Part shown: positions 1 to 64,000 of the stretch, one piece after another | Position numbering within the stretch: the first letter of the stretch is position 1 | Layout: each line of letters opens with the position of its first letter | Source of the DNA: Firmicutes bacterium HGW-Firmicutes-14 | GTDB taxonomy: Bacteria; Bacillota; Thermincolia; Thermincolales; UBA2595 | Assembly (NCBI GenBank): GCA_002840275.1 | Contig: PHAB01000001.1 | Location: forward strand, 186,001 to 250,000 | Direction: 5' to 3' | DNA: 64,000 nt | The notes under the pieces: generated by a model | Seen by the model: only the letters and a program-made list of their open reading frames with translations | Told to the model about the DNA's origin: nothing | Databases searched by the model: none | Made by a program: the position numbers and the translations under genes

Positions 1-799
1 AATCCCCTTTGATTTCGAAGGACTGCATCTTCGCCCAGAACACATCATATGTCCCGCCGCCGGGAGCAGCCGTCCCCCCACCGGAATTGCCAATCACGGC
101 ATTATTCCTTGCCGCAGTCAAATCTACCTTGGCCTCACCGGCCGGAAATATCCACGAAACCAGCAGCAGGCATGAAGTAAGGGCAATGGCTGCCAGGACC
201 CACTTATTAACGGCAAATCCGGTTCCACTGATGTTCCTGGTCCTGGCATCGTCCTCCATTTGCAGAAAATAGACCTGGCTGCGCAGCCCGATACAAAAGA
301 TGAAGTTCAATACTATATATGTTACAACCCCCTGTCCGGAAGCAATAACTTCGACAGCCAGGAGGAGAATCCCGGCAAAAAGCATTTCTGATATGCTTTT
401 TCGTTCTATTATATAGCTTGTCACCAAAAAAACTATCAGGCCATAAAAACCAATGGTAAAAAAGCTGAAAGTAGCATAATAAACCTGCCCGATTGTGCCC
501 AGCGAAAAATCCGGCAGGCCAAAGAGTATTCCGCCGGCAAAGGACAGTTCACCGGGATGGTGGGTCCAGTTAAAGAACCAGGTAAACCCCAGATATAACA
601 AGATTGATGTGCCCGTGAGGACTTTACGCAATCGGGACGGCTGATAGTATTCCATAAAGACATGGACCAGGACAATAACAGAGATAATAGTAAAAGCCTG
701 TCCGCGCCCTATCCAGCCGAAAGCGTAAAATGTTGCCCGCCGAAGGGTTTCAAGGTAACCCAAGACCAAAAAAGGCAGAAACAAAGCCCTTTTTTCCAT
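1..799 (-). CDS. Transglutaminase-like (TgpA/DUF3488-type) membrane protein, N-terminal part
   Basis: A frame opens at ATG 799 and runs without a stop to the window edge (about 266 codons), so the gene is partial. The visible part is mostly hydrophobic: membrane segments lie near residues 35-50, 60-75, 100-125, 130-150, 155-175 and 205-225. After the last one comes a Gly/Ala-rich stretch that starts an extracytoplasmic domain. It begins 1 nt after the DUF58 gene, and the MoxR / DUF58 / multi-TM transglutaminase order is a standard three-gene operon in bacteria. The transglutaminase catalytic domain would lie beyond the window, so the family call rests on topology and context. Confidence 0.7.
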   Translation of the reverse strand, partial: MEKRALFLPFLVLGYLETLRRATFYAFGWIGRGQAFTIISVIVLVHVFMEYYQPSRLRKVLTGTSILLYLGFTWFFNWTHHPGELSFAGGILFGLPDFSLGTIGQVYYATFSFFTIGFYGLIVFLVTSYIIERKSISEMLFAGILLLAVEVIASGQGVVTYIVLNFIFCIGLRSQVYFLQMEDDARTRNISGTGFAVNKWVLAAIALTSCLLLVSWIFPAGEAKVDLTAARNNAVIGNSGGGTAAPGGGTYDVFWAKMQSFEIKGD

Positions 800-800
800 C

Positions 801-2033
801 CTATCCGGCTTCATATTCCAGCCCCCTAAACATAAGGCGTAGGTCAGTTTCCTTGTCTATCATAATAACAGGTATCCCGCTGCCCGCCAGGCGCTCAATA
901 CCCTCTTCCCGGGCTGCCTTGTAAGCTGCTTCTCCACTAAACGATTCAAGCCTGAATAGGAACACCGTGCTGCCGTATCCCCGTGCTCCGCGCCTCACAA
1001 GACCGTCTATAAAAGGTTCCTCCAACAACCCCGCAATTATGAAAATATGGGACTTCCTTGATAAAAGAGATGGTTCGTAATCAAATTCTTCCCGTTTAAG
1101 TTTAGTCACAGGCTGCACATTTACAAGAGTTTCAAGGATAAGGTTAAAATGGTTTTTGCCATACCCCACAGGAACAGTCTTATTTTCAGCGCCGGATACC
1201 ACTATTCCCGTCCCATACCCGCATTTCGCTCCCGCAGCCGCAAGAGATGCCGCAAGGGTTACTGATCTTTCCATGGTGCCGTCCGGGCCGCTCCCGGAAT
1301 GATGTTCTGTATGAGCATCAAGGAAAATAATGAACTCAAGGGTCTTCTGCTCCTGGAATTCTTTAACCAAAAGGCTCTGATACCTGGCTGATGCCTTCCA
1401 GTGAATCCTGGACATACCGTCACCCACGTCATATTTCCTCACACCTATAAAACCGCTTCCGGTCCTTCGCGGACGGAGGGAGGAAGGGGTGTCCCCCTGT
1501 TTTAACCCGATAATCCTCCCCAGGTCAGTACCCAGGTTTAATAATTCAGGCATTACTATCAACTCCAGGATTTCCCCGGAATTCCGCGAATTTGTGAAAA
1601 TGCCAAAAATGTCACCGGTCCGTATCAGCATGTTCCCCCAAAAAAAATGCCCCCTGAGCCTGCATTCCATTTCTTCGGACAGCGCCTTTTTCTCGTGGGG
1701 AGAAAGAGAAGTATTGTAACATATAAGATTATCCGGCAGGCAGAAGCTGTCAGGCATGTTGACCCAGCACTGGACCCACGGGACAGGCCATCCGGACAGG
1801 TTTTCAAATTCTACGGTCATCTTTACCTTAGACCCAACCTGGGCATTGACAGTTTCTGCATAACAGATAACCCGGACCTTGCCGGCATTGATGGCTGCCC
1901 ATATTAAACCGGTTGATAAAATGCCGAGACTTGTATAGAAGACCATGTAGGGTATTTTCCCCCCCACTATATAAGCGTAAAGAAAAGTCAAGGCCAACCA
2001 TATGAAAGCTTTTATCAGACCCAGCATATCCAT
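801..2033 (-). CDS. DUF58 (VWA-like) domain protein
   Basis: A 410-aa protein. Two N-terminal membrane segments (about residues 5-45) are followed by a beta-rich region and the DUF58 core. The DUF58 signature is clear around residues 185-215: an RRTGSG stretch, a R-K-Y-D-V-G-D motif and then IHWKASAR. Family members pair with MoxR AAA+ ATPases, and moxR lies immediately upstream here. The role is probably maturation or insertion of a metal-binding or membrane protein, but no substrate is evident. The ATG at 2033 has an AGGGG site about 9 nt upstream. The 16-nt end of moxR is copied between the two genes (see the repeat at 2051-2097). Confidence 0.88.
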   Translation of the reverse strand: MDMLGLIKAFIWLALTFLYAYIVGGKIPYMVFYTSLGILSTGLIWAAINAGKVRVICYAETVNAQVGSKVKMTVEFENLSGWPVPWVQCWVNMPDSFCLPDNLICYNTSLSPHEKKALSEEMECRLRGHFFWGNMLIRTGDIFGIFTNSRNSGEILELIVMPELLNLGTDLGRIIGLKQGDTPSSLRPRRTGSGFIGVRKYDVGDGMSRIHWKASARYQSLLVKEFQEQKTLEFIIFLDAHTEHHSGSGPDGTMERSVTLAASLAAAGAKCGYGTGIVVSGAENKTVPVGYGKNHFNLILETLVNVQPVTKLKREEFDYEPSLLSRKSHIFIIAGLLEEPFIDGLVRRGARGYGSTVFLFRLESFSGEAAYKAAREEGIERLAGSGIPVIMIDKETDLRLMFRGLEYEAG

Positions 2034-2050
2034 TAATCCACGCCCCTGTC

Positions 2051-2097
2051 ATACGTCAAGAGGTACAATCTCGCTCCTATTATACGTCAAGAGGTAC
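2051..2097. repeat. 16-bp perfect direct repeat at the moxR/DUF58 junction
   Basis: ATACGTCAAGAGGTAC occurs at 2051-2066 and 2082-2097, a period of 31 bp. The second copy contains the last codons and stop of moxR; the first lies in the spacer before the DUF58 start. It looks like a short tandem duplication of the moxR 3' end. Confidence 0.9.
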
Positions 2098-3015
2098 CTG
2101 ACCCAAAACCTCTTCAATTATTTCCTCGGCTTTCTTCCCTTTGAGGTGGGTTTCCGGCTTCAATACTATTCTGTGGGCTAAGGTAGGTAGTGCAAGAGCC
2201 TTAATATCATCGGGAATGACATAGTCCCGCCCGTTCAGCCCGGCTTTGGCCTTCCCGGTTTTCATCAGGGCGAGGGAACCACGGGGGCTGGCCCCCAGGG
2301 CTACGCCCGGATAACTCCTGGTTCCCTGGACGATCTTCACTATGTAGTCCTTCAGGGAATCGTCGATATGTATTTCTGCCACCTTTTCCTGCAGGTCCAG
2401 CAGGTCAGTTATATCAAATGCCTGCTCAATAATCCCAATAGGGTGTTTTTTTTCGAGGCGTTCCAGTATCTCAATCTCTTCATTGTAAGTCGGATACCCG
2501 AGGTGTGCCTTAATTAAAAACCTGTCCATCTGGGCTTCCGGCAGGGGAAAAGTTCCTTCATATTCTATAGGGTTTTGTGTGGCGAGGATCATAAATGGCC
2601 GGGGCAGTTTATAGGTCACACCGTCAACAGTAATCTGCTCCTCTTCCATACATTCCAACAGGCTGGCCTGGGTACGGGGGGATGTCCTGTTTATTTCATC
2701 GGCAAGGACAATTTGAGCCATGACCGGCCCTGCCCGGAACTCAAACTCATGAGTCTTCTGGTTAAATATAGATACCCCCAGAATATCAGATGGCAATAAA
2801 TCCGGTGTAAACTGAATCCTTTTAAAGGAACATCCGAGAGATTTAGCCAGGGTCCTTACCAGCATCGTTTTGCCCATCCCGGGGACATCTTCCAACAGCA
2901 TGTGCCCCTGGCAAAGCAGGGAAATTAAGATTAATTCCACTACATTTGACTTCCCGACAATTACTGCCTGGATGTTTTCCCTTAACTTTGCCGCCAGTTC
3001 CTGAATTCGTTTCAT
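2080..3015 (-). CDS. moxR: MoxR-family AAA+ ATPase
   Basis: A 311-aa ATPase. Walker A is GMGKT (about residue 45-50) in the typical MoxR context LLEDVPGMGKT. Walker B is LADEINR (about 100-107). The sensor region ATQNPIEYEGTFPLPEAQ is near-diagnostic of MoxR. I chose ATG 3015 because GGAGGGG lies 8 nt before it and the protein then starts at the usual KRIQEL helix. An upstream in-frame start at 3063 would add 16 residues without a better ribosome site. Its partners, DUF58 and transglutaminase-like, follow directly. MoxR proteins act as chaperone-like ATPases; the client here is unknown. Confidence 0.95.
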   Translation of the reverse strand: MKRIQELAAKLRENIQAVIVGKSNVVELILISLLCQGHMLLEDVPGMGKTMLVRTLAKSLGCSFKRIQFTPDLLPSDILGVSIFNQKTHEFEFRAGPVMAQIVLADEINRTSPRTQASLLECMEEEQITVDGVTYKLPRPFMILATQNPIEYEGTFPLPEAQMDRFLIKAHLGYPTYNEEIEILERLEKKHPIGIIEQAFDITDLLDLQEKVAEIHIDDSLKDYIVKIVQGTRSYPGVALGASPRGSLALMKTGKAKAGLNGRDYVIPDDIKALALPTLAHRIVLKPETHLKGKKAEEIIEEVLGQVPLDV

Positions 3016-3140
3016 ATATGCTTCCCCTCCGGGTAATTTATACTGATAACAAAATTTCGACATAATTCCATGAAATTCCTCTAATTTTCAGATTAGCCTG
3101 TACCAAAATTCACATTTCTTAAAATAAGTGAAGAATATAA

Positions 3141-3178
3141 ATAACAGGCTGCCTCACTGTATCCTGACAGCCTGTTAT
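3141..3178 (-). terminator. Hairpin terminator after the membrane-anchored protein gene
   Basis: An 11-bp stem (ATAACAGGCTG with CAGCCTGTTAT, 3141-3151 and 3168-3178) begins at the stop of the upstream minus-strand gene. The following tract is only moderately T-rich. Confidence 0.7.
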
Positions 3179-3879
3179 CAATTCTTGACCGGGGGCTGAA
3201 TCTCAATATCACCGTTATAGTTGTGAAATTCAACCACCAGTTTCAACTTATCTGAGGGATCGTTTTTGCTAACCGCCTCAGCCTCGGCCTTATGAATTCT
3301 CATAGGACGGGGTTCCACCCAGAACCTATACCGGAAATCTTTCCAGAGTACTTCCATGTACGGGTTATCAATGACCGGTAAGGAATTGTAAACCAGGAAT
3401 CTGTCCCCATCGATGTTTTCGGAGCCGGAAAACTCTGTGTCATTAAGTTCTTTAAAAGCAAAGTTAGCCAAAGGATTAAGTTCTCCCATGAAAATTTCCT
3501 GCTGATTCAGGTTATTGTCTGTTATCTTCACCCATTCCCCTGTCAGCTGATCCTTAGTATAAGTTGTTGAATCAATCTGATAAAAATCAATTTCTGAATC
3601 AAAAATCTGTCCCTTGATATGAATTCTATCCTGATTTTCTTTCCAGCCCTGTACCTGACTGACCACCTGTTCCCTGCCGTCGATAACTGTTGACATTTTG
3701 ATAGTATATTCATAGCTGCGGGCCTGCATCGTACTCCTCAGAGCTTTAATCACAGCATCCCGGGGAGGAACATCGGGTTCGGAAGGATACAAATAAAATC
3801 CTAAAAGGATAATACCTGCAAGGATTCCTGCGGCGACAGTAATCCATTTGGCTGATATGGGTTTCCCGCCAATTTTCAA
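3178..3879 (-). CDS. Membrane-anchored protein with LolA/LppX-like fold, unknown function
   Basis: A 233-aa protein starting at TTG 3879, with GGAGG about 8 nt upstream. A single N-terminal membrane anchor (about residues 10-30) is followed by an extracytoplasmic domain of alternating beta strands. This starts with a helix about mean residue 45 (ALRSTMQARSYEYTIKM) and repeats strands with Tyr/Ile/Lys alternation. The pattern resembles lipoprotein-carrier-like half-barrels (LolA/LppX), but there is no lipobox Cys, so it is an uncleaved anchor. It is a single-gene unit between a terminator downstream and a 340-bp non-coding gap upstream. Function is not recognised; the fold is an inference from the pattern. 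Confidence 0.75.
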   Translation of the reverse strand: MKIGGKPISAKWITVAAGILAGIILLGFYLYPSEPDVPPRDAVIKALRSTMQARSYEYTIKMSTVIDGREQVVSQVQGWKENQDRIHIKGQIFDSEIDFYQIDSTTYTKDQLTGEWVKITDNNLNQQEIFMGELNPLANFAFKELNDTEFSGSENIDGDRFLVYNSLPVIDNPYMEVLWKDFRYRFWVEPRPMRIHKAEAEAVSKNDPSDKLKLVVEFHNYNGDIEIQPPVKN

Positions 3880-4208
3880 TACCGTTCCCTCCTCCCTTCA
3901 TACAATATTTTTACTGTTTTCTATCTTAAAATATGCCATTTTTATCTCTCGATTTTTCCCTTACCTAAATTAATTCGAGATAAGCAACCGGTATACGGGT
4001 GTAATACGGCATTACTTGCTGTAGAAGGATTCGCCATTTCAAACTACACTCGTAGTTCATTGGACAGCCGTTTTCAACCGCTTAGCACCTAATTTCGACC
4101 ATTCGCGGGAAAACTAATTACTACAGATGTAGGATTTGCTAAACTTATAATCAAGAAAAGCCCTCTCCCCCCAAGGATTAAGGGCAGACTAGAACAAAAT
4201 ACACATAG
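3880..4208. other. Non-coding gap with no recognised feature
   Basis: About 330 bp with stops in all frames. The only structure I can see is a small hairpin GTAATACGGCATTAC near 4000. It should hold the promoter of the minus-strand gene below it, but no convincing -35/-10 pair stands out. Confidence 0.5.
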
Positions 4209-4236
4209 AAAACAAGGGACATCAGTCCCTTGTTTT
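4209..4236 (-). terminator. Intrinsic terminator after ogt
   Basis: A 12-bp perfect stem, AAAACAAGGGAC and GTCCCTTGTTTT with a 4-nt loop, overlaps the ogt stop codon. It ends in a T-rich 3' arm on the minus strand. Confidence 0.85.
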
Positions 4237-4761
4237 CTTTTCTGTTATAATATTAGCCCCCTCAACAGACAGTAAGCGGGCTTTCATTTCCAACGGAGCT
4301 CCCGTGAAGCCACCCAGGTTTCCGTTTTTACCTACAACCCGGTGGCAGGGTATAATTATGGGAATAGGGTTGGATGCCAATGCCCTGCCAACCGCACGGG
4401 CACTGTGGGGTGAACCTGTCAACCGTGCCACCTCACTATAACTTAAATATGAACCTGCCGGAATTTCCCGGACCACTTTAAGCACTCTTTTCTGAAAACC
4501 CGCTGACCATGACCAGTCAATATCACATATTATATCCCTGCACAATCCCCGAAAAAAAAGCTGCAGGTTTTTTTCGAGTTCTTTAAAGGCACTCCTGTTT
4601 AAGCGGGGAACAAACGGGATGCGGGACAGAAGTTTGTATTCAGCTTCTTCCGCCGTGTCCTGGGGTAAAACCGATGCGTAAATACCTTTTGGGGTGGAGA
4701 AAAGGGCCATCCAGCCAAAATCAGTGGCAAAAACCGTATATTCGCCCGGACACCGGTTCAT
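4222..4761 (-). CDS. ogt: Methylated-DNA--protein-cysteine methyltransferase
   Basis: A 179-aa suicide DNA repair enzyme that transfers the methyl group from O6-methylguanine to its own cysteine. The active-site motif PCHRVVG is present at about residues 138-144, followed by the expected LGGFTG and ALEMKARLL-like helix. The helix-turn-helix region YSEVARLTGSPHSARAVGRA, which binds DNA, lies about residues 105-125. Length is normal for the family. Its ATG overlaps the stop of the HD hydrolase gene by 4 nt (ATGA), so the two are translationally coupled. Confidence 0.95.
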   Translation of the reverse strand: MNRCPGEYTVFATDFGWMALFSTPKGIYASVLPQDTAEEAEYKLLSRIPFVPRLNRSAFKELEKNLQLFFRGLCRDIICDIDWSWSAGFQKRVLKVVREIPAGSYLSYSEVARLTGSPHSARAVGRALASNPIPIIIPCHRVVGKNGNLGGFTGAPLEMKARLLSVEGANIITEKKTRD

Positions 4762-5417
4762 AGGAACCTGGCCTCATTGATGAATAGCTCAAAGTCACAC
4801 CCAAGGGAGCTTGCTGCACGCCGGCAAAGCACCATTCTTGAAAGGAATATTTCAAAATATTCCATTACTGAACTGATAGCCAGGTCAATTGTAAGTTCCA
4901 TTGTTATTTTCCGAAGTTCAGAATCAACTTTAAGATCACTGTGTTCAACAGCATAATTCACCCTGTCCCTGGTGGTAAAAGATGAAAAATCTCTTTTCCG
5001 GACACGGGCCCTGTGCACATCCGCCTTATCAGAGATAATGACAGCTGCAGCAACACTGCTCACCGGGCTGCCGGTTTTCTCTTCATGGTTACCTATTGCA
5101 GATACGACAGTGGCTATTTCCTCGGGAGGCAGTCCCATATTGAGCAGAAATGTAAAAACCAGAACCGCACCTATCCTGCCATGGTCATAACGGTTAATAA
5201 CATTACCGATATCATGCAGGTATCCGGCCACTGCTGCAAGTTCGGCTTCCCGCCTTGGGAAAGCCAGTGCCTCCAAAATGTGCCGGCTGTTCCTGGCCAC
5301 AGTATTTGCATGTCCGTAATCATGGACTATTGCACCCATATGCCCAAGATAGGTATTGGTTTTTTGAAAGTACATATCTATTTCAGGGTCTGATTTGATA
5401 TTTTCAAGAGTAACCAA
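4758..5417 (-). CDS. HD-domain phosphohydrolase
   Basis: A 219-aa soluble protein. Its HD metal-binding residues are visible: H at YGHANTVARNSRHI, the HD pair in GYLHDIGN (about residues 65-70), H in DHGRIGA, and NHEEK followed by a D in SDKADVHR. It starts at TTG 5417 with AAGGAGG upstream. The C-terminal third is a helical domain without recognised motifs. The family hydrolyses phosphomonoesters or nucleotides; the substrate cannot be told from sequence. It is coupled to ogt, which may hint at nucleotide damage control. Confidence 0.85.
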   Translation of the reverse strand: MVTLENIKSDPEIDMYFQKTNTYLGHMGAIVHDYGHANTVARNSRHILEALAFPRREAELAAVAGYLHDIGNVINRYDHGRIGAVLVFTFLLNMGLPPEEIATVVSAIGNHEEKTGSPVSSVAAAVIISDKADVHRARVRKRDFSSFTTRDRVNYAVEHSDLKVDSELRKITMELTIDLAISSVMEYFEIFLSRMVLCRRAASSLGCDFELFINEARFL

Positions 5418-5507
5418 TTAAATCCTCCTTAATAGGAAGTTTTACATTATTACATATATTCTATATAACCCGATATTTAATGTCAAACCCCCTATATAAA
5501 AAAAACA

Positions 5508-5564
5508 GACCGGTATGCTCCTTCACTCCTGGCGGTTCAAGTCTGCCTGACAATCATACCGGTC
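5508..5564 (-). terminator. Intrinsic terminator, effective on both strands
   Basis: A 10-bp stem (GACCGGTATG and CATACCGGTC) with a long loop. It is followed on the minus strand by an 8-T tract (5498-5505) and on the plus strand by TTTTTT. It ends the small membrane protein gene that follows. Confidence 0.85.
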
Positions 5565-5576
5565 CGTATTTTTTAC

Positions 5577-5846
5577 TTATAAATTATGAAGATGGTATTT
5601 TTGCCGCCTGATACTCTTCTGGGTACTGTATAATCCTGAAGCCGACAGCCCCAAAGCCGACCCAATGATGATACTCTGTAAAACCGTCCAGCCGCCTGCT
5701 GTCAACCCGTAAGCAACACCAAGGGCAGTGCCGGCAGCCCATGCTGCTACCCCGGCATACCGGCTTTTTAACCCGGCTCTTTTTATCATCTGGACAAAAC
5801 CAATGATTAAAAGGGCAACCATGACGCCGTAAATTTCAATTGGCAC
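5577..5846 (-). CDS. Small membrane protein, holin-like
   Basis: An 89-aa protein with GTG start at 5846 and AAGGGGG upstream. It has an N-terminal membrane helix (about residues 6-22), then two further hydrophobic helices rich in Gly/Ala (about 30-47 and 55-75), and a basic tail ending KSIRRQKYHLHNL. The size and topology resemble phage-type holins and similar small Firmicute membrane proteins, but there is no lysin gene next to it. It is a single-gene unit with its own terminator. Function is not assigned. Confidence 0.7.
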   Translation of the reverse strand: MPIEIYGVMVALLIIGFVQMIKRAGLKSRYAGVAAWAAGTALGVAYGLTAGGWTVLQSIIIGSALGLSASGLYSTQKSIRRQKYHLHNL

Positions 5847-5955
5847 ATTTTTTCCCCCTTCCTGACACTAAACACTGTTATACTTAACCCCGATTTACTA
5901 CAGTTTATTATGGGACCGGGCAATTGGTTCACATAATAATGTCCGGGAAATATAA

Positions 5956-5979
5956 ACTCCCGCAATCTCTTGCGGGAGT
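5956..5979 (-). terminator. Intrinsic terminator after tRNA-Thr
   Basis: A 10-bp perfect stem ACTCCCGCAA / TTGCGGGAGT with a 4-nt loop, 13 nt past the tRNA 3' end on the minus strand and followed by TTTATATTT. Confidence 0.85.
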
Positions 5980-5991
5980 AATCTTTTCACA

Positions 5992-6066
5992 TGGAGCCGA
6001 AGAGGGGATTTGAACCCCCGGCCTACGCATTACGAGTGCGTTGCTCTGCCACTGAGCTACTTCGGC
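5992..6066 (-). tRNA. tRNA-Thr (anticodon CGT)
   Basis: Full cloverleaf on the minus strand. The acceptor stem is GCCGAAG/CTTCGGC. The D arm is GCTCAGTGGCAGAGC, the anticodon arm ACGCA-CTCGTAA-TGCGT, and the T arm GGGGG-TTCAAAT-CCCCT. The discriminator T and CCA are encoded. Anticodon CGT reads ACG. Confidence 0.97.
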
Positions 6067-6134
6067 AGTTTTGCTGCAAGAAATATTATAACAGACATTA
6101 ATCCCAATGGCAACACGCACAGTCACCTGAAATT

Positions 6135-7205
6135 TCAGCCGGTTGTTCCCTCGGTCTGCTCCCCATTCAGGATACCGGTTATAAATATGTCGGAACTCTT
6201 GGAAAGGTCAATCTCCTTCATATTATGCAGTTTGTTTAAATCGGTCCCATACATAACCCGGACAACCGGGCGGGTCTGATGACCCTTGTTCATATCAACC
6301 ACCACGCCCATTTCGCCGCTGCTGAGGGAAACCATTGTGCCCAGCGGGTATATTACGACATTTTCAAGGAACACATCCAGTATTTCCCTGTCAAACTGCC
6401 CGGTAGAATTAACTATAATTTCTACCGCCTGGTGAGGGAAAAATGCCTTTCTAAAGGGCCGGTTGGCCAACAGGGCATCAAATACGTCACATATTGCCAC
6501 TATCCGGGGGAACAGTCCAATTTCTCTGCCGGCCTTACCGGCCGGGTAACCTGACCCATCCAGCCTTTCGTGGTGCTGAAGGGCCGTTTGGGCAATAATA
6601 TCAGGAAACTGGTTACATGAACTAAGGATTTCATGCCCTAAGACAGTATGATTCTTTACTTTCTCAAATTCTTCAATCTCCAGAGGGCAGGTTTTATAAA
6701 GAATATCTCTTGGTATACCTGTCCTGCCCACATCGTGCAGTAAAGCTGCCAGTCCCAGGTTCTTCAGGTCCTCTTTCTTTAATTTCAGGAAAAGCCCCAA
6801 AATCAGTGAAAGCATACATACATTGACAGAGTGGGAAAACACATAAGAATCCAGACCTCTAACCTCTGTAATGTGCATCATCACACACCTGTTTTTTATC
6901 ACCCGGCGAAGTATTTTATTGACTGTACGCTGAATCACTCCCTGGTCCACCTGGCAGGTCAGTGTAAGGTCTCTGAAAATACTTCTAACTGTACCGGTTA
7001 TTTCCTTCCTGGTTATCTCCTTATACTTTCGGACATGGTCAGCATCATCCACATCGATTGATTTAATGCCCAGGTTTATAAGCTGGTTAACTTTACTCTC
7101 GTCAATTATGGTACCCGGCGCAAACAGGGCCTTGCCGTCCCCGGCACAGACCGTCCTGCCGATCACCATTCCCGTCTTAAGTTGTTTGACAGGTATTTTT
7201 CTCAT
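6135..7205 (-). CDS. HD-GYP domain protein, putative cyclic-di-GMP phosphodiesterase
   Basis: A 356-aa cytoplasmic protein. The N-terminal ~100 residues (KIPVKQLKTGMVIGRTV onward) form the small domain that often precedes HD-GYP. The HD-GYP core then shows HDVGRTGIP, the HTVLGHEIL helix, QHHERLDGSGYP and DVFDALLANRPFRK. All metal ligands and the GYP triplet are kept, so activity against c-di-GMP is likely. I prefer ATG 7205 (GGTGGG upstream) to an in-frame start 30 nt earlier. It has no membrane or receiver domain, so the input signal is unknown. Confidence 0.92.
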   Translation of the reverse strand: MRKIPVKQLKTGMVIGRTVCAGDGKALFAPGTIIDESKVNQLINLGIKSIDVDDADHVRKYKEITRKEITGTVRSIFRDLTLTCQVDQGVIQRTVNKILRRVIKNRCVMMHITEVRGLDSYVFSHSVNVCMLSLILGLFLKLKKEDLKNLGLAALLHDVGRTGIPRDILYKTCPLEIEEFEKVKNHTVLGHEILSSCNQFPDIIAQTALQHHERLDGSGYPAGKAGREIGLFPRIVAICDVFDALLANRPFRKAFFPHQAVEIIVNSTGQFDREILDVFLENVVIYPLGTMVSLSSGEMGVVVDMNKGHQTRPVVRVMYGTDLNKLHNMKEIDLSKSSDIFITGILNGEQTEGTTG

Positions 7206-7276
7206 GACTTCCCACCCATAAACGGTAATGAACATGGTATGGGATTAATTTCTGTTAATATACCAGAATTCCTTCT

Positions 7277-8212
7277 TTATGCCAAAGAATTCCCGGAAAA
7301 AACCGGTGTTGACAGATACCTTTCCCCGGTATCAGGCAGTATAGTAACAATTATCTTACCCCTGCTTTCCGGCCTCCGGGCAACCTCCATCGCTGCATAC
7401 AGGGCCGCTCCTGACGATATCCCCGCAAGAATTCCCTCCTCTCTGGCGAGACGGCGTGTGATACTGAAGGACTGTTCATTGGTCACAGTTATTATCTCAT
7501 CAATCAGCTCAGTCTGCAGGACTTCGGGGACAAACCCGGCCCCTATGCCCTGGATTTTATGCGGCCCCGGCTGTCCGCCGGAAAGGACCGGTGAATCGGC
7601 AGGTTCAACAGCAATAACCTTTAATTCTTTCTTCCTTTCTTTAAGGAATTTGCCTGCCCCCGTAACAGTGCCGCCCGTGCCAACTCCGGCGACAATGATA
7701 TCAACTTTGCCGTCAGTGTCCTCCCAAATTTCCTCACCGGTGGTAAGATAATGTATTTCGGGGTTTGCCGGATTGGCAAACTGCTGGGGAATAAAGGAAT
7801 CCTTGTATTCATCCGCCATCTCAAGGGCCCTGTCAACAGCCCCCTTCATTCCTTTTTCTCCCGGTGTAAGCACTATTTCGGCACCAAAAGCCTTCAGGAT
7901 ATTCCTCCTCTCAATACTCATAGTATCCGGCATTGTCAGGATAAGCCTGTATCCTTTGGCAGCAGCAATGTAAGCCAGGGCAATCCCGGTATTACCGCTT
8001 GTCGGCTCGATAATAACCGAGTCGGCTTTAAGCAGGCCTTTCTCTTCAGCCCTTTTGACCATATTGAGACCGATGCGGTCCTTGATACTTCCTCCCGGGT
8101 TAAATGATTCAAGTTTAAGCAAGATTTCAGCATCTGTTCCTTCAGCCATTTTGTTGAGTCTTAAAAGAGGCGTGTTTCCGATCAATTCATAAATATTTGC
8201 TATAACCTTCAA
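7277..8212 (-). CDS. cysK: Cysteine synthase (O-acetylserine sulfhydrylase)
   Basis: A 311-aa PLP enzyme that makes cysteine from O-acetylserine and sulfide. The PLP lysine is K44 in GGSIKDR. The phosphate and substrate loop TSGNTG is at residues 71-76, the GTGGT glycine loop near 175-180, and SSGA near 265. Length and motif order are those of CysK. It starts at TTG 8212 after GGGGGAA. A promoter is visible 65-95 nt upstream. It is monocistronic, with no serine acetyltransferase gene nearby. Confidence 0.95.
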
Positions 8213-8275
8213 TTTTTGTTCCCCCTTTTTATAGCGTAGTATTCCTACCTGAATAATAGGATTTAATTTATATCC

Positions 8276-8305
8276 AGTTTATCACTTCTCAAAAGGTGTT
8301 GTCAA
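8276..8305 (-). promoter_or_regulatory. Promoter of cysK
   Basis: On the minus strand TTGACA (8300-8305), an 18-bp spacer and TAAACT (8276-8281) form a good sigma-A promoter 65 nt upstream of the cysK start. Confidence 0.7.
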
Positions 8306-8413
8306 CAACAAGATGGGCTTCAGTCAAAGAACCCAAAATTTGTTTACCAAAGGAAGGTAAATCGGCTGAATATGACGAAACAGTTTATACTATGTACCTT
8401 GGAGGTGAACAAT

Positions 8414-9832
8414 TTGGGCAGGTCTCAAAAAATGCTCAAATCCTTTAAAAACTATCTGGATATTATTAGTTCCCTCGATTACGAAGAATTAAGGGACTGT
8501 ATCAATTCAGATGTTGTCTGGGATGACGGGCGGACACGGCGCAATCCCACAGCATATGAAATCTTTGCAACTCATGAACATTTGGATTTTGCCAAAGAAG
8601 ACATCTTTAAATTTTCCGGTATTATTCTGGACCTGGATGCCTTTGAAGCTTCTGCCAAAAAGGTGGAAGAAATCTGGCAGGCACGCCTGCCAAAGCTTTT
8701 CCCCGGCCATGAGTTTATTATTTACAAAGACAAAGATCTCAGGCAGGTTGCCTTCTGCCGAAAAAGGACAGGTGTAACCGACAACCCGGATGAAATAATT
8801 TCCTGCCTTGCCCATGAACACCATAATATTCGTTGGAATGCCCTCTTTTCAGCAATGGTATTCCCGCACCCCAAACTGGTACCCCATCTGCTGGAACGCC
8901 TTGATGATGACGACATATATAATGTCCTTAAGGCTATTATTGCCCTGGGAGCTTCCGGAGATGAAAAAGTTATCGATATTTTAAAGAAACGTTTTCTGAT
9001 TCTGGAAACAGGTCCTGAGGGGAAAAAATATATTAACGACTTTTTCGCCTATGACCTTTTCAGCACCATGATAAAGCTTGGGGATAAGGGATTCAAATCT
9101 GTCTTTGACCTGTTTACAAACTACAGGGACCTTGACATACATACCCTTGAGCATCTTTGTGAACTTATGGGCAAAACCGGCAAGTCCGAATGCCTGGATA
9201 TCCTGATGGAAATATACTTCAGTCATCCCGAAGCCGGTGAACCTGCCCTTACAGGACTCCTCAGCATGCAAAGAGCAGCACTGCCCCGGATTATCCCTTT
9301 TCTGAAAGATAAGTCTCCGGATATACGCAAAAAAGCCATAGGTTTTATCGCCAACTGTTTTATAAAAGATGCCCGGAAATACCTTCTTGAAGGACTCAGG
9401 GACAGAAACAGCCTTGTCAGGGAAGCAGCGGTTCACGGTATAGGGAGGTTTTACCACAGTACCCGTGAACAGGTATTGCTGGATACTCTTAATGACCGGG
9501 CCAATAATGTGCGGATAAGGGCCGTAGAAGCCCTGGGCAACCTGTTTGAGCCAAAACTCCTGCCGAGGTTTGAGGTGCTGTGCCTGGATAAAAATCCCCG
9601 GGTAAGGCATGAGGCAATGCGGGCAGTGGCATCCCTGGATTCAAAAGAAGGCCTGAACTTCCTGTTTGAATTATATGACCAGGTTCAGAGGCCTGATAAA
9701 ATCAGGATAATAGATTCCCTTTATGCCTATACCGGAGAATATTCACTCCTAAGGCCTATAATAGCCAAGGCCCTGGCGGAAGGGGACAAACGGATTGCCC
9801 GCGAGGTAAATGACCTTCTGGAATTGATATAA
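8414..9832 (+). CDS. HEAT-repeat protein
   Basis: About 472 aa. The N-terminal ~130 residues are not recognised. From about residue 130 to the end it consists of successive two-helix HEAT/PBS-lyase-like repeats, with units such as DKSPDIRKKAIGFIANC, DRNSLVREAAVHGIGRF, DRANNVRIRAVEALGNL and DKNPRVRHEAMRAVASL, each about 30 residues. Such solenoids bind proteins; no catalytic motif is seen. I chose TTG 8414 because GGAGGTG lies 7 nt before it. The in-frame ATG at 8372 has no ribosome site. It stands alone on the plus strand. Confidence 0.85.
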   Translation: MGRSQKMLKSFKNYLDIISSLDYEELRDCINSDVVWDDGRTRRNPTAYEIFATHEHLDFAKEDIFKFSGIILDLDAFEASAKKVEEIWQARLPKLFPGHEFIIYKDKDLRQVAFCRKRTGVTDNPDEIISCLAHEHHNIRWNALFSAMVFPHPKLVPHLLERLDDDDIYNVLKAIIALGASGDEKVIDILKKRFLILETGPEGKKYINDFFAYDLFSTMIKLGDKGFKSVFDLFTNYRDLDIHTLEHLCELMGKTGKSECLDILMEIYFSHPEAGEPALTGLLSMQRAALPRIIPFLKDKSPDIRKKAIGFIANCFIKDARKYLLEGLRDRNSLVREAAVHGIGRFYHSTREQVLLDTLNDRANNVRIRAVEALGNLFEPKLLPRFEVLCLDKNPRVRHEAMRAVASLDSKEGLNFLFELYDQVQRPDKIRIIDSLYAYTGEYSLLRPIIAKALAEGDKRIAREVNDLLELI

Positions 9833-9877
9833 CGGCTGAAAGGCCTTTCACTTAGAGCTCATTAAATCAGGTATTAG

Positions 9878-10012
9878 CAGCAGGACCAGGCCGGTATATT
9901 CCACGCTCCGGGCGAAATCTCCATCGGGAACGGCTCCCGCCATTTTCAGCCAGGCGGGTCACCGACCGATGGACGATTTAAGCCCCGCTTAGGAACATAT
10001 CGGCCTGGTCCT
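9878..10012. repeat. Structured intergenic element, copy A
   Basis: About 135 bp closed by GGACCAGGCCG / CGGCCTGGTCC. Inside are CCACGCTC, a stem TCCATCGG / CCGATGGA, a stem CCCGCC / GGCGGG and CGCTTAGGA. A second copy with the same order of elements but different stem sequences lies at 31383-31497. The paired arms differ between copies while the internal-loop bases are kept. Strand is unknown. Confidence 0.7.
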
Positions 10013-10071
10013 TTGTTAAAAGCGTTTTCTCAACAAGCTCTAAAAAGAGGGGACTTTTATTTCAAAGTAAA

Positions 10072-10323
10072 ATGGGGGCGAATAAGTAATTGAACTAAGG
10101 CAGCCACCATAATAATTTTGCTTAAATCCAGGGAGGGACAGATGTGTTCCGGAAGGACGGTCTGATGTCCGTCTGTCCAACATGGCAGCTCTTAGCGCTA
10201 AAGCGCTAAGAGCTGCCATGTTGGGTAACAGACTGAATCGTTGCCGTCCTGAAGGAATATATCTGTCCCTCCCTGTTTTACATAACAAAATAATGGGAGC
10301 CCCAGTTACTTATGGGCCCCCAT
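10072..10323. mobile_element. Hairpin element (MITE-like) with 23-bp perfect core palindrome
   Basis: The whole 252 bp folds back on itself. The core is a perfect 23-bp inverted repeat (10177-10199 with 10202-10224, loop AA) containing AGCTCTTAGCGCT. Around it AGGACGG pairs with CCGTCCT, then CAGGGAGGGACAGAT (10129-10143) pairs with ATCTGTCCCTCCCTG (10260-10274). The ends ATGGGGGC and GCCCCCAT close it. It encodes no protein and ends 8 bp from the groEL stop. The long terminal inverted repeats and lack of coding suggest a miniature transposable element; a double terminator is the alternative. Confidence 0.65.
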
Positions 10324-10330
10324 TGTTATA

Positions 10331-11980
<1,650 letters not shown>

Positions 11981-12004
11981 TTAAACTGTTTTGTTTTCCG
12001 GTGC

Positions 12005-12292
12005 CTATTCAACAATGGCAAGAATGTCTCTTTCGTTCAGGATCATGCACTCTTCGCCGTCAATCTTGATCTCATTACCGGCATACTTGGAATAAATGAC
12101 CTTATCGCCGACCTTAACCTCCAGTTCCACCTTCTGGCCGTTTTCCAAAAGCTTGCCGCTGCCAACGGCAAGTATTTCCCCCTGCTGTGGCTTTTCCTTA
12201 GCAGTATCGGGAAGTACGATTCCACTTGCGGTTTTTTCTTCTGCAGCCAGCGGTTTAATCAGGATCCTGTCACCCAAAGGTTTGACTTTCAT
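12005..12292 (-). CDS. groES: Co-chaperonin GroES
   Basis: A 95-aa co-chaperonin that caps the GroEL cage. It shows the beta-barrel start [15 protein letters not shown], the mobile loop [20 protein letters not shown] and the roof region. Length is standard. AAAGGAGGGG precedes ATG 12292. It is the first gene of the groESL operon, with CIRCE and a promoter immediately upstream, so heat-shock control by HrcA is expected (hrcA itself is not in the window). Confidence 0.98.
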
Positions 12293-12339
12293 TCATTAAC
12301 CCCTCCTTTTATAATGTTTGTTTAGTTTTTGATTTGTTG

Positions 12340-12366
12340 TTAGCACTCACTTTAGTTGAGTGCTAA
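12340..12366 (-). promoter_or_regulatory. CIRCE operator of groESL
   Basis: A perfect CIRCE: TTAGCACTC, 9-nt spacer, GAGTGCTAA. This is the HrcA repressor site. It lies about 50 nt upstream of the groES start, at or just after the expected transcription start. Confidence 0.97.
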
Positions 12367-12378
12367 TACACTATTTAT

Positions 12379-12406
12379 AATATAATAATGAGAATTGGAA
12401 AATCAA
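12379..12406 (-). promoter_or_regulatory. Probable groESL promoter
   Basis: On the minus strand TTGATT (12401-12406) and TATATT (12379-12384) are separated by 16 bp, and CIRCE follows directly. The AT-rich stretch allows neighbouring -10 choices. Confidence 0.6.
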
Positions 12407-12584
12407 CCATGTATATTCAGGAAAATTCCAGGGTTTTTCTCCAAAATCTCATTATATTTCAGCATTACCTTGTTTTTCTTCTAATAACACCTTATTTCTT
12501 TGTGAAGGCATTTTTGCAGCAGGAAGATACATCCACACAAAATATTAATTACCAGTTAACGTCAATTATATACATTTATATAGG

Positions 12585-12628
12585 TAAAAATTAACCTTAC
12601 TGCCCTTGTTTTAAAGGGGAGTAAGGTT
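12585..12628 (-). terminator. Intrinsic terminator of the molybdenum cofactor operon
   Basis: AACCTTACT (12593-12601) pairs with AGTAAGGTT (12620-12628). An inner CCCTT/AAGGG stem extends it, and AATTTTTACC follows on the minus strand. It lies about 40 nt past the mogA/moaB-type stop. Confidence 0.85.
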
Positions 12629-12665
12629 GTATATTCTGTGTTTATCACCGAGCACATCTTCAATA

Positions 12666-13154
12666 TCATCGTGCACATTCGGAAGCGGTGCCTTTAAGGA
12701 TATCAAGCCCGTGAGGCAGGGCCGGCAGGATCCATCCCAAGTTTTCCCTGACTGCCTTTGGGCTGCCGGGAAGATTGATAATCAGGGTTTGTTTCCTGAT
12801 ACCGGCCGTAGCCCGGGAGAGGACGGCTTTTGGAGTTATCCTGTAACTCTCCATCCTCATAATTTCAGGAATGCCCGGGACCAGGCGGTCAATAACCGCC
12901 AGGGTCGCTTCAGGAGTGACATCCCGGGGGCTGAACCCGGTCCCCCCGGTAGTAAATATAAGGTCCAGCTTCTTTATGTCGGTGAACTCTACCAGCTTGG
13001 CCTGAATTAACTCCCTGTCGTCAGGGACAACGCTGTATTCCAGCACTTCTCCCTTGATTTTGGCCACTTCCTCCCTAATAACCCCGGCGCTCACGTCTTC
13101 CCGCTCGCCCCGGCTTCCCTTGTCACTGGCAGTTATTATTCCCACCTTGTACAT
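12666..13154 (-). CDS. mog: MogA/MoaB-family molybdopterin adenylyltransferase
   Basis: A 162-aa protein of the family that adenylylates molybdopterin before metal insertion. The MPT-binding motif TTGGTGFSPRDVTPEA (residues about 68-83) and the LPGSPKAV motif near 128-135 are both present, and length is normal. Whether it is functionally MogA or the related MoaB cannot be settled by sequence alone. It overlaps the MOSC gene by 32 nt and is the last gene of the operon. Confidence 0.93.
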   Translation of the reverse strand: MYKVGIITASDKGSRGEREDVSAGVIREEVAKIKGEVLEYSVVPDDRELIQAKLVEFTDIKKLDLIFTTGGTGFSPRDVTPEATLAVIDRLVPGIPEIMRMESYRITPKAVLSRATAGIRKQTLIINLPGSPKAVRENLGWILPALPHGLDILKGTASECAR

Positions 13155-13599
13155 CTGCAGCTACCTCCCGGATTTGAATTGTGTCCCCTGCCTTAACCGG
13201 CCCGCCTTGCAGTACCTTTATAAATATACCTTCCCTGGGCATTACACAATCACCGGCCTGGTAGTATATGGCACACCGGTCATGACATACCTTTCCTATC
13301 TGGGTGACCTCTCCCAGGGCATCAGGCCCGATCTGCAGCTTGGTTCCCACGGGCAGGTCAACCAATACCAGCCCTTCAGTAGTGAGGTTTTCCGCAAAAT
13401 CCCCGGGGTGGACATCCAACCCCTTGGCCCTCATCTTGTCAATACTCTCGATTGCCAGCAAGCTTACCTGCCTGTGCCAGTCACCGGCATGGGCGTCGTC
13501 TTCCAACCCATGTCCGGCAAGAAGGACCCCTTGACCAATATTTTTCTTCCTCATACCCTTTTTTTCACTTGTACAGACTGCTACTATCTTCCCCGCCAT
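13123..13599 (-). CDS. MOSC-domain protein
   Basis: A 158-aa protein made of one MOSC (molybdenum cofactor sulfurase C-terminal) domain. It has the conserved histidines in the [17 protein letters not shown] region and [11 protein letters not shown] followed by [20 protein letters not shown]. The cysteine in the latter is the usual conserved MOSC cysteine. Stand-alone MOSC proteins are thought to carry sulfur for cofactor modification. It overlaps moaC by 16 nt and mog by 32 nt, so it is fully embedded in the cofactor operon. Confidence 0.9.
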
Positions 13600-14084
13600 G
13601 TCCCTTCACCTTCTCTCACGTAATGTCCGCTTTTTCCTCCCGTCTTCTCCGCCAATCTGATGTTCTCAATGACCATGTCCTTATCTATGGCCTTACACAT
13701 ATCATATATCGTCAGTCCGGCAACAGATACAGCTGTCATGGCCTCCATCTCAACCCCCGTTTTCCCCGTAACTTTGACTGTAGCCTGAATTTCAATCCTG
13801 GATTCCTTTTCATTTAGGCTGAAATCCAGGTCAACTCCGGTTATAAAGAGCGGGTGGCACATGGGGATGATGGTCCCGGTCCTTTTAGCCGCCATAATTC
13901 CTGCAACCTGGGCCACTGCCAGGACATCTCCCTTGGCAATTCCGCCTTCTTTCACAGTCCGCAGGGTTTCAGGTTTCATCCTGACCTCTCCCCTGGCTAC
14001 CGCAACCCTCACTGTCTCATCCTTACCCGTGACATCAACCATCCTGGCCCGTCCTTCAGGATTGAAGTGGGTTAGCTCCTCCAT
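13584..14084 (-). CDS. moaC: Cyclic pyranopterin monophosphate synthase
   Basis: A 166-aa enzyme acting with MoaA to turn GTP into cyclic pyranopterin monophosphate. Motifs are [33 protein letters not shown] (residues about 76-81) and [23 protein letters not shown]. The family's active-site lysines and histidine are in these blocks. GGAAGGAGG precedes ATG 14084. It sits 18 nt after moaA. Confidence 0.97.
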
Positions 14085-14102
14085 AAAAATGCCTCCTTCC
14101 CT

Positions 14103-15083
14103 TTACCCGCCAATCTGGTTCATAACCCTCCGGTTGCCCCGCCATCCGGACTGCTGCATATCGTGCTTCTCCGGCTTACTGTTAACCGCTGTCCGGATAA
14201 TATCGGCAAGTTCCGGTTCAGATGCCCCGTTCCGCAGCGGTGTCCTGAGGTCTATTTCCGCGGGGGAATGCAGGCACGGCCGCAGGCAGCCTTCTGCCGT
14301 GAGACGAAGCCGGTTGCACTCTGAACAGAAATGACTGCTTATCGGGCTGATAAACCCAATGGTGCCGGGGGCGCCGGGAACCCTGTAATATCTTGCCGGG
14401 CCGCTGCCCCTGACTTCCTTTTCGGGAATTATCTCATGTTTCCCGCTGACATATTCAACCAGTTCGGCAGTTGAAACATAACTGTCACCGGCCCATGCAT
14501 CACTCTCACCAATGGGCATCAGTTCTATAAACCGGACGTGTACCGGCATTTTACACGTCAGGGCGATAAAATCATCTATTTCATCATCATTGAAGCCCCT
14601 GATAACCACCGTATTGGTCTTTACCGGATCGAAGCCGGTTTCCAGGGCTGTTTCTAATCCCAGCCAGGCCTTGCTCAGCTGACCGCCCCTGGTTATTTTC
14701 GCAAATTTCCCGGGAGAAAGAGTGTCCAGGCTGATATTCACTCTTTTCAGCCCGGCCTTTTTCAGCCCGCCAGCCATATCCGGCAGAAGCAGCCCATTGG
14801 TGGTCAGGGCAATATCATCTATCTGGGGAACATTATTTATCATGTCTACAAGTTCGATAATTCCTTTCCTGACAAGGGGCTCCCCCCCTGTCAGGCGGAC
14901 CTTTTTGATGCCAACTAATGCGGCGCTCCGGACGATTTTTTCTATCTCCTCCAGGCGAAGGATATCGTCATGGGGAGCCAGTTCGACCCCTTCCTTAGGC
15001 ATGCAATATATACACCTCAGGTTGCATTTATCGGTCACCGATATCCTTAAGTAATTAATATTCCGTTCAAAGGTGTCATACAT
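14103..15083 (-). CDS. moaA: GTP 3',8-cyclase (radical SAM)
   Basis: A 326-aa radical SAM enzyme for the first step of molybdopterin synthesis. With ATG 15083 as start the SAM cluster cysteines are C20, C24 and C27 (CNLRCIYC). The second [4Fe-4S] set is at the C-terminal end (HFCSECNRLRL and GCLRPCL). The protein ends in Gly-Gly, which MoaA needs for activity. GGTGAG lies about 8 nt before ATG 15083. An in-frame start at 15116 would overlap the previous gene by 17 nt. Confidence 0.96.
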   Translation of the reverse strand: MYDTFERNINYLRISVTDKCNLRCIYCMPKEGVELAPHDDILRLEEIEKIVRSAALVGIKKVRLTGGEPLVRKGIIELVDMINNVPQIDDIALTTNGLLLPDMAGGLKKAGLKRVNISLDTLSPGKFAKITRGGQLSKAWLGLETALETGFDPVKTNTVVIRGFNDDEIDDFIALTCKMPVHVRFIELMPIGESDAWAGDSYVSTAELVEYVSGKHEIIPEKEVRGSGPARYYRVPGAPGTIGFISPISSHFCSECNRLRLTAEGCLRPCLHSPAEIDLRTPLRNGASEPELADIIRTAVNSKPEKHDMQQSGWRGNRRVMNQIGG

Positions 15084-15099
15084 GATCGGCTCACCCTTT

Positions 15100-17034
15100 C
15101 TAACTTCTGTGGACAACCTGGCCTGTCGAACGCATACTGTATCCTCCCAGCTTCTCTACTGCTGCCCGGAATTCAGGGTCAGCAAATACTTCCTTAAGGG
15201 TAGTAATATGCGGAGTATCCCAGTAAATTTCAGGTATAACCAGGTCATAACGTTCCTCGGTAACCGGTACAAAGTCAAGATTCAGGGCATTGGCCGCCGC
15301 CCTGATACCCAGCCCCACATCGGCGCTGCCCCCGGCTACAGCCGCGGCAACCGCCATATGGGTATATTCTTCTCTTTCATACCCGTCAACCATTTCAGGG
15401 TCAATATCCTCATTTTTAAGGTTATAATCCAGAAGCAGCCTGGTACCGGCGCCTTTCTGCCGGTTGACAAACCTCATCGCCGGCCTGGCCAGGTCAATGA
15501 ATGTCCTGACACTGCGGGGATTCCCCCTGGGGACAATGAACCCCTGTTCCCGGAAAAGCAGGTTTACCACAACTACCGGTACCCCAGGGAGCAGTTTACT
15601 GATGTAAGAAATATTATACTCCCCGGTTTCCTCATCCAAAAGGTGGACCCCTGCCAGGTGAGCCTCACCCCGCCTCACAGCCAGCAGTCCTCCCAGACTC
15701 CCGACATGAGCTGAGGAAAGACTGCGGTCCGGATGCAGCCTCTTAAGAAAGTTCCCCAGTATATCCAGGGACACGTCGTGACTGCCGATTATCACCGTTG
15801 TATTTGCTATTTCGTTCCTGTCGCGCAAAAGCTCTATTTCTATTTCTTCCCCGGCCTCGAAACCCTCCATGAACCGGGGAACCCTGACTATCCCGTCAGC
15901 CCTGATCATGGAAGTAATAACCCCTGCTCCCCTGGAAACAGGGGTAACCACTGTCCGGTCACCAACTCTTCCCAGTTTCACCCGGACAAATTCATCCACC
16001 CCCTGGGCTGACACCAGCTTTCGGGACAATGTTCCCTTAATCATTGTCCTTGCCGGTGAAGGAATTCCTGCCTTCATTTCAATAACCGGCTTCAAAAACA
16101 ATTCACAGTCCAGTATTGCCGATACAGGATAACCGGGTATGCCAAGGACAGGTTTACTGTCTATAACACCCAAAACCACCGGCTTTCCCGGTTTGACAGC
16201 CACACCGTGGACAGCCACTTCTCCCAGTTCCCCGATAATTGCGGAGGTGAAATCCTCGGAACCCGCAGATGACCCTGCATTGATAACTACAATATCTGCT
16301 GATGAAACTGCCTCTTGCACTGCATGTTTCAGTTCATCATAACTGTCAGCGGTGATTTCGTAACGGACCGGCTTTCCTCCCCACTCCTCCACAAGGCCTC
16401 CGATGACCCGGGAATTGTACTCAATTATATCCCCCGGCTTTAGGTCTGAACCGGGCTGGACCAGTTCAGTCCCCGTGGGCAGCACCGCCACAACCGGGCA
16501 GGGCCTGACTGGTATCTCCGTCACCCCGCCTGCCAGGATCCCTCCTATGTCCACTGGGCGCAGGCGGTGATTGGCAGGAACGATCATTTCCGTTGCCACA
16601 ATATCCTCACCCAGAGGGCGCACATGCTGCCATGGAGAAGCCGCAGCTATTATTTCAATCTCTTCCTCTGTGCGGAAATGCACCTGTTCAATCATGATTA
16701 CAGCATCACAACCCGGCGGCAAAGGGTCACCTGTATCCACAGGAAACGCCTTTTCACCTATCCGCAGGTTAACCGGGGTGGTTTCTGTGGCCTTAAAAGT
16801 TTCAGCAGCCGCAACCGCCATCCCGTCCATGGCTGAAGCGTGATAATGGGGTGATGACGACCGGGCAAAAACCGGTTCAGCCGTAACCCGGCCCAGGGCG
16901 TCATCGGCCGGGATGTATTCAGTGCCCTGGTAATCCACGGCCCCCTTATCCCGGAGCAGGTTAAAATATTTGTTTAATGCCTCATCCAGAGGAGTATTAT
17001 CAAGATAGATGTTTCTCTTGACCAATTCCTTCAC
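15100..17034 (-). CDS. MoeA-like protein fused to a periplasmic-binding-like domain
   Basis: A 644-aa two-part protein. Residues 1-410 are a full MoeA molybdotransferase: DALGRVTAEPVFA, HYHASAMDGMAV, the MPT-binding INAGSSAGSEDF and PGKPVVLGV, then LGIPGYPVSAI. Residues about 415-640 form a substrate-binding-protein-like domain (COG1910 type), beginning IIGSHDVSLDILGNF and containing VPRGNPRSV and FVNRQKGAGTRLLLD. There is no signal peptide, so this domain probably senses or delivers oxyanion or cofactor in the cytoplasm. The fusion is known in anaerobes; its exact role is not established here. It lies 14 nt after the plain moeA. Confidence 0.92.
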   Translation of the reverse strand: MKELVKRNIYLDNTPLDEALNKYFNLLRDKGAVDYQGTEYIPADDALGRVTAEPVFARSSSPHYHASAMDGMAVAAAETFKATETTPVNLRIGEKAFPVDTGDPLPPGCDAVIMIEQVHFRTEEEIEIIAAASPWQHVRPLGEDIVATEMIVPANHRLRPVDIGGILAGGVTEIPVRPCPVVAVLPTGTELVQPGSDLKPGDIIEYNSRVIGGLVEEWGGKPVRYEITADSYDELKHAVQEAVSSADIVVINAGSSAGSEDFTSAIIGELGEVAVHGVAVKPGKPVVLGVIDSKPVLGIPGYPVSAILDCELFLKPVIEMKAGIPSPARTMIKGTLSRKLVSAQGVDEFVRVKLGRVGDRTVVTPVSRGAGVITSMIRADGIVRVPRFMEGFEAGEEIEIELLRDRNEIANTTVIIGSHDVSLDILGNFLKRLHPDRSLSSAHVGSLGGLLAVRRGEAHLAGVHLLDEETGEYNISYISKLLPGVPVVVVNLLFREQGFIVPRGNPRSVRTFIDLARPAMRFVNRQKGAGTRLLLDYNLKNEDIDPEMVDGYEREEYTHMAVAAAVAGGSADVGLGIRAAANALNLDFVPVTEERYDLVIPEIYWDTPHITTLKEVFADPEFRAAVEKLGGYSMRSTGQVVHRS

Positions 17035-17048
17035 CTGCCTGGTTCTGA

Positions 17049-18287
17049 TTAAAAAAGTATGACTTTAACATGTTCCCCTGCTTCCAGACCCTCTTTTTCC
17101 GAAGGGATGACAACCACTCCGTCAGCCCTGACCATGGTGGTAATCAACCCTGATTTGCCTAACACAGGCTCTGCCGTAACTTTGCCATCCTCTTCCCTGA
17201 CAGTAACTCTGATATAGTCCTTCCTGCCGCTGGCAGAGGCCATGCTCCGGCCTATGACCGCTTTCACGGTCCGGCGTTGGAGAGGTGTGAACCCCAACCC
17301 GCAAAATGCCCTGACCAGCGGGACCAGAAAAATGTCCGCCAAGACCATGGCTGATGCAGGGTGTCCGGGCAGCCCAATAACCGGCTTTCCGGAAACCACT
17401 CCCAAGATGGTCGGTTTCCCCGGTTTTACCGAAACCCCGTGAACAAGGACACCGGGGTCTCCCAGGGAATTAATAATTGCTGAAGTGACATCCCTGGACC
17501 CGACTGAACTGCCGCCGGAGATAATTATTATATCTGTTTCCTGTACAGCAATTTTAACAACCTCTTCAAGACGCGAGAATTCATCCGGGATTATTCCATA
17601 CCTGACAGCCTGTCCCCCGGATTCCTCCACGAGGCCAGCAATGGCAACAGAGTTAATATCCCTTATCTGCCCCGGCCCGGGTTCCTGGTCAGGGCCGACC
17701 ACTTCATCCCCGGTTGATAGTATACCTACACTGGGTTTTTGCACTACCTGACAGGCAGTAATTCCGATACCGGCCATGGCACCCATTTCCTGCGGCCTGA
17801 TAAGGGTACCGGCCCTGATTAACTCCTGCCCGGCACAGATATCTTCACCCCTGCGCACGGTATTTTCTCCCGGCGCAACCGGCCTGTTAACAAGGATGGT
17901 CGTGCTGTCCAGTTCTTCCGTATATTCTACCATAACCACCGCATCAGCCCCTTCGGGGAGCATCCCTCCGGTGGCAATCCTTACAGCACTCCCAGGTTTC
18001 ACTGCAGCTGAAGCATCCCTGCCCATAAAGACCTCTCCCGTGATTTGCAGCATAGCGGGCATGGCTTCCGAAGCGCCAAAGGTGTCCCTGGCCCGTACGG
18101 CAAACCCATCCATGGTGGAGCGGCCGAAACCGGGGACATCCACATCAGAAATAACATCACCAGCCAGAACCCGGCCAAGGGCTTGGTGAATCGGAAGCGT
18201 TTCGGCCTTGATTTGAGGTATCGAAATATGTTCTTTAAAGGCTTCCCATGCCTGTTCCACAGACATGAGCTTAAACAGTTCGGTCAT
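17049..18287 (-). CDS. moeA: Molybdopterin molybdenumtransferase MoeA
   Basis: A 412-aa enzyme inserting molybdate (or tungstate) into adenylylated molybdopterin. Domains are in the usual order: ALGRVLAGDVISDVDVPGF, FGRSTMDGFAV, the central ILSTGDEV, ISGGSSVGSRDVTSA, then KPGKPTILG and GLPGHPASAM. I chose ATG 18287 because GGAGG lies 5 nt upstream; an earlier ATG at 18302 has none. This is the first large gene of the operon, 80 nt after the 59-aa gene. Two MoeA proteins in one operon may divide molybdenum and tungsten work; that is inference. Confidence 0.96.
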   Translation of the reverse strand: MTELFKLMSVEQAWEAFKEHISIPQIKAETLPIHQALGRVLAGDVISDVDVPGFGRSTMDGFAVRARDTFGASEAMPAMLQITGEVFMGRDASAAVKPGSAVRIATGGMLPEGADAVVMVEYTEELDSTTILVNRPVAPGENTVRRGEDICAGQELIRAGTLIRPQEMGAMAGIGITACQVVQKPSVGILSTGDEVVGPDQEPGPGQIRDINSVAIAGLVEESGGQAVRYGIIPDEFSRLEEVVKIAVQETDIIIISGGSSVGSRDVTSAIINSLGDPGVLVHGVSVKPGKPTILGVVSGKPVIGLPGHPASAMVLADIFLVPLVRAFCGLGFTPLQRRTVKAVIGRSMASASGRKDYIRVTVREEDGKVTAEPVLGKSGLITTMVRADGVVVIPSEKEGLEAGEHVKVILF

Positions 18288-18367
18288 GGTAGCCTCCGTC
18301 ATGTCAAGAAATTTTATCTGCTTATGAGAGGTTGATATATATCAGCCCTCATAAAACAAATTTTTTT

Positions 18368-18547
18368 CTAGAAACAGCCGAGCCGACAGTTCTTAATCTT
18401 TATCTTAAGTTCGTCAGCCGCTTTTCCTATAATAAGCGGGTCCACTTTAAGCTTTTCAGCCAGGTCGTGGGCAGCAGCACATGATAACCTTCCTTCCGGC
18501 GCGGCTTCCTTCACGGCTTCCAGTATCTCAGGAGAAATCTTGTCCAT
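18368..18547 (-). CDS. 59-aa conserved-looking protein of the molybdenum cofactor operon
   Basis: A short ORF not found by length filters. It starts at ATG 18547 with a strong GGAGG 9 nt upstream and codes for 59 residues, beginning MDKISPEILEAV and ending KIKNCRLGCF. It is helical and charged, with a C-terminal Cys-x4-Cys pair and an ADELKIKIK strand, and has a winged-helix-like pattern. It is the first gene after the candidate riboswitch and its terminator, and moeA follows. The strong ribosome site and operon position support it as real. A small DNA- or metal-binding protein is possible; no function is assigned. Confidence 0.75.
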   Translation of the reverse strand: MDKISPEILEAVKEAAPEGRLSCAAAHDLAEKLKVDPLIIGKAADELKIKIKNCRLGCF

Positions 18548-18568
18548 TACATATACCTCCTCAGCTTC

Positions 18569-18597
18569 AAAAAAATAAATACACCCGGAGAGGGTGT
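18569..18597 (-). terminator. Regulatory terminator in the cofactor operon leader
   Basis: ACACCC and GGGTGT enclose a 5-nt loop, followed on the minus strand by ATTTATTTTTTT. It sits between the aptamer-like region and the first ribosome site, the position of an expression platform. Confidence 0.8.
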
Positions 18598-18599
18598 AA

Positions 18600-18735
18600 T
18601 AATCACACAGCCGATCTCCTTTCCAATACGGGAGGCACCCGGGTTTCCCCCGGTACCCTTAACCGGCAGCAACCGGTCTCGGCCTATGGGCCATAACTTT
18701 TCGTCACAGGCCTGCAGGCTCGGAGTATCTGTTAT
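18600..18735 (-). ncRNA. Candidate Moco/Tuco-type riboswitch
   Basis: A 135-nt structured leader. On the minus strand ACAG..CTCC at its start pairs with GGAG..CTGT at its end (P1). Inside are stacked hairpins: GCCTGCAGGC, GTGAC-GAAAA-GTTAT flanked by GGCC pairs, CCGG-TTGCTG-CCGG, and a GC-rich ACCGGG/CCCGGGT arm. It lies between a clear promoter and a terminator at the head of a molybdenum cofactor operon, the usual place for the Moco RNA. The family call rests on context and architecture; I could not run a covariance search. Confidence 0.65.
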
Positions 18736-18764
18736 TCAAGAAAATTAGTGCTTACTATTTAAAT

Positions 18765-18793
18765 ATTATACATCTTTAAGTGCTATTTCGCAA
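18765..18793 (-). promoter_or_regulatory. Promoter of the molybdenum cofactor operon
   Basis: Minus strand TTGCGA (18788-18793), 17-bp spacer, TATAAT (18765-18770). The expected start is just upstream of the structured leader. Confidence 0.8.
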
Positions 18794-18896
18794 TGATTGG
18801 CGGCCGGAGGGGCTGGTCCAGGGTTGCTCAATACTGCATCATCTGTTTTTTTTGCTTATGGCCCCTTGGCGGCAGAATATTTTTACATAAGGTTTT

Positions 18897-19466
18897 TTAT
18901 GACTTCTCTCGTTGTTTTTGCCGGCATTTATTTACAGTTATATTATGAATTACAACCATCAATTCATCTACAACTTGATCTACGGGGCGATTATCTATGA
19001 AATACTTATTCTCAATTTTTTTAAAAACCCTTTTTACATGTACTATATCTTCATGTATATCTCGGATATAGTAATCTTTATGCGCTTCCTTATAAGCATC
19101 ATCCTTATAAACATTGTCATTCTCGTCAGAAAAAACCATTCTCTCAAAAATATGTTCCTCTGAATCCTGCAATTCAATTGCAACTACCTGTTCCAAATTT
19201 AAAAGTGAGTTAAAATTCCTTGCATAATAAATTGGACTTACTGCAATAACCATATTATCTTTATGTTCACAAATAATATCCTTTAAAATCTTACCCTTTA
19301 TTTTATGTCTCTCATATGAATACGGGTAATCTTGCATAAATTTTTCTAAGGTTATTTGAAATTTCCTTTTTATCTCTTCATCCAAATCAAAAAAAGAATA
19401 TTGCAACTTTTCAGCAAGCTTCTCACCCGTTACAGTCTTTCCTACATTCGATATACCAAAAAGCAT
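18897..19466 (-). CDS. P-loop kinase, shikimate/nucleoside-kinase-like
   Basis: A 189-aa protein. Walker A GISNVGKT is at residues 4-11, followed by a GEKLAEKLQYSFFDLDEEI stretch typical of shikimate-kinase-like enzymes, where the D-x-D binds Mg/substrate. The lid arginines of shikimate kinase are not clear, so the substrate is unknown. Codon usage is AT-rich compared with the upstream operon. No good ribosome site is seen near ATG 19466; a non-ATG start a few codons earlier is possible. It is the first gene of the accessory island. Confidence 0.65.
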   Translation of the reverse strand: MLFGISNVGKTVTGEKLAEKLQYSFFDLDEEIKRKFQITLEKFMQDYPYSYERHKIKGKILKDIICEHKDNMVIAVSPIYYARNFNSLLNLEQVVAIELQDSEEHIFERMVFSDENDNVYKDDAYKEAHKDYYIRDIHEDIVHVKRVFKKIENKYFIDNRPVDQVVDELMVVIHNITVNKCRQKQREKS

Positions 19467-19526
19467 AATTATCAGACTTACTCACCTGCTTTCAAAATAC
19501 CTGGTGACTTCTCGTCGGCATTGTCT

Positions 19527-20762
19527 TCATTTGCCACAGCACTTTTTATATTTCTTACCGCTGCCGCATGGACATGGATTATTTCGTCCAACCTTGGTAC
19601 GGATCGGCATCTCAATCACATTCGAATCCGGTCTAACTATTTGAAAAGGTTCAGACGGTAAAGGTTTTAAGAACTTTCTTTCTTCCTGGAACAGCTCATT
19701 GGGAGTGTGTCCTTTTAACACCCACTGGCGGGTATTATTATATAATTCCATTATTCTTGCTGTTAACTGCTGCACAAACTCAAAAGACGGAAACTCCATC
19801 CAGCTCTGCAGGTATTGAATAATCAGAGTCGGTTTTGAATCCGTATTGATTATATTGGTTATCTGCAATGCTATTTCATTTATTTCTTGTTTAGATAGCC
19901 TGTAATGGTTTAAAAGGAAACTGATAAAGCTGTTCATCTCCGGTGTTTTGTCAAAATAATCAGGATCACCGGCTATTAATAGCTGTTTTTTTGTAAAAGG
20001 AAAAAAATCAACGCCTGGTCGCATTCTGTGTTCTTCAACAATTTTTTTTGCGTCGAATACTCTGTCATCCTGATATCCATAAGGCGTGTTATGGACCTGT
20101 CCATAGAACTCACAGGCAAAGGACATAACATTCATAAATTCCAGAATGTCAACTTCCTGCCCTGTAAGCTCGCTGATCTTCTCCTTTACGAGCCATACCT
20201 GCATGACACCATAGTAATAAATCAATCCATGGGTTAATCGTATCCACTCGGTATTTCGCTTAACAATGCTTTCCAACTCACTGCCAGCTATCTGAGAAAA
20301 AATGTTAATCAGTTCACCCGGTATGAATAATACCTTTTGATCATCATATAATCCGGGGAAAATGACACTGTATTCCATGAATGCTTCCGCATTCGCAGTC
20401 GAAATACCTACATCGGATATAACTCCCGAATTTTTTATAATCATTTTGATAAAGTCATACCTGCTTTGATCCAATGTATATAGGACCTTTTTAAACTTCA
20501 AAGGAATCAATCTGGCAAGCTCCGCTGCCAGATCTGCTTTTTTGAGAGCGCTTAAATTTTTGAAATCGTAATTTTTACGGATTGTATCCATTTCAGCCTT
20601 TGTTAACCCGTTAATGGTATCATAAAGGCTGCATGGAACATCTACCTTCTTCCAAAGCCGCTTTTCTCTGTTTTCCTGCAGCTGTTGGCTAAAGGCCTTT
20701 GCATTTTCCAGTGCTCTCATTAGAGCCGCTTCTGTTTTTTTATCAATTTTTTCGTCCATCAA
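19527..20762 (-). CDS. SEC-C motif protein
   Basis: A 411-aa protein ending in a classic zinc-binding SEC-C motif (VGRNNPCPCGSGKKYKKCCG). The first ~380 residues are helical, with a KxxLxxxL-rich N-terminus about residues 45-90 that resembles a SAP/Rho-N-like helical unit (LTKAEMDTIRKNYDF...LKKADLAAEL). The middle is unrecognised. SEC-C tails bind zinc and often ribosome- or SecB-related partners. Upstream on the same strand is the decayed transposon, downstream the P-loop kinase. Function is not assigned. Confidence 0.8.
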   Translation of the reverse strand: MMDEKIDKKTEAALMRALENAKAFSQQLQENREKRLWKKVDVPCSLYDTINGLTKAEMDTIRKNYDFKNLSALKKADLAAELARLIPLKFKKVLYTLDQSRYDFIKMIIKNSGVISDVGISTANAEAFMEYSVIFPGLYDDQKVLFIPGELINIFSQIAGSELESIVKRNTEWIRLTHGLIYYYGVMQVWLVKEKISELTGQEVDILEFMNVMSFACEFYGQVHNTPYGYQDDRVFDAKKIVEEHRMRPGVDFFPFTKKQLLIAGDPDYFDKTPEMNSFISFLLNHYRLSKQEINEIALQITNIINTDSKPTLIIQYLQSWMEFPSFEFVQQLTARIMELYNNTRQWVLKGHTPNELFQEERKFLKPLPSEPFQIVRPDSNVIEMPIRTKVGRNNPCPCGSGKKYKKCCGK

Positions 20763-20794
20763 AGTTCCCTCATTACCTTTGTGAATTATTTATA

Positions 20795-21820
20795 GTGAAT
20801 ACTCCCCCAGCTACGCTGGACGCTAAGACAGGGGGCTTCCTGGTTCTGCGACCACCGCTTCATGGTAATGAAGTCTTACACAGTCTCCGCAGGCGTAACT
20901 TCGGGGTATTCCCTCCCTAGATGGATATTCATATTTCAGGGAGCAGATAACAACTGCAGACCACGGGATTCTATTACTTTAGCGGATACAATATCCCGGT
21001 TATCAATATAACCGCACTTAGGGCAGATATGAACCCGCACACTCAAGTCTTTTGGGACATCGGCGCCGCAAATACAAAGTTGGGATGTATTATTGGGCGG
21101 TACTTGAATAAAGCGTTTACCGTGCTTTTTAGCTTTGTATTCCAAATAGCTGAGGAATCTGCTCCAGCCGGCATCATGAATAGATTTAGCCAAACAATGG
21201 TTTTTGGTCATGTTCTTCACCTGAAGGTCTTCGGCAATAATGATGTTGGTTGTTTTTGAGTTTGACATTTATTCTGCCTGCAGCTGACAATTCAGCCTCC
21301 CGGTGGGTACGGATTTTTACATAGCCAATTTTCGGGAGATAGATAAATCCTTCTTCTAACCGGGAAAATGTGCTCTTGACTCTATCCACCTGGGGGTAGG
21401 TGATGGAAGAATAATTCCCTTTACCTTTGAACCTTGGATAACCGGCTCTCTTTTTGAAGAAGTTTTGATATGCGGTATCTGCCCTTCGGAGAACATCCTG
21501 CAGTACCTGGGAGTGAACCGCTTTATATTCTGAATGTACTTTCTTGAAGGCTGGGAGACTATTTTGCTGATCGTCATATCCAATGGTCCTCTGTTCCTTT
21601 TTCCAAACAGTTTGGCGTTCTTCAAGAGCGATGTTGTATAACCTGCGGCATAGGTCAAGCCAGTCAATGAGTTTATTTTCCTGTGCGGTGGCAGGATATA
21701 CTCTGAAGGAATAAGTTAGTTGCATGGTATCACCAACTTTGGTAATTATTTACTACAATTATACCACCAAACACCGGTTCGGTCAATTCATCTCCCACCT
21801 AGAGAGGAGGGAGACTTCTT
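20795..21820 (-). mobile_element. Decayed IS200/IS605-type (IS1341 group) element
   Basis: It contains a broken tnpB and no tnpA. The right end (lower coordinates) has a hairpin with CCCCC (20804-20808) and GGGGG (20831-20835) next to AGTGAATACT, like IS605 right ends. The left end has TCTCCC...GGGAGA near 21790-21815. An omega-RNA-like guide would overlap the tnpB 3' end and right end. Boundaries are approximate because these elements make no target duplication. Confidence 0.65.
20936..21725 (-). pseudogene. tnpB: tnpB (RNA-guided nuclease), internally deleted and frameshifted
   Basis: Two pieces in different frames meet near 21,260. The first (21725 down) is the TnpB N-terminus: QLTYSFRVYPATAQ, the helix-turn-helix and KKRAGYPRFKGKGNY, about 155 residues. 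The second is the C-terminus: IIIAEDLQVKNM (RuvC-II Glu), the zinc finger CICG...CPKCG, and DNRD (RuvC-III Asp). About 130-150 residues that should carry the RuvC-I Asp are missing, so the nuclease must be dead. The frame change at the junction fits a deletion, not a sequencing slip. Confidence 0.85.
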
Positions 21821-21825
21821 GACCA

Positions 21826-22137
21826 TTAGGTTAAATTACGATATTCTCTTCTGCCATCCACAATAGTATATATTATAACGCTCTTATCCACCTCATTTAT
21901 CTTATAAAACACAAGATGCCTTTCAACGATTAAGACTCTATAGCCCTGTTTTTTTAATATCGAATATCTGGGAATACTCCCTGAATCTGGAAACTCTTGG
22001 AGACGATTAATTGCAGTTTCAATCTTATCCAGATATGCTAATGCAATATCAACATTACCGGAATCATCTGCTATATAAAAAATGATTTCACGGAGCTGTT
22101 CTTCTGCTTTATCCGTTCTTAAGATTTTATACTTCAT
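21826..22137 (-). CDS. RelE/ParE-family toxin
   Basis: A 103-aa protein of the RelE/ParE fold. It begins MKYKILRTDKAEEQL, has the helix DIALAYLDKIETAINRLQEFPDSGSIPRY typical of ParE, then the strands YRVLIVERHLVFYKI and VIIYTIVDGRREYRNL with the conserved Arg/Tyr. It overlaps its antitoxin gene by 4 nt. It is likely to inhibit translation or gyrase; which one cannot be read from sequence. Autoregulation through the palindrome at 22442-22470 is likely. Confidence 0.92.
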   Translation of the reverse strand: MKYKILRTDKAEEQLREIIFYIADDSGNVDIALAYLDKIETAINRLQEFPDSGSIPRYSILKKQGYRVLIVERHLVFYKINEVDKSVIIYTIVDGRREYRNLT

Positions 22138-22412
22138 CCATTCTTCCTTTCCAGTAAAGATGCACGAAGATCGTCAAACGAATCCTGCATTGATGCTACT
22201 CTTCCATTTTTCACATCTTCATCGGCCTCTGAAAGTTTTCTGAGTAGTTCCAGTTCAGATTTCATCTGATAGTAATCCTGCAATCCAAGAACAACCGTGT
22301 CACCTCGTCCATTAACGGTAATAATAACCGCCTCCCTTGATTCTTTGCATTGCCTGGAGATTTCACTATAATGATTTCTTAAGTCTGCTGACGGTCTGAT
22401 TGATACTTCCAT
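22134..22412 (-). CDS. Phd/YefM-family antitoxin
   Basis: A 92-aa antitoxin. The N-terminal DNA-binding half (IRPSADLRNHYSEISRQCKESREAVIITVNGRGDTVVLGLQDYYQM) is the Phd/YefM fold. The charged C-terminus binds and blocks the toxin. First gene of the pair, with the toxin start overlapping its stop by 4 nt. It follows a promoter embedded in a palindrome. Confidence 0.92.
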   Translation of the reverse strand: MEVSIRPSADLRNHYSEISRQCKESREAVIITVNGRGDTVVLGLQDYYQMKSELELLRKLSEADEDVKNGRVASMQDSFDDLRASLLERKNG

Positions 22413-22441
22413 GGAATCACCTTCTTTGCGTTATATTTTTC

Positions 22442-22478
22442 ATAGTCATATTATATCGCGATATGACTATATTGTAAA
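22442..22478 (-). promoter_or_regulatory. Toxin-antitoxin promoter embedded in its operator palindrome
   Basis: ATAGTCATAT (22442-22451) and ATATGACTAT (22461-22470) form a 10-bp inverted repeat with a 9-bp centre. On the minus strand TTTACA (22473-22478), 17 bp and TATAAT (22450-22455) give a promoter overlapping it. Antitoxin binding would directly block RNA polymerase. Confidence 0.85.
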
Positions 22479-22686
22479 GTTTATGCTATTGAACTTGCCT
22501 CGCGAAAGCGAAAGGGGAAGTTCAGGCGGGCAATTGATTATGCTGCTTTATATAACAGGATTTAACGATTTTATAGCCAATATTTGGTATTAGCAACTCT
22601 GCATTCACCTGTAAATTATTTTGATTTGCGCGAACCAACCGCTCATTTATTTTATCTAAATATATAGGAAGGGGGGTTTCGTTTGT

Positions 22687-23211
22687 TTGAAAGAAATTGC
22701 TGATGTTAAACTTGCTCAACAATCAGATAAAAACGCTTTTTGCAGGCTGATCAAAAACTCAGAGGTTACAATGTACCGGGTCGCTAAATCTTTCCTGCAA
22801 ACCGATGAAGATTGCGCTGATGCAATCCAGGAAGCAATTATTAAAGCTTATAATTCAATAAACTCTCTTAGAGAACCTCTTTATTTTAAAACATGGTTAA
22901 TCAAAATCCTGATTAATGAATGCAGGAAAACGCTTAGTCTAAGACACAGAGTAATTCCAAGGGCTGACTTAACTATCGGTTGTAAAGATACTAACAGTTT
23001 TGAAAAAATTGAAATACAAAATGCTGTTGACTCCCTTGAGAATGAACTCCGCATAATAGTAAACCTTTTTTATTTCGAAGACCTGTCTTTAAAAACCATC
23101 GCCCAATTATTAAGTATTCCCGAAGGAACTGTCAAATCAAGGTTATCCAGAGCAAGAACCCAACTGGCAAAAATACTTTGTCTTCAGGACGAAATGGAGG
23201 GGATGATATGA
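22687..23211 (+). CDS. ECF RNA polymerase sigma factor
   Basis: A 174-aa sigma-70-family factor with only regions 2 and 4. Region 2 has the ADAIQEAIIKAYNSI and FKTWLIKILINECRK blocks; region 4 has IAQLLSIPEGTVKSRLSRARTQL. TTG 22687 is the start, with GGAAGGGGGG about 10 nt upstream. It overlaps the next gene by 4 nt, and that gene encodes its probable anti-sigma factor. The set of controlled genes is unknown; the nearby secreted proteins are candidates. Confidence 0.93.
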   Translation: MKEIADVKLAQQSDKNAFCRLIKNSEVTMYRVAKSFLQTDEDCADAIQEAIIKAYNSINSLREPLYFKTWLIKILINECRKTLSLRHRVIPRADLTIGCKDTNSFEKIEIQNAVDSLENELRIIVNLFYFEDLSLKTIAQLLSIPEGTVKSRLSRARTQLAKILCLQDEMEGMI

Positions 23212-24497
23212 TCAAAGATGATAAATTTGACCTTAAATTAAAAACATTGACTAATAACAGCATAACTCACATCCCTGACAACATTCGAAAGAGGATTGAT
23301 GAGACACTGATCTCTCTCCCGGTTAAAAGGCCGGGGACTAAAAAAATCAGATATATCGTTGCTGCCGTAATAATATTATTTAGTTTAACTTTTGGTATTA
23401 TTTTTACATCACCCCGCATTGTTGAAGCTCTTAAACAAATCCCGGTTATTGGTTTCATATTTGAATTTATTGGAGACCGGGGTCTGCAGAATGCCAGTAA
23501 AAAAGGTTACGCCATTCCTGTCAACAAGTCTGTGATAGACAATGGTATCAACATTACTATTACAGAAGTGATTTTTGATGAAGCAAGATTATCTGTCGCT
23601 TATCTGCAGGAATCTGAATCAGCAGCAGGCAGCACCATTGGCGTTGAATTAATGTTTGACGGCAGGTCTTTAAGCGGAGCTACCGGGCAAAGCAGCCGGC
23701 CTCTGGACAGCACAAGGCTGGCAGGAATAATTGATTTTGATACTTATGAAGAATTGCCTGATAAATTTAACCTTAAAATTAAAATCGATAAAGTGGGAAA
23801 TATTCAGGGGAATTGGGAATTCAACATCCCTTTCTCTAAATCAAAAGCAGCAACCGAAATCAAGGAATTTACCCCGGAAGTTAGAACCAAATACGGAAAG
23901 ACCGAATTAGCCATAAAGAAAATAACGTTTACTTCAAGCGCCACTGAAATCGACTTTGAGCTGACAGAACAGTTAACCGGTAAATCAGCAAAGAGTTACA
24001 GCTTTCAAATATTTGATGATCAAGGGCAAAAATTAAGTTTCAGCATAAACGGTCATGAAATGATTAAAAACGGAATCAGTAAAACTCAATATAAAGCCGT
24101 TGGACCATACGGTATTAATTTTGAACAGCCAAGTTATTTTATGATTCATCCGGTTATATCAGAGGAAATCCAAGAGGTCATTGATTTATCAAATTTACCG
24201 GTAACAGCAAATCTTGGTTATAGAGAAAATCTGGAAGTCATAAAAATTGAACCTCTGCCTGACAAAACCTTGCTTTATTACAGAGGAATAGACCCATATA
24301 ATACTGTTTTTTTACAAGATGCTACAGGCAAACAGTATATCTTTGATCACAGTAAACCGCCAATAATAGGGGATAATAATATATTTATCCGGGAATACCC
24401 TCCGTTAGAAAAAAATAATGATTTAAAACTTCTGGCAACCAAAAGTACAGAGCCGAAAGTGATAAATGAGCTAATAACAAAAATTGAGCTGCAATAG
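23208..24497 (+). CDS. Anti-sigma factor, DUF4179-type membrane protein
   Basis: A 429-aa protein. The N-terminal ~45 residues are cytoplasmic and should bind the sigma factor. One membrane helix lies about residues 47-70 (RYIVAAVIILFSLTFGIIF), then a DUF4179 domain begins ALKQIPVIGFIFEFIGDRGL, followed by beta-rich extracytoplasmic domains. The best start is ATG 23208: GGAGGGG lies just upstream and the start overlaps the sigma stop (ATGA). An in-frame start 30 nt earlier lies inside the sigma gene. It is followed by a terminator. Confidence 0.9.
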   Translation: MIKDDKFDLKLKTLTNNSITHIPDNIRKRIDETLISLPVKRPGTKKIRYIVAAVIILFSLTFGIIFTSPRIVEALKQIPVIGFIFEFIGDRGLQNASKKGYAIPVNKSVIDNGINITITEVIFDEARLSVAYLQESESAAGSTIGVELMFDGRSLSGATGQSSRPLDSTRLAGIIDFDTYEELPDKFNLKIKIDKVGNIQGNWEFNIPFSKSKAATEIKEFTPEVRTKYGKTELAIKKITFTSSATEIDFELTEQLTGKSAKSYSFQIFDDQGQKLSFSINGHEMIKNGISKTQYKAVGPYGINFEQPSYFMIHPVISEEIQEVIDLSNLPVTANLGYRENLEVIKIEPLPDKTLLYYRGIDPYNTVFLQDATGKQYIFDHSKPPIIGDNNIFIREYPPLEKNNDLKLLATKSTEPKVINELITKIELQ

Positions 24498-24502
24498 CAT
24501 TA

Positions 24503-24528
24503 AAAGCCGCCCGAAATAAGGCGGCTTT
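24503..24528 (+). terminator. Intrinsic terminator of the sigma/anti-sigma operon
   Basis: AAAGCCGCC / GGCGGCTTT, 9-bp stem with an 8-nt loop, 6 nt past the anti-sigma stop. Confidence 0.85.
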
Positions 24529-25035
24529 CCAATGTGCACCCGGTCAAGTTGTTAATTATTGATACAGTGTAATGTAAAAAACGTGCCATTATTTTATGGA
24601 GTAGTGCGGACTAAAAAATAAGATACAAGCCGTTTTGGGTATCTACTTTATTCAGGTAAGTTCATAATCCTTAACACCCAGCCCATTAGCCACCAATTTA
24701 TGTAAAATAACCACAGCATTGATCCTTGCCCTCTATTACTTAATAGAATCTCCTATAAAGCTGGAAGGACAATTAAGAACTGAGCTGCTTGAAGAAAAGA
24801 TGCAAAACCAGCACACATAAATGCAAGAAATAAAACAATATATTTTACCATTTTAAAGCGCATTAAGAAAGAGCTGAGGATTGCTTACATAAGAGAATCG
24901 GCAACGCCGGCATATGCCACTTTAACACCATCAAACGGAAGAAAAGATACTTGGTTGCATGAAGGGCATCCGGTGGCAGAATATTTTACCCAAGCAGTGT
25001 AACTAAGCAAGATCAAAATTATTTATATGAGCCCA
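24529..25035. other. Gap holding decayed coding remnants
   Basis: About 500 bp without an intact gene. Two short open stretches on the plus strand read like protein without a start: one ending ...LLEEKMQNQHT at about 24820, and one of about 70 codons ending ...GHPVAEYFTQAV near 25003. They are in different frames and match no family I recognise. They may be remains of an excised gene. Confidence 0.4.
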
Positions 25036-25167
25036 TCAACCTCTTGTCTTTAGGTACCTAAATACTAAAAATCCGATACCAATGATACCAATTAAATTCA
25101 AAAGGGTTATAATGAAAGTAGCGAAAGACCAACTAGATGCAAAGGTATTGACCATTTGGTTTTCCAT
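25036..25167 (-). CDS. 43-aa single-pass membrane peptide
   Basis: A short ORF from ATG 25167, with GGGGGCG 8 nt upstream. It codes for a 43-residue peptide: a short polar N-terminus, one long hydrophobic stretch (about residues 15-37) rich in Ile/Leu/Gly, and a basic end RYLKTRG. Size and pattern fit a small membrane peptide such as a toxin, regulator or protease substrate. It lies between the decayed region and the secreted protein gene, on the same strand. Confidence 0.55.
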   Translation of the reverse strand: MENQMVNTFASSWSFATFIITLLNLIGIIGIGFLVFRYLKTRG

Positions 25168-25314
25168 AAAGTATCGCCCCCTTATATAATGAGCAGCAAC
25201 CGATAGTTCTTCACTGTATCAGTTCGCATTGCTTAACATTTTCATCTTCCCACTTGGCTTTTATATGCAACACATGGATGTTCGCCATATGGGTATTGGT
25301 CAGATTCCTTAATT

Positions 25315-25340
25315 TATAGGGGTGCTATTGCACCCCTATA
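25315..25340 (-). terminator. Terminator after the secreted protein gene
   Basis: A perfect 11-bp stem TATAGGGGTGC / GCACCCCTATA with a 4-nt loop, 13 nt past the stop and followed by AAATTAA. Confidence 0.75.
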
Positions 25341-25352
25341 TGAATTTATTGT

Positions 25353-26003
25353 TTATGCCTTTACATTCCACGCCTTAATACTACCACCGTAATAAAACTC
25401 TTGGTAAATTTTATAAGTCCAACTCATCACAGGCAATCCCCATATTTCATCATGGCCATTGTATTCACCCATTGTTTTAGCAGGAGATGAAGATGTACTG
25501 TTACTCCTTATAGTGCTTGAAGACCAGCTATCTCTAACTGAAGGATAGTAGCATTTAAATTCTGTGTCAGTCCAGTTAACACTAAATTGTTTTGTAGAAG
25601 CATTATAATATACGTTAGTAATTAACTTATAGCGAACAACTAGATAAACTCCCCATACCTCCCTAGTGGTTGTTACGTTGTAATAGCCAGTTGACGAAAC
25701 GCTGGTATTGTCTGTAGTTGAAGTTTGAACCTGATCTTCATTACCACCTTTCTCCTTTAATTTTTTTCCTGCTTTTGCTTCCTTTTCTGAAGATGGTGTT
25801 ACAACAAGTGTCATGGTTTCGTAAGTACCATCTTCATGATATACGATCGAGTTCTGCTGTTCGCTGCTTACACTAATTGTTTCTACCTCATTGTCAATTT
25901 CTTCACTTGCATACGCATTTGCGCTAATACTAAACAATAAAGTCGTAATAATCAAGAGTACTAAAACAAATTTCGTTTTACTTATTGTTTTTAATCTTAC
26001 CAT
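25353..26003 (-). CDS. Secreted protein of unknown function
   Basis: A 216-aa protein with a clear signal peptide: KTISKTKF, then a hydrophobic core, and an A-x-A type end at NAYAS (cleavage about residue 32). The mature part has a charged linker (residues 60-95, rich in Glu/Lys) and a Tyr/Trp/Ser-rich beta domain ending GGSIKAWNVKA. No family is recognised. It lies downstream of a secreted subtilase on the same strand, so it could be a substrate, propeptide-like partner or inhibitor. Codon usage is AT-rich. Confidence 0.75.
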   Translation of the reverse strand: MVRLKTISKTKFVLVLLIITTLLFSISANAYASEEIDNEVETISVSSEQQNSIVYHEDGTYETMTLVVTPSSEKEAKAGKKLKEKGGNEDQVQTSTTDNTSVSSTGYYNVTTTREVWGVYLVVRYKLITNVYYNASTKQFSVNWTDTEFKCYYPSVRDSWSSSTIRSNSTSSSPAKTMGEYNGHDEIWGLPVMSWTYKIYQEFYYGGSIKAWNVKA

Positions 26004-26066
26004 TATCTTATGACCTCCTTTGATTTTGTTATACGTAATATTTTTGCTAGCTAGAATTTCTCACAA

Positions 26067-27404
26067 TTAATTAATTCTTAGAATATAGCGTAAGTTACCC
26101 GCCCCCTGTTCATTTGGCGCAAATCCCAAATCCACCGCATTGCTCATCAATTGCCCCTTCACTTCATCCGGTGTCAAAGCGGGATTTCCCTCCAACAGCA
26201 AGGCAGCGGTCCCTGCTACCATCGGGGTTGCCATAGAGGTCCCCGACATGGTAATATAGTAATCAGAAATAGTGGTTTGTACAGGTTGTACCTGACTTTG
26301 AGCTTTAGCGGGCTTATCAGGTTTAGCCTTTGGACCACTATTTTTTTTGGGCAAATACGACGTATCTGCTGCCAGAGACGTTATACCTACCCCCGGGGCA
26401 AGCAAATCCGGTTTGGTTAAACCGTCAATAGTCGGCCCACGGCTTGAAAACCCGGCAATAACATCATCCCTTATGTCAACTGTCCCCCTGTCGTCTGCAG
26501 CGCCTACTGTGATTATATGCGGGTTTATACCGGGTGTGTTTATGGTCCCTTCAGCCGGACCATTATTTCCTGCAGCTGACACTACTATCAGCCCAGCGTC
26601 CCATGCTTCCTGAGCCGCTAGGCTTAAAGGGTCAATGGTATACGACTGGGAAGCTTGGGCGCCCAGAGAGAGGTTCATTACTTGGATATTGTAAATCACC
26701 TTATTTTGAACCACCCACTGTATTCCGGCGATTACATCACTTGACCGCCCGCTGCCGGTGCTGTCCAGAACTTTTACACCGACCAGGCTGGCTTCCGGCG
26801 CTACCCCTATGTACTGGCCGTTCGACTTGTTTCCATTGCCTGCAATGATTCCAGCCACATGAGTGCCGTGACCGCAGTCATCGTAAGGCGCTGTTTTTCT
26901 GTTGATAAAATCCTTGAAAGCTATAATGCGGTTAGCCGGTTCCGTTAAATCAGGATGCGGATAAATCCCTGTATCAATGACTGCCACAGTAATACCTTTA
27001 CCTGTATATCCCGCTTCCCATGCAGCAGGAGCATTGACAGCAGGTACCGCCGTATCAAGGCAAGCGTGAACTTCCGTATCATAGCAAATCTGAATGGTAT
27101 CCTCGTCAGCAACCATTTCTTCAATGGCCGAAGACGGCAAGTCGGCGGAAAAACTCTTAATCAGGGAAAGGTCATGCTTTAATCTGCCTCCTGAACGGTG
27201 GATCCAGTTTTTGTGTTTTTCCTTCAATCCATATTTAGCCTGGACAATTACCGGAATCAGATAGTTAGAGCCGCTTTTAATTTCTTTTGCTAACTCAGCG
27301 GAAATTTTTTCGTGAGCGGCAAATGAAGAGGAGTAAGAAAACAGGGATAAGAGTAATACGGTAATCAGGATTAGTGTTATTGCCTTTCTAAAATGCAGCT
27401 TCAT
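26067..27404 (-). CDS. Secreted subtilisin-family serine protease (S8, AprX-like)
   Basis: A 445-aa protease. It has a signal peptide (residues 1-29), an inhibitor I9-type propeptide (about 30-115: LIPVIVQAKYG ... IKSFSADLPSSAIEEM), and an S8 catalytic domain with Asp in AVIDTGIYPHPDL (about 144), His in HGTHVAGI (about 181) and Ser in GTSMATPM (about 388). A Lys/Pro-rich insert (about 352-375) lies just before the Ser loop. All triad residues are intact. It is followed by the secreted unknown protein, and a GAF-LuxR regulator lies upstream. Confidence 0.93.
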   Translation of the reverse strand: MKLHFRKAITLILITVLLLSLFSYSSSFAAHEKISAELAKEIKSGSNYLIPVIVQAKYGLKEKHKNWIHRSGGRLKHDLSLIKSFSADLPSSAIEEMVADEDTIQICYDTEVHACLDTAVPAVNAPAAWEAGYTGKGITVAVIDTGIYPHPDLTEPANRIIAFKDFINRKTAPYDDCGHGTHVAGIIAGNGNKSNGQYIGVAPEASLVGVKVLDSTGSGRSSDVIAGIQWVVQNKVIYNIQVMNLSLGAQASQSYTIDPLSLAAQEAWDAGLIVVSAAGNNGPAEGTINTPGINPHIITVGAADDRGTVDIRDDVIAGFSSRGPTIDGLTKPDLLAPGVGITSLAADTSYLPKKNSGPKAKPDKPAKAQSQVQPVQTTISDYYITMSGTSMATPMVAGTAALLLEGNPALTPDEVKGQLMSNAVDLGFAPNEQGAGNLRYILRIN

Positions 27405-27463
27405 TTTTCACCTCCTTTCCAGCTCAACCCGTTTTCATGATAACATATATTTCCATAAATATC

Positions 27464-27528
27464 ATGTCCTCCCAAGGGATATTTTTCAGTCATTTTTCGA
27501 CACAATTTTGTCCCCCAAAGGAGGACAT
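27464..27528. promoter_or_regulatory. 9-bp inverted repeat upstream of the protease gene
   Basis: ATGTCCTCC (27464-27472) and GGAGGACAT (27520-27528), 47 bp apart, lie between the LuxR regulator stop and the protease start. A related TGTCCCCCAAAGGA motif lies beside the second arm. They could bind a dimeric regulator. Confidence 0.4.
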
Positions 27529-27529
27529 T

Positions 27530-28456
27530 CTATTCTATAAAAAATTCTATTTCCCTGGCTTTGTTCAGGCAGCCGGTTTTGTCTTTAACTCCAAGCTTTT
27601 GGTATATTCTTTTCCTGTACGTTTTGACCGTAGCTTCACTAATTCCTATAGTACGGGATATTTCCCCGGCGGTTTTTCCTTTGGCCATTGAAGCAAGAAC
27701 CTGCTTTTCCCGGCTGCTTAATGTTTCGAACCTGTTAAGCGTATCCAAAGAGACCGTTTCGGGGGAAGTCCTTTTGTCCGCCCCTTGTTCGGCCAGTATT
27801 TTCTCTATATATTTCACTGTCATCCGAACCATCGCCGACGCATGGATTAATGGTTTTTCACTGTCCATCGAAACATCCAGGTAACCGGCAATATCCCCAC
27901 CGGCCGATCTTACCGGCATAGCAGTACAGCTCCAGTCCGTGAATAATTGACAGTAGTGCTGTTCCCCTTTTATCAACACCGGTTTGTTAAGATGCATAGC
28001 CAATGAAATGGCGTTTGTCCCACAGATTTCCTCTCTAAAACAAGTTCCCAAACAAATGTTCATATTGAAGCATAATTCAAGGGTTTTCGGACTGCTCATC
28101 AGATATACAGCATATCCTTCAGGATTACAGAGAATGATTAATTGATCTTCATCCATAAAATAGGGATATAATTCATGCTTTATCACAGGCTTTGCGGCCA
28201 ATAACAGTTCGTTTGAACCTTCGAAGACATTATCTAGATACAGGCTAACCGGTAACTGCGGAATTTTGCTTAAAGCAGGATTTACTCTTTTTTCCCTGCA
28301 CCTTTGATGAGAAGCTTCAATTATTTGGGAAGAAACAAAATAATTTTCATATTTAACAGGTTCCTTTGTTTCCCTAAGTCTCGTGAATAGCACCGAAATC
28401 CTCCTCAAATAATAACAATAATATTTATTGACATTTTTTACTTTTATTTCCTGCAC
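27530..28456 (-). CDS. GAF-like sensor with LuxR-type DNA-binding domain
   Basis: A 308-aa regulator. Residues about 45-230 look like the N-terminal sensor of AcoR-type regulators: RVNPALSKIPQL, then a GAF-like domain with MNICLGTCFREEICGTNAISLAM and VRSAGGDIAGYLDVSM. Residues about 240-300 are a LuxR/GerE helix-turn-helix: LSSREKQVLASMAKGKTAGEISRTIGISEATVKTYRKRIYQKL. An AcoR-like sensor joined to a LuxR domain, with no AAA+ domain, means sigma-A-type activation. The ligand is unknown. It probably controls the protease downstream. Confidence 0.85.
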   Translation of the reverse strand: MQEIKVKNVNKYYCYYLRRISVLFTRLRETKEPVKYENYFVSSQIIEASHQRCREKRVNPALSKIPQLPVSLYLDNVFEGSNELLLAAKPVIKHELYPYFMDEDQLIILCNPEGYAVYLMSSPKTLELCFNMNICLGTCFREEICGTNAISLAMHLNKPVLIKGEQHYCQLFTDWSCTAMPVRSAGGDIAGYLDVSMDSEKPLIHASAMVRMTVKYIEKILAEQGADKRTSPETVSLDTLNRFETLSSREKQVLASMAKGKTAGEISRTIGISEATVKTYRKRIYQKLGVKDKTGCLNKAREIEFFIE

Positions 28457-28580
28457 TCTTTTTATTATAATTCTTGCTCCAATGACAAATTCCTTCCTAA
28501 ATACTATAATATATACCCTTAGAAGGTTATAACACAGCTTTGACGGGTTGAAATACAGTTTTACGGGCGCTAATGATCAA

Positions 28581-28608
28581 AAAGCACCCCAAGATTAAAG
28601 GGTGCTTT
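28581..28608 (-). terminator. Hairpin with a T-tract on the minus strand, no gene behind it
   Basis: AAAGCACCC / GGGTGCTTT, followed on the minus strand by TTTTT. No minus-strand gene ends here. It could be left over from a lost gene, or it could limit readthrough antisense to ybjQ. Confidence 0.5.
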
Positions 28609-28726
28609 AAGCAGCGATCTCACATTATTTCTACCAGGATATTATGCACATCAAGACTGTTGTTTTCCTGAGAAAGTGGTAAAATATATATGTCAGGATA
28701 CCATAAATAAGAAGGGAGCTGTTTGT

Positions 28727-29041
28727 ATGATTATCACCACCACACCAAACATTGAGGGACGCAAAATAAGGGACTACCTGGGAATAGTTGCCGGTGAAGC
28801 GATTATGGGCGCAAATGTTGTCAGAGACATTTTTGCCAGCATTACCGACATTGTCGGCGGGCGTTCAGGGGCCTATGAATCCAAACTTATTGACGCCAGG
28901 ACCATTGCCATGGAAGAAATGGCAGATAAGGCCCGCCGCATGGGCGCCAATGCGATAGTGGGAGTAGACCTGGATTATGAGGTCATCCGGGACGGCATGT
29001 TAATGGTCAGCGCCAGCGGTACAGCCGTACTGACTGAATAA
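28727..29041 (+). CDS. YbjQ/DUF74 family protein
   Basis: A 104-aa protein of the pentameric YbjQ family. Signatures are [43 protein letters not shown] and [20 protein letters not shown] 28727 follows GAAGGGAG; an in-frame start 51 nt earlier lacks a ribosome site. Function is unknown across the family. It ends 1 nt from the convergent amidase gene. Confidence 0.92.
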
Positions 29042-29746
29042 TTACATTTCCAATTTAAGTTGATCCAGCAGCCTGGCCATAACTGCAGAGAATTCACCCC
29101 AGCTGACCGGTGAATCCAGATCATGTTTTCCTTTAACCAGCCCTGCGTCCCATAACCGGAGAAAATCCTTATTGGCCCAGTGGGGAGGCAGATCAGGATG
29201 GGTTGTGGGAGCAGGCAGGTCAAATGCTTTAAATATCCCTTTGGCAACAGCCCCGGCTATCTCCCTGCGAAATCCGGGGTCTTTCAGTTTCTCCGCATCT
29301 TCTTTCCGGTCAATAAAGAGGTTTTCCAACAAAACTGCCGGCATGGCTGTTTCTCTCAAGACCGTAAAGTTCGCCTTTTTCAGTCCCCGGTCAGGAAAAC
29401 CTTTTTCTTTATAGAAGGACGCAACTTCATTGTGTATCAATCCTGCAAGACGCCCGGTTTCATCAAGAGCATCGGTATAAATATAACTCTCATAACCGGT
29501 ACCTCCGCCGGCATTGACATGGATAGAAACAAACAAGTCAGCCCCAACAGTATTGGTGAATTTGGCCCGGTCAGAAAGACTGACAAATTTATCACTGTCC
29601 CTGGTCATACTGACATCCACGCTGTCCGCCAGCAGCCCTCTCAAAACAAGGGCAATATCAAGAGTGATATCTTTTTCCCGCAGACCGAAACCGCCCGCTC
29701 CGGGGTCCAGCCCCCCGTGACCCGGGTCTATTACAACCTTCCGCAC
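29042..29746 (-). CDS. N-acetylmuramoyl-L-alanine amidase (Amidase_3)
   Basis: A 234-aa peptidoglycan amidase. Residues 1-175 are an Amidase_3 domain with zinc ligands in DPGHGG (His), the Glu after the REKDI region, SIHVNA (His), and the catalytic Glu in LLENLFI. The C-terminal 50 residues (NKDFLRLWDAGLVKGKHDLDSPVSWGEFSAVM) resemble one SLH-like helix pair. There is no signal peptide, so it may work in the mother cell or after lysis, as some phage- or spore-type amidases do. It starts at GTG 29746. Confidence 0.9.
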   Translation of the reverse strand: MRKVVIDPGHGGLDPGAGGFGLREKDITLDIALVLRGLLADSVDVSMTRDSDKFVSLSDRAKFTNTVGADLFVSIHVNAGGGTGYESYIYTDALDETGRLAGLIHNEVASFYKEKGFPDRGLKKANFTVLRETAMPAVLLENLFIDRKEDAEKLKDPGFRREIAGAVAKGIFKAFDLPAPTTHPDLPPHWANKDFLRLWDAGLVKGKHDLDSPVSWGEFSAVMARLLDQLKLEM

Positions 29747-29916
29747 CTGAAAAACTCCTTTCTTCCCTGTTTGTTACATTATTATTTTGGTCCGGAAGAT
29801 ATGGTCACACATTTTTTCATAGAATAAAGGAGTCAACTCTTATGAGCTTGTTGATTAATACCGTTCCTGGATAGACCTGAAGGGTGTATTCCTCCGAGCG
29901 GCAACAACTGCGCCGC

Positions 29917-31284
29917 TTAGATCAGTTCTGCGGCAAGCTGGGCCAGTTCAGAACGCTCTCCCTTAATAAAAGTAACATGCCCGGCCAGCTTCACTCCCTT
30001 GAATTTCTCCACCACGTAAGTCAGGCCGTTACTGCTTGAATCAAGATACGGGTGATCTATCTGATAGGGGTCACCGGTAAGGACTACCTTGGTGCCTTCA
30101 CCCGCCCTGGTGAGGATGGTTTTCACTTCATGGGGGGTCAGGTTTTGGGCCTCATCCACTATCATATACTGCCTCGGCATTGTCCGGCCCCTTATATATG
30201 TCAGGGCCTCCAGTTCCAACTGGCCCTTTTCTTTGAAATAGCGGATAGTTGTTTCAATATTGGAGGTCTTGGGCTTTTCGCCGTCCCCTTTTTCTTTTTT
30301 GGATTCCTTGCCTGTACCGAAAATATATTCGAGGTTATCATAGATGGGACTCATCCAGGGTCTCATCTTTTCCTCTTTATCCCCCGGAAGGAAACCAATG
30401 TCACCTCCGAGAGGGATAACAGGCCTGGTCACTACCAGCTTCTTGTAAACTTCCTCATCAATCGCCTTCTCCAGTCCGGCAGCTACCGCCAGGAGGGTCT
30501 TTCCTGTCCCGGCCTGGCCCACCAGTGTTACCAGCCGGATATTATCGTCAAGCAAAAGTTCCATGGCATATCTCTGTTCCTTGTTCCGCGCCCTGATACC
30601 CCATGCCTCGGCATTGGCGTGAAGGAGAGGGACTAACCCTTTCTTCTCCGGATTAAACCTGGCCAGGGCAGACTGCCCGCTCCCATTAATGTCCACCAGG
30701 GATACAAATTGATTGGAATAAAGGGCTCCAGGGTCATCCTCGGGCTTATCCCATGCCAAAAAACTGTTACTGTAAAACTGGTTTATCACCTCAGGTTCTA
30801 CTTTTAGTTCTACGGCACCTGAATACAGTTCTTCAATATTCACTTTATCTGTCTTGAAGTCTTCCGCTTCAATCCCGGCAACATCGGCCTTTATCCTGAG
30901 ATATGTGTCCTTTGTCACCAGTATGACTTTGCGGTCGGGAAATTCATCTTTATAAGCCAGGGCCACACACAAAATCCTGTTATCAGCTTTAAACTGTTCC
31001 AGTGCCCCGCTCAACTGGCTGACTTTTTGATGGTTCATCTCTACCTTCAGGGTGCCGCCGTTGTCCAGCCTGACACCTTCAAATATCTTCCCCCTGTGGC
31101 GGAGTTCATCAATCAGTTTCGCCACACGCCTGGCGTTCCTGCCCACTTCATCCTGCCTGCGTTTCTGGTTATCCATTTCTTCGATGGCTATCAGGGGAAT
31201 AACCACATCATTGTCCTGGAACTTGAATACTGAGTGAGGATCATGCAACAAAACATTGGTGTCGATGATGAAGATTTTTTTCAA
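29917..31284 (-). CDS. PhoH family ATPase with N-terminal PIN domain (PhoH2)
   Basis: A 455-aa two-domain protein. Residues 1-150 are a PIN RNase domain: FIIDTNVLLHDP, LIAIEEMDNQK, the NRILCVA strand and a VTKDTYLRIKA motif carrying the usual acidic residues. Residues about 235-455 are a PhoH ATPase: GQAGTGKT Walker A, MIVDEAQNLTP Walker B and TGDPYQIDHPYLD. Such PhoH2 proteins unwind and cut RNA. It starts at TTG 31284. It may end in a GC-rich hairpin at 29895-29919 that lacks a T tract. Confidence 0.95.
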   Translation of the reverse strand: MKKIFIIDTNVLLHDPHSVFKFQDNDVVIPLIAIEEMDNQKRRQDEVGRNARRVAKLIDELRHRGKIFEGVRLDNGGTLKVEMNHQKVSQLSGALEQFKADNRILCVALAYKDEFPDRKVILVTKDTYLRIKADVAGIEAEDFKTDKVNIEELYSGAVELKVEPEVINQFYSNSFLAWDKPEDDPGALYSNQFVSLVDINGSGQSALARFNPEKKGLVPLLHANAEAWGIRARNKEQRYAMELLLDDNIRLVTLVGQAGTGKTLLAVAAGLEKAIDEEVYKKLVVTRPVIPLGGDIGFLPGDKEEKMRPWMSPIYDNLEYIFGTGKESKKEKGDGEKPKTSNIETTIRYFKEKGQLELEALTYIRGRTMPRQYMIVDEAQNLTPHEVKTILTRAGEGTKVVLTGDPYQIDHPYLDSSSNGLTYVVEKFKGVKLAGHVTFIKGERSELAQLAAELI

Positions 31285-31382
31285 AGAACATCGCCGCCTT
31301 TCGTGGTCCTTTGGACTATGAATGTATATTCGACACCCACGGTACGGTTTCCTTCATTTTAGCGTTTTATTAAACATATTGA

Positions 31383-31497
31383 GGAGAGGCAGATCAATCC
31401 ACGCTCAGGCATGAACTCCACCGGCAGCCCTTCCCGTTTCCGGGTCGCAGGCCGGTGGATGTCCAGACGCCTTCGCTTAGGATCAATCTGCCTCTCT
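31383..31497. repeat. Structured intergenic element, copy B
   Basis: About 115 bp closed by GAGAGGCAGATCAATCC / GGATCAATCTGCCTCTC. It holds CCACGCTC, the stem TCCACCGG / CCGGTGGA, the stem CCCG / CGGG and CGCTTAGGA, in the same order as copy A at 9878-10012. It fills most of the 250-bp gap between bshC and phoH. Strand is unknown. Confidence 0.7.
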
Positions 31498-31534
31498 CGC
31501 TGATCTTTTGATAAAGGTTGTGGCAATATGCACT

Positions 31535-33157
31535 TTACAGAAATATCAATTTGTGATCATTATTTTCCAAAAGCGGTAATTCCGCCAGGCGGTCGACGAT
31601 GTCAGGACCATATTTAAACAGGTAAGGGAAAATGTTAAAAACCCTCTCCTGCCAGTTATCCCTCGGGAATAACTGGTCCTCCATCCTTCTGAACCTCTTT
31701 ATCATCGTATCATTTGCCTTTCTGTGATACTGGTTCACCTTTTTCCGGAAATGTTCCACCTGGTGCAATATCCTGTTCAGGCTTTCACTGCCGTGTCCGG
31801 TCAGTTCAGGGTCAACTCCCGCAGCTTTGTCTACCAGCTTATTGAAGGTGTTTCGTATTTCTTTCGTATAATCATCAAACAATGTTTCAATGCCGAGCCG
31901 GTCCTGGGCGTCCAGGTTTTCATTCAGCCTTTCCCTCAGGCCCTCTTTGCCCAGGGAAAACTCCACCCCGTATCTATACATATTTTTGGCCACTGACCCT
32001 TCAACCAGGGTCACATTGGCCCGCGGAAAGATAACCGGCATCCTCTGGCCAAAAAGGTGGTATATGTCCCGATAGAGGGCGTAATAAGATATTTCGCCAG
32101 GGCCTGCCACATAGGCCATAATCGGCAGCAGGACATCCTGAGCAACAGGGCGCAGCACCACATTAGGGCTTAGCTGTTCAGGTCTTTCAGCAGCCAGTGT
32201 TTTTAGCTCCTCAATCGACCATGTGTCATCCCGGCCCCGGACACGATAACTGTCACCGGCCTTCAAAAGAGGCATTCTTTCCCCTCCGACATACAGGAAC
32301 ATGTTGACATTATCTTCATCCTTCTCTACCTGGGGCTCCGCCCCGAGAGCCCGGACCCGTTCCACCCCCGCCCGGAGCCTTTCATTGGCTTCTCCACTCT
32401 GATCAAGAAAGGCCTGGAATGTCCCGCTCCATAACCTGCGCAGTTCCCTGTTCATGGGGTCTATAAGCACCAGGCCCTGTTCCCTGAAAAGCCAGGACAT
32501 CACCCGGGCAAACCAGGAGGCCAGACTATCCGCCTCCCTGGCCATACCGGCCACTTTCCCCAGGATATCCTTCTTCCACTCAGAGGGGTTTGTCAGGGCT
32601 TCCAGTTCTTCAATCAACCGGAAAACCTCTTCAGTAACAGGGATATCCCCCACAGACATTTTCCCCGGCGGGTTGTATCCAAGTTTCAGCCGGACAAGGT
32701 TTTGCTCCCTGTCCACCATGTCGATATGGTCTATTTCCGCATAATCATGGTCCTCGGCCGCCACCCAAAAAACCGGCGCCACATCCCTGCCTGTCTCCAG
32801 GGCAGCCCTGTGGGCCAGCTGGATTACCGACAGGGTCTTATAAATGGTATACAGAGGGCCGGTTAAAATTCCCGCCTGCTGGCCCGTAATTACAACTGTT
32901 GTTTCAGGGTCCTGCAGTCTTTTCAGGTTGTCAAGGGTCTTTTCGCCGCAATGCAGCCCTTTATTATATTCTGATAAAATACGGACCAATGCCCTGCGGT
33001 CCGTATGATAATCGTTCATAATAGCCTTTTGTCTTTCCCGAAAAGAATCATTGTTTCCGGGGTCATAATCGAACAGATGCCCAACTTTGGAAAAATCGGA
33101 TAAATACATATTCACCAATGGGTTCGCATATTCAACTGGAACATATTCAACCTTCAA
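31535..33157 (-). CDS. bshC: Putative cysteine ligase BshC (bacillithiol synthesis)
   Basis: A 540-aa protein of the BshC/YllA family that adds cysteine to glucosaminyl-malate. The Rossmann-like core with VITGQQAGILTGPLYTIYKTLS, FWVAAEDHDYAEID and the C-terminal coiled coil (NRILHQVEHFRKKVNQYHRKAND) are all present, and length is as expected. TTG 33157 is the start, with AAGGAGA upstream. The other bsh genes are not in the window, so bacillithiol production is inferred from this gene only. Confidence 0.93.
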   Translation of the reverse strand: MKVEYVPVEYANPLVNMYLSDFSKVGHLFDYDPGNNDSFRERQKAIMNDYHTDRRALVRILSEYNKGLHCGEKTLDNLKRLQDPETTVVITGQQAGILTGPLYTIYKTLSVIQLAHRAALETGRDVAPVFWVAAEDHDYAEIDHIDMVDREQNLVRLKLGYNPPGKMSVGDIPVTEEVFRLIEELEALTNPSEWKKDILGKVAGMAREADSLASWFARVMSWLFREQGLVLIDPMNRELRRLWSGTFQAFLDQSGEANERLRAGVERVRALGAEPQVEKDEDNVNMFLYVGGERMPLLKAGDSYRVRGRDDTWSIEELKTLAAERPEQLSPNVVLRPVAQDVLLPIMAYVAGPGEISYYALYRDIYHLFGQRMPVIFPRANVTLVEGSVAKNMYRYGVEFSLGKEGLRERLNENLDAQDRLGIETLFDDYTKEIRNTFNKLVDKAAGVDPELTGHGSESLNRILHQVEHFRKKVNQYHRKANDTMIKRFRRMEDQLFPRDNWQERVFNIFPYLFKYGPDIVDRLAELPLLENNDHKLIFL

Positions 33158-33178
33158 ACCGGACTCTCCTTTTTGTTA

Positions 33179-34246
33179 TCATTCCTCAACCATAATCAGG
33201 CAGCCATTTTCGGCCCGTTCAGACACGCTACCGATTACTGCGGCATCGGTAACACCCCTGGAATGGATGTTTTCAAGCAACCGGCGGCTTTTGGGGGCTG
33301 GAACCGATATCAGCAAACCGCCTGAAGTAATTGCATCAGCCAATATCAGCCGGCGGTTTTCGGACACCTCAGGGCTGAAAGCAACAAACCGGCTTGCATA
33401 TTTCAGGTTATCCCTGGTACCGGCCGGTACAATACCCATCTTGGCATATCCTTCGACTGCCTTTAGTACCGGTACCCGGGATGCATATATAGTCATTGAT
33501 ACATTGCTGGCTGAAGCCATTTCAGAAGCATGGCCCAGCAGGCCAAATCCTGTTATGTCTGTACAGCCGCTGACCCCAACTTCCTTCATAGCCTCTGCAG
33601 CTTCCCTGTTTAACTCCGCCATCACCCGGCAGGCTGCCTCTATTTCTTCCCGGGATGCCAACTCACCCTTAATGGCTGTAGTAAGAATTCCAATCCCAAG
33701 AGGTTTTGTCAGCACCAGGACATCCCCCGGCCTGGCCCCGGAATTTGTCAGGACCTTATCCGGGTGGACAATGCCAGTTACAGACAGGCCGTATTTCGGT
33801 TCATCATCTTCTACCGAATGTCCGCCGACAAGGACAGCTCCGGCTTCCCTGATCTTGTCCGCACCGCCCCTGAGGATTTCAGCCAAAACTGACAGGTCCA
33901 GTTTTTCTGTCGGGAAACAGATAATGTTCATTGCCGTCAGGGGTGTGCCTCCCATGGCATATACGTCACTAAGGGAATTGGCAGCCGCTATTTGACCGTA
34001 CATATACGGGTCATCCACAACCGGTGTAAAAAAATCAAGGGTCTGAATAAGAGCGGTATCCTCATTTAAACGGTATACTCCGGCATCATCGGCCGCATCA
34101 AGTCCGACCAGGATGTCCGGGTTTTCTTCCCCCGGGGGGAGAAGGCTCAATACCTTTGCCAGGTCCTCCGGACCTATCTTGGCAGCTCACCCGGCTTTGC
34201 ATGACAGGGAAGTAAGGGGGGGACACGGATTTTTCTTTTCCGCCAC
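33179..34246 (-). CDS. selD: Selenide, water dikinase, with selenocysteine at residue 20
   Basis: A 355-aa enzyme making selenophosphate from selenide and ATP. A simple ORF starts at about 34150, but the frame continues upstream through one TGA (34187-34189) to GTG 34246, 1 nt after the selA stop and behind AAGGGGTGAT. The N-terminus then reads ...SCKAG-U-AAKIGPEDLAKV, the exact position of the catalytic Cys/Sec of SelD. A SECIS-like hairpin follows the TGA. Downstream motifs are DDAGVY, NSLSDVYAMGG and TDITGFGLLGH. The selA-selD pair is one transcript. Confidence 0.95.
34157..34189 (-). promoter_or_regulatory. Bacterial SECIS of selD with the recoded TGA
   Basis: The TGA is at 34187-34189. 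Three to five nt later TGCCA pairs with TGGCA, with an upper stem GGTCC / GGACC and a GGA apical loop. The distance and GG-bearing loop fit SelB-dependent Sec insertion. Confidence 0.8.
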
Positions 34247-34247
34247 T

Positions 34248-35702
34248 TTAATCACCCCTTCCGGCTGTCTTTGCAGGATGCCCGGACATTTTGTCCGGAT
34301 GACCGGCTATTGCGGCCAGATGTCCGGCTATTAAGGCCTCATCCCCGTCCAACAGGGTTCTGGGGTCAAAAAGGAGCCGGTCTTTCTGTATCCGGGCTAA
34401 AACAGGCGGTTCCTGAGTTCTGAGCTGCTGTTCAAGACTGCTGACACTTATCTCAGGTAAACTGAGGGCCACATGAAATGTTGGAATGTTTTCCTCAGGA
34501 AGGGATCCTCCTCCAACCTGGGAAAAGCCCTGGATGATTTCTATATCGGGAGCATCTCCGAGTCTTTGCCGAATCACGGCAGCCAGCTTTTCCGCCCGGG
34601 TCCGCAGTTCACTTAGGGGCATGGTTATCATCCGCAGGGTGGGAATTTCCCTGACGGCCTTTTCTTCGTCAAAATAGATACGCAGTGTGGCTTCCATTGC
34701 CGCCAGGGTAAACTTATCTATTCTCAGGGCCCTGGTCAGCGGATTTTTTTTGATCCTCTCAATAATGTCCTTCCTGCCTGCTATTATCCCCGCCTGGGGA
34801 CCCCCAAAGAGCTTATCCCCGCTGCAGGTAACCACATCCACACCGGCTTCGATACTCTCCCGGACAGTTGGTTCATGGTTCAGGCCGTATTTCGTAAAAT
34901 CAACCAGCACCCCGCTGCCAATGTCCTCAAAAACGGGAAGGCTTCGCTTCCTGCCCAGGGCTGCCAGGTCCTCAACAGAAACTTCTGAAGTAAATCCAAT
35001 AATTTTATAATTACTGGTATGGACCTTCAACAGCAGTGCAGTCTCTTCACTGACGGCACGTTCATAATCCCACAGGTGGGTCTTATTAGTCGTCCCCACT
35101 TCTTTTAGCACCGCCCCGCTCTGGGCCATCACATCCGGGATGCGGAAAGAACCGCCTATCTCTACCAGCTGCCCCCTGGAAACAATGACCTCCCGGCCCC
35201 TGGCCATAGTACTTAGTACCAAAAGGACAGCGGCGGCATTATTATTTACAACCAATCCTGCTTCCGCCCCTGTCAGCCTGCATAACAATTCCTCAATATG
35301 AGAATACCTGGTCCCCCGTTCCCCGGTTTCCAGGTTAACCTCAAGATTGGAATAGCTGCCTGCTACTTCATTTATAGCGTCGACAGCTTCCCTGGCCAGG
35401 ACAGCCCGCCCCAGGTTGGTATGGAGGACTATACCGGTCCCGTTGACTACCTTGCACAGGCTGGGACTTGTCTTTTCCCTGACCCTCTTGACCACCATCC
35501 CGATGATGGTCTGCAGGTCAAAGTTCACCGGGTCCGGCTTCTTATTCTCCAGAATTCTTTCCCTGACTGCCTGAACCACTTCTGAAGCAGCTTCGGAAAT
35601 TATTGAGTAGGGATGAAACTCCCTTAACCTGTTTATCTGTTCCTCTTCGAGAATGGAGCTTATTGCCGGGAGCTTCCTGAGCAAAGAATTTTTGGTATCC
35701 AT
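34248..35702 (-). CDS. selA: L-seryl-tRNA(Sec) selenium transferase
   Basis: A 484-aa PLP enzyme that converts Ser-tRNA(Sec) to Sec-tRNA(Sec) using selenophosphate. The PLP lysine lies in SGDKLFGGPQAG (about residue 295). Other signatures are NGTGIVLHTNLGRA, YSNLEVNLETGERGTR and VNNNAAAVLLVLS. The last 20 residues carry a short GHxAxxAGHPDKMSGHP repeat absent from most SelA, perhaps a local slippage product. selD follows in the same operon; selB and selC are not seen in the window. Confidence 0.97.
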   Translation of the reverse strand: MDTKNSLLRKLPAISSILEEEQINRLREFHPYSIISEAASEVVQAVRERILENKKPDPVNFDLQTIIGMVVKRVREKTSPSLCKVVNGTGIVLHTNLGRAVLAREAVDAINEVAGSYSNLEVNLETGERGTRYSHIEELLCRLTGAEAGLVVNNNAAAVLLVLSTMARGREVIVSRGQLVEIGGSFRIPDVMAQSGAVLKEVGTTNKTHLWDYERAVSEETALLLKVHTSNYKIIGFTSEVSVEDLAALGRKRSLPVFEDIGSGVLVDFTKYGLNHEPTVRESIEAGVDVVTCSGDKLFGGPQAGIIAGRKDIIERIKKNPLTRALRIDKFTLAAMEATLRIYFDEEKAVREIPTLRMITMPLSELRTRAEKLAAVIRQRLGDAPDIEIIQGFSQVGGGSLPEENIPTFHVALSLPEISVSSLEQQLRTQEPPVLARIQKDRLLFDPRTLLDGDEALIAGHLAAIAGHPDKMSGHPAKTAGRGD

Positions 35703-35854
35703 ACAAAAACTCCTAACTTATGCTTAGTAAACATGTCTTATTTCTACAATTATCGGCCAATTCCTTTTTGTCACCCCCGTCAAAATTAATCCCGTAAACC
35801 ATGGCCGTACGTCTAATTTTTACGGAGGCAAGGTCTTTTATACGGCAAACTGAA

Positions 35855-35895
35855 GGGGGCTGTCCGCTTTATAGGTCTGAGAACCCGGACGCCCC
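35855..35895 (-). terminator. GC-rich hairpin after the HD-GYP sensor gene
   Basis: GGGGC-x-GTCCG (35856-35866) pairs with CGGAC-GCCCC (35886-35895). It lies 35 nt past the stop of the upstream minus-strand gene. The T tract is weak. Confidence 0.55.
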
Positions 35896-35930
35896 TTTCT
35901 TTCCTGCAACCCTGTTGTGAGCAAAAAGGT

Positions 35931-38039
35931 TTAAATAACAGGAGAATCATCTTCAACTTTTTCAGCAAACAGACTCGCAGACCTCTCCTGTAATTCTTCC
36001 CTGATAAGACGAATAAAAACATTGACCAATTCAGGGTCCCACTGGCCCCCTGCCCCTTGTTCCAGGACTCCTAAGGCCTGTTCAGCAGTCATTCCGGGCC
36101 GGTAAGGCCTGTCAGATGTCATGGCATCAAAAGCATCGGCAATGGCAACAATCCTTGCCATGATAGGTATTTTCGCCCCTTTCAGACCATCTGGGTAACC
36201 CTTACCATTAAAGTGTTCATGGTGATGCCTGATTATTGGCAGCATATCCTTGGCGAATTTCAGGGAAGAACATATTCTTTCTCCAATAGCGGGGTGTTTT
36301 TTAACCTGCTGGAATTCCATAGCTGTCAATGTGGTAGGCTTCCTGAGAATGGACCCGCTGATTCCGATCTTCCCTATATCATGTAAAAGAGCAGCCCCTC
36401 TTATGGTTTCAAAGTCATCATATAAAATTCCCACCGCAGCAGCGAGCTTTACACTGAAATCAGCCACTCTCTCCGAATGGCCCCTGGTATAGGGGTCCTT
36501 GGCCTCAACTGCCACTGCCAGGGCATATATTATACTTTGGCTGTCATCAAGAGCCCGCATCGATTCTTCCAGTTCACGGTTAAGGGCTATCAACTGTTCT
36601 TTCTGGCACTCAAGCTCATCTTTCCGGTCTGTCAATTCGGTGTTTTTTTGTTCCAGTTCATTATTAAGAGCATTTAGAGACTCGGTGTATTCCCTCATTG
36701 AAGCTGCCATAAAGTTAAATGCATCAGTCATCTGTTCCAGCTCATTGCCCGAGGTCGCGGCATATACCTCACATTTAGCACATGCATCCATATTCTCAGA
36801 GTTATTGGGAATTTTACAGAATTCCTTTTTGGGTACTAGCCAGCATTTCAGGGTGCTTTTGCCGTAAACCGGACATTCGGGGGACTCACATTTCTTCATT
36901 TCCCAGCATTTATTTGGATAACTGACCGGAACCTGGACCTCCAATTCGCCCCGTGCGAACCTCAGCGCAGAAATTGACAATTTCCTTATTGGTATTACCA
37001 CGGCTCTGTACAGCCAGTAAAGAGCCAGTACAAATATCAGGGTAAGAATAAACAGAGTTAGTTTAAGCTCGTTATCCATGGCTCTCTGCCTGACAAGGAG
37101 CGGACCTTCTTTTATTCCTACGTAAAGAGCTCCGATTACCCTGTTCTCAACATCCCGGATAGGCTCATAAGCCGTCAGGTACCAATCATCCACTACAAAG
37201 GCCCGCCCTAGGTACCTTTCACCCTTGCCCAGGACTTTTTCTTCGACCGGAGTAGACAGGAGGGTTCCAATTGCTCTTTCTCCCCGTGAATTTTCTACAG
37301 TCGTGGATATTCTGATATTTTTCATAAAAATTGTTGCACTGGCATTCAGTTCCCGGTTAAGAAGGTCCACTAATTCAAAATCATTGTTGATTATCCGACC
37401 TGCAACAAGTGCACCGGTAACTATCCCGTCTATCTGAACAGGTTTGGCCGAAACAATTGCCATTGCGCTCTCTTCCACATGATAATCCGGCTGGGAAGCG
37501 TTGGGAGTCGGCACCAGCAGTATTCTTGTTTTCTCCAGAAGGCCTTCTATACCTATCATTTCTTTCGGCAGTATTTCTATGCCCGCAGCTTCGATCCCTG
37601 ATAATGCCTTCTTAACGCTATGCAGCGACATCAATATCGCTCCTGCGGCATTTCCATCAGCATATGTATTGTTACATGAATAAACTATATTACCTCCTGC
37701 ATCAATATAGAAAAATATATCAGGACGCAGGTTTCCCCACTTCTCTGTTTCCAGGTATAACTGGTTAAAGGAATCAGGCCCAGGGCCCATGTGGCCAATT
37801 CCCCGGGAAAGGCTGTCCGTCCTTAAGTTGAACTGCTCAACCCAATTATAAAATAAACGATGGGCAACATTAATATTCTCATTAATTTTATCTTGGCCCT
37901 GCAATTCTACAAGGTAATAATGAGTTGAAAAACTCAGTCTGTAGACAAATAATCCCATTATAATGAGAAAGACGAAGATGACCTTTGTCCGAAGGTCCAT
38001 GCGCCTGAAATATGTTCTTAATTTACCGAAAAGTCTCAC
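35931..38039 (-). CDS. Membrane sensor with Cache-like domain, HAMP, Cys-rich module and HD-GYP domain
   Basis: About 702 aa. TM1 is near residues 20-38. An extracytoplasmic Cache-like domain follows (about 40-310), then TM2 (about 320-340) and a HAMP region. A Cys-rich insert (CWEMKKCESPECPVYG ... CWLVPKKEFC ... CAKCEVYA) is at about residues 375-420, followed by a coiled coil to about 490. The HD-GYP core has HDIGKIGI, HPAIGERI, HHEHFNGKGYPDGL and DAFDAMTSDRPYR. I chose GTG 38039 (GGTGG upstream); an ATG 174 nt earlier gives an extra tail not seen in relatives. It probably degrades c-di-GMP under an external signal. Confidence 0.9.
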   Translation of the reverse strand: MRLFGKLRTYFRRMDLRTKVIFVFLIIMGLFVYRLSFSTHYYLVELQGQDKINENINVAHRLFYNWVEQFNLRTDSLSRGIGHMGPGPDSFNQLYLETEKWGNLRPDIFFYIDAGGNIVYSCNNTYADGNAAGAILMSLHSVKKALSGIEAAGIEILPKEMIGIEGLLEKTRILLVPTPNASQPDYHVEESAMAIVSAKPVQIDGIVTGALVAGRIINNDFELVDLLNRELNASATIFMKNIRISTTVENSRGERAIGTLLSTPVEEKVLGKGERYLGRAFVVDDWYLTAYEPIRDVENRVIGALYVGIKEGPLLVRQRAMDNELKLTLFILTLIFVLALYWLYRAVVIPIRKLSISALRFARGELEVQVPVSYPNKCWEMKKCESPECPVYGKSTLKCWLVPKKEFCKIPNNSENMDACAKCEVYAATSGNELEQMTDAFNFMAASMREYTESLNALNNELEQKNTELTDRKDELECQKEQLIALNRELEESMRALDDSQSIIYALAVAVEAKDPYTRGHSERVADFSVKLAAAVGILYDDFETIRGAALLHDIGKIGISGSILRKPTTLTAMEFQQVKKHPAIGERICSSLKFAKDMLPIIRHHHEHFNGKGYPDGLKGAKIPIMARIVAIADAFDAMTSDRPYRPGMTAEQALGVLEQGAGGQWDPELVNVFIRLIREELQERSASLFAEKVEDDSPVI

Positions 38040-38212
38040 AGAGATCCACCTTCCAACCTGGCTTTCCAGGCCTTTTCTGGCGGCAGTTTTTAAAAGCAAC
38101 GGTGCAAATATATCTGATTGGATAATTCTACAAATAACGACAAAGTTCCTTCCCCCAGTGCCTACAAAATTTAGTGAGCCCTTGATTTTAACCAAATCCG
38201 GTGCTAAATACA

Positions 38213-38236
38213 AAAAACCACGGTCAAAGACCGTGA
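38213..38236 (-). terminator. Intrinsic terminator after yyaC
   Basis: CACGGTC / GACCGTG with a 3-nt loop (38220-38236), followed on the minus strand by GTTTTTTG (38213-38219). Confidence 0.85.
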
Positions 38237-38306
38237 TTATGGTATCCCTTCTTATTGGTTTATATGGGTATTGCTTTATTACTCCATGTTTATTGAACAG
38301 GTTCGT

Positions 38307-38864
38307 TCACGCTCGTTTGAGCCTGAATACCTGATAAAAATTCCTGTGGGCTATAACCGTCTGGGCCAGAGTTCCGGCAATGACACGAGCCATATTGTAA
38401 ATCGTATTCATCCGGGTATTCTGGATTACCAGATGGGGCATAAAACCTCCAACATTAACTATACCCTGGATATTGACCTGCCCCACCTCGGGAAGGTCCT
38501 TTGATACCCCGGTTCCAGGCTTGAGCGGTTTCCTGGAAAAAGATATTTTCTCTATATTGGCCGCCCGCCCCAGGCAGGCATCGACAGCAATAATAAAAGC
38601 TCCGGGGTGCGCCTGGTTAACCTGAATAATGGTTTCGGCAAGATTCTGGGCATGTACGGGAGAGTGCAGCGTCCCGTACACATTTACATGCCTGCATTCC
38701 TCAAGCAGAAGAGTCCCGATCATGGGTCCCAGGCTATCCCCTGAAACCCGGTCAGTTCCCACACAGACAATTACAATTTCATCATAGCCGAAAGCAATGG
38801 AAGTGAGAGCATTAAGGAGGTTTTTTTGTCCTTCACAGTCACTATAATGAAAACAGATTTCCAT
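38307..38864 (-). CDS. yyaC: Spore protease YyaC
   Basis: A 185-aa protein of the YyaC family (DUF1256), related to the Gpr and hydrogenase maturation proteases. It has IVCVGTDRVSGDSLGPMIGTLL, the SPVHAQNL region and IIAVDACLGRA, the acidic metal-binding positions of the fold. It is found in spore-formers and made during sporulation, so it supports a spore-forming host. ATG 38864 has GGCGGG upstream; an in-frame start at 38897 is also possible. It stands alone with its own terminator. Confidence 0.9.
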   Translation of the reverse strand: MEICFHYSDCEGQKNLLNALTSIAFGYDEIVIVCVGTDRVSGDSLGPMIGTLLLEECRHVNVYGTLHSPVHAQNLAETIIQVNQAHPGAFIIAVDACLGRAANIEKISFSRKPLKPGTGVSKDLPEVGQVNIQGIVNVGGFMPHLVIQNTRMNTIYNMARVIAGTLAQTVIAHRNFYQVFRLKRA

Positions 38865-38995
38865 AGACACCCGCCTTTTCTTGTTTGTCCCAGACAAGCC
38901 TATTATATAAGAAAAGGTGTGTCGAATGCGTGTGAAAACACCGTGACCGGGAAAATAAGTTCTCGATGAAATATGACAAAAGTCAGTTATAAAAA

Positions 38996-39036
38996 ATAAT
39001 CCCCTTCCAGGATTGTTGTACCGGGAAGGGGATTAT
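38996..39036 (-). terminator. Intrinsic terminator of the formate dehydrogenase operon
   Basis: ATAATCCCCTTCC / GGAAGGGGATTAT, 13-bp stem, followed on the minus strand by TTTTTTATAA. It lies about 70 nt past the fdhA stop. Confidence 0.9.
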
Positions 39037-39105
39037 ACTTTCTAATATTTTGTGCTGTTTCATCTAAATTAGATTTGATTTAGCCTGTTAAAAACCGTTT
39101 TCTCC

Positions 39106-41802
39106 TTAACAGGCTTTCTCCACTTTAACTGCACAGACTTTTAGTTCGGGTATTTTGGCAATCGGGTCACGGGCGGAATTGGTCAGGAAGTTGACGGCAA
39201 CCTCAGAGAAATGGAATGACGTAAATACCATACCCTGAGGCACGCGGTCAGTAATGTCGGCCTTAGCGTTGATTGACCCGCGGCGGGAACTTACCTTAAC
39301 CATGTCGCCATTAGAGATACTCAGCCTGCAGGCATCGGCGGGGTTAATCTCGATGGATTCTTCACCGTAAATGGCAGACAGACCTTTCGCCCTGCGGCTC
39401 ATTGTGCCTGTGTGATAATGGTACAGACGGCGGCCCGTATTGAGGACAAAGGGGAATTCCTCGTCAGGCAGTTCAGCAGGCGGTTCAAAGTCCAAAGCTG
39501 TGAATTTGCCCAGACCACGGGAGAATTTGCCCGAATGAAGATACACGGTGCCCGGATGATCTGCTGTCGGACAGGGCCACTGTAAACTACCCTGTTCAAG
39601 ACGGGAATAAGAGATTCCTGCATACTGCGGGGTAACTTTTGCTATTTCGTCAAAAATGTCGGATGCACTGCAGTATTCATGAGGATATCCCATCCTGGTA
39701 AGGATTTCGGCTATAACTTCCCAGTCCGCCTTGCCTGCCAGGGGCTCAATTGCCTTGCGAACCCGCTGTACACGGCGTTCAGTATTGCTGAAGGTGCCGT
39801 CCTTTTCGGCGAAGCTTGCACCAGGCAGCACCACATCTGCCAGCATGGCGGTTTCAGTCAGGAAGAGGTCCTGAACTACCAGGAATTCCAGGTTTTCCAG
39901 GGACTGCTGGACATGGGATATATCAGGGTCACTGAGCATAGGGTTCTCACCCAGGATATACAGTGCCTTCAGATTCCCGTGATGAGCCTCATCCATCATC
40001 TCCCCGACGGTCAGGCCCACTTTGGCCGATTGTTCAAGCCCCCATGTGCTGGAGAATTTTTCTTTATTGTTCGAATCAGTCACAGCCTGGTATCCTGGAT
40101 AAACGTTAGGAAGTGCGCCCATATCACATGCGCCCTGAACGTTGTTCTGGCCCCTCAGGGGATTGACACCGCTGCTGGGTTTGCCAATCTGACCGGTCAG
40201 CATGGACAGGTTGGCAACCGCCAGGACGTTATGAGTGCCTGAGGTATGCTGGGTAATCCCCATCGTATAGAATATAGCGGCACTGGAGGCCTTGGCAAAC
40301 CCGCGGGCAACCTCCCGGATAACGTCTGCCGGTACACCGATGATACCGGCATAACTCTCAGGGGTAAAGTTGACCACGGCTTCCTTCAGTTCCTCGAATC
40401 CTTCGGTGCGGTTGGCCACAAATTCCTTATCATAGAGTCCTTCCTCAATAATTACATTACACATGACATTCATCAGCGGAATGTTAGCGCCGGGTTTCAG
40501 AGGAATGTGGATATCAGCCAGTTCAGCTATTTCAGTTTTCCTCGGATCCGCAACAATCAGGGTTGCCCCCCTGTTTTTGGCCTTCCGCATTTCAAGGCTG
40601 ATAATCGGGTGGGCTTCTGTGGTATTGGAACCGATTACAAACAGGTAATCACAATCCTTGATTTCTCCTATGGAGTTAGTCATTGCTCCACTACCAAATG
40701 CAGCTGCCAGACCGGCAACGGTAGAGGAGTGTCAGAGACGGGCGCAGTGGTCTATGTTGTTGGTACCAAAGGCCACCCGCGCCACTTTATTCATCAGGTA
40801 GTTTTCTTCATTGGTGCAGCGGGCGGAGGAAAGAACCGCCATCGCATCCCCACCGTGTTGTGCTTTGATTTCCTTCAGGCGAGAGGTTGTATATCTTAGG
40901 GCCTCCTCCCAGGAAACCTCCACAAAGTCACCGTCCTTCTTGATGAGAGGACTTGTCAGACGGTCCGGGCTATGGATAAAATCGAAACCGAAACGGCCTT
41001 TTACACAGAGGTGACGCCCATTAACCTCACTATCGGGGTTAGAAGTCACTCCTATTACTTTGCCAGCCTTGACATTGAGGTCAAAACCGCAGCCACAGCC
41101 GCAATACGGACATGTGGTCTTGACTTTTTTAACCTCCCATGGACGTGCCTTACCTATCATATTCTTTTCAACAATAGCGCCTACCGGACAAACTGCCACA
41201 CAGCTTCCGCAGCTTACACAACCGGATTCGTCTATTTCACCCAGCCCAACATCCAGGGCAGGGGCAACCTTTGTGCTAAACCCGCGGGAAGTAAAGTCAT
41301 AGACATTCCGGCCCACAACTTCCGCACATACACGGACACATTTCCCGCATAAAACACATTTGTTCATATCCCTGTACAGTACTGCACTGGATTCGTCCAC
41401 CGGGAAGTCGGTCTTATCCCCGATAAAAGCAGTATTTCTAATCCCATAACGGTATGCATAATCAGCCAGCCTGCAATCTCCGAACTTCTGGCAAGTCATG
41501 CAATCCTCGGGGTGGTTCGCCAGCAGCAGTTCCAGTATTGTGCGTCTTGCCTCAACTACGGCGTCTGATTCTGTTTCCACTTCCATGCCGTCGGTTACCG
41601 CTGTCACACATGACGGTGGAAGGTTTCGCCAGCCTTTGATTTCGACAACACAAATCCTGCAGGCGCCAGGCCGTGACAACTCCGGGTCATGACAGAAGGT
41701 AGGTATATCAATACCTGCCTGCTGCGCGGCTTCCAGAACCATGGTACCTGCGGGTACTGTCACCTTTTGACCGTTTATGGTTAGGGTTACAGTGTCTGCC
41801 AC
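39106..41802 (-). CDS. fdhA: NAD-linked formate dehydrogenase catalytic subunit, selenoprotein (Sec357)
   Basis: About 898 aa. A TGA at 40732-40734 splits it into two apparent ORFs, but the frame reads HCARL-U-HSSTVAGL, the Sec motif of Sec/Mo(W) formate dehydrogenases. Domains: plant-type [2Fe-2S] (1-80), NADH-dehydrogenase G-type cluster (80-120), two [4Fe-4S] sets (140-205), the molybdopterin-type cluster CPYCGCGC, the catalytic Mo/W-bis-MGD domain and a C-terminal dinucleotide-binding domain. I chose GTG 41802, because it gives the MAD start of its paralog and better spacing from GGAGG than TTG 41808. Last gene of the hnd-like operon. Confidence 0.95.
40691..40734 (-). promoter_or_regulatory. 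Bacterial SECIS of fdhA with the recoded TGA
   Basis: After the TGA (40732-40734), CTACC (minus) pairs with GGTAG, and TGCC pairs with GGCA around a GGTCT apical loop. Distance and GGTC loop match E. coli-type SECIS elements. Confidence 0.8.
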
Positions 41803-41874
41803 TTGCAATCTCCCTCCTTTGCTTGAATATTGGTGTTCGCTTTTCCCCCTTGTAGGGGTTTAAGATAATATCGG

Positions 41875-42810
41875 TTACTTTTTCAGTGAATTTATTTTTT
41901 CAACTATATTACCCAGGCCAAGGGCCTCTTCCCAGGACACCTCCACAAACTCGCCGTCCCTGTTGATAAAGGGAAGGTCTGTCCTGTCCGGGTTGTTCAT
42001 GAGGTCAGTACCCAGGCGGCCTTTCAGGCACAGGGGTCTTCCGGCAGAGGCTTCCTTGGCGGTAACGCCTACGACCCTGCCGTCCTTATAGTTAATAATG
42101 AATTTGCATCCTGACTCACAGAAGGTACATGTGACTTCCTTCTTTTCGAACTCCCATACCCTGCCCTTGCCCATCAATGTCTTGTCAGTCAGGGCTCCAA
42201 CCGGACATACCGTAACACAACGGTTGCAGTAAACACATGAGGAATCCTTTAATTCGGTATCCATAAAAGTCGCAATCCTTGTATTAAAACCCCTGGAGGC
42301 GAAATCAATGACATTTCTTTCCTCCACGGCCCTGCAGGTGGCTACACACTTACCGCAGAGAATACACTTGTTGAGGTCCCGGTAAATATATGGGTTGCTG
42401 TCATCTGCCTCCCAATTGTGTTTTTCACCCTCAAAAGGAGTGGGGCTCGTAACACCGTAACGGTATGCATAATCCTGAAGTTTACAGTTTCCGCTCTTCT
42501 CACAGGTCATGCAATCCAGCGGGTGGTTAGCCACCAGAAGTTCTAAAATGGTTTTCCTGGCTTCCACCACGGCGGGAGATTCGGTCTGAACTTCCATGCC
42601 GCCGGTTACCGCTGTCACACATGAAGGAGGCAGGTTCTTCCAGCCCTTGATTTCGACAACACAGATGCGGCAGGCACCGGGAGCAGTCAGGTCTTTCTCA
42701 TAGCAGAAAGTCGGGATGGAGATCCCAAGCATTTCTGCTGCTTCAAGCACGGTAATCCCTTCGGGAACAGAAACCTTTTGCCCGTTGATGGTCAAAGTTA
42801 TATCGGCCAT
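41875..42810 (-). CDS. NuoG-like iron-sulfur subunit, paralog of the FdhA N-terminus
   Basis: A 311-aa electron-transfer subunit. It matches FdhA closely from the start through SWEEAL: [2Fe-2S] (C-x-11-C-x-2-C around residue 40-50), the MTCEKSGNC cluster near 100, two [4Fe-4S] sets (140-200), and the CTFCESGCKF motif. It then ends after 16 unrelated residues with no catalytic domain. So it holds five Fe-S sites and no Mo/W site. It is 70 nt upstream of fdhA. Known bifurcating complexes keep similar small NuoG-like subunits. Confidence 0.93.
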   Translation of the reverse strand: MADITLTINGQKVSVPEGITVLEAAEMLGISIPTFCYEKDLTAPGACRICVVEIKGWKNLPPSCVTAVTGGMEVQTESPAVVEARKTILELLVANHPLDCMTCEKSGNCKLQDYAYRYGVTSPTPFEGEKHNWEADDSNPYIYRDLNKCILCGKCVATCRAVEERNVIDFASRGFNTRIATFMDTELKDSSCVYCNRCVTVCPVGALTDKTLMGKGRVWEFEKKEVTCTFCESGCKFIINYKDGRVVGVTAKEASAGRPLCLKGRLGTDLMNNPDRTDLPFINRDGEFVEVSWEEALGLGNIVEKINSLKK

Positions 42811-42824
42811 AAATTAGACCTCCT

Positions 42825-44618
42825 TTAACCCTTAACAATTGCGTCGAATTTGCATTTTTCGATACAGCTTCCACACTTGATGCACTTGGAAGTATCGATT
42901 TCGTGAGGCTCTTTCTTCTCTCCGGTAATTGCGCCGACCGGGCATACACGGGCACATGCGCCACAGCCTTTGCAGTTATCTGCCACAATTTTATATTCCA
43001 GCAAAGCGGAACAAACGCCTGCAGGACACTTCTTATCATTGATATGGGCTTCATATTCGTGCCGGAAATACCTGAGAGTAGCCAGAATCGGGTTGGGAGC
43101 AGTCTGGCCAAGGCCACACAGGGCGGTATTCTTGACAACACCACCCAGTCTTTCGAGGGTTGTGATGTCTTCAGGGACACCATTACCGTCACAGATTTTC
43201 TGGAGGATTTCCAGCATCCTCTTGGTACCTTCACGACAGGGGGTACACTTCCCGCACGATTCTTTCTGGGTGAAGTTCAGGAAGAACCTGGCCACATCCA
43301 CCATACAGGAAGTTTCATCCATTACCACAAGTCCGCCTGAACCCATCATAGCGCCAAGAGCTATCAGGGAATCATAATCAACAGGGGTATCAAGGTGCTG
43401 TTCAGGGATACATCCGCCGGACGGGCCGCCTATCTGAACAGCTTTGAACTTCTTATCATCCATAATTCCGCCGCCGATGTCAAAGATAATCTCCCTCAGG
43501 CTTATCCCCATCGGAACTTCCGCAAGACCGGTGTTCCTGAGTTTTCCGGTAAGGGCAAATACCTTGGTACCCTTGCTGTTTTCGGTACCCACACTGGCAA
43601 ACTTTTCGGCGCCGTGCAGGAAAATAACCGGTACGTTGGCATAGGTTTCAACGTTATTGATATTGGATGGCTTGGCCCACAGACCCTTGACTGCCGGGAA
43701 TGGCGGCCGGGGATTAGGCATACCGCGAGAACCTTCAATTGAAGCCATCAGAGCTGTTTCCTCACCGCAAACGAAAGCTCCGGCGCCTTCCTTAATATTG
43801 AGACGGCAGCTGAAACCGGTACCCATAATATTGTCACCCAAAAGACCGAGTTCTTCAGCCTGGGCAATAGCTACCCTGAGACGCTTGATGGCCAGCGGGT
43901 ACTCAGCCCGCACATAAATATATCCCTCATCGGCGCCTATGGCATAAGCTCCGATAAGCATACCTTCCAATACACTGTGGGGGTCACCTTCCAGCACACT
44001 CCGGTCCATAAATGCGCCCGGGTCTCCCTCGTCAGCATTACAAATAATATATTTTTTAGGTCCCGGAGACTTGGCAGCGAAACCCCATTTTAAACCGGTA
44101 GGAAACCCTCCGCCTCCACGGCCTCTCAGGCCTGATTTTTTCATTTCCTCAACAACCTGTTCGGGGGTCATAGATGTCAGCGCTTTGGCCAGGCCCTCAT
44201 AACCGTCCCTGGCTATATATTCCTGGATATGTTCCGGATCGATGTGCCCGCAGTTCCTGAGGGCAACCCTTTGCTGTTTGGCATAAAAAGCTATATCCCT
44301 GTATGAAGGCACCTGCTCTTCGGTAACCGGGGCCTTAAAGAGAAGCCGCTGAACCGTCCGCCCTTTCACCAGGTGCTCGGACACCAGTTCAGAAACATCT
44401 TCAACCTGGACACGGCAGTAGAACGTGCCTTCCGGATAGACTATAACAATAGGACCCATTTCACAGAACCCGTGACATCCGGTTTCAACGACTTTTACTT
44501 CTTTATCGAGTTTCTGTTTTACCAGTTCATCAGTGATAGCTTCCTGTATCTTCTTGGAACCTGAAGATACACAGCCGGTACCACCGCAAACCAGTACATG
44601 AGCGCGAAATAACTGCAT
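42825..44618 (-). CDS. NuoF-like flavoprotein subunit (NADH-binding)
   Basis: A 597-aa subunit. Residues 1-120 are a thioredoxin-like [2Fe-2S] domain (CGGTGCVSSG near the start, then CHGFCEMGP). Residues about 130-540 are NuoF-like, with the NADH and FMN loops GLRGRGGGGFPTGLKW and NADEGDPGAFMDR, and the [4Fe-4S] motif ESCGKCTPCREG. The C-terminal 60 residues are a double [4Fe-4S] ferredoxin. This is the HndC/HydB layout of bifurcating hydrogenases and formate dehydrogenases. Confidence 0.96.
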   Translation of the reverse strand: MQLFRAHVLVCGGTGCVSSGSKKIQEAITDELVKQKLDKEVKVVETGCHGFCEMGPIVIVYPEGTFYCRVQVEDVSELVSEHLVKGRTVQRLLFKAPVTEEQVPSYRDIAFYAKQQRVALRNCGHIDPEHIQEYIARDGYEGLAKALTSMTPEQVVEEMKKSGLRGRGGGGFPTGLKWGFAAKSPGPKKYIICNADEGDPGAFMDRSVLEGDPHSVLEGMLIGAYAIGADEGYIYVRAEYPLAIKRLRVAIAQAEELGLLGDNIMGTGFSCRLNIKEGAGAFVCGEETALMASIEGSRGMPNPRPPFPAVKGLWAKPSNINNVETYANVPVIFLHGAEKFASVGTENSKGTKVFALTGKLRNTGLAEVPMGISLREIIFDIGGGIMDDKKFKAVQIGGPSGGCIPEQHLDTPVDYDSLIALGAMMGSGGLVVMDETSCMVDVARFFLNFTQKESCGKCTPCREGTKRMLEILQKICDGNGVPEDITTLERLGGVVKNTALCGLGQTAPNPILATLRYFRHEYEAHINDKKCPAGVCSALLEYKIVADNCKGCGACARVCPVGAITGEKKEPHEIDTSKCIKCGSCIEKCKFDAIVKG

Positions 44619-44644
44619 GAATAATTCCCTCCTTCCTTCCCGAA

Positions 44645-45010
44645 TTAATCAAGCTTGGCTACAACCAGGTCTTCAACTATCTGGCCGTTAATTACATGTG
44701 AAGTCATAATCCGTGACACATCCTGGGGTTTTACATTGCCGTAAGTTATTCTTTTCTCTCCGGGGCGAACAATATCAACCAGGACTTCTTTTTCACACAT
44801 CCCGATACACCCGGTCTGGGTAACCCTGATATCAGCCATCTCCCTTTTGCTCAGTTCTTCCAATATGGCGCTCATTACCTCCCTGGCGCCGGCAGCGATA
44901 CCACAGGTTCCCATCCCGACGATTATTTCAACACCCTGTCCGGCACGGATGCCGGTCAGCGACTTTGCTTCTTCCCTTAAACGTTTAAGGTCTTCGGGGC
45001 TTTTAATCAT
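44645..45010 (-). CDS. Thioredoxin-like [2Fe-2S] ferredoxin subunit (HndB-like)
   Basis: A 121-aa subunit with four cysteines at the usual spacing: GMGTCGIAAG, then TGCIGMCEKE. It follows NuoE and precedes the NuoF-like gene. GGGGAGGTG is at the start. It is the small [2Fe-2S] protein seen in HndABCD-type complexes. Confidence 0.93.
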   Translation of the reverse strand: MIKSPEDLKRLREEAKSLTGIRAGQGVEIIVGMGTCGIAAGAREVMSAILEELSKREMADIRVTQTGCIGMCEKEVLVDIVRPGEKRITYGNVKPQDVSRIMTSHVINGQIVEDLVVAKLD

Positions 45011-45073
45011 CTAAAAGTCACCTCCCCTTTTTTCATGCTTTTCCTCTAAAAACTTCAATTGACCTGATAATAC

Positions 45074-45562
45074 CTATTTATACCGTTCCAGCAGGTCAGC
45101 AACAATATCAGGAGTCAACCGGCCATGAGTATCATCGTTCACCATCATAACCGGGGCCAAACCACAGGCGCCCAGGCACGCCACAGATTCAAAAGTATAC
45201 CTGAGGTCTTCGGTTGTTTCACCGTCCTTAATCCCTACAGCTTTGGTGACGGCTTCACTGATTTTGGCTCCCCCGCGAACATGACAGGCAGTTCCCAGAC
45301 AAACCCTGATAATATTTCGGCCGCGGGGATTCAGGTGAAACTGGGCATAAAAAGTAACGACCCCATAAATCTTGCTGAGAGGAATCTTCAACTGGGCGGA
45401 AATCTCCTTCAGCACTTCAGCAGGCAGATACCCGTAAATATCCTGGGCTGCCTGCAGAACAGGAATCAGAGCACCTTTTTTGCCCGCATATTTGGCAAGC
45501 ACCTTATCCAATTCTACGGCCTCTTTGGTTTTTGGTTCAGCATCACTAGCACATTGACACAT
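45074..45562 (-). CDS. NuoE-like [2Fe-2S] subunit (HndA-like)
   Basis: A 162-aa subunit of the NADH-module. It has the helical N-terminus, LKIPLSKIYGVVTFYAQF, and [2Fe-2S] ligands in CLGTACHVRGG and CLGACGLAPVM. GGAAGGAGGG precedes ATG 45562. It is the first gene of the operon, with a promoter about 40 nt upstream. Confidence 0.95.
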   Translation of the reverse strand: MCQCASDAEPKTKEAVELDKVLAKYAGKKGALIPVLQAAQDIYGYLPAEVLKEISAQLKIPLSKIYGVVTFYAQFHLNPRGRNIIRVCLGTACHVRGGAKISEAVTKAVGIKDGETTEDLRYTFESVACLGACGLAPVMMVNDDTHGRLTPDIVADLLERYK

Positions 45563-45598
45563 GAGTCCTTTCCCTCCTTCCTAAGTACTCTTTTTAAT

Positions 45599-45626
45599 TT
45601 TATAGATATAGGATTTAAGAAAACAA
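45599..45626 (-). promoter_or_regulatory. Possible promoter of the formate dehydrogenase operon
   Basis: Minus strand TTGTTT (45621-45626), 16 bp, TATAAA (45599-45604), about 40 nt before the nuoE-like start. It overlaps no other signal except the nearby direct repeat. Confidence 0.45.
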
Positions 45627-45643
45627 GGCTAACAGTAAGTAAT

Positions 45644-45883
45644 TTGACAAAAAGTCATTAATTCCTGCTGAAAAAGTCTCAATTTTTTGAATATAACAGG
45701 CATATAATGCAGGAAATACAGCATTATGCGGCGAAATAATCTCAATACTATAATTTTAACAATGGTTCCTTCTCTTTTTAACTTACCTTGGCGGGATGCC
45801 GTCATATGCAATGATATAGGTATTTGACAAATAGTAATAAAATCCTGCCTGAAAAGTCTTAATTTTGCGAATAATGACCGGCC
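45644..45883. repeat. 50-bp imperfect direct repeat in the divergent promoter region
   Basis: Copies at 45644-45693 and 45834-45883 start TTGACAAA and share AGT, TCCTGC, GAAAAGTC, AATTTT and GAATA, about 80% identical by eye, 190 bp apart. They lie in the gap between the formate dehydrogenase operon and the sensor cluster. Likely regulator sites or a local duplication. Confidence 0.75.
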
Positions 45884-45996
45884 GCCGACTGGCTGGAGGA
45901 TTCTTGAACCACCGGGAAGAATAGGTTAATTACTTAAATTCTCGTTTTAACACATAAGGGAACCCGGATTCCCCATTGTCAAGAGGAGGAACTGAA

Positions 45997-46356
45997 TTGC
46001 ACCTGACAGAATTATCCGAGCTCCTGGAAGCCGACATCTATTGTGGCCAGGGAAATATGAAAAACATAATATCGTATGTTTGCGCAGGCGACCTGATGAG
46101 TGATATACTGGTTTTTTCCCAGCCTCATTCCCTTCTGCTGACCGGTCTCGTGAATATGCAGGTTGTCAGAACTGCGGAAATGCTGGATATTGCAGCAGTT
46201 GTGTTCATTCGGGGGAAAAAGCCTACAGAAGACATGCTCGAATTGGCAAAACAAAAAGGAATAGCATTGCTCACTACCAGGAAAACCATGTACCTGAGTT
46301 GCGGACTTCTTTATGAAGCCGGTCTGAAGAACGTACCGGTGCCTTTGGCGGAATGA
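45997..46356 (+). CDS. DRTGG-domain protein, first copy
   Basis: A 119-aa single DRTGG-like domain: CAGDLMSDILVF, the LLTGLVNMQVVRTAEML helix and IRGKKPTEDMLELAKQKGIALLTT. TTG 45997 has GAGGAGG 6 nt upstream. DRTGG domains are found beside CBS and PTA domains and probably bind a ligand. A second copy lies downstream of the hydrogenase-like gene. Confidence 0.88.
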   Translation: MHLTELSELLEADIYCGQGNMKNIISYVCAGDLMSDILVFSQPHSLLLTGLVNMQVVRTAEMLDIAAVVFIRGKKPTEDMLELAKQKGIALLTTRKTMYLSCGLLYEAGLKNVPVPLAE

Positions 46357-46406
46357 TTCATAAGTGAACTGCATCCTGTGCGGAAAAGCACGAAAGGGTG
46401 GGGCAA

Positions 46407-46850
46407 TTGGAGAGCAGAAAACAAATGTCTCAAGATATTACCCTTGAGTATCCAATTAAGGGTATGGATTTTGTATCCGCCGGCGAGGCTTCCAGTAATA
46501 TCAAACACACCCTGCAGCTCATCGGATTTTCTCCAGCCATTATCCGCCGGGCAGCCATAGCGGCATATGAGGCGGAAATGAACATTGTTATTCACGGGTC
46601 CGGCGGTGTCTTAAAGACCGTAATAACCCCGGAAAAGATAGAACTTACAGCTGAAGATTCCGGTCCGGGAATTCCCGATATCGACCTGGCCATGCAGGAA
46701 GGATATTCGACTGCTCCAGACCATATAAGGGAGATGGGCTTCGGAGCCGGAATGGGGCTGCCGAACATTCGAAACTGTTCGGATGAGTTTGTGATAGATT
46801 CCCAGGTGGGAAAAGGCACGATTGTCAAAGCCGTGATCTACCGTACATGA
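46407..46850 (+). CDS. RsbW/anti-sigma-type ATP-binding protein
   Basis: About 147 aa of a GHKL ATPase fold: the N-box AAYEAEMNIVIHG, the G1 box EDSGPGIPD, and the GMGLPNI G2 box. It is a stand-alone ATPase like the anti-sigma kinases RsbW or SpoIIAB, so it may bind or phosphorylate a partner. TTG 46407 is my pick; GTG 46398 and ATG 46425 are in frame. No STAS antagonist is next to it. Confidence 0.85.
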   Translation: MESRKQMSQDITLEYPIKGMDFVSAGEASSNIKHTLQLIGFSPAIIRRAAIAAYEAEMNIVIHGSGGVLKTVITPEKIELTAEDSGPGIPDIDLAMQEGYSTAPDHIREMGFGAGMGLPNIRNCSDEFVIDSQVGKGTIVKAVIYRT

Positions 46851-46866
46851 GTTTGGAGTGAACCTT

Positions 46867-48210
46867 ATGACCAAAAAGCATTTCCTATGTGAAATTGTAG
46901 ATGCTGAAAAGTGCAAAGGATGCACTAACTGTGTGAAGATTTGTCCAACAGAAGCCATCCGGGTCAGAAAAGGGACTGCCCGGACCATAGAAGAACGGTG
47001 CATTAATTGTGGCAACTGCATCAGGACGTGTCCTTATCATGCTAAAATAGCCATTACAGACCCCCTCGACCTGCGTCGGCTGAGGGAATTCAAATATACA
47101 ATAGCCTTGTGTTCACCGGTAATATATTCCCAGTTCCACCGCCTGATACCTCCGGGGAAAATCCTGAATGCCGTTAAATCCCTGGGGTTTGACGATGTTT
47201 TCCAGGAATCAATAGGAGCGGATTCATATGCCTTGGCGGTGAAAGCACTGCTGAATTCGCGGGAACTTAAGAAACCGGTTATCTCTTCGACTTGTCCGGC
47301 AGTCGTCAAATTGATCCAAGTCCGTTTCCCAAGTCTGATAGACAACCTGGCACCACTCTTGTCTCCCATGGAAATAGCGGCCCGGCTGGCCCGGGAACAG
47401 GTTAGCAGAAACAAGAACCTATCTGAAGACGAGATTGGCATTTTTATGATTACCCCATGCACCGCAAAAGCCACTGCTATTAAACACCCAATAGGTATGG
47501 AAAAGTCTCAAATAGACGGGGCAATTTCATTGATTCACCTGTATGGCAATATTCTCAACACCCTGGGCGCTGCCAGTGATGACCCTGGTCTGGCCAAAGC
47601 CTCCGGCCAGGCTATCGGCTGGGCCCGGTCCGGTGGGGAAACTATAACCGTCAATGCCCGTAATTACCTGGTAGCAGACGGCCTCCATAATGTAATCAGT
47701 ATTTTTGAAGAGGCTGAAATGGGGCATTTCCAGGATGTGGACTATATCGAATGCCTGGTCTGCCACGGCGGGTGTGTGGGCGGCCCCCTGACTATAGAGA
47801 ATCCCTTTATTGCCCGGATAAGAACAAGAAATCTGGTAAAAACCCTTCCCAATACCCTTTCCGGGGAAACCCTTGATAAGATTAATAAACGTTACCGGGC
47901 CGGCTATTTCCACATGGATAAGCCGATAGAAGCCCATAACGTAATGCATTTAAACAAGGATATAACCAAGGCCATTCAGCTGGTCAGCAAGGCCGAAGAA
48001 ATCTTGAAGGAACTGCCCGGTCTGGATTGCTGTTCATGCGGTTCCCCCAGCTGCCGGGCTCTGGCGGAGGATATTTCTCAGGGATATGCGTCGGTAACGG
48101 ACTGTATCTTCAAGTTGCTGGAAACTATCCAGGACTCCGCCCAGCACATGCTGGACCTTATTCAGAAAGAACGGCGCATTACTAAAAAGGGGAAGGAGAC
48201 CAAAAAATGA
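46867..48210 (+). CDS. [FeFe]-hydrogenase-like sensor protein
   Basis: A 447-aa protein. Residues 1-60 are a 2x[4Fe-4S] ferredoxin (C16/19/22/26 and C45/48/51/55). Residues about 70-360 are a hydrogenase large-subunit C-terminal domain with ITPCTAK and ECLVCHGGCVGGP, but its first H-cluster motif reads STCPA, with one Cys where active enzymes have TSCCP. Residues about 380-430 carry a CCSCGSPSCRALAEDI [4Fe-4S] motif as in sensory hydrogenases. It overlaps the next DRTGG gene by 4 nt. It resembles HydS/HfsB-type regulators; catalysis is not proven. Confidence 0.9.
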   Translation: MTKKHFLCEIVDAEKCKGCTNCVKICPTEAIRVRKGTARTIEERCINCGNCIRTCPYHAKIAITDPLDLRRLREFKYTIALCSPVIYSQFHRLIPPGKILNAVKSLGFDDVFQESIGADSYALAVKALLNSRELKKPVISSTCPAVVKLIQVRFPSLIDNLAPLLSPMEIAARLAREQVSRNKNLSEDEIGIFMITPCTAKATAIKHPIGMEKSQIDGAISLIHLYGNILNTLGAASDDPGLAKASGQAIGWARSGGETITVNARNYLVADGLHNVISIFEEAEMGHFQDVDYIECLVCHGGCVGGPLTIENPFIARIRTRNLVKTLPNTLSGETLDKINKRYRAGYFHMDKPIEAHNVMHLNKDITKAIQLVSKAEEILKELPGLDCCSCGSPSCRALAEDISQGYASVTDCIFKLLETIQDSAQHMLDLIQKERRITKKGKETKK

Positions 48211-48551
48211 AAGTTTCCGATATCTTAAATGAACTGGAAGCCGAAGTAAGGTGTGGTGAGACTTCTCTTGACAGGGATATCAGCTGGTGTTATTGTTCCG
48301 ACCTGTTAAGTGATGTTATGGCCAACGCCCAAAAAGACAGTATATGGATTACCCTGCAGACCCATCCCAACATTGTGGCAGTCGCTTCCCTGCTGGGTCT
48401 GTCGGCCATCCTCATCTCAAGGGGCGCTGAGCCTGACCCGGAAACCCTGAACAAAGCAGCCCAGGAAAACATTCCCGTACTGACTACCAAACTGCCAACT
48501 TTTGAGGCTGCCGGCAGGCTTTTTATGCTGCTGAATCAACAGAGTTCTTAG
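48207..48551 (+). CDS. DRTGG-domain protein, second copy
   Basis: A 114-aa DRTGG-like domain (CSDLLSDVMANAQKDSIWITLQ, ILISRGAEPDPETLNKAAQENIPVLTT). It is clearly related to the copy at 45997, with the same SDLLSDV and IPVLTTK segments. It overlaps the hydrogenase-like gene by 4 nt, so it is translationally coupled to the sensor. Confidence 0.88.
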   Translation: MKVSDILNELEAEVRCGETSLDRDISWCYCSDLLSDVMANAQKDSIWITLQTHPNIVAVASLLGLSAILISRGAEPDPETLNKAAQENIPVLTTKLPTFEAAGRLFMLLNQQSS

Positions 48552-48581
48552 CGTCAGGTGGAGTTCGGACTCCATCTGACG
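48552..48581. repeat. Hairpin between the DRTGG and PHP genes
   Basis: A 13-bp stem from CGTCAGGTGGAGT to ACTCCATCTGACG with a TCGG loop. The next 100 bp holds two more small hairpins (CCGCTT/AAGCGG, CAGC/GCTG) like an IS605 end. No T tract follows, so it is not a classical terminator. Confidence 0.5.
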
Positions 48582-48688
48582 GTTAGAAATCGTTATCCAG
48601 GAGCTTAGCGCCGCTTATCCCCCGTTGAAGCGGTGGGAATCTTAACAGCGGTTAGCTGTCGGACAAATAAATTGAAGGTGGGAATGTA

Positions 48689-49975
48689 ATGCAGCCCTAT
48701 AAGATGGATTTGCATATTCACACTGCCCTCTCACCATGTGCAGAACAGGAAATGACCCCGCCGAAAATCATCCATGCAGCCAGGGCCAAAGGCCTGCATA
48801 TGATTGCCGTAACAGACCACAACACAGCAGAGAACGCAGGTGCAACCATAAAGGCCGCCGAAGGGAGCGGCATTTTTGTTATCCCCGGGATGGAAGTCCA
48901 GACCAGGGAAGAAGTTCACCTGGTTTGCCTTTTCCCCGCCCTGGATACCTGCCTCTCCTGGCAGGAACAGGTCTACCGGAGCCTCCCTCCCCAGGATAAC
49001 CGTCCGGAAGTGTTCGGTTCCCAATATATAATGGACAGTAAAGGCAGAATAACAGGCGAACTGGGCCGGATGCTCCTGATGTCCACGGAAATGTCTGTTG
49101 AGGATGTGGCTTCCAGGGTTACCGCCCTGGGCGGGATCTGCATCCCTGCCCATGTTGACCGTCCATCATACAGCCTCATGGGCACTCTGGGTTTTATCCC
49201 GGCGGGGCTGCCAGTATCTGCGGTCGAGCTGTCAAAACACATATCGGCAGATGAAGCGGCACTGTTGCTGCCAACCCTGGCCGGTTATACCTTTTTAAGT
49301 TCGTCTGACGCCCATTGTCTGACAGACCTGGGGGCCAACCCAACGATTTTGTATTCGGATAAACCTCCCGATTTCGAAGAATTAAAGAAAGCCCTGGGCG
49401 GGGTATCCGGAAGAAAGGTGATGGCAAAAATGAAAGACCTGTCGATGCATATTATAGATATCCTTCAAAACTCCATAGAAGCAGGCGCTTCCGATGTCAG
49501 ACTGGAAATTGCTGAAGACCTGGCTTCTGACAGTTTCTCTATCAAAATCTCTGATAACGGCCGGGGTATGGATGAAGAACTTTTGGCCAAGGTAATTGAC
49601 CCCTTCTTCACCACCCGCAAAACGAGGCGCATAGGATTGGGGCTGCCCCTGCTCAAGGCCGCAGCCGAACGTTGTGAAGGAAAGATGATAATAGAATCTG
49701 CTCCTGGGAAAGGCACGACTACTGTGGCCGAATTCCGCCATAGTCATATAGACCGCGCACCACTGGGAAATATTATTGATACAATAGTTAATCTTATAGT
49801 CGGCCATCCGGACCTTGATTTCTATTTTTCCCACCAAATCGGCGATAAAAAGCTAATTCTTGATACAAAGGAATTAAGGGAACAGCTGGAAGACGTCCCC
49901 CTGAACAACCCGGCGGTGATCAACTGGATAAAGAATTACCTGACTGAGAATTATGGGGAAATAAATAATGGATAA
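48689..49975 (+). CDS. PHP phosphoesterase fused to a histidine-kinase-type ATPase
   Basis: A 428-aa protein. Residues 1-235 are a PHP domain: MDLHIHTALSPC, AVTDHNTAEN, GMEVQT, PAHVDRPSYS and SSSDAH give the metal-binding set. Residues about 250-360 are a GHKL ATPase: HIIDILQNSIEAGA (N box), DNGRGMDEE (G1), FFTTRKTRRIGLGLPLLK (F and G2) and GKGT. There is no His-phosphotransfer helix, so kinase activity on a His is unlikely. The fusion links phosphatase-like and ATPase parts in one signalling protein. Last gene of the cluster. Confidence 0.9.
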   Translation: MQPYKMDLHIHTALSPCAEQEMTPPKIIHAARAKGLHMIAVTDHNTAENAGATIKAAEGSGIFVIPGMEVQTREEVHLVCLFPALDTCLSWQEQVYRSLPPQDNRPEVFGSQYIMDSKGRITGELGRMLLMSTEMSVEDVASRVTALGGICIPAHVDRPSYSLMGTLGFIPAGLPVSAVELSKHISADEAALLLPTLAGYTFLSSSDAHCLTDLGANPTILYSDKPPDFEELKKALGGVSGRKVMAKMKDLSMHIIDILQNSIEAGASDVRLEIAEDLASDSFSIKISDNGRGMDEELLAKVIDPFFTTRKTRRIGLGLPLLKAAAERCEGKMIIESAPGKGTTTVAEFRHSHIDRAPLGNIIDTIVNLIVGHPDLDFYFSHQIGDKKLILDTKELREQLEDVPLNNPAVINWIKNYLTENYGEINNG

Positions 49976-49977
49976 AA

Positions 49978-50008
49978 CCTGGGCCTAGTGTGGCCCAGGC
50001 TTTTTTTT
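49978..50008 (+). terminator. Intrinsic terminator of the sensor cluster
   Basis: CCTGGGCC / GGCCCAGG, 8-bp perfect stem with a 6-nt loop, then C and eight Ts. Confidence 0.95.
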
Positions 50009-50039
50009 ATAATATGTTTTTTTGCAGTTTCAATGGCTC

Positions 50040-50345
50040 TTATTGCAGATATACCTTCCCCTCATCACCGTCGACGGTAATGTTTTGCCCGTCCCTGATT
50101 ATCTTCATCACTCCCGGGATATTCACCACAGCGGGAACACCGTATTCGCGGGCAACTATAGTCCCGTGGGATAGGAACCCGCCTATTTCCATGACTATGG
50201 CAGAAGCTTTCAAGAATAGGGGCGTCCATCCGGGGTCTGTCGAAGGGGCAACAAGAACATCGCCGGGAAGAAGTTTTTCAGACTGGTTAGGGTGGGGAAC
50301 TAATCTGGCGGTTCCGGAGGCCCTGCCGACAGCTACCCCCGGCGG
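50040..50345 (-). pseudogene. C-terminal fragment of a PEP-utilizing enzyme
   Basis: An open frame of about 100 codons with no start, ending at TAA 50040-50042. It reads as the swivel (mobile) domain of PEP synthase or rifampin-phosphotransferase-like proteins: GDVLVAPSTDPGWTPLF, GGFLSHGTIVAREYGVPAVV (with the phospho-His in SHG) and DGDEGKVYL. The ATP-grasp domain that should precede it is gone and a stop lies at 50346-50348. Confidence 0.8.
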
Positions 50346-50368
50346 TTAGCTACCGGATAAATCTGTTC

Positions 50369-50542
50369 CTAAGCTTCAGCGGTGTTTTTAGCTCCATCAA
50401 GAAAAACAGCAATGTGCTCCTCCATAGATTCTTGTAATGGCCGGTCATCTTTTCCGCGGACCATTTCAGCAATTACAATGACATTGCTTTTTTGGCAGAT
50501 AAAAAAATCTCTGATTATAAAATATTCATGGCAGCCCAGGAA
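50369..50542 (-). pseudogene. Possible C-terminal fragment of a TetR-type regulator
   Basis: An open minus frame of about 57 codons with no start reads FIIRDFFICQK ... VIAEMVRGKDDRPLQ ... HIAVFLDGAKN and ends at TAG 50369-50371. The pattern resembles the end of TetR proteins. It overlaps the plus-strand MntA fragment, so one of the two must be chance. Low confidence. Confidence 0.3.
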
Positions 50543-50731
50543 TTAGCAAATTTGGTGGGCAAAGATTTTGACCTGGTTAACCTGGAAAATGCCAGTACTG
50601 TCTTTAAAGCTCAGGTACTTGGAACAGGGGAAATTATCTATGATCAGCAACCACAAAAAAGAAAAGGATTACACTTTTACAGCACCCTTTTAACTTCAGA
50701 CCCTCCATTAATGTGGTTACATAATGTTTAA
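50438..50731 (+). pseudogene. Fragment of an MntA-type nucleotidyltransferase antitoxin
   Basis: A plus frame open from a stop at 50435. It reads NDIAFLADKKISDYKIF then LVGKDFDLVNLENASTVFKAQVLGTGEIIYD, like the second half of MNT-fold proteins. The GSxARG active-site start is missing and the C-terminal end diverges, so it is truncated at both ends. The HepT partner is absent. Confidence 0.55.
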
Positions 50732-50787
50732 AACTAACATATAATGCAGGAGGAAAAGGTCCGGCAGATATAGGAGATGAAAATTCA

Positions 50788-52158
50788 ATGGCCAACACAG
50801 CCATTGGTTACAAAGTTTCGAGAATGGAACTTGATGAACCATCAATACAGCTTTATCATGAGGTAATTAATCAACTTGATATAGATGTAGAAAAACCTGT
50901 ACGGCTTCGGTTTGGTAATTTAGCAATTTCAGTAAATGTCATTCAATTATATTCTAATGATCTGCCAACCATTGCTGAAATACAAGTTTCCGAAAAAGTT
51001 TTACAGGAGCTGCATATACCTGCAGATGTAATATTATCTATTAAGCGAACTGGTGAACAGGAACTGGCCCTTGGACCAGTTATTGGAATCCTCACATTCC
51101 GTCATACTTATGCAAAGAAACGTTTTCGATTTTATCTAAATTACCAGAAGATGTTAAAAAGTGGTCTCCTTTTTGTTTTCAGCAATCAGGGAGTCAACCC
51201 CGAAAAAAATACTATTAAGGGGTACTATTTCAGTTCTTCTGTAAATACCTGGATACCGGCCGATCTGCCTTATCCTGATGCCGTTATAGACCGGTGTTAT
51301 CCCAATGCCTACCGGACCCACGAGGAGCTAGAAAAATATATGGGCAAGGGAAAAATTTTTAATAAAAAAACAATGATTAATAAGCTGGATTTTTACACCG
51401 CTATATATAAAGACAATTTTTTAAAAAATTATTTGCCTGAATCAAGACTCTGTACTGATGCTTCTGATATTGAATATTTACTAAAAAAATACGGTAAAAT
51501 TTTCATTAAACCGGTTACCGGGATGAGGGGCAGAGGTATTGTCACGGCTTCATTGGACTCGAATGGGGTAAAATGCCAGTATATGGTTAAGGGCAAGGTG
51601 TTAGAAAAAGAAATGACCAACCCCTGTCAGTTTTTAAACCTATTCGAGACTTTGGTTCACCCATGGAGACGGTATATTATTCAGGAGGCCATCTCAATAA
51701 TGGAATACGAGGGGCAACCTTTTTGTTTTCGAATCATGGTATGTAAAAACGGCAACGGGCAATGGCTGGTGCCTGCAATTTTTACTAATGCGGCAATAGG
51801 TAATTCTTTTCTAACCAATCATGCAGCAGGCGCCAGTATATTCGTCCCTCTTACAAATCTGTTTAATGATATTAACAGTAGGCTTGAAACCACAAAAGAA
51901 AATTTTATCAATTCACTGGTTGAGTTAGCCATTAAAACAGCAGTCGCTCTGGACGAGAGATACGGGCCGCTTGGGGAACTGGGACTTGATGTCGTGGTAG
52001 ATCAATCTGGAAGGCTTTATCTTTTAGAAGCTAACGGCAACCCAGGTATGGTTCCCAAAAGCCACATGATTGACTTTCCTGGTTGGGCATCTCAGGTTTT
52101 CAGACTGCCAATAGCCTATGCAGTATACCTTGCCGGTTATGAGGAGGATAATTTTTAA
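50788..52158 (+). CDS. YheC/YheD-type ATP-grasp coat-associated protein
   Basis: A 456-aa protein. Residues about 195-445 form an ATP-grasp fold: KKTMINKLDFYTAIYKDN, the nucleotide-binding IFIKPVTGMRGRGIV, the FCFRIMVCKNGNGQWLV strand and LGELGLDVVVDQSGRLYLLEANGNPGM with the metal-binding Glu/Asn. The first ~190 residues match the YheC/YheD N-terminus. These proteins are spore-coat associated in Bacillus. It overlaps by 1 nt a short ORF that starts with GAGGAGG. Confidence 0.9.
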   Translation: MANTAIGYKVSRMELDEPSIQLYHEVINQLDIDVEKPVRLRFGNLAISVNVIQLYSNDLPTIAEIQVSEKVLQELHIPADVILSIKRTGEQELALGPVIGILTFRHTYAKKRFRFYLNYQKMLKSGLLFVFSNQGVNPEKNTIKGYYFSSSVNTWIPADLPYPDAVIDRCYPNAYRTHEELEKYMGKGKIFNKKTMINKLDFYTAIYKDNFLKNYLPESRLCTDASDIEYLLKKYGKIFIKPVTGMRGRGIVTASLDSNGVKCQYMVKGKVLEKEMTNPCQFLNLFETLVHPWRRYIIQEAISIMEYEGQPFCFRIMVCKNGNGQWLVPAIFTNAAIGNSFLTNHAAGASIFVPLTNLFNDINSRLETTKENFINSLVELAIKTAVALDERYGPLGELGLDVVVDQSGRLYLLEANGNPGMVPKSHMIDFPGWASQVFRLPIAYAVYLAGYEEDNF

Positions 52159-52235
52159 TGAAAAGAATACTGGTCCTGAATCTCTACCCTACAGCAATTT
52201 ACGTTTACTTGCTTAGGTTAACGTCCACAGCATAA
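52158..52235 (+). pseudogene. Truncated gene start behind the ATP-grasp gene
   Basis: ATG 52158 overlaps the previous stop (TAATG) and follows a perfect GAGGAGG. It reads MKRILVLNLYPTAIY and then stops after 25 codons where it meets the end of the convergent glycosyltransferase. The coupled start suggests that a real gene once followed and was cut off. Confidence 0.4.
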
Positions 52236-54082
52236 TAATTAAAAAGCTTTTGATTTATTGGTGATGATATTTTGTTCATAAACTTCTCATCGGTTTTTTT
52301 GATTTCGGATATTATCCTTGCTATCTCTTCAATATATTTGGAATATATAACTTGTATATTTTCGGGCAGTTTTTTTCGATTGCAAAGGTCCAGTTCCTTA
52401 TCATTAAAAACCCTAAAACCACTGAAATGGTAACATATCAACTGACATCCTCTAAAAAATATAGTACCATCTGCAATATAAACTTTACTTCTTTTTCTTA
52501 TGCTCCACGGCCCTGCATTCATTCCCAGGTTTTCAGATATTTTGATATTTGGACTTATCATAGGGAAATAATCAAGATATTTCTGGTCGGACCATCTATT
52601 ATCTTTATATACATCATAACACCATTGTATACACTTTCTCTTCCACCATCTCAGACATTTCGCTCCATCCTTATCCCTCCTGAAGCCAATCAGACCTCCG
52701 GAGTAAAGCCCTACTCTCTTTGTCCAATTGGGGCCAAGCCATAATTTAGTCAAATATACGGATTTAGTTTTCCACTCTTCAAATATGGCCTTTATATCTT
52801 CAAAGAAGAACAAATCAGCATCAATATATATTATTGAGCTTAAAGCATAATTGTTCGCCATCAAATAGCTGACAAAAACAGATTTTAAGGTCCAGCAAAA
52901 TTCATGTATCTTTCTTCGTTTTTCAATCTTTGCCAGTGTTTCGTTCTGAATATTTTTCAAACTTATAAGGGTTGCGTTCTTAAGATTCATTTTGCCGAGG
53001 ATTTCGAATGCCGTATCATCGACACAGCATATCCAAAGGTGAAACTTGCCGGTGTGCCTGTTTAATGAATTATATAAAGCCAGCCCTTGTACAAGATAAT
53101 TCTTAGTTATTACAGTGCACAAGTGATGGCAATCCTTGTCGCTTTCCTGGTGTAATTTAAGATTGTAGTAATTTCTAATAAATTCTTTTACAGGCCTGTT
53201 TTCTATATAGAAATTATTTTTTATGCTGTTTATTTGTTTTACCATATCTTTACAAGCATTCATATAAGGTAAGTAAATCCATCTGATAACATTATCAGAT
53301 AAATTAATCATATAGCTGCAAAGGTCAAATTCATTGCCATCAAAGTACCTGAAACCGTAAGAATGATAAAATATTAGTTTTTGGCCGTCAATATAAATCT
53401 CATCATTGATTTTATTTACTTTACATCTCTGAACAATATAAAGATTAAGATTAACTCCGATATTTTTTATAACTCCCACATTCCGGAACCTTTCAAGCCA
53501 ATCGTTAATATACAACTGATCACTCCACAAACCATTTTCATGTTTGTCATAACACCATTCGATCAGCTTGTTTCTTAACCATTCAAGGGACTTAACACTG
53601 TGCATATCCCTTTTGAAACCCATAAAGCCGGTATTATATCTTCCATATTGATTTATTTTGTGCATTTCGGCTTTTCTCCATCTTTCCTCAGTGAGCATGA
53701 TGGAATGTTCATTCCATTCATTAAATATAGGCTCCGGATCAGAGTAAAAGAATGTGTCGCCGTCCAGCCAGACGATATGGTCTATATGCTGGAAATGATT
53801 CAGAGTATAGAGTATAACTGAAGCTTTTGAGGTCCAGATATATTCCTTATCGCTGCGTGCTGCTTTTACTTCCTGCAACTGGCTGTCTTCCAACTCTACG
53901 GCAGAGAGGGGAATGATTGTCGCATTTATTAAGTTCATTTGTTCATAAAGCTCTTTTACTTCATCATGCAGGCAGAAAATGAAAAAGTGAAAGTCCTTAT
54001 CCCAGCGCAAAAGGGATTGATACAGCAGTAATCCCTTGTAAGCATAGCTTTTGCTGAATGTTGAGCAGTAGTAATGGGTCAT
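52205..54082 (-). CDS. Double-domain glycosyltransferase, copy 1
   Basis: A 625-aa protein with two related glycosyltransferase domains. Domain 1 (about 1-280) starts THYYCSTFSKSYAYKG and has the metal-binding DxD in IVWLDGDTFFYSDPEPIF. Domain 2 (about 315-600) starts LCTVITKNYLVQGLALY and has YIDADLFFFEDI. Each domain also has a YNTGFMGF / YSGGLIGF block and a WSDQ motif, which mark a GT-A-type fold. The two domains differ, so they may add different sugars. ATG 54082 follows GGAGTGG; a second gene of the same layout lies immediately upstream. Confidence 0.85.
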   Translation of the reverse strand: MTHYYCSTFSKSYAYKGLLLYQSLLRWDKDFHFFIFCLHDEVKELYEQMNLINATIIPLSAVELEDSQLQEVKAARSDKEYIWTSKASVILYTLNHFQHIDHIVWLDGDTFFYSDPEPIFNEWNEHSIMLTEERWRKAEMHKINQYGRYNTGFMGFKRDMHSVKSLEWLRNKLIEWCYDKHENGLWSDQLYINDWLERFRNVGVIKNIGVNLNLYIVQRCKVNKINDEIYIDGQKLIFYHSYGFRYFDGNEFDLCSYMINLSDNVIRWIYLPYMNACKDMVKQINSIKNNFYIENRPVKEFIRNYYNLKLHQESDKDCHHLCTVITKNYLVQGLALYNSLNRHTGKFHLWICCVDDTAFEILGKMNLKNATLISLKNIQNETLAKIEKRRKIHEFCWTLKSVFVSYLMANNYALSSIIYIDADLFFFEDIKAIFEEWKTKSVYLTKLWLGPNWTKRVGLYSGGLIGFRRDKDGAKCLRWWKRKCIQWCYDVYKDNRWSDQKYLDYFPMISPNIKISENLGMNAGPWSIRKRSKVYIADGTIFFRGCQLICYHFSGFRVFNDKELDLCNRKKLPENIQVIYSKYIEEIARIISEIKKTDEKFMNKISSPINQKLFNYYAVDVNLSK

Positions 54083-54107
54083 GGGTACCACTCCTTTTCC
54101 AGACTAC

Positions 54108-55907
54108 TCAAATCAATGACCTAACCTGTGGGATTATTTTTTGTATCGCGTCCAGATAAACGGAGTAGATACTATTAGCATAAGCAGGTATCTTTTTCCA
54201 TGTGCAGAGTACATATTCATTTTCATTAATTATCTTAAATCCACTGAAATGAAAGCATATCAGTTCATTGTTCTCGAAATGGATGACGCCGCCTTCCGAA
54301 TGAATATTGCAGCCTCTTCTTATGTTCCAGGATCCGGCATTTATGCCTCTATTTTCGGATATTTTAACGCCGGAATAGAGCTGCGGCCAGTCGTCCAGGT
54401 ATTTTTGATCTCCCCACAACCCGTTCTCCTGCTTGTCATAACACCACTTCTGACATTTTAGCCGCCATGACCGCAGGCATTTCATTCCGGTTTTATCCCT
54501 TTTAAAACCAATCAGCCCTGCTGAATATATGCCCAGCCTTTGCTTCCATTCGGGGCTGAGCCGCAATTTTGTCAAAAACACGGAATGCTCTCCCCAATCG
54601 TCATAGATATTCCTCACATCTTTAAAGAATAACAGGTCGGCATCCATGTACAAAATGGAATCCAAATTGTAGTTATTTTTAAGCAGATAAGTTACCAGTA
54701 CAGGCTTCAGGGTCCAGCAAAATTCATGCGCTTGTCTTTTCCGCCGGATTTTGGCCAGTTCCCTGCTTATGATATTATCCATGCTGATAAGGATTACATT
54801 AGTAAGATTCATTCCCGCAAGTAAATTATACGCTGTGTCGTCAATACATAAAATCCAGAGTCTGAACCGGTCACAGTACTTTTTCAGGGAATAATAGAGG
54901 GCCAGACCCTGAACTAAATAGTCTTTGGTCAGCAAAGTGCAGAGGTTTGGAAATTTTTCTACAGCATTTTCGTTAACCTCCAGGTTAAAATAGTTTGTAA
55001 TGAATTTTCCCTTCGTGCCGGCTGCCCGGTAGAAATCCTGATCAACCTTGCGTATTTGTTCCATGATATCGTTGCAGGCATGGATATAGGGCAGGTAAAC
55101 CCACTTCAGCACATCATCTGAAAAGTACCTGACAAAACCGCAAAGGTCAAATTCGTTCCCATCAAAGTAACGGAATTGAGAATAGTGAAAAAAAACCAGC
55201 CTATCCCCGTCAACATAGACAAATTTGCCATCATTAGATACCTTGCTGCCCATAATCATAGGTGGCGTAACATTAACACCCATATGTTTAATTACACCTA
55301 CATTGTTAAACCTTTCCCGCCAGTCATTTACATAAACCTGGTCACTCCAAAGGTTATTTTCATGCTTGACATAACACCACTCTATTAACCTGCTTCTGAA
55401 CCAATTCAGGCATTGGACTGCGTTTTCATCTCTCCTGAACCCCATAAAACCCGTATTATATTTTCCATATTTATTTACTACTATGGGCTTATCGTTTTTT
55501 GTCCACTTTCCCTCAGTTAACATGATGGAATTTTGACCCCATTCTTCAAATATTGGTTCGGGATCAGAAAAAAAGAAGGTATCTCCATCCAGCCATATGA
55601 TATGGTCTGTATTCAGGAAATGATTCAGGATATACAGCATGACCGAGGCTTTCGAGGTCCAGGCATATTCCTGCTCGTTACGTGTTCTTTTCACTGCCAG
55701 CAATTCATCGTCTTCCTTCTCTACGGCGGACATTGGTATTATTGTGGCATTTTTTAAGTTCATTTGTTTAAAGAGTTTATCTACTGTATCATCCAGGCAG
55801 ATCATGTAAAAGTGAAAGTCCTTATCACAGCTAAGAAGGGAGTTATACAATAACAACCCTCTGTAAGCATAGCCTTTACTAAATGTTGAGCAGTAGTAAT
55901 GGGTCAT
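54108..55907 (-). CDS. Double-domain glycosyltransferase, copy 2
   Basis: A 599-aa paralog of the gene at 52205, with the same order: THYYCSTFSKGYAYRG, IIWLDGDTFFFSDPEP, YNTGFMGF, WSDQVYVNDW, then LCTLLTKDYLVQGLALY, YMDADLLFFKDV, YSAGLIGF and WGDQKYLDDW. So four copies of one domain lie in tandem. It ends 25 nt before copy 1 and starts 12 nt after the epimerase. It probably builds a cell-surface polysaccharide or glycosylates a spore or S-layer protein. Confidence 0.85.
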   Translation of the reverse strand: MTHYYCSTFSKGYAYRGLLLYNSLLSCDKDFHFYMICLDDTVDKLFKQMNLKNATIIPMSAVEKEDDELLAVKRTRNEQEYAWTSKASVMLYILNHFLNTDHIIWLDGDTFFFSDPEPIFEEWGQNSIMLTEGKWTKNDKPIVVNKYGKYNTGFMGFRRDENAVQCLNWFRSRLIEWCYVKHENNLWSDQVYVNDWRERFNNVGVIKHMGVNVTPPMIMGSKVSNDGKFVYVDGDRLVFFHYSQFRYFDGNEFDLCGFVRYFSDDVLKWVYLPYIHACNDIMEQIRKVDQDFYRAAGTKGKFITNYFNLEVNENAVEKFPNLCTLLTKDYLVQGLALYYSLKKYCDRFRLWILCIDDTAYNLLAGMNLTNVILISMDNIISRELAKIRRKRQAHEFCWTLKPVLVTYLLKNNYNLDSILYMDADLLFFKDVRNIYDDWGEHSVFLTKLRLSPEWKQRLGIYSAGLIGFKRDKTGMKCLRSWRLKCQKWCYDKQENGLWGDQKYLDDWPQLYSGVKISENRGINAGSWNIRRGCNIHSEGGVIHFENNELICFHFSGFKIINENEYVLCTWKKIPAYANSIYSVYLDAIQKIIPQVRSLI

Positions 55908-55919
55908 CAGAACAGCTCC

Positions 55920-56873
55920 TTACTGGTATTTGTCTTTATTTTTTTCATACCATTTTATTGTTCTGTCGAGTCCTTCATCAAATCCTATCCGAGGCTCCCA
56001 TTTCAATACACTTTTTATTTTGTTAATATCAGGATGGGGCTTCCAGACTTCTCCTGATCTATAAGGTACAGCTCCATAGTTGGGTTTACTGGAAGTCTCC
56101 ATTCTTTTATATATCTTGTCAACATAGTACTTCAACTGAAATATCACACCAGTGCCAATATTGAATATCTCATTTTTTACAGTCACATCAAGTGCAGCCA
56201 AAAGAAGGCCGTCGATTATATTCTCAATATAGCAATAATCCCTGTATTGTTCACAACCGGTTAAGTTTACATCGGTATTATTCAAAAGTGACAAGATGAT
56301 ATGGGGAAAGAACTTGTGACTTCCTTCATTCTCTCCAAAAACACCAAAGGCTCTCAAGGTAACTATATCTATATTATTTTCTGCAGCGATTTGGTGGGAC
56401 AGCATGGTAGCGGCTGCCTTGGTACTTCCGTATATATTGAATGGTTCCAGATGACAGTCCTCTCCAATGATATCTTTTTTATCTCCGTATTCCATGCAAG
56501 TTCCTATGTTTATAAATTTTTTACATCCTAAAGGAATCAAAGAATTTAGGATATTCATCGTACCGATAATATTGGTATCTGCTGCAATAAAATAATCCTT
56601 TTGCCTTGCATCTACACCATATGCGGCCATATTGAAAACATAATCTGGCCTGATATTTTTTATACATGATTCCACTTTATCCAGATCTCTTATGTCAGCC
56701 TTATGGATTATAGTGTCTTTTATTAAATTCTCTATCCTCCATAAGTCCGACCCATTTCTTGCAATAATAAAGACTTGAGCATTTTCCTCAATCATCCTTT
56801 TAACGAGGTGGGACCCTATAAATCCACTAGCTCCGGTAATCAGTACTCTTTTATTGGTAAAAGCCCCTTTCAT
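55920..56873 (-). CDS. NAD-dependent epimerase/dehydratase
   Basis: A 317-aa extended SDR enzyme. It has the Rossmann loop TGASGFIGSHL, a catalytic Y-x3-K in YGSTKAA, and the substrate region GTGVIFQLK then YRSGEV. It acts on a nucleotide sugar; it is closest in feel to CDP- or GDP-sugar reductases and 4-epimerases, but the substrate is not decided. It overlaps ugd by 4 nt. Confidence 0.88.
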   Translation of the reverse strand: MKGAFTNKRVLITGASGFIGSHLVKRMIEENAQVFIIARNGSDLWRIENLIKDTIIHKADIRDLDKVESCIKNIRPDYVFNMAAYGVDARQKDYFIAADTNIIGTMNILNSLIPLGCKKFINIGTCMEYGDKKDIIGEDCHLEPFNIYGSTKAAATMLSHQIAAENNIDIVTLRAFGVFGENEGSHKFFPHIILSLLNNTDVNLTGCEQYRDYCYIENIIDGLLLAALDVTVKNEIFNIGTGVIFQLKYYVDKIYKRMETSSKPNYGAVPYRSGEVWKPHPDINKIKSVLKWEPRIGFDEGLDRTIKWYEKNKDKYQ

Positions 56874-58240
56874 GGCAAAAACTCCGCCAACCCAACACCA
56901 ATGTATTCTACCTCTGCAGCCTCCATGGCTTGTTTGTCGTATACACGGCGGCCATCTACTAAAACAGGGTTTTTCATCAACATGACGAACTCTTGAGCCG
57001 GAATGGCAGAAAACTCCGGCCAGCTGGTGGCAAGAATAGCGGCATCAGCATCCTGAAGTGCGTATTTGTAATCGGATGAATAGCATAGGCTTGATGCGTT
57101 TGCCGGAATAACCTTATCGGCATTTTCAACAGCTATAGGATCAACTACAACGACTGTAGCCATCTTATTCAGCAGCTCTTTTATAATAATCAGCGCCGGT
57201 GATTCCCTCACATCATCGGTATCAGGCTTGAAGGCGACGCCCAGTACAGCAACTTTTTTCCCCTGAAGGCCACCTACAGCCGTTTCTAGTCTTGAAACCA
57301 ATCTCAGGGGCTGAGTTTCATTTATTTTCAGAATAGATTTAAGCATTTCCGCTGAATAGCCCCTATTATCGGCAAAGGAAACAAGTGCTTTAACATCCTT
57401 CGGAAAGCAGCTCCCCCCAAAACCACAGCCCGCCATTAGATATGTAGTCATTTCAGGGTTTATAAGCAAGTCTCCCACCCTGGGGCTGAACCTTTTATCC
57501 AGAGTAACACCTTCAAGCACCTCTTTGACATCTATTCCTCCGGTTTCTTCACAAATGGAAGCCACTTCATTGGAATAGGAGATCAAGGCCGCCAGCAGGC
57601 CATTGGACGCATACTTTATCATTTCAGCTGTTCGTAAATTAACGCGGATTATAGGAGCCTTAAATTGATCCTTGTATATTCTCTTAACAGTGTTGAAACT
57701 CTTTTTGTCATAGGCTCCTATCACAATTCTGTCAGGGTTCATAAAATCTTCTACAGCTTTTCCCTCTCTCAGAAATTCAGGGTTCATTGCTAATCCAAAT
57801 CTTCCGGCTTTTTTCCCCGATGCCTCTTCAAGTATGTTTTTCACAACTGTATCAGTTGTAGTTGGAACAACAGTACTTTTTATACAAACAACATGGTATT
57901 TGTCTTTATTCTTCAGAATATCACCTATCTCCCTGACCGATTGCTTTATTTGGCTCAAGTCTATCTTCCCTTCACTATAGGGAGTACCTACTGCAACTAT
58001 GGTCACTTCCGTACACTTTACGGCATCCATTAAGCTGGTGGTTGCCAGAAGATTTCTTTTTGATACAGCCCCCTCAAGCAGTTCATCAAGTCCTGGCTCA
58101 TAAATGGTCGGCTGAGCCTCATTTATTCTTTTCACTATATCTTCCTGCTTATCAACACAGATTACCTGATGGCCCCTGGTCGCCAGGCAAACCCCTGTTA
58201 CAAGACCAACATACCCGGTACCAATTATAGAAATTTTCAT
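56870..58240 (-). CDS. ugd: UDP-glucose 6-dehydrogenase
   Basis: A 456-aa enzyme oxidising UDP-glucose to UDP-glucuronate. It has the N-terminal GTGYVGLVTGVCLA, the hinge, the catalytic cysteine in GCGFGGSCFPKD (about residue 260) and the C-terminal domain GVAFKPDTDDVRESPA. Length is standard. It overlaps neighbours on both sides by 4 nt and feeds the next enzyme, a UDP-glucuronate decarboxylase-like protein. Confidence 0.97.
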   Translation of the reverse strand: MKISIIGTGYVGLVTGVCLATRGHQVICVDKQEDIVKRINEAQPTIYEPGLDELLEGAVSKRNLLATTSLMDAVKCTEVTIVAVGTPYSEGKIDLSQIKQSVREIGDILKNKDKYHVVCIKSTVVPTTTDTVVKNILEEASGKKAGRFGLAMNPEFLREGKAVEDFMNPDRIVIGAYDKKSFNTVKRIYKDQFKAPIIRVNLRTAEMIKYASNGLLAALISYSNEVASICEETGGIDVKEVLEGVTLDKRFSPRVGDLLINPEMTTYLMAGCGFGGSCFPKDVKALVSFADNRGYSAEMLKSILKINETQPLRLVSRLETAVGGLQGKKVAVLGVAFKPDTDDVRESPALIIIKELLNKMATVVVVDPIAVENADKVIPANASSLCYSSDYKYALQDADAAILATSWPEFSAIPAQEFVMLMKNPVLVDGRRVYDKQAMEAAEVEYIGVGLAEFLP

Positions 58241-59319
58241 ATTTTACCGTCTCCTTCAAATTTGTAAGCTTCTTTGTACCATGCCAGCATTTTTTTCAGA
58301 CCTGCCTTTAATTCAACTTTAGGATGATAACCCAACAGGTTTTTTGCCTTTGTAAGGTCAGGACACCTTCTCTCAGGGTTGTCAATAAGGTAATCGGCTT
58401 CCTCGCTCTGTCTATATTCTAAATCCACTCCTCCAACCGTCTCGGCTATCGCTTTTGCCAGGTCAAGCATGGATATTTCTTGTTGATCGTTTCCTATATT
58501 AAAGGCTTCTCCATCGTAATTCGACAATATTGCCTTTACAAAACCACACATTGCATCACTTATATAGCAAAAGCTTCGTGTAGGTGAACCGTCACTTAGC
58601 AGTTGAAGCTTCTTACCGTTTAATGCATTATTAAAAAAATCAGGAATTACCCTTTTGTCATCTATTCTTAATCCAGGACCAAACACATTAAAGGGTCTGA
58701 CAATTTTGACCGGTGTGCCGTACTGTCTGTAATAGTTCACACACAAAGTCTCCCCAAGCCTTTTCGACTCATCATAGCAAGCCCTTGGGCCGGTGCAGGA
58801 TACATTACCATTATAGCTTTCCGGTGTTGGAATCCATTCCTTAGGAGGGTTTCCATATATCTCACTGGTGGAGAAAAAGAGAAAACTCTTTGCTTTTTTA
58901 TTTCTGGCAAGTTCTAAAAGATTTTTCAAACCTATTACATTCGATTCTATAGTTTCGATAGGGTATTTTCTATAGTAGGCAGGAGAGGCTATACTGGCAG
59001 CATGAACAATATAATCTGCCTTACCGTAAACACTTACACTCTTTATTACATCTTTATCATATATCCTGAAGTTATTAATCTTCTGAAGATGACTGATTCT
59101 CTCAGGGATTCCTGAAATGAAGTTTTCAAGGCAAATAACCCGGCAAGGCTTTGTAAATAATTCCCTATTACAATAATTCAGAAGGTCAAGAAAGTAGGCG
59201 CCAATAAATCCTCCACCACCGCTAATCAGCCAGGTGGCTCCTTCAGCCTCTTTCAAATCCTCCCGCAGTTCGTTGCAAATATAGCTGATATCATCACCTA
59301 TAATACTGTTATAACTCAA
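58237..59319 (-). CDS. UDP-glucuronate decarboxylase-like epimerase/dehydratase
   Basis: A 360-aa SDR. It has SGGGGFIGAYFLDLL, the STSEIYG Ser, the catalytic Y-x3-K in CYDESKRLGE (with the ACYDESKR start typical of UDP-xylose synthase), then RPFNVFGPGLR and DGSPTRSFCYISD. This pattern fits conversion of UDP-glucuronate to UDP-xylose, and ugd next to it supplies the substrate. It begins at TTG 59319 with GGGGAGTG upstream. Confidence 0.88.
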   Translation of the reverse strand: MSYNSIIGDDISYICNELREDLKEAEGATWLISGGGGFIGAYFLDLLNYCNRELFTKPCRVICLENFISGIPERISHLQKINNFRIYDKDVIKSVSVYGKADYIVHAASIASPAYYRKYPIETIESNVIGLKNLLELARNKKAKSFLFFSTSEIYGNPPKEWIPTPESYNGNVSCTGPRACYDESKRLGETLCVNYYRQYGTPVKIVRPFNVFGPGLRIDDKRVIPDFFNNALNGKKLQLLSDGSPTRSFCYISDAMCGFVKAILSNYDGEAFNIGNDQQEISMLDLAKAIAETVGGVDLEYRQSEEADYLIDNPERRCPDLTKAKNLLGYHPKVELKAGLKKMLAWYKEAYKFEGDGKI

Positions 59320-59556
59320 AAAACATCACTCCCCGCTTCATCATATTATCATCACCCTTAATCAAAGGCTCGAACAGGGCGTATCTCTGCTACCTGGGCC
59401 TTAAATTAAATATAGGCCTTTCTTTATATTATGAATCCTTAACTAATATGCTACAGAATTGTAATGAGAGTGCGACAGCTTCACATCCCTCTATGCTCTG
59501 ACATATAAATATATTATGGTAAACCGTTAAGTTTGATTCTGTGGGAGGTGGCCCTG

Positions 59557-60105
59557 GTGAGATTTGAGGAAACAACCATGCCTCAGGTTTATTTAATCCA
59601 TTTAGAGAAACGTGAAGATGAACGGGGATTTTTTGCCCGGGAATGGTGCAAAAAAGAGTTTGCTGCCAAAGGTATTACTTCAGATGTGGTGCAGGTAAAT
59701 ATATCCTATAGTAAAAATGCCGGTACCATGCGGGGACTACATTATCAGATTGAACCCCACGGAGAAGCAAAGCTTGTACGCTGCATCAGGGGGAGTATTT
59801 TTGATGTCATAATTGATTTGCGTCCGGGATCTCCAACATATAATCGCTGGCACTCGTTTACTCTAACCGATGACTTAACCGGCTTGTATGTGCCGGACGG
59901 CTTTGCTCACGGTTTTTTAACGCTGGAAGATGACACTTTGGTTACATATCTGACATCAAATTACTACAGCCCGGAGAGCGAAAGGGGGATCCGTTGGGAT
60001 GACCCCGTGTTCAATATTGCCTGGCCAAAAGAAATAACTGTAATCTCTGCAAAGGATAAAAGCTGGCCTGATTATCCTAAGCATGGGTCGGTGAATCATC
60101 AATGA
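59557..60105 (+). CDS. rfbC: dTDP-4-dehydrorhamnose 3,5-epimerase family protein
   Basis: A 182-aa RmlC-type cupin. It has the DERGFFAREWCKKEF start, the HYQIEPHGEAKLVRCIRGSIFDVIIDLR core with the conserved His and Asp, and GFAHGFLTLEDDTLVTY. In this context it may act on a CDP- rather than dTDP-sugar. GTG 59557 follows GGGAGGTGG. It overlaps rfbF by 4 nt. Confidence 0.92.
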   Translation: MRFEETTMPQVYLIHLEKREDERGFFAREWCKKEFAAKGITSDVVQVNISYSKNAGTMRGLHYQIEPHGEAKLVRCIRGSIFDVIIDLRPGSPTYNRWHSFTLTDDLTGLYVPDGFAHGFLTLEDDTLVTYLTSNYYSPESERGIRWDDPVFNIAWPKEITVISAKDKSWPDYPKHGSVNHQ

Positions 60106-60875
60106 AGGTAGTTATTTTAGCAGGTGGCCTCGGTACCCGCATAAAGGAAGAATCACAAAACAAACCCAAGCCAATGGTGGAAATAGGAGAAATGCCGATA
60201 CTCTGGCATATCATGAAGATCTATTCCAAATACGGATTAAATAATTTTGTGATATGTTTGGGTTACAAAAGTATTTACATTAAGCAATATTTTTCAGATT
60301 ATTTTGATTCACAGTCCGATTTTACCATCAATCTGGGGAACAACTCCAAAACAGTGCACAGCTCCAGGACTGAACCCTGGGAAGTTACTCTGATCGATAC
60401 AGGGCTTGGTACTATGACGGGTGGGCGGGTAAAAAGAATTCGGCCATTTAATGATCACAAAACATTTATGCTTACCTACGGAGACGGTCTTGCAGACGTT
60501 AATATACACAAGTTATTGGCTTTTCACAAGAAACACGGTAAACTGGCTACCGTTACGGTGGTCAAACCGGAGGGTAGATTTGGCACTGTAACCCTCACAG
60601 ATAATGGTCTGGTAGACAGCTTTCAGGAAAAAGCCCGGTCTGATTCTCCGTGGATTAATATCGGTTATTTTGTAATGGAACCGGGGGTATTTGATTATAT
60701 AGATGGCGATGACACCGTACTGGAAAGACATACGCTTGTCAGGCTGGCAGCAGACAAACAACTGGCAGCATTTGAGCATACCGGTTTCTGGCACCCCATG
60801 GATAACATAGCAGACCGGGATCACTTATCAGAACTATGGAAAAACGGCAATGCTCCCTGGAAAGTATGGGATTAG
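60102..60875 (+). CDS. rfbF: Glucose-1-phosphate cytidylyltransferase
   Basis: A 257-aa enzyme making CDP-glucose from CTP and glucose 1-phosphate. The nucleotide loop [20 protein letters not shown], the [11 protein letters not shown] metal site and the [15 protein letters not shown] end are those of RfbF. CDP-glucose 4,6-dehydratase (rfbG) normally comes next, but here an IS3-type remnant starts right after the stop, so the pathway looks cut off. Confidence 0.95.
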
Positions 60876-61071
60876 GTATAATCATTGAGCCACTCTCCAT
60901 TTTTAATTTACCCCAGAAGGATTCCATCGGAGCATTGTCATAGCAGTTGCCTTTCCTGCTCATGCTACAGATAAATCCATGCTTTTTTAGCAGATCCTGA
61001 TATTCCTTGCTGGCATATTGTACTCCACGATCTGAATGTACCAGCAAACCTGCCTTGGCACCGGTAGTTCA
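60876..61071 (-). pseudogene. IS3-family transposase (orfB) remnant
   Basis: An open minus frame reads [21 protein letters not shown] then [17 protein letters not shown], the DDE-integrase C-terminal region of IS3/IS150 transposases including the last Glu. The frame then shifts by a 2-nt AG duplication (ATGGAGAG for ATGGAG); the old frame continues EWLNDYT. Both ends are cut off, so the element is dead. Confidence 0.85.
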
Positions 61072-61195
61072 CAAAAAGTTCACGGATTCCGTGGAAAATA
61101 CATTTTCATCGTGGACGCACCAATATTTACCAGGCCGGGGAGCCTTGATAATTTATCTGTAATTTTTCAATAGCCCTTCAGCATTTTCCCCAAAT

Positions 61196-61221
61196 AAAAA
61201 GAACCCGCAAAATGCGAGTCC
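61196..61221 (-). terminator. Terminator after the 5-formyl-THF cyclo-ligase gene
   Basis: GGACTCGCA and TGCGGGTTC on the minus strand pair fully with G-U pairs, followed by TTTTTATTTG. It lies at the stop codon. Confidence 0.75.
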
Positions 61222-61794
61222 TTAAAACTTCATTACCCTGTCCTCGGTAACCACATACCTCATGGGATAATCGTGGGCCTCCGGGTAAACATTGTCCCTT
61301 ATCTGCAGCTCAAAGGCCAGGGCGGCAAAGGATACCTCCGGTCTCAAGAGCCTGAGGAACCTGTCATAAAATCCTCCCCCATAGCCCAGCCTGTTTCCCT
61401 TTTCGTCAAAAGATACCCCAGGGACAATTACAAAATCGATTTCTTTCGGCTCAACAGGTCTCACACACTCTGGTTTCGGCTCCAGGATACCCCAGGTTCC
61501 ACTGGTGAGATCGCCCGGGTAATCCTTTATTTCTGATGGAATAAGTCTCGTGTTTTTAGTATCGGTAATAGGGATAACCACCCTCTTCCCGTTTTCCAGG
61601 CAGTATTTTATCAGGTCACTGGTGATGACTTCATTCCTGAATTCGATGTAAAACATAACCAGCCCGGCTTTTTGAAATTCCGGGATGCCCTTTACCTTCT
61701 CAGCAATTCGGGCGCTCTTTTCTTTGACTATTTCCTCCGGTTGACTCATCCTCAGGCTGATAATCTCTTTTCTCAGTTGTTTCTTGTCCAACAC
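61222..61794 (-). CDS. 5-formyltetrahydrofolate cyclo-ligase
   Basis: A 190-aa folate salvage enzyme converting 5-formyl-THF to 5,10-methenyl-THF with ATP. It has KKQLRKEI near the start, FRNEVITSDLIKYC, and the key GNRLGYGGGFYDRFL motif (about 140-152) of the family. GTG 61794 follows GGGAAGGGAA; a longer start at 61848 lacks a site. Confidence 0.93.
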   Translation of the reverse strand: MLDKKQLRKEIISLRMSQPEEIVKEKSARIAEKVKGIPEFQKAGLVMFYIEFRNEVITSDLIKYCLENGKRVVIPITDTKNTRLIPSEIKDYPGDLTSGTWGILEPKPECVRPVEPKEIDFVIVPGVSFDEKGNRLGYGGGFYDRFLRLLRPEVSFAALAFELQIRDNVYPEAHDYPMRYVVTEDRVMKF

Positions 61795-61911
61795 AATGGT
61801 TCCCTTCCCTCTCCCGATTTTTCTATCTATCCAAACGCAGTTAACCACCCAATGGAATTGTCACCCACATCCCTTCTTTAGGTAAATGGGGCAAGTGGTA
61901 TATGACACTCC

Positions 61912-62487
61912 TTATCTGGCCAGAAGACCTGTACGGTTCAGGGGCCAGAACCTCCAAAAAGCCCTGCCTTTAATGTTTTCAATCGGAAGGAACCCCCATG
62001 AATGGCTGTCAAAACTGTTGTTGCGGTTGTCCCCCATGACAAATACCGCCCCTTCAGGAATGGTTATAGGCCCAATGTTATAGCTGGGCTTTTGGGCGAT
62101 ATATGGTTCCTCAAGGGATTCCCCATTGATCAGGACCTTGCCGTCCCTGACCTCTACCGTATCCCCCGGAAGCCCGATAATCCTCTTGATGAGGTCATTT
62201 TTCATATCCCCTATCTGGGCTTCAGGCGGGGGAGCAAAGACCACAATATCCGTGCGTTCAAATTCATCAAATTTAAAGACTATCTTATCAACTAAAAGCC
62301 TGTCACCAATTTCCAGGGTCGGCAGCATTGACCCGGAAGGTATTTCCCTGGCTTCCACGACATAGTGCCTCAGGACAAAAGTCAATATCAGGGCAAGTAC
62401 TATCACCTGGATTGCATCTTTGATGAAATCCCAAGCCAGACTTGAAAAACCTCTGTGTTTGTTCCCGTCTTCTAAAAAATCCTGCAT
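61912..62487 (-). CDS. lepB: Signal peptidase I
   Basis: A 191-aa type I signal peptidase. One N-terminal membrane anchor (about residues 20-40) is followed by the catalytic Ser in IPSGSMLPTLEIGD, the Lys in NDLIKRIIGLPGD, and the box GAVFVMGDNRNNSFDSHSWG. It cleaves signal peptides outside the membrane, including those of the subtilase and the secreted unknown protein here. The gene is monocistronic. Confidence 0.97.
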   Translation of the reverse strand: MQDFLEDGNKHRGFSSLAWDFIKDAIQVIVLALILTFVLRHYVVEAREIPSGSMLPTLEIGDRLLVDKIVFKFDEFERTDIVVFAPPPEAQIGDMKNDLIKRIIGLPGDTVEVRDGKVLINGESLEEPYIAQKPSYNIGPITIPEGAVFVMGDNRNNSFDSHSWGFLPIENIKGRAFWRFWPLNRTGLLAR

Positions 62488-62622
62488 TGTTACTCACCTG
62501 CCCCACTGGTTTAGGATCCGGTTTAGCATACTGGTTTACTACATTCGATAAAAGGTTATTCTCCATGCAAAACGTACATTCTTATTATATTTTATTTTCC
62601 AAGGAAAGAAAACCTATAAAAG

Positions 62623-62651
62623 AAAAAAGCTCAGACTTGGCGCCTAAGCTT
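62623..62651 (-). terminator. Terminator after the small membrane protein gene
   Basis: AAGCTTAG / CTGAGCTT on the minus strand (one G-U pair), followed by TTTTTTCTTTT. It lies about 20 nt past the stop. Confidence 0.65.
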
Positions 62652-62670
62652 GAATTTACCCTTTTTTTTT

Positions 62671-62970
62671 TTAAATTATCTTCCATATTGCACTTGCAGC
62701 GACCACCCCTCCAAAAAGGGGCAGAAACTGGTGCTGGGACCAAGTCAGACCAGGCCCATATACCACATATACTGCCGTAATTACAAGCAACCCCAACAAT
62801 ATGTTCTCCGAAATAATTGTAACCACCAGTGTGATGATAAATGCTGCAACAATTACTCCCAACCACGCCGGATATGTTTCGATAGGTTCCACTGTATAAA
62901 AATACCACCAGGCGAAAGTCCCAAAAAGGACTGCTAATAACTGCCTGAAAACAGTGGAAGCAGCCATCAT
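62671..62970 (-). CDS. Small multi-pass membrane protein, unknown
   Basis: A 99-aa protein with GGAGGTGAT 4 nt before the first of two ATGs. It has hydrophobic segments at about residues 8-24, 35-55, 57-73 and 82-98, so three or four membrane passes, joined by short loops (VEPIETYPAW, GPGLTWSQHQF). No family is recognised. It lies between lepB and a non-coding repeat tract. Confidence 0.75.
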   Translation of the reverse strand: MMAASTVFRQLLAVLFGTFAWWYFYTVEPIETYPAWLGVIVAAFIITLVVTIISENILLGLLVITAVYVVYGPGLTWSQHQFLPLFGGVVAASAIWKII

Positions 62971-63307
62971 TTTATCACCTCCTTATTAAGTTTTTGGTGA
63001 CCGGAGAACATTATTAAGCCTGCCTCCGGTCAGCGCCGAAGACAGGCCTTATCATCTGCCATTTCTTCGGCAACCCGGCTGTCATGACCAGTTGGCAGTT
63101 TGCAGTTGGCAGTTATCAGTCTTATTACCGAGATATCGGCTTTAAGAACTGACTACTGTTAACAGCTTACTGACTACTAATTTTAGACCCGTGGCTTTGC
63201 GTCCCTGCCTTTCGGCAGGTTTGCCTTTGTCGGGAAACCACCCTTTTAAAGGGCATATTTATTTGTTATTTATATCGAAATTTACTTCCAAATACTTTAG
63301 TAAAATT
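62971..63307. other. Gap with a heptad repeat tract
   Basis: A tandem 7-bp repeat runs 63089-63123: CAGTTGG, CAGTTTG, CAGTTGG, CAGTTAT, CAGTCTT. A weaker continuation of ACTGACT-like units lies at 63147-63178. No gene or other signal is seen in the remaining gap. Confidence 0.7.
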
Positions 63308-63799
63308 TTAATAATTGACCAGAACAGCCCTTGCGTGGCCTTCTTTCGTGACAATTATGCCCACAGAATCCCCCGGTTTTACCTGACCAAGAGAAATCAC
63401 CTGTTCCTTATTGCGGATAATTGCTTCCTTGTTCACAGGAACATTTGGGCTGATTTTCACGCTGTTGTCATCCATCTCCTGGTCCACCGTCAGGACCCGT
63501 TTGTCTATATCAACAGCCTTTACCTCTCCCCATACTATCAATTCCCCTGACTTGGGGTCGGCATTTGGTACATTGGTTTCTTCAATTGTCTGCAGAGATA
63601 CTTCTTTTTTCTCCTTCCCGCCGTTCTGTGAGCTTCCGTTAGATGAACTGTCATCCCCGGTAATCTGGGGCTGTGGGACTTTAACATCCCTAATCTCCGG
63701 TTGTTTAGATTCTCCTTTAAAAGTTGAGTAACCGAGGTAACCGCCAATAACCAGTGCCACAACGATGAACAAAACTAAAAATGGCAGGTTCTTTTTCAA
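63308..63799 (-). CDS. Membrane-anchored extracytoplasmic protein, unknown
   Basis: About 163 aa from TTG 63799, with GGGGAGGG 6 nt upstream. A single N-terminal anchor (residues 5-25) is followed by a low-complexity Ser/Gly/Asn linker (about 45-65) and a beta-rich C-terminal domain (ELIVWGEVKAVDIDKRVLTVDQ ... LGQVKPGDSVGIIVT), which resembles an OB-like barrel. Function is not assigned. A longer in-frame start at 63922 would place a hydrophobic tail before the anchor and has no site. Confidence 0.75.
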   Translation of the reverse strand: MKKNLPFLVLFIVVALVIGGYLGYSTFKGESKQPEIRDVKVPQPQITGDDSSSNGSSQNGGKEKKEVSLQTIEETNVPNADPKSGELIVWGEVKAVDIDKRVLTVDQEMDDNSVKISPNVPVNKEAIIRNKEQVISLGQVKPGDSVGIIVTKEGHARAVLVNY

Positions 63800-63903
63800 C
63801 GTATTCCCTCCCCGGCAATTTTTCTTTCTAATGATACCACAAAGCAAGACAAGAAACAACGCTATATCTTCCAAGCTATCCATATTCAGGAACCACAGAT
63901 ACA

Positions 63904-63933
63904 AAGGGACCAGCCCAAACAAGCGGTCCCTTC
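63904..63933 (-). terminator. Intrinsic terminator of the gene at the window edge
   Basis: AAGGGACC / GGTCCCTT with a 13-nt loop, 6 nt past the partial gene's stop, followed by TTTG. Confidence 0.8.
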
Positions 63934-63938
63934 TTTGT

Positions 63939-64000
63939 TATAATTTATATACTTCGGCACCCTTTAAAACATTAACACCATTTCCGGTAAGCAGTTTTAC
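63939..64000 (-). CDS. C-terminal end of an unidentified gene
   Basis: The last 20 codons of a minus-strand gene, ending ...LKGAEVYKL at TAA 63939-63941. The stretch is too short to assign. The terminator right after the stop supports a real gene end. Confidence 0.5.

Follow-up and report, generated by a model that had tools for sequence, protein, structure and literature searches.

What does a hydrogenase-like protein sense when its gene stands among those of an ATPase, two DRTGG proteins and a PHP phosphoesterase, opposite a formate dehydrogenase operon, and through which partners does it report? The signalling route of the group D "sensory" hydrogenases was left open in the papers on TamHydS, and the answer bears on how fluxes of H2 and formate are regulated during fermentation and syntrophic growth. 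We analyzed such a locus in a 64-kb stretch of Firmicutes bacterium HGW-Firmicutes-14 (PHAB01000001.1, 186,001 to 250,000 forward), referred to here as the window; all coordinates are positions within it.

The five plus-strand ORFs were all found where the initial annotation had placed them, and its description of a packed group with one terminator, divergent from a formate dehydrogenase operon on the minus strand, stands (Table 1). Its statement that the genes are joined by 4-nt overlaps or short gaps holds only in part: there is one 4-nt overlap, between HYD and DRTGG2 (48207-48210), and a gap of 137 nt between DRTGG2 and the PHP-ATPase, occupied by a genomic repeat that is absent from relatives, in which this gap measures -1 to 19 nt. 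In the facing operon, hylA encodes a HydA-like subunit and the fdhF frame is broken by an in-frame TGA (40732-40734) in a selenocysteine context with a stem-loop downstream; fdhF of relatives shows the same 48-nt break, and the TGA is probably a selenocysteine codon.

Table 1. Features of the module and of the facing operon (window coordinates)
Feature	Position	Strand	Remarks
Facing operon nuoE-hndB-nuoF-hylA-fdhF, bifurcating-type formate dehydrogenase	39106..45562	-	
52-bp conserved repeat, copy 1	45642..45693	.	fdh-operon side
52-bp conserved repeat, copy 2	45822..45873	.	DRTGG1 side
DRTGG1	45997..46356	+	TTG start after AGGAGG; orthologs open the module in most loci
SpoIIAB/RsbW-like ATPase	46398..46850	+	Start at 46398 (GTG) or 46425 (ATG)
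HYD, group D [FeFe]-hydrogenase-like	46867..48210	+	Two N-terminal [4Fe-4S], H-domain, C-terminal Cx2Cx4Cx16C
DRTGG2	48207..48551	+	Pfam DRTGG; HYD-DRTGG2 fusions in L058 and L061
Repeat element inserted between DRTGG2 and PHP-ATPase	48552..48688	.	Outside the conserved module; 16 matches in own genome
PHP phosphoesterase-GHKL ATPase fusion	48689..49975	+	Conserved C-terminal extension HIDRxPLG
Intrinsic terminator	49978..49999	+	

Class of the hydrogenase-like protein

Pfam matches in HYD comprise Fe_hyd_lg_C, two Fer4 and a C-terminal FeS domain (PF04060), while the same search detected no PAS domain in the window protein. The C-terminal Fe-S motif and the changed first H-cluster motif to which the initial annotation had drawn attention are both there, the former as C391/394/399/416 and the latter as SSTCP in place of TSCCP. 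All four H-cluster cysteines (C146, C201, C302 and C306) are present, and the lysine of the diiron pocket (K204) is retained. The position of C299 in CpI is taken by T145 and that of M353 by T199; among HYD orthologs, A, S or T is found at the former and S or T (A in two cases) at the latter. The glutamates of the group D proton path are also kept, E261 and E298 corresponding to E252 and E289 of TamHydS. In a phylogenetic tree from which TamHydS itself is absent, HYD falls inside a 98/97 branch with the homolog from Thermoanaerobacter wiegelii, apart from group A HydA, HYD-kinase and sigma54-HYD proteins. The T. wiegelii homolog matches the TamHydS numbering at all residues checked (C20, A137, E252, E289, D378-C379 and D403-C404).

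On every sequence feature tested, HYD is a member of the group D [FeFe] class, the marks of which are known from TamHydS (PMC8163306). TamHydS (group D, M2e, from Thermoanaerobacter mathranii; PMC8163306, PMC10407848, PMC13104023) and HYD have in common the lack of C299 and of PAS domains, S or T instead of M353, the Cx2Cx4Cx16C motif, an Asp before two of the C-terminal cysteines and the equivalents of E252 and E289. They differ in that the window copy faces formate dehydrogenase rather than HydABC and its own genome has no HydEFG. HydS and HfsB, which the initial annotation named as sensory [FeFe]-hydrogenases, belong to another class, the PAS-bearing group C proteins (PMC8163306, PMC11837493); HYD has no PAS domain and groups with the T. 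wiegelii group D protein in the tree. Group C proteins (TmHydS, R. albus HydS and HfsB) do share with HYD the N-terminal Fe-S clusters, the C-terminal Fe-S cluster and an H-domain mostly devoid of C299, and have been proposed as sensors (PMC10055695, PMC11837493), but they carry PAS domains and, in the case of Hfs, have a serine-phosphatase-like partner.

The T. wiegelii homolog of TamHydS sits in the same module as HYD. At that locus (L140, 9212-13553), the neighbors are an ATPase and a DRTGG protein, with no AraC domain by Pfam, and the published label "AraC regulator" for the neighbor of TamHydS may, judging from these domains, be an annotation error.

Conserved partners and replacement of the putative sensor

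A stand-alone RsbW-like ATPase, two DRTGG proteins and a PHP-ATPase in one ORF had been proposed as the remaining products, and Pfam and TIGR profiles agreed. DRTGG2 exceeds the PF07085 cut-off (39.7 bits), while DRTGG1 lies slightly under it (22.9 versus 25.2 bits) and its T. wiegelii ortholog clears it (29.6 bits). Invariant Ser/Thr residues are S42 and T56 of DRTGG1 and S35 and T49 of DRTGG2. The second gene matches HATPase_c/HATPase_c_2 and has SpoIIAB as its nearest family (TIGR01925, E = 6e-13, under the equivalog cut-off), and its kinase residues E58, N62, D87 and G116/G118/G120 are invariant in 75 of 75 orthologs. The fifth gene combines PHP and HATPase_c, which are encoded by two separate genes outside the window family. 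Its metal ligands (H9, H11, D43, H44, E69, H77, H155, D207 and H209) fit the HxH, DH, E, H, H, DxH pattern and are found in all complete sequences.

In a sample of 398 genomes across the phylum, 170 had PHP/ATPase matches, and 80 loci spread over many families were read with this gene pair as the anchor. Most of these loci show the order DRTGG1, kinase, HYD, DRTGG2, PHP, NuoE, ATPase, HndB, NuoF, HydA, and the module lies most often within an electron-bifurcating hydrogenase (HydABC) operon. HYD is present in about 70 of the 80. With HYD as the anchor, in named genomes, DRTGG and kinase genes were adjacent in 77/80 loci and PHP in 70/80, several of those without the full set being cut by contig ends; the genomes showing this picture include T. 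wiegelii, Christensenella, Sporomusaceae and Syntrophorhabdales MAGs. The neighborhood comparison suggested by the initial annotation thus showed the genes to co-occur in Clostridia, well outside the window, beside hydrogenase or formate dehydrogenase operons. The window family (L039-L043) departs from the usual layout: its module stands opposite the formate dehydrogenase operon, and its PHP and ATPase are joined in a single protein. In another family, f27, the two are separate, 0 to 3 nt apart, and a formate dehydrogenase operon is ca. 7 kb off in the same divergent arrangement. The coincidence of the module with PF02906 (169/170 genomes) was dropped as evidence, since HYD itself matches this profile and the comparison is circular.

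Fusions occur between DRTGG1 and the kinase (11 loci), between HYD and DRTGG2 (2 loci) and between PHP and ATPase (the window family), and the members of these pairs probably touch each other. The model of a DRTGG1-kinase fusion (pLDDT of 92, pTM of 0.55) matches the folds of SpoIIAB, RsbW and the DRTGG protein AF1212 and also resembles the DRTGG domain of the Clostridium perfringens CBS-pyrophosphatase; given the low pTM, no interface can be read from it. For the PHP-ATPase, segment 159-248 of the model is unreliable, because alignments that mixed PHP and ATPase sequences set the PHP domain boundary at the wrong end point.

Five loci lack HYD and have a kinase fused to two tandem CBS domains; four further loci have neither kinase nor HYD. 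A tree of DRTGG2, PHP and ATPase places the CBS type in at least two positions, one of them beside loci of the same family that do have HYD. The replacement of HYD by CBS domains argues that HYD is the input part and the rest of the module the signalling core. Both CBS and DRTGG domains are known to sense adenine nucleotides, and the redox repressor Rex senses NADH; rex, identified by its domains, lies directly upstream of the module in L095, L055 and L049. HYD-less versions (these three plus L090, L051 and L083) lie near folC-like, rex, maf, radC and mreB-type genes.

Group D and a sensory role for it have been put forward in earlier papers. In the literature searched we found neither the complete set of partners nor the exchangeable sensor nor the version at formate dehydrogenase that lacks maturases, and no description of a DRTGG-hydrogenase module was met in a search that reached few subscription journals.

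H2 or redox state

The alternative that retains most weight, albeit rather unlikely in our view, is a true H2 sensor, in which HYD would carry a full H-cluster and inform the kinase of H2, along the lines suggested for TamHydS. TamHydS binds the diiron site when this is supplied in synthetic form, and it catalyzes H2 turnover (PMC8163306). The four cubane cysteines, K204, E261 and E298 are all retained in the window protein, and HYD of the window family keeps every H-cluster residue, as one would expect if its H2 site were functional, which speaks against a redox-only reading. Along similar lines, 127 of the 170 module genomes in the phylum sample have HydG. The window genome, however, is 99.96% complete and has no HydE, HydF or HydG above the family cut-offs (best scores of 109, 100 and 194 bits against 255, 326 and 312, respectively), nor do the relatives G002, G005, G006 and G007; a fifth, G003, of the same family as the window organism, has all three. 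Because these maturases were not detected in its genome, the H2 sensing considered in the initial annotation is doubtful for the window organism, and a redox signal is more likely. This argument uses only absences from whole clades: the lack of HydG in single MAGs (43 of the 170 module genomes) was set aside, as incomplete bins explain some of it.

A second line of evidence against H2 comes from family f27, in which the module persists in the absence of HydEFG or any other [FeFe] hydrogenase. Four f27 genomes lack HydEFG and have one PF02906 match apiece, whose score agrees with the module HYD rather than with a catalytic hydrogenase. Glutamine replaces the second-motif lysine in the three HYD sequences of f27 that were read and nowhere else among 67 sequences, with all cubane cysteines kept. 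This lysine corresponds to K358 of CpI, a residue in contact with a cyanide ligand. HYD can therefore be kept without a diiron site, and redox sensing is likelier than H2 sensing for the f27 protein. Replacement of E261 by Q was rejected as a mark of H-cluster loss, as it was also found in two HydG-bearing genomes (L050 and L052). Natural versions lacking either the sensor or the pocket lysine make the choice between H2 and redox testable in tractable hosts of the Thermoanaerobacter type.

Two other hydrogenase-derived genes were seen in the window genome. Contig C39 (L212, 7921-9693) encodes a canonical HydA of group A, its TSCCP, MPCxxK and CPGGC motifs all intact, yet HydE, HydF and HydG were undetected; G002 has a comparable HydA match, likewise with no recognizable HydE, HydF or HydG. 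Since a canonical HydA and an intact HYD pocket persist in the window family, maturation by an unrecognized route is conceivable. On contig C36 (L213, 2013-4214), beside a [NiFe]-hydrogenase operon, an H-domain with a C-terminal Fe-S motif is fused to a sigma-54 activator and a Fis-type HTH, providing this genome with a second hydrogenase-derived regulator.

A possible signalling route and a candidate control element

We give about even odds (ca. 0.5) to the five genes being a cytoplasmic redox-signalling module. The signalling role suggested by the initial annotation is favored by the fusions, the intact kinase and PHP sites and the replacement of HYD by a CBS-bearing kinase. In such a module, HYD would be the input, its Fe-S clusters reporting the electron pressure of the ferredoxin/formate/H2 pool, and the DRTGG proteins, as phosphorylation substrates or relays, would pass its state on to the SpoIIAB-like ATPase, a probable protein kinase. 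The opposing or output enzyme would probably be the PHP-ATPase fusion, an ATP-gated, metal-dependent phosphoesterase, and the target would be the bifurcating enzyme encoded alongside, formate dehydrogenase here and mostly HydABC elsewhere. Control of the facing operon is likewise something that we infer. A wider reading is put forward more tentatively: an undescribed redox-signalling module, widespread in Firmicutes, whose core of DRTGG proteins, SpoIIAB-like kinase and PHP/ATPase pair would accept interchangeable inputs, a CBS pair or an Fe-S protein of hydrogenase descent, the latter having lost its diiron site and serving as a plain Fe-S redox sensor in lineages linked to formate dehydrogenase. 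Either way, the conserved partner set gives the signalling of group D proteins concrete candidates.

Known systems resemble parts of this arrangement. The module ATPase shares its fold and the kinase residues of the Bergerat site with the anti-sigma kinases SpoIIAB and RsbW, but those systems have a sigma factor and a STAS antagonist, while the module has neither and has DRTGG partners instead. The CBS-DRTGG region of the C. perfringens pyrophosphatase (PDB 3l2b and 3l31) has the DRTGG fold in common with the module and combines CBS with DRTGG, as the HYD-less versions do; in the module, however, the DRTGG proteins stand alone and CBS is found on the kinase, in HYD-less versions only.

The module is co-directional with hydABC in most lineages, which also fits a factor for the assembly, repair or activity of NuoEF-type bifurcating complexes, in which the GHKL ATPases would be chaperones and HYD would take part through Fe-S or electron transfer. 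The interleaving with hydCB subunit genes (PHP-NuoE-ATPase-HndB-NuoF) and the resemblance of the second ATPase to MutL N-terminal folds agree with such a factor, which we nevertheless regard as improbable: HYD-less versions adjoin rex/maf/radC/mreB-type genes and have no neighboring bifurcating complex, and the SpoIIAB-type kinase site of the first ATPase is intact. A partner switch, as originally proposed, taken here in its classical form with the kinase as an anti-sigma factor and the DRTGG proteins in place of the STAS antagonist, is very improbable and serves as an analogy, because no transcription factor, sigma factor, STAS or DNA-binding protein is found among the five genes and no sigma gene belongs to the conserved module; the SpoIIAB-like sequence and fold, the DRTGG1-kinase fusions and the sigma-H-like promoter motifs upstream of 12/80 modules of other families (0.4 expected in shuffles) fit it, but such a motif is no proof that the kinase binds that sigma factor, and the fusion model shows no readable interface.

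The 52-bp repeat was not assigned to a known regulator: it is long for a simple operator, and its minus strand (AGGAWW...GTCAAAT) resembles a sigma-H promoter but misses the GAAT of the -10 element. The core pattern was never found in the reversed control. Of nine genomes of the family, six have exactly two copies of it, one has a single copy and two have none, namely G002, which has no module, and G003, which has diverged copies seen by alignment only. This pair of direct repeats between the divergent operons is co-inherited with the module in the window family, and the repeat is a candidate control element.
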